Assembly: GCA_003003615.1 (NCBI GenBank)
Contig: PVWD01000039.1
Coordinates: forward strand, 1 to 32,097
Direction of reading: 5' to 3'
DNA length: 32,097 nt
Origin: a filamentous cyanobacterium CCP2
GTDB lineage: Bacteria; Cyanobacteriota; Cyanobacteriia; Elainellales; Elainellaceae
In this document: in pieces, positions 1-32,097 of the stretch
Layout: every line of letters starts with the position of its first letter
Numbering within the stretch: position 1 is the stretch's first letter
Notes under the pieces: generated by a model
The model's input: the letters and a program-made list of their open reading frames with translations, nothing else
Database searches by the model: none
What the model was told of the DNA's origin: nothing
Program-made: the position numbers and the translations under genes

Positions 1-108
1 AATATTCTGCTGAATGAGGGCATCCGGGCTTGGTTGGCTCCTCAAGATCAGCCTCACGAAAACTTTGTATTCCCTGAAGAGGTACTGCCCCGTGGTAACG
101 CTCTCTAA
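1..108 (+). CDS. psbD: Photosystem II D2 protein, C-terminal end (partial)
   Basis: Only the last 35 codons are present, open at the left edge and ending in TAA at 106-108. The reading begins [20 protein letters not shown] and ends [10 protein letters not shown], which matches the lumenal C-terminus of the D2 reaction-centre protein. D2 pairs with D1 in the thylakoid membrane to bind the reaction-centre chlorophylls and the quinones. The gene overlaps the start of psbC by 17 bases in a different frame. This psbD-psbC arrangement is conserved in cyanobacteria and plastids and implies co-transcription and probable translational coupling. Confidence 0.95.
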
Positions 109-1477
109 TAATCCAATCATGATGAGCAACCGCGACCAGGAATCCTCTGGATTCGCATGGTGGTCTGGTAATGCTCGTTTAATAAATCTATCCGGTAAAT
201 TATTGGGTGCCCACGTCGCCCATGCTGGTTTAATCGTTTTCTGGGCAGGAGCAATGACCCTATTTGAGGTCGCTCACTTTGTTCCTGAAAAGCCCATGTA
301 CGAACAGGGACTCATTTTGCTGCCTCACCTGGCAACGCTGGGTTGGGGTGTAGGCCCTGGTGGTGAAGTGATCAATACATTCCCATACTTTGTAGTGGGT
401 GTACTTCACCTGATTTCCTCTGCTGTCCTTGGTTTGGGCGGTATTTATCACGCCATTCGCGGCCCTGAAACGTTGGAAGAGTATTCCAGTTTCTTTGGCT
501 ACGACTGGAAAGATAAGAACCAGATGACCAACATCATTGGATACCACCTGATCATTCTCGGTATTGGTGCGTTCCTGTTGGTCTTTAAAGCCATGTTTTT
601 CGGCGGTGTCTATGACACTTGGGCTCCGGGCGGTGGTGATGTTCGTGTGATCAACAACCCCACACTTAACCCGGTTGTAATTTTTGGTTACTTGCTCAAG
701 GCTCCATTTGGCGGTGAAGGCTGGATCATCAGCGTCAACAACATGGAGGACATCATTGGTGGACACATCTGGGTTGGCTTTATCTGCATTGCGGGTGGCA
801 TCTGGCACATTCTGACCAAGCCGTTTGGTTGGGTGCGCCGAGCCTTCATCTGGTCGGGTGAAGCATACCTTTCCTATAGCTTGGGTGCGCTGTCCCTGAT
901 GGGCTTCATCGCATCGATCATGGTGTGGTACAACAACACCGCTTACCCAAGTGAGTTTTACGGCCCAACCGGCCCTGAAGCATCTCAAGCTCAAGCCTTG
1001 ACCTTCTTGATTCGTGACCAGCGTTTGGGTGCAAACGTCGGTTCGGCTCAAGGCCCGACCGGTTTGGGTAAGTACCTGATGCGTTCTCCAACTGGCGAAA
1101 TCATCTTCGGTGGTGAAACCATGCGCTTCTGGGATTTCCAGGGACCTTGGTTGGAGCCTCTCCGTGGACCGAATGGTTTAGACTTGGACAAGGTTAAGAA
1201 TGATATTCAACCTTGGCAGGCACGTCGGGCAGCTGAGTACATGACTCATGCTCCTCTTGGTTCTCTAAACTCGGTAGGTGGCGTGGCAACTGAGATCAAC
1301 TCGGTGAACTTTGTTTCTCCCCGTGCGTGGTTAGCAACATCTCACTTCGTGCTTGGTTTCTTCTTCTTGGTGGGTCACTTGTGGCATGCAGGTCGCGCTC
1401 GTGCAGCGGCGGCTGGCTTCGAGAAGGGAATCGATCGCGAGAATGAACCTGTATTGGCGATGCCTGACATTGACTAA
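92..1477 (+). CDS. psbC: Photosystem II CP43 core antenna protein
   Basis: Encodes CP43, the inner antenna chlorophyll-protein of photosystem II, 461 residues with six membrane helices and a large lumenal loop. The GTG at 92 is chosen as start because it gives the usual N-terminus [15 protein letters not shown] and has a GAAGAGG ribosome-binding site at 76-82. An upstream in-frame ATG at 14 lies inside psbD and is unlikely. CP43 features include paired His residues in the helices (for example [33 protein letters not shown]) and the lumenal segment [14 protein letters not shown], whose Glu and Arg are known in the family to contact the manganese cluster. The length is normal. It overlaps psbD by 17 bases and is followed by a strong terminator at 1516-1545, so the operon ends here. 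Confidence 0.98.
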
Positions 1478-1515
1478 TGCCGTTCATTTGGCTTAAGTAA
1501 AGCTTTTTGAATATG

Positions 1516-1545
1516 AAGGCTCCTGCAAGTGCGGGAGCCTTTTCG
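1516..1545 (+). terminator. Rho-independent terminator after psbC
   Basis: An 11-bp stem, with one G-T pair, is formed by 1516-1526 (AAGGCTCCTGC) and 1531-1541 (GCGGGAGCCTT) around the tetraloop AAGT, followed by TTTTCG. It begins 38 bases past the psbC stop and is the natural end of the psbDC transcript. Confidence 0.85.
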
Positions 1546-1691
1546 TTTGTGCGAATGGCAACGGATAAGTTGGTTATGATAATTTCAATTTCAGGTTGCT
1601 GCGACCTAAAACGGATGAGTTTGGAAACAAATGAAAATTGCGTGAAAATCGATCGCAGTCAGCCACGAGGCAAAAGGAGTAGATACAAACA

Positions 1692-1782
1692 CAGGACTTA
1701 CGCAAGCTCTGTTTCATACCTCCAGATTTAGCGTAAGGTGGGCATTGCCCACCCTACAATTGAAGGTTTTGCGTAAGTCCTG
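1692..1782. mobile_element. MITE-like element with 13-bp perfect terminal inverted repeats
   Basis: CAGGACTTACGCA (1692-1704) is perfectly inverted at 1770-1782 (TGCGTAAGTCCTG). Inside is a second dyad, GGTGGGC at 1737-1743 and GCCCACC at 1747-1753. No protein is encoded, and the 91-bp size suits a non-autonomous miniature element. The flanks carry a 12-bp direct repeat, AAAAGGAGTAGA, at 1672-1683 and 1788-1799. This may be a target duplication or part of the element, although it does not abut the inverted repeats. As I recall, AGGACTTACGCA ends are common in filamentous cyanobacterial genomes. The rest of the gap between psbC and glgP (1546-1857) shows no gene. Confidence 0.7.
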
Positions 1783-1857
1783 AAACAAAAAGGAGTAGAC
1801 GTGATGCCTACCCCTGGTGCAAATTTTTCAGCGCGATTCATTCAATCATTGCAAGGC

Positions 1858-4431
1858 TTAAGCCATCTCATGAACTTTAGGGATTTTCAATCCTGCCTCT
1901 GCCTGGGAGTAAGCTTCTAGCTCGATCGCCAGGGGTTCCACATTCCAAATTTCGCGGCAGTATTCTGCGATCGTTCGGTCAGAGGAGAATTTGCCCATTC
2001 GCGCCACGTTGAGAATAGACATCCGCGTCCAGTTCTCGTAGTTCCGGAACGCTTCACCAACTTGCTCCTGACAGTCTACGTAAGACTGGTAATCTGCCAG
2101 CAGCATATATTCATCGTGGTTGAGTAGCGAGTCGATAATGGACATGAACAAAGTGGGTTCTTTGGGTGAAAAGAAGCCCGATGCCAGTTGATCGATGACT
2201 TGCTTGAGGGCAGGGTTGGAATTGTAATAATCCATCGGTCGGTAGCCCTTTGCTCTCAGATCCGTCACTTCCTGAGCGGTTAAACCAAACAGGAAGAAAT
2301 TCTCTGCTCCCACCTCTTCACGAATTTCGACGTTTGCTCCATCTAAGGTGCCGATCGTCAACGCGCCATTAAGGGCAAACTTCATGTTTCCAGTTCCAGA
2401 GGCTTCCTTGCCTGCGGTGGAAATTTGCTCTGACAGATCCGCTGCTGGATAAGCAAACTGCCCCAGCGAGACACTGTAGTTTGAAACAAAAACGACCTTT
2501 AACCGACCACGCACGTCTGGGTCATTGTTCACTACATCCGCCACCGAGTTGATCAGCTTAATCGCCATCTTGGCCATAAAGTAGCCCGGAGCAGCCTTGC
2601 CACCAAAAATAACGGTGCGAGGAACCATCTCAATATCGGGATTTGCCTTGATGCGGTTGTACAGCGTAATCACGTGCAGCGCGTTGAGAATTTGCCGTTT
2701 GTATTCGTGAATTCGCTTGATCTGAATGTCAAAGATAGAATTCACGTCCACATCAATGCCGTTGTGCTGGCGAATGTATTCAGCAAAGCTATACTTGCGA
2801 TCGTGCTTAATTTGCCGCCAACGTGCCCGAAACTGCGGATCATCCACAAAGGCTTCCAACTTTTGCAACTCATCCAGGTTTTTCAGCCAGCCATCGCCAA
2901 TTTTCTCGGTAATTAGTTCTGAAAGCGGAGGGTTGCTCATCATCAGCCAGCGGCGCGGTGTGATGCCGTTAGTTTTGCTCTGAAACTTTTGCGGCCACAG
3001 TTCATAAAAGTCCCGCATCAGTTCTTTTTTCACTAATTCGGTGTGCAGAGCCGCAACACCATTTACCGTATGGCTGCCCACACAAGCTAAATGGGCCATG
3101 CGTACCTGCTTTTCTTCCCCTTCTTCAATCAGCGACATCCGCATCAGCTTTCCAGCATCAGACGGATAGCGTTGCCGTACCTCCATTAGAAATTCGTGGT
3201 TGATGGTGTAGATAATTTCCAGGTGACGGGGCAGCAGCCGCCCAAACAAGCTGACCGGCCAACGCTCCAACGCTTCCGACAAAAGCGTATGGTTTGTGTA
3301 AGCAAACGTCCGCCGAGTGATATCCCAAGCGTAATCCCATTCCAGTTGATGCTCATCCACCAGCAAACGCATTAACTCCGCCACGCCGATCGCCGGGTGA
3401 GTGTCATTGAGCTGAATCGCTACCTTATCCGGGAAAGCGTCAAAATTATCGTGCTTCCGCAGATACAGGCGAATAATGTCTTGAAGGGAGCAGGAAACAA
3501 AGAAAAACTGTTGCTGAAGCCGCAGTTCTCGCCCTTGAGGGGTGTGATCGTTTGGGTAGAGAACTTTGGAAATGTTTTCTGAGAAGGTTTTTGCAGCGAC
3601 TGCTTGGGTGTAGTCTCCAGCATTAAACACATGAAAATCAAAGTCTTCCCCTGCCCTTGCCGCCCATAAGCGTAGGGTATTCACAGTGTTGCAACCGTAG
3701 CCGGGAACGGGAATGTCATAGGGTGTGCCGTAGACCGTAATCCGAGGCATCCACCGTACCCGATACTGTCCTTTGGCATCGGTGTAGGACTCAGTATGTC
3801 CACCAAACTTCACCTCAACCATGTAATCCGGGCGGGCAATTTCCCAGGGATTTCCAAACCGAAGCCAGTTATCAGGACGTTCGATCTGCCACCCATCCCG
3901 AATTTCCTGGTCAAAGATGCCAAATTCGTAGCGGATACCGTACCCCATTGCCGGGATTTCTAGAGTAGCGAGGGAATCCAAGAAGCAGGCTGCTAACCGC
4001 CCTAAACCGCCATTTCCCAGACCGGGTTCTTCTTCCCGTTCGATTAAGTCATCCAGACAAAGCCCAGATTCCTTTAGAGCTTGATTAATCGGTTCGTATA
4101 GCCCTAAGTTAATCAAGTTGTTGATTAGAAGCCGACCAATCAAAAATTCGGCTGATAGGTAATAGACAACTTTTGTGTCTTTTTCGTAGTAAGCCTCGGC
4201 GGTTTTGATCCGGCGGTGAACGAGCCGATCGCGCACAGTATAAGCCAACGCCATGTAGTAATCGTAGAGGGTGGCGAAGCTTTCATCTTTGCCTTGAATG
4301 TAATAAAGATTATCGGCAAGGGCACGCTTTAGTGCTTCAATCGTTGTTCCAGTGCGATCGTCTTCAACATAAACACGAATATCATTTGGCTGACTGCTCA
4401 TAAGCTCAGATTCGTCAACAATAGTGACCAT
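1858..4431 (-). CDS. glgP: Glycogen phosphorylase
   Basis: An 857-residue glycogen/alpha-glucan phosphorylase, which releases glucose 1-phosphate from glycogen in the cytosol, mainly during dark catabolism in cyanobacteria. The sequence is typical along its whole length: N-terminal YYLSAEFLIGR, EEEPGLGNGGLGRLAACFLD, the substrate-site region QLNDTHPAIGVAELMR, TNGITPRRWL, IQIKRIHEYKRQ, and the pyridoxal-phosphate site EASGTGNMKFALNGALTIGT with the Schiff-base lysine at about residue 684. The ATG at 4431 lacks a clear ribosome-binding site; an in-frame ATG ten codons later (MSSQPND) is an alternative. It is transcribed alone: the upstream gap is long and the gene downstream is convergent psbC. 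Cyanobacteria often have more than one glgP copy, and I cannot say which this is. Confidence 0.97.
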   Translation of the reverse strand: MVTIVDESELMSSQPNDIRVYVEDDRTGTTIEALKRALADNLYYIQGKDESFATLYDYYMALAYTVRDRLVHRRIKTAEAYYEKDTKVVYYLSAEFLIGRLLINNLINLGLYEPINQALKESGLCLDDLIEREEEPGLGNGGLGRLAACFLDSLATLEIPAMGYGIRYEFGIFDQEIRDGWQIERPDNWLRFGNPWEIARPDYMVEVKFGGHTESYTDAKGQYRVRWMPRITVYGTPYDIPVPGYGCNTVNTLRLWAARAGEDFDFHVFNAGDYTQAVAAKTFSENISKVLYPNDHTPQGRELRLQQQFFFVSCSLQDIIRLYLRKHDNFDAFPDKVAIQLNDTHPAIGVAELMRLLVDEHQLEWDYAWDITRRTFAYTNHTLLSEALERWPVSLFGRLLPRHLEIIYTINHEFLMEVRQRYPSDAGKLMRMSLIEEGEEKQVRMAHLACVGSHTVNGVAALHTELVKKELMRDFYELWPQKFQSKTNGITPRRWLMMSNPPLSELITEKIGDGWLKNLDELQKLEAFVDDPQFRARWRQIKHDRKYSFAEYIRQHNGIDVDVNSIFDIQIKRIHEYKRQILNALHVITLYNRIKANPDIEMVPRTVIFGGKAAPGYFMAKMAIKLINSVADVVNNDPDVRGRLKVVFVSNYSVSLGQFAYPAADLSEQISTAGKEASGTGNMKFALNGALTIGTLDGANVEIREEVGAENFFLFGLTAQEVTDLRAKGYRPMDYYNSNPALKQVIDQLASGFFSPKEPTLFMSIIDSLLNHDEYMLLADYQSYVDCQEQVGEAFRNYENWTRMSILNVARMGKFSSDRTIAEYCREIWNVEPLAIELEAYSQAEAGLKIPKVHEMA

Positions 4432-5085
4432 TTACGACCATTTCTAAAGTTAGCTTGGTGCATTTTTATGGATGCACTCGAAAGGCAAAATAGCGAACCA
4501 TTTTCCTTGAAAACAAAACCCAATACCGTTTTTGGAAAGGATTAATAACTCACTCGTTGAAATGGACTTTTAGTATAACTTTTTAACAAATCAACCACTT
4601 CAAACTACAGGCTTCCTTAAGATGAAGGAAATCACATGCCCACAGTATGACTACAAATCAGACTGTACAGACAACTGCATAGACAATAGCCACTTAGCTA
4701 GCAGCATTCCTAACCAGATTGAAGTTGGCCGTTCAACGCAGCAGGTATTTTCAGCCACTTTGTGAACAGCAGGACGAACGTCTTTTATCTGAATTTTTGA
4801 CTAATACTTTCCACTGATTTCCACCAGCTCTAATAATTGATTTCACTCTATTCGCTTCAGAATGACAACCTTTCTACAGCACATTGCCACAATAACGACC
4901 TTCTGCAATCACAATCACCCTCTACTATCATCACGCCCGTCTAAATTGCTTTCCAAGCGTATCACGATCGCTTGTTAGACTCTGAACAAGTAACAGTTTG
5001 CTGAGCGAATTATACAAACTGTAATACCAACAAACAAACCGTGATGATTTTTTTGGGAAGTCTTTGGATTCTTTAAAGTAAATCT
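4432..5085. other. 654-bp non-coding gap upstream of glgP
   Basis: No convincing gene or RNA is visible. Small dyads are present (TTCCTT/AAGGAA at 4613-4630 and CTTGTT/AACAAG at 4971-4990), neither followed by a good T-run. The gap lies upstream of glgP and downstream of the DUF2854 gene, both on the minus strand. It probably holds the glgP promoter and leader, but I could not pick out a clear -35/-10 pair. Confidence 0.4.
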
Positions 5086-5649
5086 CTATGATTCCTTCAA
5101 GTTTTCCGGGATGGAAATCAGCACCACATCAACGCGATCGTCTGGCAGTTGGTGTACTTCTGCTTGGAGTCCAGGGCCAAAAAACCGCTCAATTTTTTCT
5201 CGTTTTTGCTGCCAGGTGTCAAAGGAAATCAAGGGTGAGGAGAATTCCAACACTAATCCATAGGCTCCGTCGATCGCCTCTTCGCGAATCCCTTCCAGGA
5301 CTGGGCGTTCTTCATCAGTTGGATCTAGCCCCAAGTAGTCCAATGAGCTATCCAGGTGTGCCTCCTGACCATAGCGGTAGCGGGTGACATCTTTCCGGAT
5401 TTGATTTTGGGTGGCAGTGGCTTGTTTTTCCCGCAGGGCCAAAACGTCTGGCGAAGTGGGGCTGGAAAACGGAACAGGCTTGAGTTCAGCGGCTTTGAGG
5501 GCGAGTCCTCCCAGCAAAATGGGAATGCCGTAAAAGAAACCGACTAAATTCAGGGTCGGATTTCCGATGCCATAGGCAACAAATCCCACCACCGACAAAA
5601 CACCCCCAACCACTAGTCCCAGCGTTCCTAAAGAAATTTGACGTAACAT
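5086..5649 (-). CDS. DUF2854 membrane protein
   Basis: A 187-residue protein of the DUF2854 family, found in cyanobacteria and plant chloroplasts; its biochemical role is unknown. Two hydrophobic segments lie near the N-terminus (about residues 7-27, LGLVVGGVLSVVGFVAYGIG, and 32-50, LVGFFYGIPILLGGLALKA). They are followed by AAELKPVPF and a soluble, charged C-terminal domain ending DRVDVVLISIPENLKES. The ATG at 5649 is chosen over a TTG ten codons upstream because it starts with the family-like MLRQISLGTLGL and has GGGG about ten bases ahead. It is divergent from the 62-aa gene at 5708, with only 58 bases between starts, so the two promoters must be compact or overlapping. Confidence 0.85.
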   Translation of the reverse strand: MLRQISLGTLGLVVGGVLSVVGFVAYGIGNPTLNLVGFFYGIPILLGGLALKAAELKPVPFSSPTSPDVLALREKQATATQNQIRKDVTRYRYGQEAHLDSSLDYLGLDPTDEERPVLEGIREEAIDGAYGLVLEFSSPLISFDTWQQKREKIERFFGPGLQAEVHQLPDDRVDVVLISIPENLKES

Positions 5650-5707
5650 AGTCCATGTGCCCCGCAATTCACTTAACAATTATTCATTATCTTGTGGAGT
5701 TTAACCC

Positions 5708-5896
5708 ATGTCTGATGCTCAGGTAGACCTAAACAGCTTGCGCGATCGGTTTAAATTTATTGAAAGCAAGCGCGAAGCCCTCCTCCGGCTTTTGGAACAG
5801 CCCGACCTAGGCACCTTAAGAATTGATGTCAATCAGGCGATCGAAGAAATTGATGAGTTAATCGATGATTTTAAGCGTACCTTCCCAGAGGCCTAA
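5708..5896 (+). CDS. Small helical hypothetical protein (62 aa)
   Basis: I do not recognise a named family. The 62-residue product is charged and leucine-rich, with no cysteine and no membrane segment. Two probable helices (about residues 7-30 and 37-58) are rich in Glu, Asp and Lys, which suggests a helical hairpin that may form a coiled coil. A good ribosome-binding site (TGGAG, 8 bases ahead) and clean codon use support a real gene. It is divergent from the DUF2854 gene and lies 112 bases ahead of the ferredoxin gene; whether they share a transcript cannot be told. Confidence 0.7.
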   Translation: MSDAQVDLNSLRDRFKFIESKREALLRLLEQPDLGTLRIDVNQAIEEIDELIDDFKRTFPEA

Positions 5897-6008
5897 ATCT
5901 CGTGCAAGGAAGCATTCATAAAATTCCTCTCTCTAACGGACTCCCCAATCTGCTATAGGTAGAAAGTTGGGAACTTAATGGGATGAGATCCCAGGTTTTG
6001 TCATCATT

Positions 6009-6350
6009 ATGTCGAACACATACACTGTCGAACTTCAGCATCAAGGCACAACACACACCCTGAGCGTTCCTGAAACTGAAACCATCCTATCTGCGGCCCA
6101 AGCTGCTGGGTTGGATTTGCCCTACTCTTGCAGTGCCGGAGTTTGCACCACTTGCGCCGCTCAAATTTTGGACGGTTCCGTTGATCAAACTGATGGCATG
6201 GGAGTTAGCCCAGAGCTTCAGGAAAAGGGCTACGTTTTGCTTTGCGTGGCTTACCCACGATCGGATCTCAAAATTGAGACGGAAAAGGAAGACACCGTGT
6301 ATCAGCTTCAGTTTGGGCAGTTTCAGGAGTCGAAGGGGAAGAAGCGGTGA
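6009..6350 (+). CDS. Plant-type [2Fe-2S] ferredoxin
   Basis: A 113-residue soluble one-electron carrier of the plant-type ferredoxin fold. The cluster ligands are Cys41, Cys46, Cys49 and Cys79, giving the exact C-X4-C-X2-C-X29-C spacing (YSCSAGVCTTC ... GYVLLCVAYP). It is about 15 residues longer than the main photosynthetic ferredoxin, with a Lys-rich tail, and has CSAGVCTTC in place of the usual CRAGACSTC. It is therefore more likely a specialised paralogue than the main photosystem I acceptor. Its stop codon overlaps the GTG start of the next gene by four bases, so the two are probably translationally coupled. The downstream DUF3326 gene could be a functional partner, but no partner is known. 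Confidence 0.93.
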   Translation: MSNTYTVELQHQGTTHTLSVPETETILSAAQAAGLDLPYSCSAGVCTTCAAQILDGSVDQTDGMGVSPELQEKGYVLLCVAYPRSDLKIETEKEDTVYQLQFGQFQESKGKKR

Positions 6351-6571
6351 TTTGGGGAGGGCAAACGCACTTCATTACTTTGGAAGTCGAACTTCAGCCC
6401 TCTGCTCAAAGGCTGCACGATCGGATCTTGGCAGAATTGCAGAAGCAGGGAAACCCATTGCGGTGGGCGATCGTGGCGGTGGACAGTGAGCGAAACATTG
6501 CCTGCATCGAAGCGGTGATTACTACGCCAACCGAGTTTTTGATTCCTGGTGCTGTGGTAAGGACGGTTTGA
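6347..6571 (+). CDS. Hypothetical protein (74 aa), coupled to ferredoxin
   Basis: I do not recognise a named family. The start is the GTG at 6347, which overlaps the ferredoxin stop in GTGA, with purine-rich GGGGAAGAAG just upstream. The 74-residue product has no signal peptide or cysteine pair. It shows an alternating helix-strand pattern: a helix near residues 18-34, then strands RWAIVAVDSER, NIACIEAVITTP and FLIPGAVVRTV, suggesting a small alpha/beta domain. Its stop at 6569-6571 lies beside or inside the possible starts of the DUF3326 gene. The three genes form one compact cassette. Confidence 0.7.
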   Translation: MIWGGQTHFITLEVELQPSAQRLHDRILAELQKQGNPLRWAIVAVDSERNIACIEAVITTPTEFLIPGAVVRTV

Positions 6572-6576
6572 AGGTG

Positions 6577-7668
6577 ATGCAGCAAATACCAACTCAGCGT
6601 CCTTACACGGTCATGCTGATTGTCCCGACGGGAATTGGGGCGACGATCGGCGGGTATGCTGGAGACGCGCTTCCAGTGGCGCGGGCAATGGCTCAGGTAG
6701 TCGATCGGTTAATCACCCATCCCAATGTGCTAAATGGAGCACAGCTTTACTGGTCGTTGCCCAATGCTTTGTATGTGGAAGGGTATGGGCTGGATCAGTT
6801 TGCAGCGGGGGAGTGGGGCTTAAAACCAGTGCATCAGAATCGAGTCGGGCTGGTGCTAGATCAGGGAATTGAGCCTGATTTAAGGCTGCGTCATCTCCAG
6901 GCGGCAGATGCGGCACGGGCAACCCTGGGGCTGAATTTGACCGATTATGTTGTCACGGATGAACCTTTGGGGGTTGAACTGCGGACGGCAGCTTCAGGGG
7001 CAACCTGGGGCACGATTCAGCATCCCGATAGTTTGTTACGAGCGGTCAATCAATTAATCACTCATGCCAAAGCAGAGGCGATCGCCGTTGTAGCACGGTT
7101 TCCCGATGATTTGGGTAGTGAAGCTTTACAGCTTTATCGCCAAGGGCAAGGGGTTGATCCGTTAGCAGGGGCCGAGGCGGTCATTAGCCATCTAGTGGTT
7201 CGCACCTTCAAAATTCCCTGTGCCCATGCTCCTGCTTTAATGCCGCTTCCCCTTGAGTCGTCTCTGTCTCCTCGATCGGCGGCTGAGGAATTGGGCTACA
7301 CGTTTTTACCTTGCGTGCTGGTGGGGCTGAGTCGATCGCCCCAGTTTGTGATGCGATCGGATAGGGAGAGGGCAAATATGTCTTGGGCAAATGCGATTTG
7401 GGCAGATCAGGTAGACGCATTGGTGATTCCGGCGACGGCCTGTGGAGGAAGTGCCGTACTGAGCCTGAGCCAAACCTCAACGCAAATGATTGCTGTAGCA
7501 GAAAATAAAACCCGCCTGGATGTGACTGCCCACCACTTAAATCTTTCGGTTGTAGAAGTAAATTCTTACCTGGAAGCCCTTGGCGTTCTCGTTGCCCACA
7601 AAGCCGGAATCAGCCCCAACGCGCTCCGTCCTACGCTGCCCTCCATCCAACCCCTTTCTCACTCCTAG
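6577..7668 (+). CDS. DUF3326 domain-containing protein
   Basis: A protein of about 363 residues in the DUF3326 family; the enzymatic role is not established. The hallmark near the start is LIVPTGIGATIGGYAGDALP, a Gly-rich loop that looks like a nucleotide- or phosphate-binding turn. Later segments are WSLPNALYVEGYGLD, DYVVTDEPLGV and VVARFPDD. Near the C-terminus, VIPATACGGSAVLSL is followed by AVAENKTRLDVT. Predicted soluble. The start is uncertain: TTG at 6568, GTG at 6574 and ATG at 6577 are all in frame and none has an ideal ribosome-binding site; the ATG is used here. It follows the 74-aa gene with a gap of only 5 bases, or an overlap if TTG is used, so co-translation with the ferredoxin cassette is likely. 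It ends 3 bases before the convergent PepSY-type gene. Confidence 0.85.
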   Translation: MQQIPTQRPYTVMLIVPTGIGATIGGYAGDALPVARAMAQVVDRLITHPNVLNGAQLYWSLPNALYVEGYGLDQFAAGEWGLKPVHQNRVGLVLDQGIEPDLRLRHLQAADAARATLGLNLTDYVVTDEPLGVELRTAASGATWGTIQHPDSLLRAVNQLITHAKAEAIAVVARFPDDLGSEALQLYRQGQGVDPLAGAEAVISHLVVRTFKIPCAHAPALMPLPLESSLSPRSAAEELGYTFLPCVLVGLSRSPQFVMRSDRERANMSWANAIWADQVDALVIPATACGGSAVLSLSQTSTQMIAVAENKTRLDVTAHHLNLSVVEVNSYLEALGVLVAHKAGISPNALRPTLPSIQPLSHS

Positions 7669-7671
7669 CCT

Positions 7672-8223
7672 CTAAGGGGAACGGCGCGATCGAAACATTC
7701 CCACCATATTGATTCCTGTGATGGCAATCAGTAACAGTCCAATGCCCAGCAACAAGACATAAATCACTTGGAAGATAGTCCCTAAATAGCTGCCCTGATG
7801 GATTTGTATTAAAAAACCAATCTGTTGATAAGACAACCCCCACCAGTCTCTTCCAAGGCGGTAAAGAATTCCCGTGATGGCACTGATGAGCAACGGCAGA
7901 AACAGAATAGGCGTAAGGCGGCGGTGAAGGATGTGGGGATTTAATAAATTTGTGCGGGAAGAGGGCGATCGACGACGCAGCATCGTTAATCCCGTCACAA
8001 TCATTCCCAACAACCCCAACCCCAGCAGCAGCACATAAATCACGTTGAGGACATCTCCCAAATAAGCCCCCTGATGCACAGAAAGCAAGGTTCTCGCGGC
8101 GGCAGGCGACAGCCCCATCCAGCTTTGACCCACCCGAAAGAGAATGCCTGTTACTGCACTGATCGCCAAGGGCAAAACCACGATCGGTGCTAACTTACGG
8201 TGTAGCCTACGAAACGGAATCAT
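7672..8223 (-). CDS. PepSY-associated-type membrane protein with internal duplication
   Basis: A 183-residue integral membrane protein made of two tandem copies of one unit of about 85 residues. Copy 1 has HRKLAPIVVLPLAISAVTGI, WMGLS, HQGAYLGDVLNVIYVLLLG. Copy 2 has HRRLTPILFLPLLISAITGI, WWGLS, HQGSYLGTIFQVIYVLLLG. Each unit has two membrane helices with a conserved HRxLxP at the start and HQGxYLG between the helices, so four helices and paired His residues that could ligate haem. This resembles PepSY-associated TM proteins, often linked to iron uptake or ferric reduction. The ATG at 8223 is chosen because AGGAG stands six bases ahead. A remnant of a PKHD-type hydroxylase lies just upstream on the same strand, which fits an old iron-related cluster. 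The function is inferred. Confidence 0.75.
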   Translation of the reverse strand: MIPFRRLHRKLAPIVVLPLAISAVTGILFRVGQSWMGLSPAAARTLLSVHQGAYLGDVLNVIYVLLLGLGLLGMIVTGLTMLRRRSPSSRTNLLNPHILHRRLTPILFLPLLISAITGILYRLGRDWWGLSYQQIGFLIQIHQGSYLGTIFQVIYVLLLGIGLLLIAITGINMVGMFRSRRSP

Positions 8224-8251
8224 TCTGTGCTCCTGGCTCAAATTTCAACTT

Positions 8252-8284
8252 CCTACCCCCACTCCCTACTCCCTACTCCCCACT
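8252..8284. repeat. STRR-like short tandem repeat
   Basis: A C/T/A-only stretch of near-heptamer units (ACTCCCT, ACTCCCC). The same motif recurs at 13581-13605, 13691-13730, 29873-29900 and 30191-30218, always between genes. It resembles the short tandemly repeated repetitive (STRR) sequences known from cyanobacterial genomes. Here it sits between the PepSY-type gene and the hydroxylase remnant. Confidence 0.7.
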
Positions 8285-8287
8285 CTT

Positions 8288-8380
8288 CTACACATCCGCC
8301 CACTTCCGCAACAAATTGGCATGGCTCTTGCTCAACAGGTCAAACTCTGGGGTGAGAACCTGGTCAATGCAGAGCAGCAT
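8288..8380 (-). pseudogene. Remnant of a PKHD-type (PiuC/YbiX-like) hydroxylase
   Basis: A 30-codon frame whose first 12 residues (MLLCIDQVLTPE) read like the N-terminus, and last 18 (FDLLSKSHANLLRKWADV) like the C-terminus, of PKHD-type Fe(II)/2-oxoglutarate hydroxylases; E. coli YbiX, as I recall it, ends in NLLREWSEI. The roughly 190-residue middle with the catalytic residues would be missing, as if removed by one in-frame internal deletion. PiuC-type hydroxylases are often encoded with siderophore receptors and PepSY proteins, and a PepSY-type gene follows on the same strand 64 bases on. The identification rests on memory of the family ends, so it is a good but unproven reading. The alternative is a chance small frame. 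Confidence 0.5.
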
Positions 8381-8404
8381 CACGTTATATCCCTTTTTGA
8401 TTGA

Positions 8405-8431
8405 GAAATCTCACTAAACGATGGAGATTTC
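8405..8431. promoter_or_regulatory. 8-bp hairpin ahead of the acyltransferase gene
   Basis: GAAATCTC (8405-8412) is perfectly inverted at 8424-8431 with an 11-base loop. It lies between the divergent hydroxylase remnant and the acyltransferase gene. AT-rich TATAAG and TATAAAAG stand just downstream, at about 8444-8457, and could contain a -10 element. No T-run follows, so an operator or leader structure is more likely than a terminator. Confidence 0.35.
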
Positions 8432-8478
8432 CTGGTTCAAACGTATAAGTATAAAAGGTAAATCACCCTGGATCTCCC

Positions 8479-9924
8479 ATGCTGCATTCCATTACCCAAG
8501 CACAGCCTCCTCTAGAGTTTATTCCTCCTGCATTTAATCCACTGGTGTATCAGGTGACGACGCGGGTGTTGCCGGTGTGGATGCGGTGGCGACTGGAACT
8601 GAGGGATATCCATGTGGATAATTCTGAAACCCTGGTTAAGCTATACCAACAATTTCAGGCGGGGAAAGTTCGCTTTATGCTGGCCTTTCGCCATCCGAGC
8701 ACCACCGATCCCTACTGTATGTATTACTTGCTGTCTCACTATTTGCCCAAAGCAGCGAAACAGCAGGGCATTTTGCTAAAACCTCCCACCCATGCCCACT
8801 TTATGTACGATCGCGGTATTCCCCTGTGGGCAGGAAACTACATGGGGTGGTTGTTTTCTCGGTTAGGCGGAACCCCCATCCGACGAGGCAAATTAGACAC
8901 CGTGGGATTGCGATCGGCAAGGAATTTATTTACAGATGGACAGTTTCCCCTAGCAGCCGCCCCGGAAGGAGCCACCAATGGCCACAGCGAAATTGTTAGC
9001 TCGGTGGAACCGGGAATTGTGCAGTTGGGGTTTTGGTGTGCGGAAGATTTGGCTAAGGCCGGCCGGACTGAACAGGTGTTTATCCTGCCGATCGGCATTC
9101 AGTATCATTACAGTTCAACAACTTGGAAAGCACTGGAAAAACTTTTGGGCGAATTGGAACAGGATGCAGGAATTACGGCAGAAGTCCCAGAGGCAGATTT
9201 AACCTGGATTCAGACCCACACCGCTTTAACCGATCGCTACCATGCCATCCTGTACAGACGGTTGATTCAGCTAGCCGAACATTTGCTGACGTTAATGGAG
9301 GGATTCTACAGCAAGTTTTACCATCAAGAATTTGCTGCGGCACAAAATGAGTCTGTGAGTCCAGATGCCGTTCGCGCTGATGCCTCAGGTTCATTACCCC
9401 AAAACCATCACATTGCCCAACGACTGCATCGCCTGCTCAATGCTGCCCTTGCGGTTGCCGAAAACTACTTTGGCATTCAGCCCAGAGGAGATTTTAATGA
9501 ACGCTGCCGCCGGTTGGAGCAGGCAGGCTGGGATAGAATTTATCGCGAAGATTTAAAGCAAATTGAAGCTCTACCTCCGGTGGAACGGGGATTAGCCGAT
9601 CGCATTGCTGAAGAAGCCGACTTACGGCTGTGGCATATGCGGTTAGTGGAATCCTTTGTAAGCGTAACAGGGCAATATGTGATTGAAAAGCCGACGGTGG
9701 AACGGTTTGCTGAAACGCTACTGCTGATGTGGGATATGGTGATGCGCCTCAAGGGAAACAGTCCATTTCCTCGACCAAAACTGGGAGCACAAAACGTACA
9801 GATGATCATTGGCGAACCGCTTTCTGTCAGCGATCGATGGCAGGACTACAAAGCGAATCGTCGTCAAACCGTTGCCCAACTGACTCAGGAAGTACAGCAC
9901 ACTTTCGAGCGCATGATCATGTAA
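8479..9924 (+). CDS. PlsC-like 1-acylglycerol-3-phosphate acyltransferase family protein
   Basis: A 481-residue protein with the glycerolipid acyltransferase domain. Block I is the catalytic H-X4-D, FRHPSTTDPYC with His72 and Asp77. A middle block reads GGTPIRRGKLDTVGLRSAR with the substrate-binding Arg region. Block III is APEGATNGHSEIVSSVEPG with Glu163. Such enzymes move acyl chains from acyl-ACP or acyl-CoA to lysophosphatidate or related acceptors at the membrane. The domain occupies about residues 60-230. The remaining half is helical, with no recognised motif, so the protein is much longer than ordinary PlsC (about 200-250 residues). The long form may use a different acceptor. The gene appears to stand alone, with a candidate terminator at 9991-10026. 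Confidence 0.85.
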   Translation: MLHSITQAQPPLEFIPPAFNPLVYQVTTRVLPVWMRWRLELRDIHVDNSETLVKLYQQFQAGKVRFMLAFRHPSTTDPYCMYYLLSHYLPKAAKQQGILLKPPTHAHFMYDRGIPLWAGNYMGWLFSRLGGTPIRRGKLDTVGLRSARNLFTDGQFPLAAAPEGATNGHSEIVSSVEPGIVQLGFWCAEDLAKAGRTEQVFILPIGIQYHYSSTTWKALEKLLGELEQDAGITAEVPEADLTWIQTHTALTDRYHAILYRRLIQLAEHLLTLMEGFYSKFYHQEFAAAQNESVSPDAVRADASGSLPQNHHIAQRLHRLLNAALAVAENYFGIQPRGDFNERCRRLEQAGWDRIYREDLKQIEALPPVERGLADRIAEEADLRLWHMRLVESFVSVTGQYVIEKPTVERFAETLLLMWDMVMRLKGNSPFPRPKLGAQNVQMIIGEPLSVSDRWQDYKANRRQTVAQLTQEVQHTFERMIM

Positions 9925-9990
9925 ATACTTCGGCATGGACAAATTTACCGAAGCAAAAGTCAAAAGCTTTTTAAAGACTTTATTAAAACA

Positions 9991-10026
9991 CGGTAAAAAT
10001 CTGTACGTTTATACCGCAGTTTTTTT
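9991..10026 (+). terminator. Candidate terminator after the acyltransferase gene
   Basis: CGGTA (9991-9995) pairs with TACCG (10012-10016), with an additional AAA/TTT possible inside. Seven T residues at 10020-10026 follow after a short CAG spacer. The stem is short, so strength is doubtful. The region 9925-10184 shows no gene that I trust. Confidence 0.45.
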
Positions 10027-10184
10027 CTGAATGAGGAATCATGGAGATAACCTACGAGGTTAAATCTGATTTGCCCGCCATGAGTTGAGTGGTTTACCGA
10101 AGGTTCCCAAGCATCGCGATCGGTTTCGTTCACGCTTCAGTCAAAGCATTTAGCAGTATCTTACCAACGGAGGTTAATCCCGTT

Positions 10185-10370
10185 ATGGAACTCAATATTC
10201 CCGTCATCAAAACGCCCCAGGAACTAGAGCAAGCGATTCAGCGATATCGCGCCGGGGAGTGGAATGGTAATGCTTTGTTTGCCCTGTGGCAAGCCATCCG
10301 CAACTCAGCCCTTGCTCAAGGAACCTCTGACTCCGGGCAAGACCCTGTTCCTGGAGAAGACAGCTACTAA
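10185..10370 (+). CDS. Small hypothetical protein (61 aa)
   Basis: I do not recognise a named family. The start is set at the ATG at 10185 because GGAGG stands at 10169-10173, and the 32 codons upstream in the same frame read like non-coding sequence. The product starts MELNIPVIKTPQELEQAIQR, has an amphipathic helical stretch with the motif YRAGEWNGNALFALWQAIRN, and ends in an acidic, disordered tail. No signal peptide or cysteine. It is convergent with the SH3 lipoprotein gene, ending 13 bases before that gene's stop codon. Confidence 0.65.
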   Translation: MELNIPVIKTPQELEQAIQRYRAGEWNGNALFALWQAIRNSALAQGTSDSGQDPVPGEDSY

Positions 10371-10383
10371 AGTTGAAGCAAAA

Positions 10384-11628
10384 CTAATCCACAAAATCCC
10401 CTCGCACCCAGCCAGACACACCAGAGTCAAATTCAACGTAGTACCAGGTGTAGCCGTCCTCACCCTGCGTGACATCGGTAATCTGAATTGGATCACCTGC
10501 ATACCCAGTATGGAGAACAGAGGAAGCAGTGCTGGCATCATCTCTGATGTTAATCACAGCCCCCGGATCATTAGCAGTTAGGATGGCTGCATCGGTAGCG
10601 GTTAGCTCTGTTGAGGAGTCTGCATAGCTAGAGGAAGTACTCGTTTCATAGCGATTCGTTTCATTGCGATTCACATTATCTCGCGCACTTCCAGCGTCAG
10701 GATAGGAGCTTGATGAACCGGAAGGGGATGAGGGGCGATCGGTGGAGGCGTACCCGCTAGCGTTGGGGGATGGGTTAGTAGTGTAGCCGTTGGTGGAGGA
10801 ATAGGTTCCAGCGTTCGGTGAAGCGTAGGCACGAGGCGATTCGGTTCCGGTTTGATCAAATTGGGATCTGGCTTGGGCATTGGGGGAAGCATTGCCTGAT
10901 CCCCCTGCGGTATTCGTGGTTGCGGTATTTGCCCCTGGCGCATTCCGAGTCACAAAATCGCTACGAACCCATCCCTCTTGTCCAGCATCAAGGGTAATTT
11001 TGTACCAGACATGACCATCATTCCCTTGCTGTTGGTCTGCAATTTGAATCGGGTCTCCGGCTCGTCCCGTTTGCTGCACAGGGGCGGAAGTGCTTGCCTG
11101 TTCGCGAATGTTGATGGATGAACCGGGTTCTGCTGCTGTCAGGTAGGCGGTTCCTTCACCGGATTGAGCTTGCCGGTCTCTTTCGTTGGTTGCTCCGGCT
11201 GCGGCCTGTTCACCCGTTGTGACTTCCACTTCACCCCCTACGGCAGTGGCAAACCGCAAGGCCCTACTATAGTCTGTAAAACTAGCAACCTGAACGGTTG
11301 GAACGCCTGTAGCTCTGCGAACTGTGCCGATCGCATCATTGCAATATTGGCGACGAATTTCATCTGGGTTCGCCCGATCGATGTATACCACATACCAGGT
11401 TTCTCTGGGTTCAGTGGCGGATTCTCCACAAGTCGCCTGCGGAAAATTTAGATCAGTGGCTACATCGCCTGACTCAGAACTTAAGTCCTGTTGTCCTGTC
11501 GAAGAATTTGAGCTATCCGTACCGAGGGACGAACAACCAGCCAGCAAGGATAGCCCCAAACCAAGGGCGGCGATCGTTTGTAAACGGCGTATACTGCGAT
11601 TCTGGGAACTCATCACATTGGGTTCCAT
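10384..11628 (-). CDS. SH3-domain lipoprotein
   Basis: A 414-residue exported protein. After a charged start (SSQNRSIRRLQ) comes a signal sequence ending in the lipobox SLLAGC, so Cys32 should be lipidated. An N-terminal domain (about 60-140) has two cysteines (67 and 96) and WYVVYIDRANPDEIRR. It is followed by a bacterial SH3 domain (about 161-227, INIREQAS ... GWVRSDFV), a low-complexity Ser/Asn/Gly/Thr/Pro linker (about 228-341), and a second SH3 domain (about 342-414, INIRDDAS ... GWVRGDFVD). Bacterial SH3 domains usually bind peptidoglycan or proteins at the wall, so an envelope-anchoring role is inferred. The ATG at 11628 is chosen because GGAGG is nine bases ahead; an ATG five codons later is also possible. 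Confidence 0.85.
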   Translation of the reverse strand: MEPNVMSSQNRSIRRLQTIAALGLGLSLLAGCSSLGTDSSNSSTGQQDLSSESGDVATDLNFPQATCGESATEPRETWYVVYIDRANPDEIRRQYCNDAIGTVRRATGVPTVQVASFTDYSRALRFATAVGGEVEVTTGEQAAAGATNERDRQAQSGEGTAYLTAAEPGSSINIREQASTSAPVQQTGRAGDPIQIADQQQGNDGHVWYKITLDAGQEGWVRSDFVTRNAPGANTATTNTAGGSGNASPNAQARSQFDQTGTESPRAYASPNAGTYSSTNGYTTNPSPNASGYASTDRPSSPSGSSSSYPDAGSARDNVNRNETNRYETSTSSSYADSSTELTATDAAILTANDPGAVINIRDDASTASSVLHTGYAGDPIQITDVTQGEDGYTWYYVEFDSGVSGWVRGDFVD

Positions 11629-11902
11629 AGGGTGAAACCTCCATCTGCCTTCAGGCACAAGACTGCAATTATTCAAAACGAACAAAAATCAGCTTTGGGT
11701 AAACTAAACTTCTACGTATATCTTACGGATATCTTTTGTGTACATATGGCGTACTTTCAGTTGAAGCTGTCACTTATGCCCCTGATATAGCGTTGCTCAT
11801 ATAACAGTTCATCTAATATAGATCGCGATTTCAATTCCGGCACACCCATTTCGATCGCATTTCGCCATTTTGCCGAATCATTTGGCAATTTGCCTTTAAA
11901 AG

Positions 11903-11928
11903 CAAAAGCAGGCCCCTGTCAGCCTGCT
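11903..11928 (-). terminator. Terminator after psbN
   Basis: Read on the minus strand, AGCAGGC (11928-11922) pairs with GCCTGCT (11913-11907) over an 8-base loop, followed by TTTTGCTTTT. It lies 44 bases past the psbN stop. The rest of the gap 11629-11906, between the SH3 lipoprotein start and this hairpin, shows no gene. Confidence 0.75.
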
Positions 11929-11971
11929 CCGCAAAACATTACTCAACCTGGATTATCTGCCCATTGCCCAA

Positions 11972-12103
11972 TCAATCTTCATGATCCTCAAATGGGTCAC
12001 TTAATTCCTTTGAAGGTGGGCCAAACGAGGTATAGACCGAGAATCCCGTGATTGCCAGCAAAAACGCCCCAATTGTGATGATAAGAACTGTTGCAGATTC
12101 CAT
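11972..12103 (-). CDS. psbN: PsbN protein
   Basis: A 43-residue single-pass membrane protein. It starts [20 protein letters not shown] and ends [17 protein letters not shown], the highly conserved soluble tail of PsbN. Despite its name it is not a photosystem II subunit; work in plants showed a role in early assembly and repair of the reaction centre. The start is 78 bases from the divergent psbH start, the arrangement found in cyanobacteria and plastids. A terminator follows at 11903-11928. The size is normal. Confidence 0.97.
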
Positions 12104-12181
12104 GTGCTGAAAGAACTTAATATCGTATTATTCTTATACTATTACGGATCATTAAAATCTTAGAAGATATAAAGGTCACTC
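12104..12181. promoter_or_regulatory. Divergent psbN-psbH promoter region
   Basis: This 78-bp AT-rich gap must hold promoters for both genes. TATACT at 12135-12140 is a plausible -10 element for psbH, about 42 bases ahead of its ATG. AAAGG at about 12171-12175 is the psbH ribosome-binding site. No -35 match is clear. Confidence 0.5.
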
Positions 12182-12385
12182 ATGGCACAGCGGACTCGGT
12201 TGGGAGAAATTCTTAGACCCCTAAACTCTGAATACGGTAAGGTGGCTCCTGGTTGGGGAACTACGCCTCTAATGGCAGTCTTCATGGGGCTGTTCCTTGT
12301 CTTTTTGCTCATCATTTTACAAATCTACAACTCTTCCCTCATTTTGGAAGGTGTCAATGTAGATTGGTCGAGCCTCGGTGGCTAA
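12182..12385 (+). CDS. psbH: Photosystem II protein H
   Basis: A 67-residue low-molecular-weight subunit of photosystem II with one membrane helix (about residues 28-49, [20 protein letters not shown]). The N-terminal part ([22 protein letters not shown]) faces the stroma/cytoplasm, and the short lumenal tail ends VDWSSLGG. It lies near CP47 and helps bicarbonate and quinone-site stability. The length is typical of cyanobacteria, which lack the extra phosphorylated plant extension. It is divergent from psbN and followed by a strong terminator, so it is probably transcribed alone. Confidence 0.98.
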
Positions 12386-12423
12386 CTTGCCTCAGGCAAA
12401 GTGCCGAATGAATCAAAATAATT

Positions 12424-12445
12424 CCCCGGTCTGTCCGGGGTTTTT
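12424..12445 (+). terminator. Rho-independent terminator after psbH
   Basis: CCCCGG (12424-12429) pairs with CCGGGG (12435-12440) over the loop TCTGT, followed by five T residues. This is a compact, GC-rich terminator 38 bases past the psbH stop. Nothing else is seen between it and the tatA ribosome-binding site. Confidence 0.9.
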
Positions 12446-12556
12446 GTTTGGTTTGCCGCTCCTCTACTAACTCCCAATGCTCCACTCCGACTCTCTGCGC
12501 TCTCATCCCCTAAACTAGAGGGGATAGAATACTGATTGCGATCGGGAGGCAGGTTT

Positions 12557-12880
12557 GTGAATATTTTTGGAATTGGTTTGCCTGAAATGGCTTTGATTTT
12601 CACCTTGGCGTTGCTGATTTTTGGGCCTAAAAAGCTACCGGAAATTGGGCGAAGTTTGGGTAAGGCCATTCGGGGGTTTCAGGAAGCCTCTAAAGAATTT
12701 GAGTCGGAGTTTAAGAAAGAGGCAGAGCGCATTGAAAAGGTTGTGAAAGAACCTATGAAGGCCACCCTGGAACCGAAACCCCCCAAGGCTCTTTCTTCTG
12801 CGGCAGAATCCTCTGATTCTGAAGAAATGGTTGCTGAAACGGTTTCAGAACAGGCAACGGCTGATCAACCTCAAAGTTAA
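12557..12880 (+). CDS. tatA: Sec-independent translocase TatA/TatB-type subunit
   Basis: A 107-residue component of the twin-arginine translocation system, which carries folded proteins across the thylakoid and plasma membranes. The N-terminus NIFGIGLPEMALIFTLALLI is the single membrane helix with the conserved polar Glu10. The FGP hinge (residues 22-24) and an amphipathic helix, KKLPEIGRSLGKAIRGFQEA, follow. The tail (about 45-107) is acidic and disordered, longer than in the shortest TatA forms. The GTG at 12557 is chosen because GGGAGG stands seven bases ahead. Cyanobacterial TatA and TatB are hard to tell apart by sequence, so the symbol is provisional. pth follows after 48 bases and may share the transcript. 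Confidence 0.92.
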   Translation: MNIFGIGLPEMALIFTLALLIFGPKKLPEIGRSLGKAIRGFQEASKEFESEFKKEAERIEKVVKEPMKATLEPKPPKALSSAAESSDSEEMVAETVSEQATADQPQS

Positions 12881-12928
12881 ACTTAACTTTTAAATCTAGG
12901 AGTCATACTGCACCCGCAAACTGTCGCT

Positions 12929-13576
12929 ATGGCTGAATCAAATTCTCCTGCTGAATGGGTTGTTCCCCAACTGATTGTGGGATTAGGCAATCCTGGGTCA
13001 AAGTATGACCAAACGCGCCATAATATTGGTTTTGAGGCGATCGACGCTTTGGCGCGGCGTTGGCAGATAAGTCTTTCAGAAAACCGCAAGTTCCAGGGGG
13101 GCTTTGGCGAAGGGTGGGGCAGCCACCGCGATAAAATTCGTCTCCTGAAGCCTTCCACCTACATGAATCTGTCGGGGCAGTCTATTCGTGCCGTCACCGA
13201 CTGGTACAAAATTTCTCCTGAAGCGGTTCTGGTGATTTACGACGATATGGACTTGCCCATTGGCAAAATTCGGTTGCGTCAATCCGGTTCGGCAGGTGGG
13301 CACAATGGCATCAAGTCTACGATCGCCCACCTCAACAGCCAAAACTTTCCACGCCTCAGAATTGGCATTGGCAGCCCCAAAAACCAAGCTGCTACTGCGA
13401 AAGGGGAAGTAATTTCCCATGTGTTAGGACGCTTTTCCATCGCCGAGCGCAACACAATGGATGAAGTTTTACAAATGGTCGTGGAAGCGATCGAAATGAG
13501 CCTTAAACAAGGCATTCCAAAGGCAATGAGCCTCTACAACAGTCGGACGATCGGACTGGAAGCAGACGCTTCGTAG
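12929..13576 (+). CDS. pth: Peptidyl-tRNA hydrolase
   Basis: A 215-residue cytosolic enzyme that frees tRNA from peptidyl-tRNA dropped by stalled ribosomes. All key residues of the bacterial Pth family are present: Asn21 in GLGNPGSKYDQTRHNIG, the catalytic His31 in the same block, Asn80 in KPSTYMNLSG, Asp105 in YDDMDLP and Asn126 in GGHNGIKS. About 20 residues longer than the E. coli enzyme, with an N-terminal extension (MAESNSPAEWVVPQ). It follows tatA closely. Downstream the whole intergenic stretch to the convergent DUF4912 gene is bounded by STRR-like repeats. Confidence 0.97.
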   Translation: MAESNSPAEWVVPQLIVGLGNPGSKYDQTRHNIGFEAIDALARRWQISLSENRKFQGGFGEGWGSHRDKIRLLKPSTYMNLSGQSIRAVTDWYKISPEAVLVIYDDMDLPIGKIRLRQSGSAGGHNGIKSTIAHLNSQNFPRLRIGIGSPKNQAATAKGEVISHVLGRFSIAERNTMDEVLQMVVEAIEMSLKQGIPKAMSLYNSRTIGLEADAS

Positions 13577-13580
13577 GAAA

Positions 13581-13730
13581 GGAGTAGGGAGCGGGGAGTC
13601 GGGGGATTGGGTTTGAGGGAGGTGAGTCGCAGAGCTTTCCACAGAGAGAGTTGCGACAAGCGCGTAAAGTACCTTCTCCTCCCCAGAATTCTCCCCTCAC
13701 TCCCTACTCCTCACTCCTATTACTCCTCAC
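13581..13730. repeat. Inverted pair of STRR-like repeats between convergent genes
   Basis: The stretch 13581-13605 (units such as GGAGTAGGGAG) is nearly the reverse complement of 13691-13730 (units such as CTCCCTACTCC). RNA from either strand could fold into a long, GC-rich stem around an 85-base loop. The pair fills the gap between the stops of pth and the DUF4912 gene, so it may serve as a two-way transcription end, although there is no T-run. Confidence 0.6.
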
Positions 13731-13734
13731 TTTC

Positions 13735-15546
13735 CTACTGCGGCAACCATTCCAACACCGCTTCCTCCTTCGTATTCGTGCGACGTTCTGGCGTTTCACG
13801 AGTGAACTTCATATGAACTGCCCGTGTTTGTTCTCCGTCCGCAGCAACTGCCATGATGGGGAAGTCAATGAGTCCATCGGGGAAGGTCATTTGGAACCGG
13901 AAAGTGCCGTCTGGGTTTAGCTTCACAGGACGACCTGCGATCGTTACAGTTGCATCGGGTTCAGTTGCACCGTAAACAATAAGTTCTGCATCAGCGATTA
14001 ACCAGAATTTGCGAGGGCGAATAGGTGGTGCAGAGGCAGAAAATCCGACACCGGACATACCGACTCCTGACATACTGTAAAGTCCGACCCCCGACATGCC
14101 AATTCCCGATTCGGTATATAGACCTGCACCCATGCCGACCCCCGACATGCCCACACCGGACATGCTGTAGCCGGGAACCGCAACTCCAATACCAGACATG
14201 CCGACTCCAGACATATTCATACTAGACATGCCGACCCCAGACATCCCTACGCCAGACATACTGTAACCAGGAACCGCAACTCCAATGCCAGACATGCCGA
14301 CCCCAGACATATTCATACTGGACATGCCCACACCAGACATATTCACAGTGGACATGCCCACACCAGACATCCCTACGCCAGACATCCCTGAAACGGCTGC
14401 ACCAGACATGCCAGTTACGCCGACCCCAGACATGCCAGCAACACCCACGCCAGACATCCCGGATACGCCCACGCCAGACATGCCAGTCACCCCAGCCCCG
14501 GACATGCCAGTTACGCCTACCCCAGACATCCCTGAAACGGCTGCACCGGACATGCCAGTTACGCCGACCCCAGACATTCCAGCAACACCCACGCCAGACA
14601 TCCCTGAAACGGCAGCACCAGACATGCCGGACACCCCAGCACCAGACATGCCAGTTACGCCCACGCCAGATTCAGTAGGTACCGCCCACTTACCGACTCC
14701 AGAGGGGAAGATATAAGAGCTGACGGCTTCTTCTGGAACTTGATGCATCGAACCGAATACCGAACCTGCTACTCGCTGGGATTCAGCAGTCGCGGCCATT
14801 TCAAAGACTTGGTCATAAATCGGGCTGGAAATAGCGGCAAGCCGACGGGTGGGATGAGTTAGCTCTAAGAAAGTCTTTGTCCGGAGTTCTTCATCCCACG
14901 AAATGGTGATGAATTGATCATCGATCCAGTCGGAGGGATAAATGGGTGGAATTCGCACAGCGGCTGAGCGCGCCAAAAGTAACCACCGGCCATCAACGCC
15001 AACATAGCCAATCTCAATGATGTAATCTCGATCGCTCACAGGCACAGGCAAATACCATTCCCGCGCCAACTCATCGCACTCATACTGCTGCAAACTGTGA
15101 GGACGCTGAAAATCGATGTTAATGTCTGTTACATCGTAGAACCGCAACGCCAAGCGAATTCCACCTTGCCGCCGTAAATATTCCTTGTGTTCATTAGGAA
15201 CATCCCAGTAGGCATAGGCCCACTGCGGATCACGAGGCATTAATACAATCCGGCTCTCTCCGTAACCATTGGGTAAATCGGCAAGCCCTTCATCAACAAC
15301 GGCAAGTGCTTCTTCGCGATCGTCTTGCCCCACATCAAACTTTGCTGCTTCCACTTCTTCTTGTGCCTCTAATGAACGGGAAAGGGGTTGGCTAGGAGCA
15401 AACCGTGTGCGCTCAATCTCCTGAATGGCTTGCAGGAGTTGATCTTTACGCATCCGGCTGTAGCGAGAAATACCATATTCGCTAGCGACTCGGCGTAGCT
15501 GCCGCAGAGTCATTTCTTCTAAGGGTGGGCGATTGGATGACGACAT
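13735..15546 (-). CDS. DUF4912 protein with long MSGVG repeat domain
   Basis: A 603-residue predicted soluble protein. Residues 12-46 (MTLRQLRRVASEYGIS ... MRKDQLLQAI) look like a Rho-N/SAP-type helical DNA- or RNA-binding motif. The DUF4912 domain covers about 95-235, with RIVLMPRDPQWAYAYWDVP and REWYLPVP. Residues 293-502 are a low-complexity repeat: 12 octads of the form SG(V/A)(G/A)V(T/S/A)GM, then pentads mostly SGVGM. The C-terminal domain (about 510-603) has KFWLIADAELIVYGATEPDA and GTFRFQMTFPDG, like a beta-sandwich with carbohydrate-binding-like turns. The family is common in cyanobacteria and its function is unknown. The gene has its own upstream region and is convergent with pth. 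Confidence 0.85.
   Translation of the reverse strand: MSSSNRPPLEEMTLRQLRRVASEYGISRYSRMRKDQLLQAIQEIERTRFAPSQPLSRSLEAQEEVEAAKFDVGQDDREEALAVVDEGLADLPNGYGESRIVLMPRDPQWAYAYWDVPNEHKEYLRRQGGIRLALRFYDVTDINIDFQRPHSLQQYECDELAREWYLPVPVSDRDYIIEIGYVGVDGRWLLLARSAAVRIPPIYPSDWIDDQFITISWDEELRTKTFLELTHPTRRLAAISSPIYDQVFEMAATAESQRVAGSVFGSMHQVPEEAVSSYIFPSGVGKWAVPTESGVGVTGMSGAGVSGMSGAAVSGMSGVGVAGMSGVGVTGMSGAAVSGMSGVGVTGMSGAGVTGMSGVGVSGMSGVGVAGMSGVGVTGMSGAAVSGMSGVGMSGVGMSTVNMSGVGMSSMNMSGVGMSGIGVAVPGYSMSGVGMSGVGMSSMNMSGVGMSGIGVAVPGYSMSGVGMSGVGMGAGLYTESGIGMSGVGLYSMSGVGMSGVGFSASAPPIRPRKFWLIADAELIVYGATEPDATVTIAGRPVKLNPDGTFRFQMTFPDGLIDFPIMAVAADGEQTRAVHMKFTRETPERRTNTKEEAVLEWLPQ
14041..14670 (-). repeat. In-gene tandem repeats (24-bp and 15-bp periods)
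   Basis: This stretch encodes residues 293-502 of the DUF4912 protein. 14383-14670 is 12 exact-length 24-bp units. 14041-14382 has mainly 15-bp units with a few insertions (AVPGYSM, GAGLYTE), including one near-perfect 96-bp higher-order copy (residues 399-430 against 431-462). Such repeats arise by slippage or unequal exchange, so copy number probably varies between strains. An antisense frame over it reads as Pro/Asp/Met repeats and is an artefact. Confidence 0.9.
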
Positions 15547-15828
15547 AGCTCAACATTTACCTCTAGTAGTTTTAACGGTTGTTCGGTCTGCACCAAATCA
15601 CTTGCAAGCTTGATTGACAAACGGTTTTGGCTTGGGCGATGTAGTTCCCCGTTTCACTGCTCGCTTGGCGAACGGTAAGAAGGCTACGAACAGAGGTAGC
15701 AGATTATTTTTGGGATCGCGGGGATCAATCGCTCGGTTCCATAGTGCAAAAAAAACTTCAAGAAAGCAAGGGGATGAAATGCTTGATTTGCGGAGCTTTA
15801 CGAAATTGCGGGCAAAATGGGGATCGCA

Positions 15829-15902
15829 ATGTCAAGATATCTTGACATTAAACTCAAGCTATTCACGGTTGGGGATCGCATTATGTCAAGATATCCTGAT
15901 AT
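15829..15902. promoter_or_regulatory. Two operator-like 20-bp palindromes
   Basis: ATGTCAAGATATCTTGACAT at 15829-15848 is a perfect 20-bp palindrome. A second copy at 15883-15902 keeps the left half and has two changes in the right half. Both are preceded by the direct repeat TGGGGATCGCA, and the copies are 54 bases apart. This looks like a pair of binding sites for a dimeric regulator. The surrounding gap 15547-16145, between the divergent DUF4912 and trpD starts, has no gene that I trust; small frames at 15614-15904 and 15935-16117 have no recognisable features. Confidence 0.55.
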
Positions 15903-16145
15903 AACTAATCATTTTTTAGGTACTTAGAGAGATTTTGGGGCATCCCTCACTGGCTCAAAAAGTGGTAGTGTTTTTCAGCAGCTATCAACTCAACGACCAG
16001 AGTTCAGTTATGGCCGGGTCAGCTATTGCCAGTAGCCAGGGTTTTTTAGCCGATCGATCGGCTGATTCGGTGATGAAGCATTTTGAGGACTGGTTCAATG
16101 AGCTTAGTGTTCGGTAGCTTGTTCGTTGGATGAAAAGCTAGGTTT

Positions 16146-17261
16146 ATGAGTAACACGCCTTTATCCCCTATGCCTCCTGCATCGCTTGTCAGCCCCGACG
16201 ATGATTGGTCGTCCTTGCTGCAACAACTTTTGGAGGGTCGATCGCTGGAATCTGAGCAAGCCGCCATTCTCATGCAAGGCTGGCTGACTGAATCCATTTC
16301 ACCTGTGCTGTCAGGCGCAATTTTGGCAGCAATTCAGGCGAAAGGCGTGTCTGCCAGTGAGTTAGCTGGGATGGCAAAGGTGCTTCAGTCCCAGTCGATC
16401 GGCAATGCGGATGGCAGCACAAATAGCGACCCGATCCCATCACCATTAATTGACACCTGCGGCACAGGTGGTGACGGAGCTTCTACCTTTAATATTTCTA
16501 CAGCAGTCGCATTTGTGGCAGCGGCAGCGGGTGTCGCGGTGGCAAAGCATGGAAACCGGGCGGCATCCAGCAAGGTAGGGTCAGCCGATGTGTTAGAAGC
16601 CCTAGGCGTTAATTTATCTGCCCCACCAGAAGCGATTCGTGCAGCACTTTCAGAAGTAGGCATTACTTTTCTATTTGCTCCTGGTTGGCATCCCGCGATG
16701 AAATCCGTTGTGCCGATTCGTAAGGCTCTCAAGGTACGAACCGTATTTAACCTGTTAGGGCCGCTGGTTAATCCATTGCAGTTAACAGGTCAGGTAATGG
16801 GGGTGTTTGATCCCCATATGGTAGAACCGATCGCCCAAGCTCTGAAGCAGTTAAATCGACCAGAGGCGATCGTTTTGCATGGGCAAGAAAAGCTAGATGA
16901 AGCAGGATTGGCTGACATCACCCATTTAGCAATTGTTTCAGGAGGTCAAGTCAGCACGTTAACGCTGAACCCAGAGGCTTTAGGGCTAACCCCAGCCCCA
17001 ACGAGTGCCCTCCGAGGGGGAGAGGTAAGCGACAATGCTGAGATTCTGCGTTCAGTTTTACAGGGCAAAGGAACGCAGGCACAAATGGATGTTGTGGCGT
17101 TGAATGCGGCTTTGGCTCTCAAGGTGGGGCAAGCGATCGATGAAACGGCTCCCGATTCGATGACAACTTACCATCGGGGAGTCACTCTAGCCAGGGAAAT
17201 TCTGTCCAGTGGAGCCGCCTGGACAAAACTGGAGCAGCTTGTTGCCTTTTTAAAGAAGTAG
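16146..17261 (+). CDS. trpD: Anthranilate phosphoribosyltransferase
   Basis: A 371-residue enzyme that joins anthranilate to phosphoribosyl pyrophosphate, the second step of tryptophan synthesis, in the cytosol. The phosphoribosyl-pyrophosphate loop is [17 protein letters not shown] (GTGGDG at 106-111), followed by [39 protein letters not shown] and [12 protein letters not shown]. It is about 25 residues longer than usual because of an N-terminal extension ([13 protein letters not shown]) and a short insert near 85-100. It stands alone, as trp genes often do in cyanobacteria. The paired palindromes at 15829-15902 lie about 245-320 bases upstream. It is convergent with the protease gene, with 13 bases between them. 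Confidence 0.96.
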
Positions 17262-17274
17262 GCAAGCCAGATCC

Positions 17275-18261
17275 TTACCGTTCTCGGAAGACAACTTCGT
17301 GTTCTCGGACGACAATATCGTAGTTACCAAAAAAGTCGTGCCCCAGTAGCCCTGTTCCAAGCTGGGGGCCAGCAATTGCCACCATCACATTTTGAGCAGC
17401 GGCTCCATTCACCTCCATGGAGGCAACATACCCCAACGGCACAACCACTCCCCGTTCGCTGGCTGTGTCTACCATTGTGGCGGCAACAGGCACAACGCCC
17501 AACGTCTCTGCCATCCGCTGGGTAATCAACGTACCGCTTGCTCCGGTGTCTACAATCATGTCAAAGGCTTGGCTACCATTGAAGACGACCTTAATTACTG
17601 GTGTATTCCCCTCACGACGCACGATCGGAGCATAGAACGATCGCTGGCTGTTAGTCGGGTTGGCAGGAGCAGGATATTCAACCGGAGGACGAGCGGCTGC
17701 CGCAACCGGAGGTGGAGCCGTTGTAACCGTGGCGGAACGAGGAACAGGGGAGGCGGGTTGCGATCGAATAATCACTCTGCCACTGTTGGCTCCAGCCGTA
17801 GTGGAACGATTGGCCTGTTGTTTCGCGTAGTTTAAGTTATTGCGATACTCTGCCACTTTGCTTTGAGCTTGGGCATGGTTTGGGTTTGCGGTAGGCACAG
17901 ATGCCATTAAATCGATCGCCTGCTGCCAGCGACGGGCAACCAACGACCAGTCATCCTGCGATTGGGCAGATTGACTCAAAACAAAGGCACTGGAAGCACG
18001 CTCGATCGCCTGACGATATAGATTAGAGCCTGCGGGTCTAGAATCTACAGACAAAACTTGTTGAGTGTCTGATGTAGAAACTTGTTCAGAGGTTTGAGCT
18101 AGCTCAACAGCAGCAGTGAGGGAATCCTCAGCCGAAACTACAACAGAATTTTCTTCTTGCTCAGTTTTACCAAACAGATTGTCACTACAACTGATACTGG
18201 TCAGAGCTAGAACGCTCGTCAACAAGACCAGAGGCATGGAACGGATAGACAAAATGGGCAT
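17275..18261 (-). CDS. Retropepsin-like aspartic protease, exported
   Basis: A 328-residue protein with an N-terminal hydrophobic export signal (MPLVLLTSVLALTSISC). The Cys at 25 might be lipidated, but its lipobox is weak. A helical region (about 80-150) with RWQQAIDLMASVPTANPNHAQAQ looks like a TPR-type repeat. A Pro/Ala/Thr-rich linker (about 155-205) follows. The C-terminal domain (about 210-328) is a single-lobe retropepsin fold with the catalytic Asp238 in MIVDTGASGTLIT and the second hallmark GLLGHDFFG. Retropepsin-like enzymes act as dimers, and the domain here is of normal size. The substrate is unknown. The role in the periplasm or at a membrane is inferred from the signal. An in-frame ATG at 18237 is an alternative start. 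Confidence 0.85.
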   Translation of the reverse strand: MPILSIRSMPLVLLTSVLALTSISCSDNLFGKTEQEENSVVVSAEDSLTAAVELAQTSEQVSTSDTQQVLSVDSRPAGSNLYRQAIERASSAFVLSQSAQSQDDWSLVARRWQQAIDLMASVPTANPNHAQAQSKVAEYRNNLNYAKQQANRSTTAGANSGRVIIRSQPASPVPRSATVTTAPPPVAAAARPPVEYPAPANPTNSQRSFYAPIVRREGNTPVIKVVFNGSQAFDMIVDTGASGTLITQRMAETLGVVPVAATMVDTASERGVVVPLGYVASMEVNGAAAQNVMVAIAGPQLGTGLLGHDFFGNYDIVVREHEVVFRER

Positions 18262-18405
18262 GGCTGTACTCGATCGTTGGCTGCAAATACCATTAGCTGC
18301 AAATGCGGTTCGCCGTTAGTAGCCTGTTTATGAGGGAACACAGCACTTGATCAACAACCACTGACCACTAACACGAATGACTCCTCTAGTAGATATCAGG
18401 TTTCC

Positions 18406-19095
18406 CTAAAGGTTGACCTTTGTTACAGCTATGTTACCGGAAAAACATACTGTAACATCTGATTCGGGATCACGGGTACGATCGCCGTAATTTCCGACAT
18501 ACTGCAAATATTCCCCATCCGCTTGATGATGAACCTGATAGTCAACGGGAAGTGGTTGGGTACAAAGGGAACACAAAATGATTTGGGGTTCTGGGGCATC
18601 GGGTTCCAAATGGGGTAGATTGACGTTCCAAAAAGCACCCGGCTCCAAAGGTTGCGCCATTAACTTATCTAAAACACGCACCGCCAAACGAGCCGCCAAA
18701 TCCCAGTCGATCGGCCGTCTGCGATGAATATAGTGGGAAATCGCAATGCCCGGCACTCGATGTAAGGCTGCCTCTCGCACAGCCGCAACGGTTCCAGAAA
18801 TATATACATCCGCCCCCAAGTTGCCCCCTGCATTAATGCCAGACAGCACCCACTCTGTTTTGGGATAAAGGTAACTCAGGGCAATGCGGGTACAATCTGC
18901 TGGAGTGCCATCTACAGCAACCTCCGTCTCAGAACGGCGATCGAGGTGAATCGGGCGATGGGTTGTCACCTGATGTCCACAGCCAGAGTGGGGTTGCTTT
19001 GGAGCCACAATGATGGCTTGCTCCTTCACAGCTTGCCGCAGGGATCTCAATCCGGGTGCATCAATTCCGTCATCATTCGTCAGAATAATCGGCAT
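18406..19095 (-). CDS. surE: 5'/3'-nucleotidase SurE
   Basis: A 229-residue metal-dependent phosphatase that removes phosphate from nucleoside monophosphates. The N-terminal PIILTNDDGIDAPG gives the metal-binding Asp8 and Asp9, Ser37 lies in APKQPHSGCGHQVT, and Asn88 in SGINAGGNLGADVYISGTVA completes the site. A normal SurE length for cyanobacteria. It is preceded on the same strand by the secreted-protein/SRPBCC pair, with 62 bases between. The role in cyanobacteria is not well known; a stress or stationary-phase function is assumed from other bacteria. Confidence 0.95.
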   Translation of the reverse strand: MPIILTNDDGIDAPGLRSLRQAVKEQAIIVAPKQPHSGCGHQVTTHRPIHLDRRSETEVAVDGTPADCTRIALSYLYPKTEWVLSGINAGGNLGADVYISGTVAAVREAALHRVPGIAISHYIHRRRPIDWDLAARLAVRVLDKLMAQPLEPGAFWNVNLPHLEPDAPEPQIILCSLCTQPLPVDYQVHHQADGEYLQYVGNYGDRTRDPESDVTVCFSGNIAVTKVNL

Positions 19096-19157
19096 GGGGT
19101 TCTTTGCCTAATGAGGTTCTTTGCCTTGGCGTTTATTCAACCGTTGCCGTGCGCGGC

Positions 19158-19910
19158 TTATTCATGCACCCCTGTTTGCTGCACCCGTTGCGAAAATGCA
19201 CCTGAAGCTTGAATACAAATTGCATAAAGCTGAACGGGCGTTAAACCCGGTATGGTTTGCTGCATTTGCTCCATTGATAGCCCTGGAGCCGTACAAAAGT
19301 TTTGGACAACCTGCTCATACTGCTCTTCTGTTCCTAACAGCGTTTCCAAGTTGTCGGTTGCACTAAAGGCAGGCAGGAGGCGGTTCATCACCTCATCAGT
19401 CAACAGGGAAACGGAGTCTGGTGTACGAGTCACTAAATTGCTTTGGACGATCGCCGTTTCTGTAGCCCCCCGAATTGCCGTTGTTCCCTCTGGCGTTGCC
19501 AAAACCGTAACCAGCAAACCTGGCGTAATGCGCGGGTCTGATTCCATTGCAGAGCGAAACCCCACCAAAACGCCTGCGGTCATAAAGTCAGATACAGTAG
19601 TAAGGTAGCGGCTATACTCAACCGAATCTGTCACCCCATTACCACAAACCACTGCCCCTTCTTGACTCGCTCCAGCAACCAAATCCACTCCACCTTGTTC
19701 TTGGCAGGCCAGTAACGTCGTTTGAGTATCAACAGGCAACTGTTCAACAACCTCTCCAATGGAACTGGGAGTGGATGACTCTGGCTCTACGGCCTGTGCA
19801 GGCAATCCATGAAACACTGAAAGAACAAGTGCGCTAAAAGCGAGACGGGCTAACCTTGAACAGGCATAAGAAGCGTTTGAAATACCTGGACTAGACAAGA
19901 AATAGGTCAT
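19158..19910 (-). CDS. Secreted hypothetical protein, coupled to SRPBCC gene
   Basis: I do not recognise a named family. The 250-residue product has an N-terminal signal (SRLARLAFSALVLSVFHG) with a likely cleavage after AQA near residue 40. The mature part is mostly helical, with four cysteines (LLACQEQG, AVVCGNG, QNFCTAPG, YAICIQAS) that could form two disulfides outside the cytoplasm. It has no repeat or membrane segment beyond the signal. The start lies 3 bases after the stop of the SRPBCC gene (TAATCTATG), so translation is probably coupled and a shared process is likely. surE follows on the same strand. Confidence 0.7.
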   Translation of the reverse strand: MTYFLSSPGISNASYACSRLARLAFSALVLSVFHGLPAQAVEPESSTPSSIGEVVEQLPVDTQTTLLACQEQGGVDLVAGASQEGAVVCGNGVTDSVEYSRYLTTVSDFMTAGVLVGFRSAMESDPRITPGLLVTVLATPEGTTAIRGATETAIVQSNLVTRTPDSVSLLTDEVMNRLLPAFSATDNLETLLGTEEQYEQVVQNFCTAPGLSMEQMQQTIPGLTPVQLYAICIQASGAFSQRVQQTGVHE

Positions 19911-19913
19911 AGA

Positions 19914-20516
19914 TTAGTGTCCACATAGAACCTGCCGCATCTTTCGCATATTAGCAGGTAAATCTAGCCGCATTGCTTCCTGGATGAGCTGGCTTGGAAC
20001 TGGAATTGTAGGGGTGGCTTGAACTGAGTAGGTCAAAAGCGTTCCTGTGTTGAAATCCTCTAGCTTTAGGGTTGCGGCAAAATCGTGAAAGTTGCCTCGC
20101 TCTAGCTGAAACTGAATTTGCTGCCATGCGGTATGCGCTGTTTCAACCACTTTCAGGTAAACTTCCACCTGGGCAGTGAAGAGGAAAAATGCTTTCGCTG
20201 CGACCTGATACAGCCGCTTATATCCCTTTGCTGAAAGCTCGTGGGTTGATGAGTTGGTGTGGCTCAACACTTCACTCCGGGTCAGATCAGGAAAATATTG
20301 CACCCATCGAGGATAGTCTGTTAACTGTTGCCAAACCTGCGATCGTTTCATTGGCAAATACATTTGAGCCGTAATAGCCCCCCCCCAAGCAGAATGCGAT
20401 CGGGTCTTTAACAAGATTTCGCCACGCAGCAATGACGCTTGAACGGTTTCTTGAGCCTCCTGGCGGGAAAATGTCTCTGGGGTGTTTGCCAGGGTTAAAG
20501 TCATGGTTCCACTCAT
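19914..20516 (-). CDS. SRPBCC/START-like domain protein
   Basis: A 200-residue protein of the SRPBCC (polyketide cyclase/START/RatA-like) superfamily, whose helix-grip fold binds hydrophobic ligands or acts in coenzyme-Q-type or assembly roles. The hallmark is MYLPMKRSQVWQQLTDYPRWVQYFPDL followed by beta strands (WQQIQFQLERGNF, TLLTYSVQATP) and a long C-terminal helix (LPANMRKMRQV). No signal peptide. An odd feature is a run of nine G residues in the coding strand (20378-20386) at codons for Trp-Gly-Gly-Ala, which could slip out of frame. It is the first gene of a tight pair with the secreted protein that begins 3 bases downstream. Confidence 0.8.
   Translation of the reverse strand: MSGTMTLTLANTPETFSRQEAQETVQASLLRGEILLKTRSHSAWGGAITAQMYLPMKRSQVWQQLTDYPRWVQYFPDLTRSEVLSHTNSSTHELSAKGYKRLYQVAAKAFFLFTAQVEVYLKVVETAHTAWQQIQFQLERGNFHDFAATLKLEDFNTGTLLTYSVQATPTIPVPSQLIQEAMRLDLPANMRKMRQVLCGH
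20378..20386 (-). repeat. G9 homopolymer inside the SRPBCC gene
   Basis: Nine consecutive C on the plus strand (G on the coding strand) near codon 40. It is long for protein-coding DNA and is a likely site of slippage in replication or sequencing. The gene is in frame as given. Confidence 0.9.
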
Positions 20517-20858
20517 TGCGTCTCTTCACTCCTAAATTCACCATTGCCACAACGGTAAGCACTAGATGCCAAGGGTTGATTCATCGACATGAACACTGAT
20601 CCTCAAGGCAGACTTGCATCTAGCCACACCGCACTCTTAAACCAGAGTCTGTGACTGTTGATTGGCTTCACCCAATACGGGTATGTTTCCGTCTTGTGTC
20701 ATTCGGGTGGCAGCACTGTTACAACATCTTTATAGTTGTATCCCTTGTTTTCTCAAGAAACAACCAGGAAAGGGGGGGCAAAGTGTGAAGATCCTGAAAA
20801 ATCTCACGATGTGCAACAATAGGGGCGATCGGTTCTTGTTGGTGGAGGCTGAGAGTTT
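20517..20858. other. 342-bp gap with divergent promoters
   Basis: The gap separates the divergent SRPBCC gene and the 62-aa membrane protein gene. A G7 run lies at about 20772-20778, and a weak dyad TTGTTT/AAACAA at about 20747-20765. No RNA or gene is apparent. The purine-rich GGTGGAGG at 20841-20848 is the ribosome-binding site of the next gene. Confidence 0.35.
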
Positions 20859-21047
20859 GTGAACCAATCTCCGAATGTTGCCGTCAAGATTTTTCTATAC
20901 ATCATCGGTACATTGCTCGTTTTCATGTCGATCGTGCTGATTGTCCAAGCGTTTGGTGTACAGGTTCCCAGAGAAGTGATTTATGGCTTAGTGGTACTGG
21001 CGATCGGTTCAGGCATCTTGGCTGGCGTTCGGAGATGGTACGGCTAG
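20859..21047 (+). CDS. Small two-helix membrane protein (62 aa)
   Basis: I do not recognise a named family. The start is the GTG at 20859, with GGAGG about 11 bases ahead. The 62-residue product has two hydrophobic segments (about 9-30, VKIFLYIIGTLLVFMSIVLI, and 39-56, VIYGLVVLAIGSGILAGV), separated by a short loop, and ends in RRWYG. This pattern suggests a hairpin in the membrane with both ends on the cytoplasmic side. It is followed after 13 bases by another small membrane protein, so the two are probably co-expressed. Confidence 0.7.
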   Translation: MNQSPNVAVKIFLYIIGTLLVFMSIVLIVQAFGVQVPREVIYGLVVLAIGSGILAGVRRWYG

Positions 21048-21060
21048 GAACGAGTGAGCC

Positions 21061-21240
21061 ATGAGAAGACTGAGACCAGACATGACTGTCTTTTTAACAA
21101 TCCTCTTCATTTCCATCCTGGTGTGGGTGCTCCGGGGGCTAGGCATTCTCACTTTTTTGCCAGGAATCGTGATTTGGATATTGCTGCTGCTGACGATCGG
21201 GGCAGGCGTGTTTAGCGGCATTCAAGGAACGCGGCGGTGA
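21061..21240 (+). CDS. Small two-helix membrane protein (59 aa)
   Basis: I do not recognise a named family. The 59-residue frame starts at ATG 21061 and stops at TGA 21238-21240. It begins MRRLRPDMTVFLTILFISIL and ends GVFSGIQGTRR. Two hydrophobic segments (about 8-25 and 31-49, with LPGIVIWILLLLTIGAG) give a hairpin like that of the gene just upstream. A second in-frame ATG at 21082 (MTVFLTIL) is an alternative start. Basic residues at both ends suggest both face the cytoplasm. Same strand as its neighbour, 13-base gap. The coding call rests on the clean hydrophobic pattern and position. Confidence 0.6.
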   Translation: MRRLRPDMTVFLTILFISILVWVLRGLGILTFLPGIVIWILLLLTIGAGVFSGIQGTRR

Positions 21241-21355
21241 CGGGTGAAAGATGGAGGAAGACAGAGGGAAAAGCGAACAAGGGAATTTGCTTGGGGTGCT
21301 GAACTGCAAAGTGCTGAAGCGGATAAACTTAAAGATACATTGACTTGCACATTTT

Positions 21356-21730
21356 ATGATTACGGTCACGTTTGACGAAATTGAGCAGTATCGGGCTGAG
21401 TTGGCGGATGATCCGATCGCCTTGAAAGCATTGAATATGCTTGCAGATTGCGAGGGAGATTTGGAAGATGCGGCAATTTCCCTGGCGTTGCAGGTGGGGC
21501 AAGAACCCGATCGCTCTGAACGGTGGTTAGATGGGTTGGCAAAGCGATGGCGGGTGTTTCTTTGTCAAACGGGCATCAAAGAGTCGATTGAAGCAGGTAC
21601 AATTGCAACTCCGGTGAAGCTATTGGCGGCTGAAACAGAAATTCCTGGAGTTTTGGCCTTGCCTGTCGTGTTGTATGCGGTTAAAACAGGGGTTGAAGAA
21701 TTTTGTAAACCTTTGCAAGAGAAACGTTAA
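21356..21730 (+). CDS. Hypothetical protein (124 aa), upstream of acylphosphatase
   Basis: I do not recognise a named family. The 124-residue soluble product is mostly helical: MITVTFDEIEQYRAELADD, then NMLADCEGDLEDAAISLAL, then WLDGLAKRWRVFLC, and a more hydrophobic C-terminal helix IPGVLALPVVLYAVKTG. No signal peptide; two cysteines near residues 32 and 69 and one close to the end. The acidic N-terminal half and Ala/Leu-rich helices suggest a small helical bundle. The acylphosphatase gene follows 72 bases on, same strand. No clear ribosome-binding site is seen ahead of the ATG. Confidence 0.7.
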   Translation: MITVTFDEIEQYRAELADDPIALKALNMLADCEGDLEDAAISLALQVGQEPDRSERWLDGLAKRWRVFLCQTGIKESIEAGTIATPVKLLAAETEIPGVLALPVVLYAVKTGVEEFCKPLQEKR

Positions 21731-21802
21731 CTCGTTATGCTGAACGATCGAATTTTGAGTCAATCTTCAGTCCGCTCTCAAAATTCAGCACCTAAGGAAC
21801 CT

Positions 21803-22105
21803 ATGAATCAGCCTGGAATTGGGTCAGAAAAGGTTCGCGCTCATGTCTTCATTTCTGGCAGGGTGCAGGGGGTTGGTTATCGGTTTTCCGCTCAAGACAT
21901 GGCCCTCTTGCTGAAGGTAAATGGCTGGGTAAGAAACTTGCGCGATGGACGAGTAGAGGCCGTGTTTGAAGCTTCACGGGAAAAGGTAGACGAGATGTTG
22001 CAATGGTGTCGCAAAGGCCCTCCGGCAGCCCAAGTCACGGACATTCAGGTGAGCTATGAACCGCCAGAAGGGATCAATGGCTTTGAGATGATTCGATCGC
22101 GTTAG
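21803..22105 (+). CDS. acyP: Acylphosphatase
   Basis: A 100-residue enzyme that hydrolyses carboxyl-phosphate bonds such as acetyl phosphate or 1,3-bisphosphoglycerate. The catalytic residues are Arg27 in the GRVQGVGYR loop (phosphate cradle) and Asn45 in GWVRNLRDGRVEA, with the closing YEPPEGINGFEMI. The usual ACP fold length is about 90-100. The ATG at 21803 is chosen because TAAGGA lies about five bases ahead and the family start matches; an ATG 22 codons upstream (MLNDRILSQ) would add a non-conserved extension. Probably in one transcript with the 124-aa gene before it. Confidence 0.93.
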   Translation: MNQPGIGSEKVRAHVFISGRVQGVGYRFSAQDMALLLKVNGWVRNLRDGRVEAVFEASREKVDEMLQWCRKGPPAAQVTDIQVSYEPPEGINGFEMIRSR

Positions 22106-22300
22106 GTGAGTGAGCTTTATTACTGCGATCGAAATCTATCTGCCTGAGAAGCATAACTCCATGCAAGTAGGACGATAAAGCTAAGTTTAAAAGATAATGC
22201 TATGAATGTATTTCAGTACAGGTAAGGCAACATCTTCAGGATGGAGATATTTTCTGAGCAATACATCAATTGGGTAACGGGCTGCCATGCCCCCACTCAT

Positions 22301-22360
22301 GAACAGTAGAGAACAGTAGAGAACAGTAGAGAACAGTAGAGAACAGTAGAGAACAGTAGA
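22301..22360. repeat. Perfect 6 x 10-bp tandem repeat
   Basis: Six exact copies of GAACAGTAGA run from 22301 to 22360. It lies in the gap 22106-22593 between acyP and the HlyD-family gene. Frames on the minus strand across it give a Ser-Thr-Val-Leu-Tyr-Cys repeat and are unlikely to be coding. The rest of the gap shows no gene; AGCTTTAT at 22113-22120 is inverted at 22175-22182. Confidence 0.9.
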
Positions 22361-22593
22361 GCCAGTTGTACGAGTCCTGAGCTTTTGAAAAGATGCTGCC
22401 ATTCACGGGAAAATCCATCATCAATGGGCGGTTTTCTCAGATTTAGACCTGTCGAAAATTTTGGGAACAAACCAGTGAATGCAAGCGTATTCAAACTGGG
22501 AAGGATAGACTTGGAAAAATCAAATGCGGTTGTTGGCTGCAATACTGCTGCAATGATTACGAACTCTTTAAACATTTAGCCAAAATCTGCCCT

Positions 22594-23997
22594 ATGGAAT
22601 CATCGCCCCAACTGATTGCTGCGCCGGAAACCGCTTCTGCCCAGGCTCGCCAAACTCGTCAGCAGTTTGCTAACCCAGAAGACTATCTTTCCTATGAACT
22701 GGGTCAGGCAGTTCGTGAACTACCTCCTTTATATACCCGTCTGGTTGCAGCAACCCTCAGTGCGATCGTTTTTGGCACCATCGGCTGGGCCCATTTCAGT
22801 CAGGTGGATGAAGTGGCTGTAACGCAGGGAGAACTGATTCCTTCAACCCAAATCCGACCCATCCGGGCCCTAGAGGGTGGATTAATTGGTGATATTCGGG
22901 TAAAGGAAGGAGACTATGTACAGCAGGGAGATGTCCTGATTGTGCAAGATCCCCAACTGCCTCAGGCAGAGGTCGATCGGCTGGAGGCATCGGCAGAGCT
23001 AATTCGGCAAGACATTGCGCGGTTAGAGGCAGAGCAGTCTGGTCAATCCTTTACTGGAAATGCCTCAAAGGATCAGCTTTTGGAAGCTCGTTTGCGGGAG
23101 TATGATACCCGTCGTTCGGCTGCCGAAGCGGATGCCCAACGCTATCAAGCAGGAATTAGTGAGGCTCAAGCCCGTCTGGCTCGTCTACAAGAAAATTTAA
23201 TTAACGCTCGATCGACCCTGGCAACGGCCCAAGAGCGGGAACGGACACTGCGAACTCTGGTTGAGGGGGAAGGGGCAGTTCCTCGGTTTGACTACCTGGA
23301 GGCTAAAGATCGGCTAACGCAGGCCCAAGACCAGGTGAGTTCTTTAGAGCAAGAAATTGCGGCACAACAGCAAGCCATTCGGCAGGCAGAGCAGGCGTAC
23401 CAAGCCTCCCAGCAAATGTTAGAGCGGGTTGGAGCCGAGCGGCAAAGCGATATTTTGTCTCAACTGAGCCAACGACGGGAAGAACTGGCCAACCTGGAAG
23501 GGCAGCTAAACCAGGCAAAAATTCGGACGGATGGGCAAACCATTACCGCCCCAGTTGCTGGACGGATTTACAACCTGCAAACCAGCATGGCAGAGCGATC
23601 AGTGGCTGCGGGCGAAGAATTGATGTCGATCTTGCCGGAAGGGCAAGACTTGATGCTAGAGGTGAAAGTTCTAAACCGCGATATTGGCTTCATCCAAGAG
23701 GGGATGCCCGCCAAGGTGAAAATTGCCACCTTTCCCTTCCAGGAGTTTGGCACAATTAGCGGCGAAGTCGTTCACATCAGCCCGAATGCTGTTGTTGATA
23801 AAGATCTGGGCATGGTTTTCACAGCGCGGGTACAAATCGATCGGACGAATGTGTATGTGCCAACGCAGAACCGGGAAGTGGAACTAGTGCCAGGAATGAC
23901 CGCATCGGCTGAAATTGTGACTCGTCAACGATCGGTGCTGACTTTCTTATTGGAACCCATCACCCGCCGCTTTAGCGAAGCTTTTTCCACCCGGTAA
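22594..23997 (+). CDS. HlyD-family membrane fusion (adaptor) protein
   Basis: A 467-residue periplasmic adaptor of the HlyD type, which links an inner-membrane ABC transporter to an outer-membrane channel of the TolC type in type I secretion. The cytoplasmic N-terminus (1-48) has the motif DYLSYELGQAVRELPP. One membrane helix (about 49-67) follows, then the first half of the lipoyl-like domain (about 92-115, EGGLIGDIRVKEGDYVQQGD). A long coiled coil spans about 120-310, with an Ala/Gln/Glu-rich heptad pattern. The second lipoyl half (about 313-330, ITAPVAGRIYNL) is followed by beta-barrel regions with FPFQEFGTISGEVVHISPNA. No transporter gene is adjacent in this window. No ribosome-binding site is clear at the ATG. 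A strong inverted repeat follows at 24029-24079. Confidence 0.93.
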   Translation: MESSPQLIAAPETASAQARQTRQQFANPEDYLSYELGQAVRELPPLYTRLVAATLSAIVFGTIGWAHFSQVDEVAVTQGELIPSTQIRPIRALEGGLIGDIRVKEGDYVQQGDVLIVQDPQLPQAEVDRLEASAELIRQDIARLEAEQSGQSFTGNASKDQLLEARLREYDTRRSAAEADAQRYQAGISEAQARLARLQENLINARSTLATAQERERTLRTLVEGEGAVPRFDYLEAKDRLTQAQDQVSSLEQEIAAQQQAIRQAEQAYQASQQMLERVGAERQSDILSQLSQRREELANLEGQLNQAKIRTDGQTITAPVAGRIYNLQTSMAERSVAAGEELMSILPEGQDLMLEVKVLNRDIGFIQEGMPAKVKIATFPFQEFGTISGEVVHISPNAVVDKDLGMVFTARVQIDRTNVYVPTQNREVELVPGMTASAEIVTRQRSVLTFLLEPITRRFSEAFSTR

Positions 23998-24028
23998 TTT
24001 GCATTCCAAGAATTGCTTCTCCAGAAAA

Positions 24029-24079
24029 TTGGGTTGACAGTGGGAAACCCGATCGCATTAAAAATACGTGTCAACCCAA
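24029..24079. promoter_or_regulatory. 11-bp perfect inverted repeat after the HlyD gene
   Basis: TTGGGTTGACA (24029-24039) is perfectly inverted at 24069-24079 around a 29-base loop that itself contains GGGAAACCC. It starts 31 bases after the stop codon. No T-run follows, so it may be a stabilising 3' RNA structure or an operator rather than a classical terminator. The rest of the gap to 24326 shows no convincing gene. Confidence 0.6.
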
Positions 24080-24326
24080 CTGATCGTTTGAATTAAGAGA
24101 TCCAATGAATTCAGAGATCTGAGAACGTCATCAAATCAGGGATGCAAAGCCAATCATTGAGCTTAAACCATTCAAAAAGCTGAGCCTCAACCATCCAATC
24201 TAGATCTGAGGGTGAACAAGGCAAAAAGCGAAAGGCTCTAATAGAAAAACTTAGAGACGGAAACACCTGTAAACTTGCGGGAACACCTGACAACTGGACG
24301 ACAATTCTTCACAGAGTTTGTTCTGT

Positions 24327-24689
24327 CTACTGGTAAAGACACACATAACGAATATCAGACGTACGCTCAGGGTCGATCGCATTCATGGCAACCGGGGTTA
24401 AGTCAATAATATGCCCCCCAACCCAAGGGCCCCGATCGTTAATGCGGACATCCACAGATAAACCCGTATCCTGATCGACAACCGACACCCAGCTACCAAG
24501 CGGAAGCCAGGGATGCGCTGCCGTTAACCCGCCTGGGTTATATTCTTCTCCGTTTGCAGTAATGCCCGGATGATCGTAGTAAGTGGCAGTACCGCATTCG
24601 GTGGCTGCACTCACAGGGGCAACGGCACCCATACAGGTGACACCCGACACGGTCAATACTTTCAGCGATGTCAAAACGTGTTGCATCAT
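24327..24689 (-). CDS. Short RlpA-like secreted protein (double-psi beta-barrel)
   Basis: A 120-residue exported protein. A signal peptide (about 1-29, with VLTVSGVTCMGAVAPVSA) is followed by one double-psi beta-barrel domain typical of RlpA: CGTATYYDHPGITANGEEYN, then GGLTAAHPWLPLGSWVSVVD, then RINDRGPWVGGHIIDLTPVA. RlpA proteins act on peptidoglycan and septal rings in other bacteria. This short form has no SPOR domain and no lipobox that I can place, although the Cys near residue 19 is notable. The conserved Asp in INDRGPW is present. It stands alone on the minus strand, 234 bases from the oxygenase gene. Confidence 0.88.
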   Translation of the reverse strand: MMQHVLTSLKVLTVSGVTCMGAVAPVSAATECGTATYYDHPGITANGEEYNPGGLTAAHPWLPLGSWVSVVDQDTGLSVDVRINDRGPWVGGHIIDLTPVAMNAIDPERTSDIRYVCLYQ

Positions 24690-24923
24690 GAGTCTTAACT
24701 ATGACTAGGTGGACAAATGCTTCCCCAAGGTGTCATAGTGCATCGACCAGAGCCTCTAACTAAAGGCGTAGCATACGCAAAGTTTTCTGTTAGTTTAAGT
24801 TTTTGTAAAGGCAGCCCTGGAAATATAAAATTTTTAGAACTTTTTCTCTTGTTAAGCTACGATAAAGAGCTTGACAACTAAGCGATTTTGCTGATTTTCG
24901 GCTGATTTTGCTGAATTTAGCCT

Positions 24924-25949
24924 TTAGCTAAACGCAGTGCGAATCACTCTTTCGCCAGGATTACGATCGACTGCTGATTTTCCTAAATCTCGTACCACAA
25001 ACGATCGTTGCAGCCAGCGATCGAATCCGTCGTAGCGAGGGGTAAAAGACGATCGACCATGTACGGTGCGGCGATTGTCAATACAAAGCAGATCCCCTGT
25101 ATCCAACTTGACGCTTTGATAAACTGACGAAATTGCTGCTTGCAGGGCCTCAAGGGCTGCTTTCGCATCTGGCGTGATTGCTTCCATTAAATCTTCGTCG
25201 TAATTCAGGAATGGATCATTCCGGTTGCCATGCAGCACAGGTAAAACTGGCCCATTGCCTTTAACGGTGTGGAGATTGCCAAAGGAGTAATCAATTCCAG
25301 TTTGGTAGAGCGGTTGAAACAATAGTTCTCGATGTTGCTCTGAAATGAGCGGCAAGGCATGGGTAATGCTGGCATAGGTGGTTTCTGCTCTGCGATCGTG
25401 GTCAGGGCGCAGGCAAAAAAGCAGCAAATATTCTGGGGCGTAGGGATGAAAAACGGTTTCTCGGTGAAACTGGAGCCGTGTCTTGGAACCGCCCGAAGAC
25501 TGAATTTGTTCTTGCTCTTTGACCGGAGCTAAATTCTGAAATAAATCACCGTTTTTTTCCTGAATATAGGACACTAGATGTCCGAGCCGACTACCAATCA
25601 TCGCTAAACAGCGTTCACTGACATAGGTTTTTTTCTCTTCAGATCGTTGGGCATTGGGTGGCGTATGAACGTGGTAAAGACCTGGATCGATCGGCAATCC
25701 GCGCAGCAGCAAAATTCCGTCTGGATTGGCCCGCACCTGAAACTCTAACAAGGCTCGTCGAACGAAACGCGGCATTTCATCGGCCCGCATTTCACAATCA
25801 AACAAAAATTCTTCTGTATCAATGTAAGGATTTGTGCCAGGAGCAAGGAACAAGTCCATGGTTGCCTCGTCAAACGATCGACAATCAACCGATCGACAAT
25901 CAACGCCCTGCATTCCTGGGGAGACTGACCTCGCGTGAAGATGTTGCAT
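24924..25949 (-). CDS. Clavaminate-synthase-like Fe(II)/2-oxoglutarate oxygenase (TauD/TfdA family)
   Basis: A 341-residue soluble oxygenase. The iron ligands are His162 and Glu164 in the motif LQFHRETVFHPYAPEYLLLF and distal His297 in CIDNRRTVHGRSSF. Arg311, fourteen residues further (RYDGFDRWLQRSF), would hold 2-oxoglutarate, the spacing seen in VioC and related enzymes. The HxE (not HxD) motif with FHPYxPEYLLLFCLRPD is close to amino-acid hydroxylases acting on free Arg, Lys or Asn (VioC/AsnO/KDO type), so a free amino acid or peptide may be the substrate; this is inferred. The ATG at 25949 is preferred over the one six bases earlier because AGGAG is spaced correctly only for it. Near the N-terminus a 15-bp tandem copy repeats Val-Asp-Cys-Arg-Ser. 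No biosynthetic partner is adjacent. Confidence 0.85.
   Translation of the reverse strand: MQHLHARSVSPGMQGVDCRSVDCRSFDEATMDLFLAPGTNPYIDTEEFLFDCEMRADEMPRFVRRALLEFQVRANPDGILLLRGLPIDPGLYHVHTPPNAQRSEEKKTYVSERCLAMIGSRLGHLVSYIQEKNGDLFQNLAPVKEQEQIQSSGGSKTRLQFHRETVFHPYAPEYLLLFCLRPDHDRRAETTYASITHALPLISEQHRELLFQPLYQTGIDYSFGNLHTVKGNGPVLPVLHGNRNDPFLNYDEDLMEAITPDAKAALEALQAAISSVYQSVKLDTGDLLCIDNRRTVHGRSSFTPRYDGFDRWLQRSFVVRDLGKSAVDRNPGERVIRTAFS
25875..25904. repeat. Perfect 15-bp tandem duplication in the oxygenase N-terminus
   Basis: CGATCGACAATCAAC occurs twice head to tail. It is in frame and gives two copies of VDCRS, outside the conserved domain. Each copy starts with a CGATCG hexamer. Confidence 0.9.
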
Positions 25950-26049
25950 TGCCATCTCCTTTGAAGATTCTGATGAAGATTCTGATTATTTCTACAGATA
26001 TTGATGGAGATATTTAAGATGACAAGTATCCGCTAATACCAGATTAACA

Positions 26050-26086
26050 ATGAAAATAAAATAGGGTGTACAACTAGCACACCCTA
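26050..26086 (-). terminator. Terminator after the YflT-type gene
   Basis: Read on the minus strand, TAGGGTGT (26086-26079) pairs over 8 bp with ACACCCTA (26069-26062), with a 9-base loop, then the T-rich TTTTATTTTC. It is 82 bases beyond the stop of the minus-strand stress-protein gene and separates it from the oxygenase gene downstream. Confidence 0.75.
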
Positions 26087-26168
26087 CATCACTACTCACC
26101 TATTCAACGGATGATCTGAGCTTTGTTCAATCAAATCGCTCTAACTGCAACTGAACCCCGATCGATTT

Positions 26169-26939
26169 CTATCGAGTTCGATTCTTGCCACTTTGATTGC
26201 GCTTGTCTACGACGACAACTTCCGGATCACCGTCTGCATCAATGTCATGGGCATCAGTCACCGTTCCCGTTGTGTGTGGACGATCGGTTGTAACCGTTCC
26301 TGTACCTGTAACAGGTTGGCCTGGAGTAGGTTGCCCTGCCGCAATGGATTGATCGGCATCTGCTAGATCAGGTGCATCGTAAATGTTGAAGTCTGTTACG
26401 TTTCGATCGCGCAGAATCGACTCAACCCGCTTTAGCTCGGCTTCAGTGCCGCTTACCATTAGCAAGTATTGTCCTGCCTTGACGCGATCGTTGTACATAT
26501 TGGCATGTTCTTCAGGAATGCCCAATCCGACCAGCGCACCCACAATACCACCCGCAGCAGCACCAATTCCAGCACCCGCCAGCGTAGAAGCAAGCGCGTT
26601 AATTTCAGCACCTGCGGCTAAGATAGGGCCAACGCCTGGAATTGCCAGTACACCCAGTCCGACCAGCAGACCGCCAATACCACCTAATACTGTTCCGGTT
26701 GAAGCACCAATCCCAGCTCCTTCTTGCGCTTCGTTATCTCCTCGGTCTGTGATTTCTTCTGCGCCCTCAACGTTTTCAACGTGCCGTGCAATCAAGGAAA
26801 CCCGATTCATGTCATAGTTCGCATCCTTAAGGGCACGAAGGACGGCTTCAAGATCCTCACGTCGCTCAAATACGCCTACAGCGCGTTTGTAGATGCCTCG
26901 ACCTTGAGTACGTTCTTGTCTTTGTGTTTGGTTAACCAT
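26169..26939 (-). CDS. YflT-like general stress protein with Gly-rich membrane region
   Basis: A 256-residue protein. The N-terminal YflT-type domain (about 15-55) reads AVGVFERREDLEAVLRALKD then MNRVSLIARH. The middle (about 75-145) is Gly/Ala-rich and hydrophobic (GTVLGGIGGLLVGLGVLAIP, then GAGIGAAAGGIVGALVGLGI), giving two glycine-zipper hairpins that could sit in a membrane. A third part (about 147-190) has VKAGQYLLMVSGTEAELKR, a beta-alpha motif. The tail (about 190-256) is disordered, Thr/Gly/Asp-rich and ends in basic residues. Such proteins are often stress-induced in other bacteria; no function is proved. The ATG at 26939 (AAGGAA about seven bases ahead) is chosen over a start 16 codons upstream. 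Confidence 0.75.
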   Translation of the reverse strand: MVNQTQRQERTQGRGIYKRAVGVFERREDLEAVLRALKDANYDMNRVSLIARHVENVEGAEEITDRGDNEAQEGAGIGASTGTVLGGIGGLLVGLGVLAIPGVGPILAAGAEINALASTLAGAGIGAAAGGIVGALVGLGIPEEHANMYNDRVKAGQYLLMVSGTEAELKRVESILRDRNVTDFNIYDAPDLADADQSIAAGQPTPGQPVTGTGTVTTDRPHTTGTVTDAHDIDADGDPEVVVVDKRNQSGKNRTR

Positions 26940-27044
26940 ATGGGTTCCTTCGCTTGAATTCAACAATTTCAACAACTTGAAGGACAATTTGTGTCCATTT
27001 TCTTGCTTTGAAGCAAGCCGATTTTGGGTGACGAGATACTGCGA

Positions 27045-27869
27045 TTAACTACCCGGAGCCGGATCAACAGCTGAAGGATAAACGCCATCTACAACAATCA
27101 CCGGGCGGTTTTCATAGCGAGCTAAAAACTCTTGCAGTTGAGCATCATCCCAGCCCAAGTTTGCTTCTCGTAAGAGTTGCTCATTTGCTTGTTCTGCTAT
27201 GCCCGTCACCGCAACATTTTCACCTTCTTCGATCGGCACACCTTCCAAATACTCATCAACCCCGATCGCCAACACACCAACATCATTTGCCCATCCTTCT
27301 TCATATAAAGCAAATGCATTGTTTGTTTCTTCTAAGAGTCTGACGTTTCCTTCTACCGCGATCGCTTGATCTGCAAAGTATCCTTCAGGCGCGTTATAGA
27401 AGGTTTCAGGGTTAGGGGCAAGTGCCATCGAAGCGGCAACAATCACTGGCTGATCTTCATACTCTGCGTATAGATTTCTATCTAAAGAAATGCCATACTG
27501 GCTTTCAATTTCATCAGCCGAAAAACGCTCTACTGTACCCGTTGCTTGAATGGGAATATTGGGATCGGGAAGCACAAAGGGGACACCAGTATTATTGATG
27601 ATGAGAACAGGTTCGCCCGTATCAGCCTCAACAATAAAACCATCTTCTCCGATCGTATCTTCTACAATGTTTCTTACTGTAATTTCTTGCCCAATTAAAG
27701 ATGCAGTATCTTCAGAAACATCTTCGGTTGTAACGGTTGTGTCTGCTTGCTGAGTAGGAATGTTACAAGCAGGAAGCAATAAGGCTGCTAAGCCAAGGGT
27801 GACCGCCCCTAGCTTAAATCCTGTTCTTCTGTTCTGATAGTGAGAACGACGATCGTATCTTTTCTGCAT
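27045..27869 (-). CDS. Lipoprotein with duplicated domain
   Basis: I do not recognise a named family with certainty. The 274-residue product starts MQKRYDRRSHYQNRR, has a hydrophobic signal ending in LLLPAC, so the Cys at about 35 is probably lipidated. Two related parts follow: the first (about 60-155) has GQEITVRNIVEDTIG ... LYAEYEDQPVIVAASMAL; the second (about 170-270) has DQAIAVEGNVRLLEE ... FLARYENRPVIVVDGVYPSA. The shared ending Y(A/E)(N/D)xPVIV and strand pattern suggest tandem OB-like beta-barrels. Strongly acidic. The ATG at 27869 is preferred because GGAG is nine bases ahead; an upstream in-frame start lacks conservation features. It lies ahead of the stress-protein gene on the same strand, with 105 bases between. 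Confidence 0.75.
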   Translation of the reverse strand: MQKRYDRRSHYQNRRTGFKLGAVTLGLAALLLPACNIPTQQADTTVTTEDVSEDTASLIGQEITVRNIVEDTIGEDGFIVEADTGEPVLIINNTGVPFVLPDPNIPIQATGTVERFSADEIESQYGISLDRNLYAEYEDQPVIVAASMALAPNPETFYNAPEGYFADQAIAVEGNVRLLEETNNAFALYEEGWANDVGVLAIGVDEYLEGVPIEEGENVAVTGIAEQANEQLLREANLGWDDAQLQEFLARYENRPVIVVDGVYPSAVDPAPGS

Positions 27870-28897
27870 AACTTTTTTCTCCAATTTCGCTGCTAGCAGA
27901 TGCACCAATTTTTGACGGTATTCGATACGATATCGGGCGGTACAATCTGGAATAATCGTTTGAGTAAATGCCCGATCGGGCAACCATTACACCTATGCAA
28001 AGCAAAACAGCATACCAAACAACAGATATTCCGAACAAACCATTACAAGCCAATCGCTTTAGTTCATCTTGCTAGCTATCACACCTAGCCAATCACCTAC
28101 TTTTCTTATCAACGCATCAACCTTCAGTTTCGCAGACTAGCAATAAATTGAAATTGCTATGAAAAATCGATGCTTTCTTCTCTGAACAGGTTATGGATAG
28201 GTAAATCGTTTACAATGCTCACCTGAATAGGCAAAACACTTCAACTAGCCATTAAGTAAAGATTACCTTTGATGTTGGAACGCCTACCTCTATCAACAGA
28301 GTGACATCACTGTTTGACTTAATGCAGACATTCTCAATAAGTGAAAATCCAAAAAAATGCTGCTACTTTATGGGATTAGATATGCCTTTTAGAGAGCTTA
28401 ACTCGCAGAAGTTAAACTGCATCTTCTGCTTTTGGTTTTAATGTATTCAATTTGTGTTAATAATCACGTTTAACGAGCAGTTCACTTCCCCAAACTACAT
28501 CTATTACCCATCCTAAAGATAGACTTTTGTCAAGATAAAAACGTGACTTGATTACAATTTTTCTGGCTCAACACCAAGCGATCGAAGCTATTCTTACAAC
28601 GATTCTTTTTTGTGTTCTGTCATTTCAGCCTGTTGGCGACCTTGTTCAATCCATCCTTCAGTATGTTGCCGAGCGATCGTTTCGTTCTGCAAAGCTCATA
28701 ACAACCGGAAGTACAACTGTATGATTCTTTATCATGGGAATATCACAGTGATGCGATCGGCTGCATCTGCATTTTTGTCAAGTTTACAAACTGAGTCACA
28801 GTCAGCAGAACTCTAGAATCCCTAGAATCTCCCAAAGAACAGCAGACAAAGCTTTAGAATTTTGCAAGGAAAGCACATAGGAATATAGGAACGCCGC
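27870..28897. other. 1-kb AT-rich gap upstream of cysK
   Basis: No gene, tRNA or clear hairpin is visible in this AT-rich stretch between the divergent lipoprotein and cysK genes. A minus-strand frame near 28607-28710 reads like a short charged C-terminus (ARQHTEGWIEQGRQQAEM) but has no start of its own, so it may be a gene remnant or chance. The cysK ribosome-binding site AGGA stands about eight bases ahead of its ATG. Confidence 0.35.
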
Positions 28898-29872
28898 ATG
28901 GACATTAAGCATGGATTTGTTGGCACAGTTGGCAATACTCCATTAATCCGCCTGAACAGCTTCAGCGACGAGACGGGGTGTGAAATTCTGGGAAAGGCCG
29001 AGTTTTTGAATCCTGGGGGTTCTGTGAAGGACAGAGCCGCTTTGTACATCATCAAAGATGCAGAAGAGCAGGGTTTGTTGAAACCGGGTGGCACAGTCGT
29101 TGAAGGGACGGCAGGCAATACTGGAATTGGCTTAGCCCACATCTGCAATGCCAAGGGCTATAAGTGTCTAATCATCATCCCTGAAACCCAATCTCAGGAA
29201 AAAATGGATATGCTGCGAACCCTGGGTGCAGAAGTGCGCCCGGTGCCCGCCGTTCCCTATCGCGATCCCAATAACTATGTCAAACTGTCGGGCAGAATTG
29301 CCGCAGAAATGGAAAATGCGATTTGGGCAAACCAGTTTGATAACTTGGCAAACCGTCGATCGCATTACGAAACTACCGGCCCGGAAATTTGGGCCCAGAC
29401 GGATGGAAAGATTGATGCCTGGGTTTCAGCCACCGGGACAGGCGGCACCTACGCAGGTGTGTCGATGTTTCTGAAGGAGAAGAATCCCAATGTGCAGTGT
29501 GTGCTGGCAGACCCAATGGGCAGTGCTTTATACAACTATTTCAAAACTGGCGAATTAAAGATTGAAGGTAGTTCCATCACCGAAGGAATTGGGACGAGCC
29601 GCATCACCTCAAACCTGGAGGGTGCCCCGGTTGATGACTCAATCCGCATTGACGATCAGGAAGTCTTGCGGGTGGTTTACCAACTCTTACACAAAGACGG
29701 TCTATTCATGGGCGGTTCCGTCGGCATTAATGTAGGGGCTGCGGTGGCGGTCGCCAAAAAACTTGGCCCCGGACACACGATCGTCACTGTCCTCTGCGAT
29801 GGCGGTGGGCGGTATCAGTCTCGTTTATATAACAAAGAGTGGTTGGCTTCTAAGGGACTGGGGGTGGAATAG
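28898..29872 (+). CDS. cysK: Cysteine synthase (O-acetylserine sulfhydrylase)
   Basis: A 324-residue fold-type II pyridoxal-phosphate enzyme that makes cysteine from O-acetylserine and sulfide in the cytosol. The Schiff-base lysine is Lys44 in NPGGSVKDRAALYII. The phosphate cradle is SATGTGGTYAGVS and the substrate loop is EGTAGNTGIGLAH. The family signature near the end, usually Ser-Gly after Cys-Asp, reads LCDGGGRYQSRLYN here, so the residue that in classical CysK (Ser272 in Salmonella) hydrogen-bonds the cofactor ring nitrogen is Gly. It belongs to the clade with EGTAGNTG (rather than EPTSGNTG), and its exact substrate range may differ. It is followed immediately by a composite repeat region. 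Confidence 0.92.
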   Translation: MDIKHGFVGTVGNTPLIRLNSFSDETGCEILGKAEFLNPGGSVKDRAALYIIKDAEEQGLLKPGGTVVEGTAGNTGIGLAHICNAKGYKCLIIIPETQSQEKMDMLRTLGAEVRPVPAVPYRDPNNYVKLSGRIAAEMENAIWANQFDNLANRRSHYETTGPEIWAQTDGKIDAWVSATGTGGTYAGVSMFLKEKNPNVQCVLADPMGSALYNYFKTGELKIEGSSITEGIGTSRITSNLEGAPVDDSIRIDDQEVLRVVYQLLHKDGLFMGGSVGINVGAAVAVAKKLGPGHTIVTVLCDGGGRYQSRLYNKEWLASKGLGVE

Positions 29873-30218
29873 GGAATAGGGAGTGGGGAGTGGGGAGTAG
29901 TCCGATCGTTCTGTATCGCAGGCATTTTGCTGGCTGAATTTGGACGGGCAAGATGCCCATCCCACAGGATGAAGTCCATTCATGGAGGTTAGAAATTTAA
30001 TTGGGTCATTGCGATTGGCAATCATCCCTCTGGCAGGCAAGATGCCTGCGCTACAGATTACCGATGATTTGCTTAACTTCCATAAATGGACTAAAACCCT
30101 TTCCCAGCCTGATTTATCGGACTTTTTCAGGTAGCCCGCGATCGATCCCAAAAGCAATTACAGATCTATGCTGGGATCAGGTTCAACACCCTCACTCCCC
30201 ACTCCCTACTCCCCACCC
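29873..30218. repeat. Composite inverted-repeat region filling the cysK-ferredoxin gap
   Basis: STRR-like units at 29873-29900 are nearly the reverse complement of those at 30191-30218; together they bound the whole gap, from the cysK stop to the next start codon. Inside lie two dyads with the shared core GGCA-AGA-TGCC (29946-29958; 30033-30049). A nested foldback pairs 29972-29991 with 30074-30093 at 17 of 20 positions, and GCAATCATC (30018-30026) with 30063-30072. The 122-bp foldback resembles a MITE. No gene is seen here. Confidence 0.65.
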
Positions 30219-30503
30219 GTGAACGATTCCAAAACAGTTCTTATCTGCCAGCACAATGCCTGCCGAAAGGTTGGTGCTGCTGCTGTTTTAACTGCGTTTG
30301 AAGCAAATTCGCCACCTCCTATCCAGATTCAGCCCGTTCGCTGTTTAGGACAGTGTGGGAACGGCGCAATGGTGCTGATTTTGCCAGAGCAGGTTTGGTA
30401 CGATCGCGTTCAGCCTGACGAAGTGCCCATCATCATCGATCGCCACCTCAAAAACGGCAAGCCCATTCAAGCCATGCTCTACAAAAAATTCCACCCCAGC
30501 TAA
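30219..30503 (+). CDS. Thioredoxin-like [2Fe-2S] ferredoxin-domain protein
   Basis: A 94-residue soluble protein of the thioredoxin-like [2Fe-2S] ferredoxin group, found in cyanobacteria. The cluster cysteines are Cys10 and Cys15 in VLICQHNACRKVGAAAVL and Cys42 and Cys46 in VRCLGQCGNGAMVLILPE, with the CLGQCGNG loop typical of the group. The rest (YDRVQPDEVPIIIDRHLKNG) completes the fold. The redox partner is unknown. The GTG at 30219 is the only start that keeps the first cysteines, yet it has no ribosome-binding site because the STRR-like repeat ends at the base before it. It may be translated poorly or from a leaderless or coupled message. Confidence 0.85.
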   Translation: MNDSKTVLICQHNACRKVGAAAVLTAFEANSPPPIQIQPVRCLGQCGNGAMVLILPEQVWYDRVQPDEVPIIIDRHLKNGKPIQAMLYKKFHPS

Positions 30504-30513
30504 CCCCTCCCGT

Positions 30514-30568
30514 ACAGACGTGAAAATTCGCGTCTCTGCCGCACAAACATGAAAATTCGCGTCTCTGC
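30514..30568. repeat. Two copies of a 26-bp interspersed repeat
   Basis: The first copy spans 30514-30539 and the second 30543-30568, differing at two positions, with a 29-bp period. Each holds GAAAATTCGCGTCTCTGC, and the first has a dyad AGACG/CGTCT. They resemble decayed copies of the palindromic GAGACGCG-type repeat common in filamentous cyanobacteria. The rest of the gap (30569-30810) shows nothing else. Confidence 0.7.
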
Positions 30569-30810
30569 ATTCACTCTCCAAAGAAATCTTTAACTGAACG
30601 ATTTACCCAGATCCCATATAATGCTACGTTCCTTTCTGGGGTGGATCGTCAACGATTACCGTCGGTTTCGCTGCTCTCAGCCACCTGTAGCAATAGACAG
30701 AATGGTTTGGACAGTTCTCCGTATTCCCAAATTTATCCGCTGATTGGACTCGGTTACTTCAACCGTCCTAATCCAACTATCCGTTGCCATACATTCAGGA
30801 AAATTCAGTC

Positions 30811-32097
30811 ATGACAACTGCCACATCAACCTTTCCGATCGACCTCGGTGCTTACAAGCAAATCACGCTTGATCCTGCCAATTCGACCTTAACAAACGAG
30901 CAACGAGAAGCCCTTAAAGCCAATATTCAGCTTTGTCGAGATGCGATCGTTTTCTTCACTGCCACCGGAGCCGCAAGGGGCGTGGGTGGTCATACGGGCG
31001 GCCCTTACGATACCGTGCCGGAAGTAATGATTTTAGATGCCCTGTTCCGGGGGAATCCTGACAAATTTGTGCCGATTTTCTTTGATGAAGCCGGACACCG
31101 GGTTGCAACTCAATACCTGATGGCAACGCTGGAAGGGGCCCTTCCTGCCGAACAACTGATGAACTACCGGATGGCAGGCTCCACGCTGCCCGGACACCCA
31201 GAGTTGAAGCTGACTCCAGGCGTGAAATTTAGTTCTGGACGGTTGGGGCATATGTGGCCCTATGTCAACGGTGTGGCAATGGCGAATCCGGGGAAAGCAG
31301 CTTTTTGTTTAGGGTCTGATGGCTCTCAGCAGGAAGGAAACGATGCGGAAGCGGCTCGGTTGGCAGTGGCACAGCACCTCAATGTTAAGTTGCTGATCGA
31401 TGATAACGATGTGACGATCGCCGGACACCCCTCCAAGTATTTGCCTGGTTTCAGCGTTAAGCAAACCCTGGAAGGTCATGGGGTGAAGGTGTTGGAAGGA
31501 GATGGTGAAGACCTAGATGGACTGTACGCCCGAATTTGTGAGGCAATCAACACGCCTGGCCCCGTTGCTGTCATCAGTAAACGCCCGATGTGTCCCGGAA
31601 TTGAAGGGTTGGAAGGCTCCAATCACGGGCATGATGTGATTTCGGTAGACCTGGCACTGAAGTATCTGGAAGGAAAAGGACGCACGGCTGCCGTTGAATA
31701 TTTGAAAGGAATTGAGAAACCCAAAAATGACTACTCTTTCCTGGGAGCGGGTGATAAGTGGGGATCAAACCGCAACGTGTTTGGTGAGGCGGTGGTGAAA
31801 ATCCTGGATGGCATGAGCGAGGAAGACCGCAAAGCCAAAGTCATGGTGATTGACAGCGACCTGGAAGGCTCCTGCGGGTTGAAAAAAATCCACGATGCCC
31901 ATCCTGAAATATTTATTCCTTCCGGCATTATGGAGCGGGGCAACCTGTCGGCGGCGGCTGGTTTTGGCATGGAAGCAGGCAAACAGGGGATTTTTGCCAC
32001 CTTTGCCGCCTTCCTGGAAATGTGCATTTCCGAAATCACAATGGCGCGGCTAAACTACTCCAACCTTCTGTGCCACTTCTCCCACTCCGGCATCGAC
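30811..32097 (+). CDS. Transketolase-family thiamine-diphosphate enzyme (partial, cut at window end)
   Basis: The first 429 residues of a transketolase-family protein; the frame is open to the last base. The N-terminal thiamine-diphosphate domain has GVGGHTGGPYDTVPE (His61 at the place of the family's active-site loop), the cofactor motif GSDGSQQEGNDAEAARLAVA with D-D-N near 197-199 (the GDG-X25-30-N motif), and LPGFSVKQTLEGHG. The second domain starts near 320 and holds Glu375 in IMERGNLSAAAGFG, the Glu that activates the cofactor. It differs from the main Calvin-cycle TktA, which starts differently and has GHPGLPMG, so it is a divergent paralogue. Substrates cannot be told. No strong ribosome-binding site; AGGA is about 12 bases ahead. 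Confidence 0.85.
   Translation, partial: MTTATSTFPIDLGAYKQITLDPANSTLTNEQREALKANIQLCRDAIVFFTATGAARGVGGHTGGPYDTVPEVMILDALFRGNPDKFVPIFFDEAGHRVATQYLMATLEGALPAEQLMNYRMAGSTLPGHPELKLTPGVKFSSGRLGHMWPYVNGVAMANPGKAAFCLGSDGSQQEGNDAEAARLAVAQHLNVKLLIDDNDVTIAGHPSKYLPGFSVKQTLEGHGVKVLEGDGEDLDGLYARICEAINTPGPVAVISKRPMCPGIEGLEGSNHGHDVISVDLALKYLEGKGRTAAVEYLKGIEKPKNDYSFLGAGDKWGSNRNVFGEAVVKILDGMSEEDRKAKVMVIDSDLEGSCGLKKIHDAHPEIFIPSGIMERGNLSAAAGFGMEAGKQGIFATFAAFLEMCISEITMARLNYSNLLCHFSHSGID

Follow-up and report, generated by a model that had tools for sequence, protein, structure and literature searches.

We describe a clavaminate-synthase-like (CSL) enzyme of the filamentous cyanobacterium CCP2 that probably acts as a stand-alone hydroxylase, most likely adding a hydroxyl group to C3 (beta) of L-lysine or L-arginine and yielding a product that would be released free, outside any linked nonribosomal peptide synthetase (NRPS) pathway. 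The window, i.e., the whole stretch of DNA analyzed, comprises 32,097 nucleotides and carries the gene on its minus strand.

A mechanical ORF call places a 343-codon reading frame for the hydroxylase at 24924-25955, minus strand. The second ATG at 25949 is probably the true start, because AAAGGAG lies 6 nt ahead of it and several orthologues open with Met-Gln when their translations are compared. Residue numbering follows the 343-aa ORF throughout.

24924..25949, minus strand: hydroxylase gene from the second ATG, 341 aa (start at 25955 in the mechanical call)
25956..25962, minus strand: RBS-like AAAGGAG, 6 nt upstream of that ATG, read from the sequence

No TauD-family match other than the hydroxylase gene was found in the own genome, whose assembly spans 6.95 Mb across 528 contigs. 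NG86 dN against four close orthologues amounts to 0.094-0.111 with dS saturated (~3-4 or not computable), and the gene is under purifying selection where it is retained. A perfect 15-bp tandem duplication at 25875-25904 (minus strand) in the 5' part of the gene yields VDCRS-VDCRS, a stretch that is single-copy in the orthologue translations compared. Upstream of 11 of 16 hydroxylase genes from the window's family (f1) we observed a -10-like TARGMT, against 2.4 ± 1.4 (maximum 7) in 200 shuffles, for a pattern that was picked by eye after the sequences had been viewed and is absent from the window's own gene; GTAN8TAC occurs in 6/20 hydroxylase upstream regions at scattered positions. An Rfam scan revealed no family close to the hydroxylase gene. 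Elsewhere in the window, the scan matched IsrR, the antisense RNA regulating isiA in cyanobacteria (506-692, minus strand, RF01419, 170.9 bits), and the Plastid-psbN 5'UTR (12223-12283, minus strand, 54.3 bits, gathering score 50).

The window protein is firmly assigned as an intact CSL Fe(II)/2-oxoglutarate oxygenase, because profile matches, matches to the sequences of solved structures and the predicted fold agree. Only three NCBIfam models match above 30 bits, and all are amino-acid CSL equivalogs, each scoring below its cut-off: clavaminate synthase (CAS1) NF043003 with 231.5 bits (cut-off 450, 51%), GntD enduracididine beta-hydroxylase NF041363 with 212.6 bits (cut-off 345, 62%) and VioC arginine beta-hydroxylase TIGR03946 with 160 bits (cut-off 418.6, 38%). 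In a phmmer search against the sequences of solved structures, CAS1 (1.1e-51) ranked before AsnO (9.8e-51), CS3, KDO1 (4.5e-41) and 6daw (NapI), followed by the OrfP/VioC/CmnC group. The AlphaFold model, built from a 24-row alignment, has a mean pLDDT of 87.8 and a pTM of 0.88, with lid residues 223-228 below a pLDDT of 50. Its comparison with structures by Foldseek and VIA gave AsnO as the best match (Z 41.1), with CAS at Z 39.3, KDO1 at Z 38.8 and the desaturase NapI at Z 37.7. Rows 1-43 of the listing are all CSL enzymes with Z 32.8-41.1 over 295-320 residues, and the next family listed, Gab/GlaH, follows at Z 22.6.

The protein also matches Pfam TauD with 63.7 bits (cut-off 27), which would suit an enzyme of the wider TauD superfamily that acts on taurine, another sulfonate (both considered in the preliminary description) or some other non-amino-acid substrate. 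We regard such an enzyme as extremely improbable, however, given the exclusively amino-acid CSL equivalogs in NCBIfam, the gap in Z score behind the CSL structures and the retention of residues that contact the amine and carboxylate of amino-acid substrates. The tree was built without a TauD sequence; among the 50 structural matches listed there is no TauD row.

For the phylogenetic analysis 55 sequences were gathered, from which L081, L082, L022 and L094 were dropped to give a 51-row tree; KDO5 is absent from it. All 20 cyanobacterial rows cluster together (100/100), and their clade joins KDO1, the Erwinia piriflorinigrans protein L036 and CAS1/CS3/L076 at 99/98. Two further clades stand apart, one of VioC/OrfP/CmnC/NapI/GntD type (99/98) and one with AsnO (100/99). 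The joining of the clades persists without KDO1 or without L036 (SH-aLRT 94 and 96) in two quick check trees that also dropped L077-L080, L093 and L044. Within the wider group KDO1 clusters with L036 (89/67) and CAS (88/73), an order that is weak and accompanied by long branches. The cyanobacterial branch thus corresponds to none of the named enzymes. The comparison with characterized Arg, Lys and Asn hydroxylases proposed in the preliminary description accordingly places the protein in the KDO1/L036/CAS group, and the suggested membership of the VioC/AsnO/KDO-type CSL family is borne out by sequence, AlphaFold model and tree alike. KDO1 and CAS, the characterized members of this group, act on basic or arginine-derived side chains. 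A CSL-like oxygenase gene also occurs in Actinomycetia phage DSL-LC01 (L094 3881-4699, 36% identity across 58% of the query), and a CSL oxygenase is encoded on a Pantoea stewartii plasmid beside an aminoacyl-tRNA-ligase-related protein (L093 2747-4735).

Residues of the active site were placed by aligning the protein to eight solved enzymes and 46 further relatives.

25554..25559, minus strand: Glu133-Lys134, occupying P2 (amine contact) and P3 in the published logo of the active site (alignment; positions per PMC6224419)
25494..25496, minus strand: Ser154, equivalent to KDO1 Ser168 and VioC Ser158 (alignment)
25458..25466, minus strand: His164-Arg165-Glu166, HxE iron motif (alignment)
25284..25292, minus strand: Asp222-x-Ser224 of the lid, equivalent to KDO1 Asp234 and Ser236 (alignment)
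25191..25199, minus strand: Asp253-x-Asp255, side-chain sub-pocket (KDO1 Asp268; VioC Asp268/Asp270; alignment)
25059..25061, minus strand: distal His299, iron ligand (alignment)
25005..25019, minus strand: Arg313 (His+14, 2-oxoglutarate) to Arg317 (His+18, substrate carboxylate), roles from KDO1 Arg328 and Arg332

The HxE motif and the arginine fourteen residues after the distal histidine, both noted earlier from the letters, correspond to HRE at 164-166, His299 and Arg313. According to PMC6224419, Arg at P19 together with Glu or Gln at P2 constitutes the CSL head-group rule, and enzymes for positively charged side chains are expected to carry Asp at P12 and P15 (DXXD 3D motif). The window protein has Arg317 at P19 (His+18), Glu133 at P2 and, as judged from the sequence alignment and not from coordinates of the model, Asp222 and Asp253 at P12 and P15. 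KDO1, the L-lysine 3-hydroxylase of Catenulispora acidiphila (PDB 6f2a), binds the epsilon-amine of lysine through Asp234 and Asp268 (PMC6224419). All lysine contacts reported there are kept: Ser154, Glu166, Asp222, Ser224, Asp253 and Arg317 are equivalent to KDO1 Ser168, Glu180, Asp234, Ser236, Asp268 and Arg332. In CmnC and VioC, the L-arginine 3-hydroxylases of capreomycin and viomycin, L-arginine is fixed by Ser138/Ser158 and Asp249/Asp270 (PMC9513391), the equivalents of Ser154 and Asp255.

One 13-residue pocket signature is common to the window protein, 19/19 tabulated near-orthologues (the split gene of G028 was left out of the table) and Erwinia L036, and it is found in 0/34 other rows. 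KDO1 departs from the signature at P3 only and VioC at P2 and P3 only; the CmnC row of the alignment is a triple mutant, for which the wild-type Leu, Ser and Asp were taken from PMC9513391. Besides sharing 12/13 signature residues, KDO1 resembles the window protein in fold and in its short lid (34 residues against 31), but identity is only ~35%, P3 is Gly instead of Lys and the iron motif reads HTE instead of HRE. Erwinia L036, 40% identical by tblastn, likewise has HTE; among the aligned HxE rows, an Arg between the iron ligands is confined to the cyanobacterial branch. VioC agrees in Ser154, Asp222/Ser224, Asp253/Asp255 and the catalytic residues, whereas VioC and CmnC differ in their separate clade, in Gln at both P2 and P3, in the lid of 46 residues (VioC) and, for VioC, in the low score of its model. 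AsnO, an asparagine oxygenase, is the best structural match and has Glu-Lys at P2/P3, but its lid carries Pro-x-Ser in place of Asp-x-Ser, Asn replaces Ser154 and Ala replaces Asp255. The clavaminate synthases CAS1/CS3 provide the best sequence match (CAS1) and an equally short lid of 31 residues, yet CAS differs at P2/P3 (Leu/Arg), 154 (Glu), 224 (Ala) and 255 (Glu).

As KDO1, VioC and CmnC use the Asp/Ser lid and the Asp-x-Asp to bind basic side chains, a basic L-amino acid and beta-hydroxylation are predicted. The pocket data do not separate lysine from arginine, because the KDO1-like short lid also occurs in CAS and one CAS substrate, deoxyguanidinoproclavaminic acid, carries a guanidino group (title of structure 6vwr). 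In the reaction we propose, His164, Glu166 and His299 would coordinate the iron and Thr192 and Arg313 would hold 2-oxoglutarate, while Arg317 with Ser154 would bind the carboxylate and Glu133/Glu166 the amine of the substrate. On closure of the lid, Asp222, Asp253 and Asp255 would clasp the cationic end. The enzyme would act alone and release the hydroxy-amino acid free, not as the precursor for a linked nonribosomal pathway. We infer these residue roles from alignment with solved enzymes; substrate, position and free product are likewise predicted.

Two residues speak against C3. Lys134 makes P3 basic, and in KDO5 an Arg at P3 is tied to C4 hydroxylation (PMC6224419). Two positions before Ser154, Gln152 matches Gln142 of OrfP, the dihydroxy-arginine producer, where VioC and CmnC have Leu, although KDO1 has Gln here too. 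Neither residue being VioC-like, the enzyme could act on a basic amino acid or derivative by C4 or double hydroxylation, by desaturation as in NapI, itself a close structural match, or by oxidative cyclization as in CAS, which falls into the same tree group; homoarginine or another guanidino acid is also conceivable as substrate, as CmnC and VioC accept arginine analogues (PMC9513391). We consider this range of chemistries rather unlikely. Ser154 and Asp255 are shared with the C3 mono-hydroxylases KDO1, VioC and CmnC, whereas OrfP has Gly and Tyr at these Ser/Asp positions (PMC9513391) and KDO5 has Gly, and CAS-like chemistry is at odds with the Leu/Arg/Glu of CAS at P2/P3/154 and its Ala in place of the lid Ser. 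C3 hydroxylation of lysine or arginine is therefore retained as the preferred reading.

VioC and CmnC genes belong to NRPS clusters. To examine the surroundings of the cyanobacterial gene, ORFs around 21 loci were clustered; besides the hydroxylase itself, whose cluster takes in the distant paralogue in L071, no cluster is common to more than 4 loci, and a long syntenic block is common only to the window and L053 (G002). For 19 loci including the window, the closest ORF of ~110 codons or more to either side of the gene was scanned with Pfam (37 ORFs, one locus being single-sided). These flanking ORFs are mostly locus-specific, with DPBB (window, L053) and DUF1350 (L066, L067) as recurring pairs and an APH-family phosphotransferase at L064; no amino-acid activation enzyme, PLP enzyme or amino-acid exporter was found among the 37. 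The hydroxylase is a stand-alone gene without conserved partner genes.

Condensation domains were not found in 9/20 orthologue genomes, the own genome aside (G002, G008, G012, G013, G024, G039, G063, G076 and G099). Three of these (G002, G008, G039) are single-contig genomes, and four of the nine are all the genomes of family f5 with an intact hydroxylase gene. The description of the gene as alone in the window therefore extends to its relatives, and the varied neighbors together with the condensation-free genomes favor the free hydroxy-amino acid suggested there over a feed into an NRPS, in line with the LysE-type neighbor in Erwinia described below.

The remaining 11/20 genomes contain condensation domains (one partial match in G010), and the hydroxylase might hydroxylate an amino acid for a nonribosomal peptide encoded elsewhere in the genome. 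A two-gene NRPS sits on C477, another contig of the own genome; in G007 a stretch of ~1.1 kb containing a 220-codon oxidoreductase-like ORF separates the hydroxylase from the end of a two-gene NRPS, the two lying tail to tail; and CSL relatives of S. atratus and Lentzea adjoin NRPS genes. Against this stand the nine genomes lacking condensation domains and the location of a similar NRPS ~180 kb away in G019 and on another contig in G009, and we judge such a distant supply improbable. Across the 20 genomes, only G007 has a condensation domain no more than 100 kb from the hydroxylase on one contig, although several contigs are short (G024, G028 and G030 below 8 kb). By eye, the two-gene NRPS recurs in similar form in the own genome (L085 1-6164, on C477), G007, G019 and G009 (L084 1329-10561, L086 4408-13154 and L087 2-9093). 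Adjoining the NRPS of G007, small ORFs with similar starts (MNTMQHESLFTELTAEQAAIVEGG) lie by a 735-codon putative peptidase-containing transporter ORF (L084 12820-17464), by eye a RiPP- or bacteriocin-like locus.

Lysine and arginine are among the amino acids exported by LysE-type proteins. In Erwinia piriflorinigrans (L036) a LysE-type translocator gene (PF01810, 6.9e-29) directly follows the hydroxylase gene on the same strand. Its mechanical ORF, with a TTG start, overlaps the end of the hydroxylase, and the first ATG lies 14 bp past the stop codon. By analogy, this pairing fits a free product. Among 149 sampled genomes of the Erwinia family the only close match is that of the L036 genome itself; 7 of the other 148 match at 21-34% identity.

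Dependence on an exporter was also considered for the cyanobacteria and rejected, as LysE-family genes occur in 29/36 relatives, with and without the hydroxylase. G039 has the hydroxylase and no LysE-family gene was found in it, and no exporter adjoins the cyanobacterial hydroxylase genes examined. An extra argininosuccinate synthase as partner, an idea from a Sulfobacillus plasmid, was discarded too, since the 36 relatives show no hydroxylase-linked pattern; the scores of their argininosuccinate synthase matches form two classes (~227-245 and 122-134 bits), which suggests two distinct ArgG types among close relatives. On the Sulfobacillus plasmid pY0017 (L072 6637-8888) and a Streptomyces plasmid (L088 4908-7278), a CSL oxygenase adjoins an argininosuccinate-synthase-domain protein. 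These oxygenases, sister rows in the tree (98/93), have an AsnO-like neutral pocket, and oxygenase plus neighbor may represent a conserved two-gene cassette, present in two phyla.

Close orthologues of the window protein occur in named records including Elainella saxicola, Oculatella and Leptolyngbya strains. A hydroxylase match was found in 18/60 genomes of the relatives search, own genome counted, and in 32/388 genomes sampled from the class; the latter comprise 21 with a near-orthologue (the own genome and 20 others at 69-87% identity), one with a remnant and 10 with distant relatives only. The near-orthologues fall into two families, f1 and f5 (Synechococcus sp. M44_DOE_062 type), the latter of hot-spring origin. 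Within f1 the gene is present in 16/35 other genomes and missing from 19/35. In G028 it is split across two frames and may be broken or reflect an assembly fault. The hydroxylase gene is patchy and dispensable. In G120 (f5), two hydroxylase gene fragments are left at the syntenic site (L070 8912-9206), i.e., decay in place.

The tree nests four f5 rows inside f1 (95/93), and in an AU test f1 as a single clade is not rejected (p 0.17), for a clade that was named after the tree had been seen. Identity to the window falls from 68-77% (f1) to 63-64% (f5) for TrpD, with G010 and G012 excluded for having only weak TrpD-like matches, and from 76-87% to 74-78%, a smaller fall, for the hydroxylase; G028 (pieces at 69-70%) is excluded. 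These data point toward a likely horizontal passage of the hydroxylase between f1 and f5.

Characterized CSL enzymes such as VioC, CmnC, OrfP, AsnO and CAS come from antibiotic pathways. Our literature searches found no study of the cyanobacterial CSL branch, which is apparently an uncharacterized, NRPS-independent branch of a known enzyme kind. With more reserve, we put forward a fuller reading, possible but far from assured, in which some filamentous and some Synechococcus-type cyanobacteria would rely on a dedicated NRPS-independent enzyme whose end product is a free 3-hydroxylated basic amino acid, its gene being a single-gene unit passed between distant cyanobacterial lineages; the end product could then serve as a solute, a signal or an exported antimetabolite. 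The pocket of the window protein probes published regioselectivity rules, with Lys at P3 predicting C4 and Ser154 with Asp255 predicting C3, and the Thermostichus-like orthologues might provide robust biocatalysts. If the branch is indeed a conserved single-gene branch in cyanobacteria, with condensation domains absent from several of the genomes, a free hydroxylated basic amino acid would itself count as a metabolite there.
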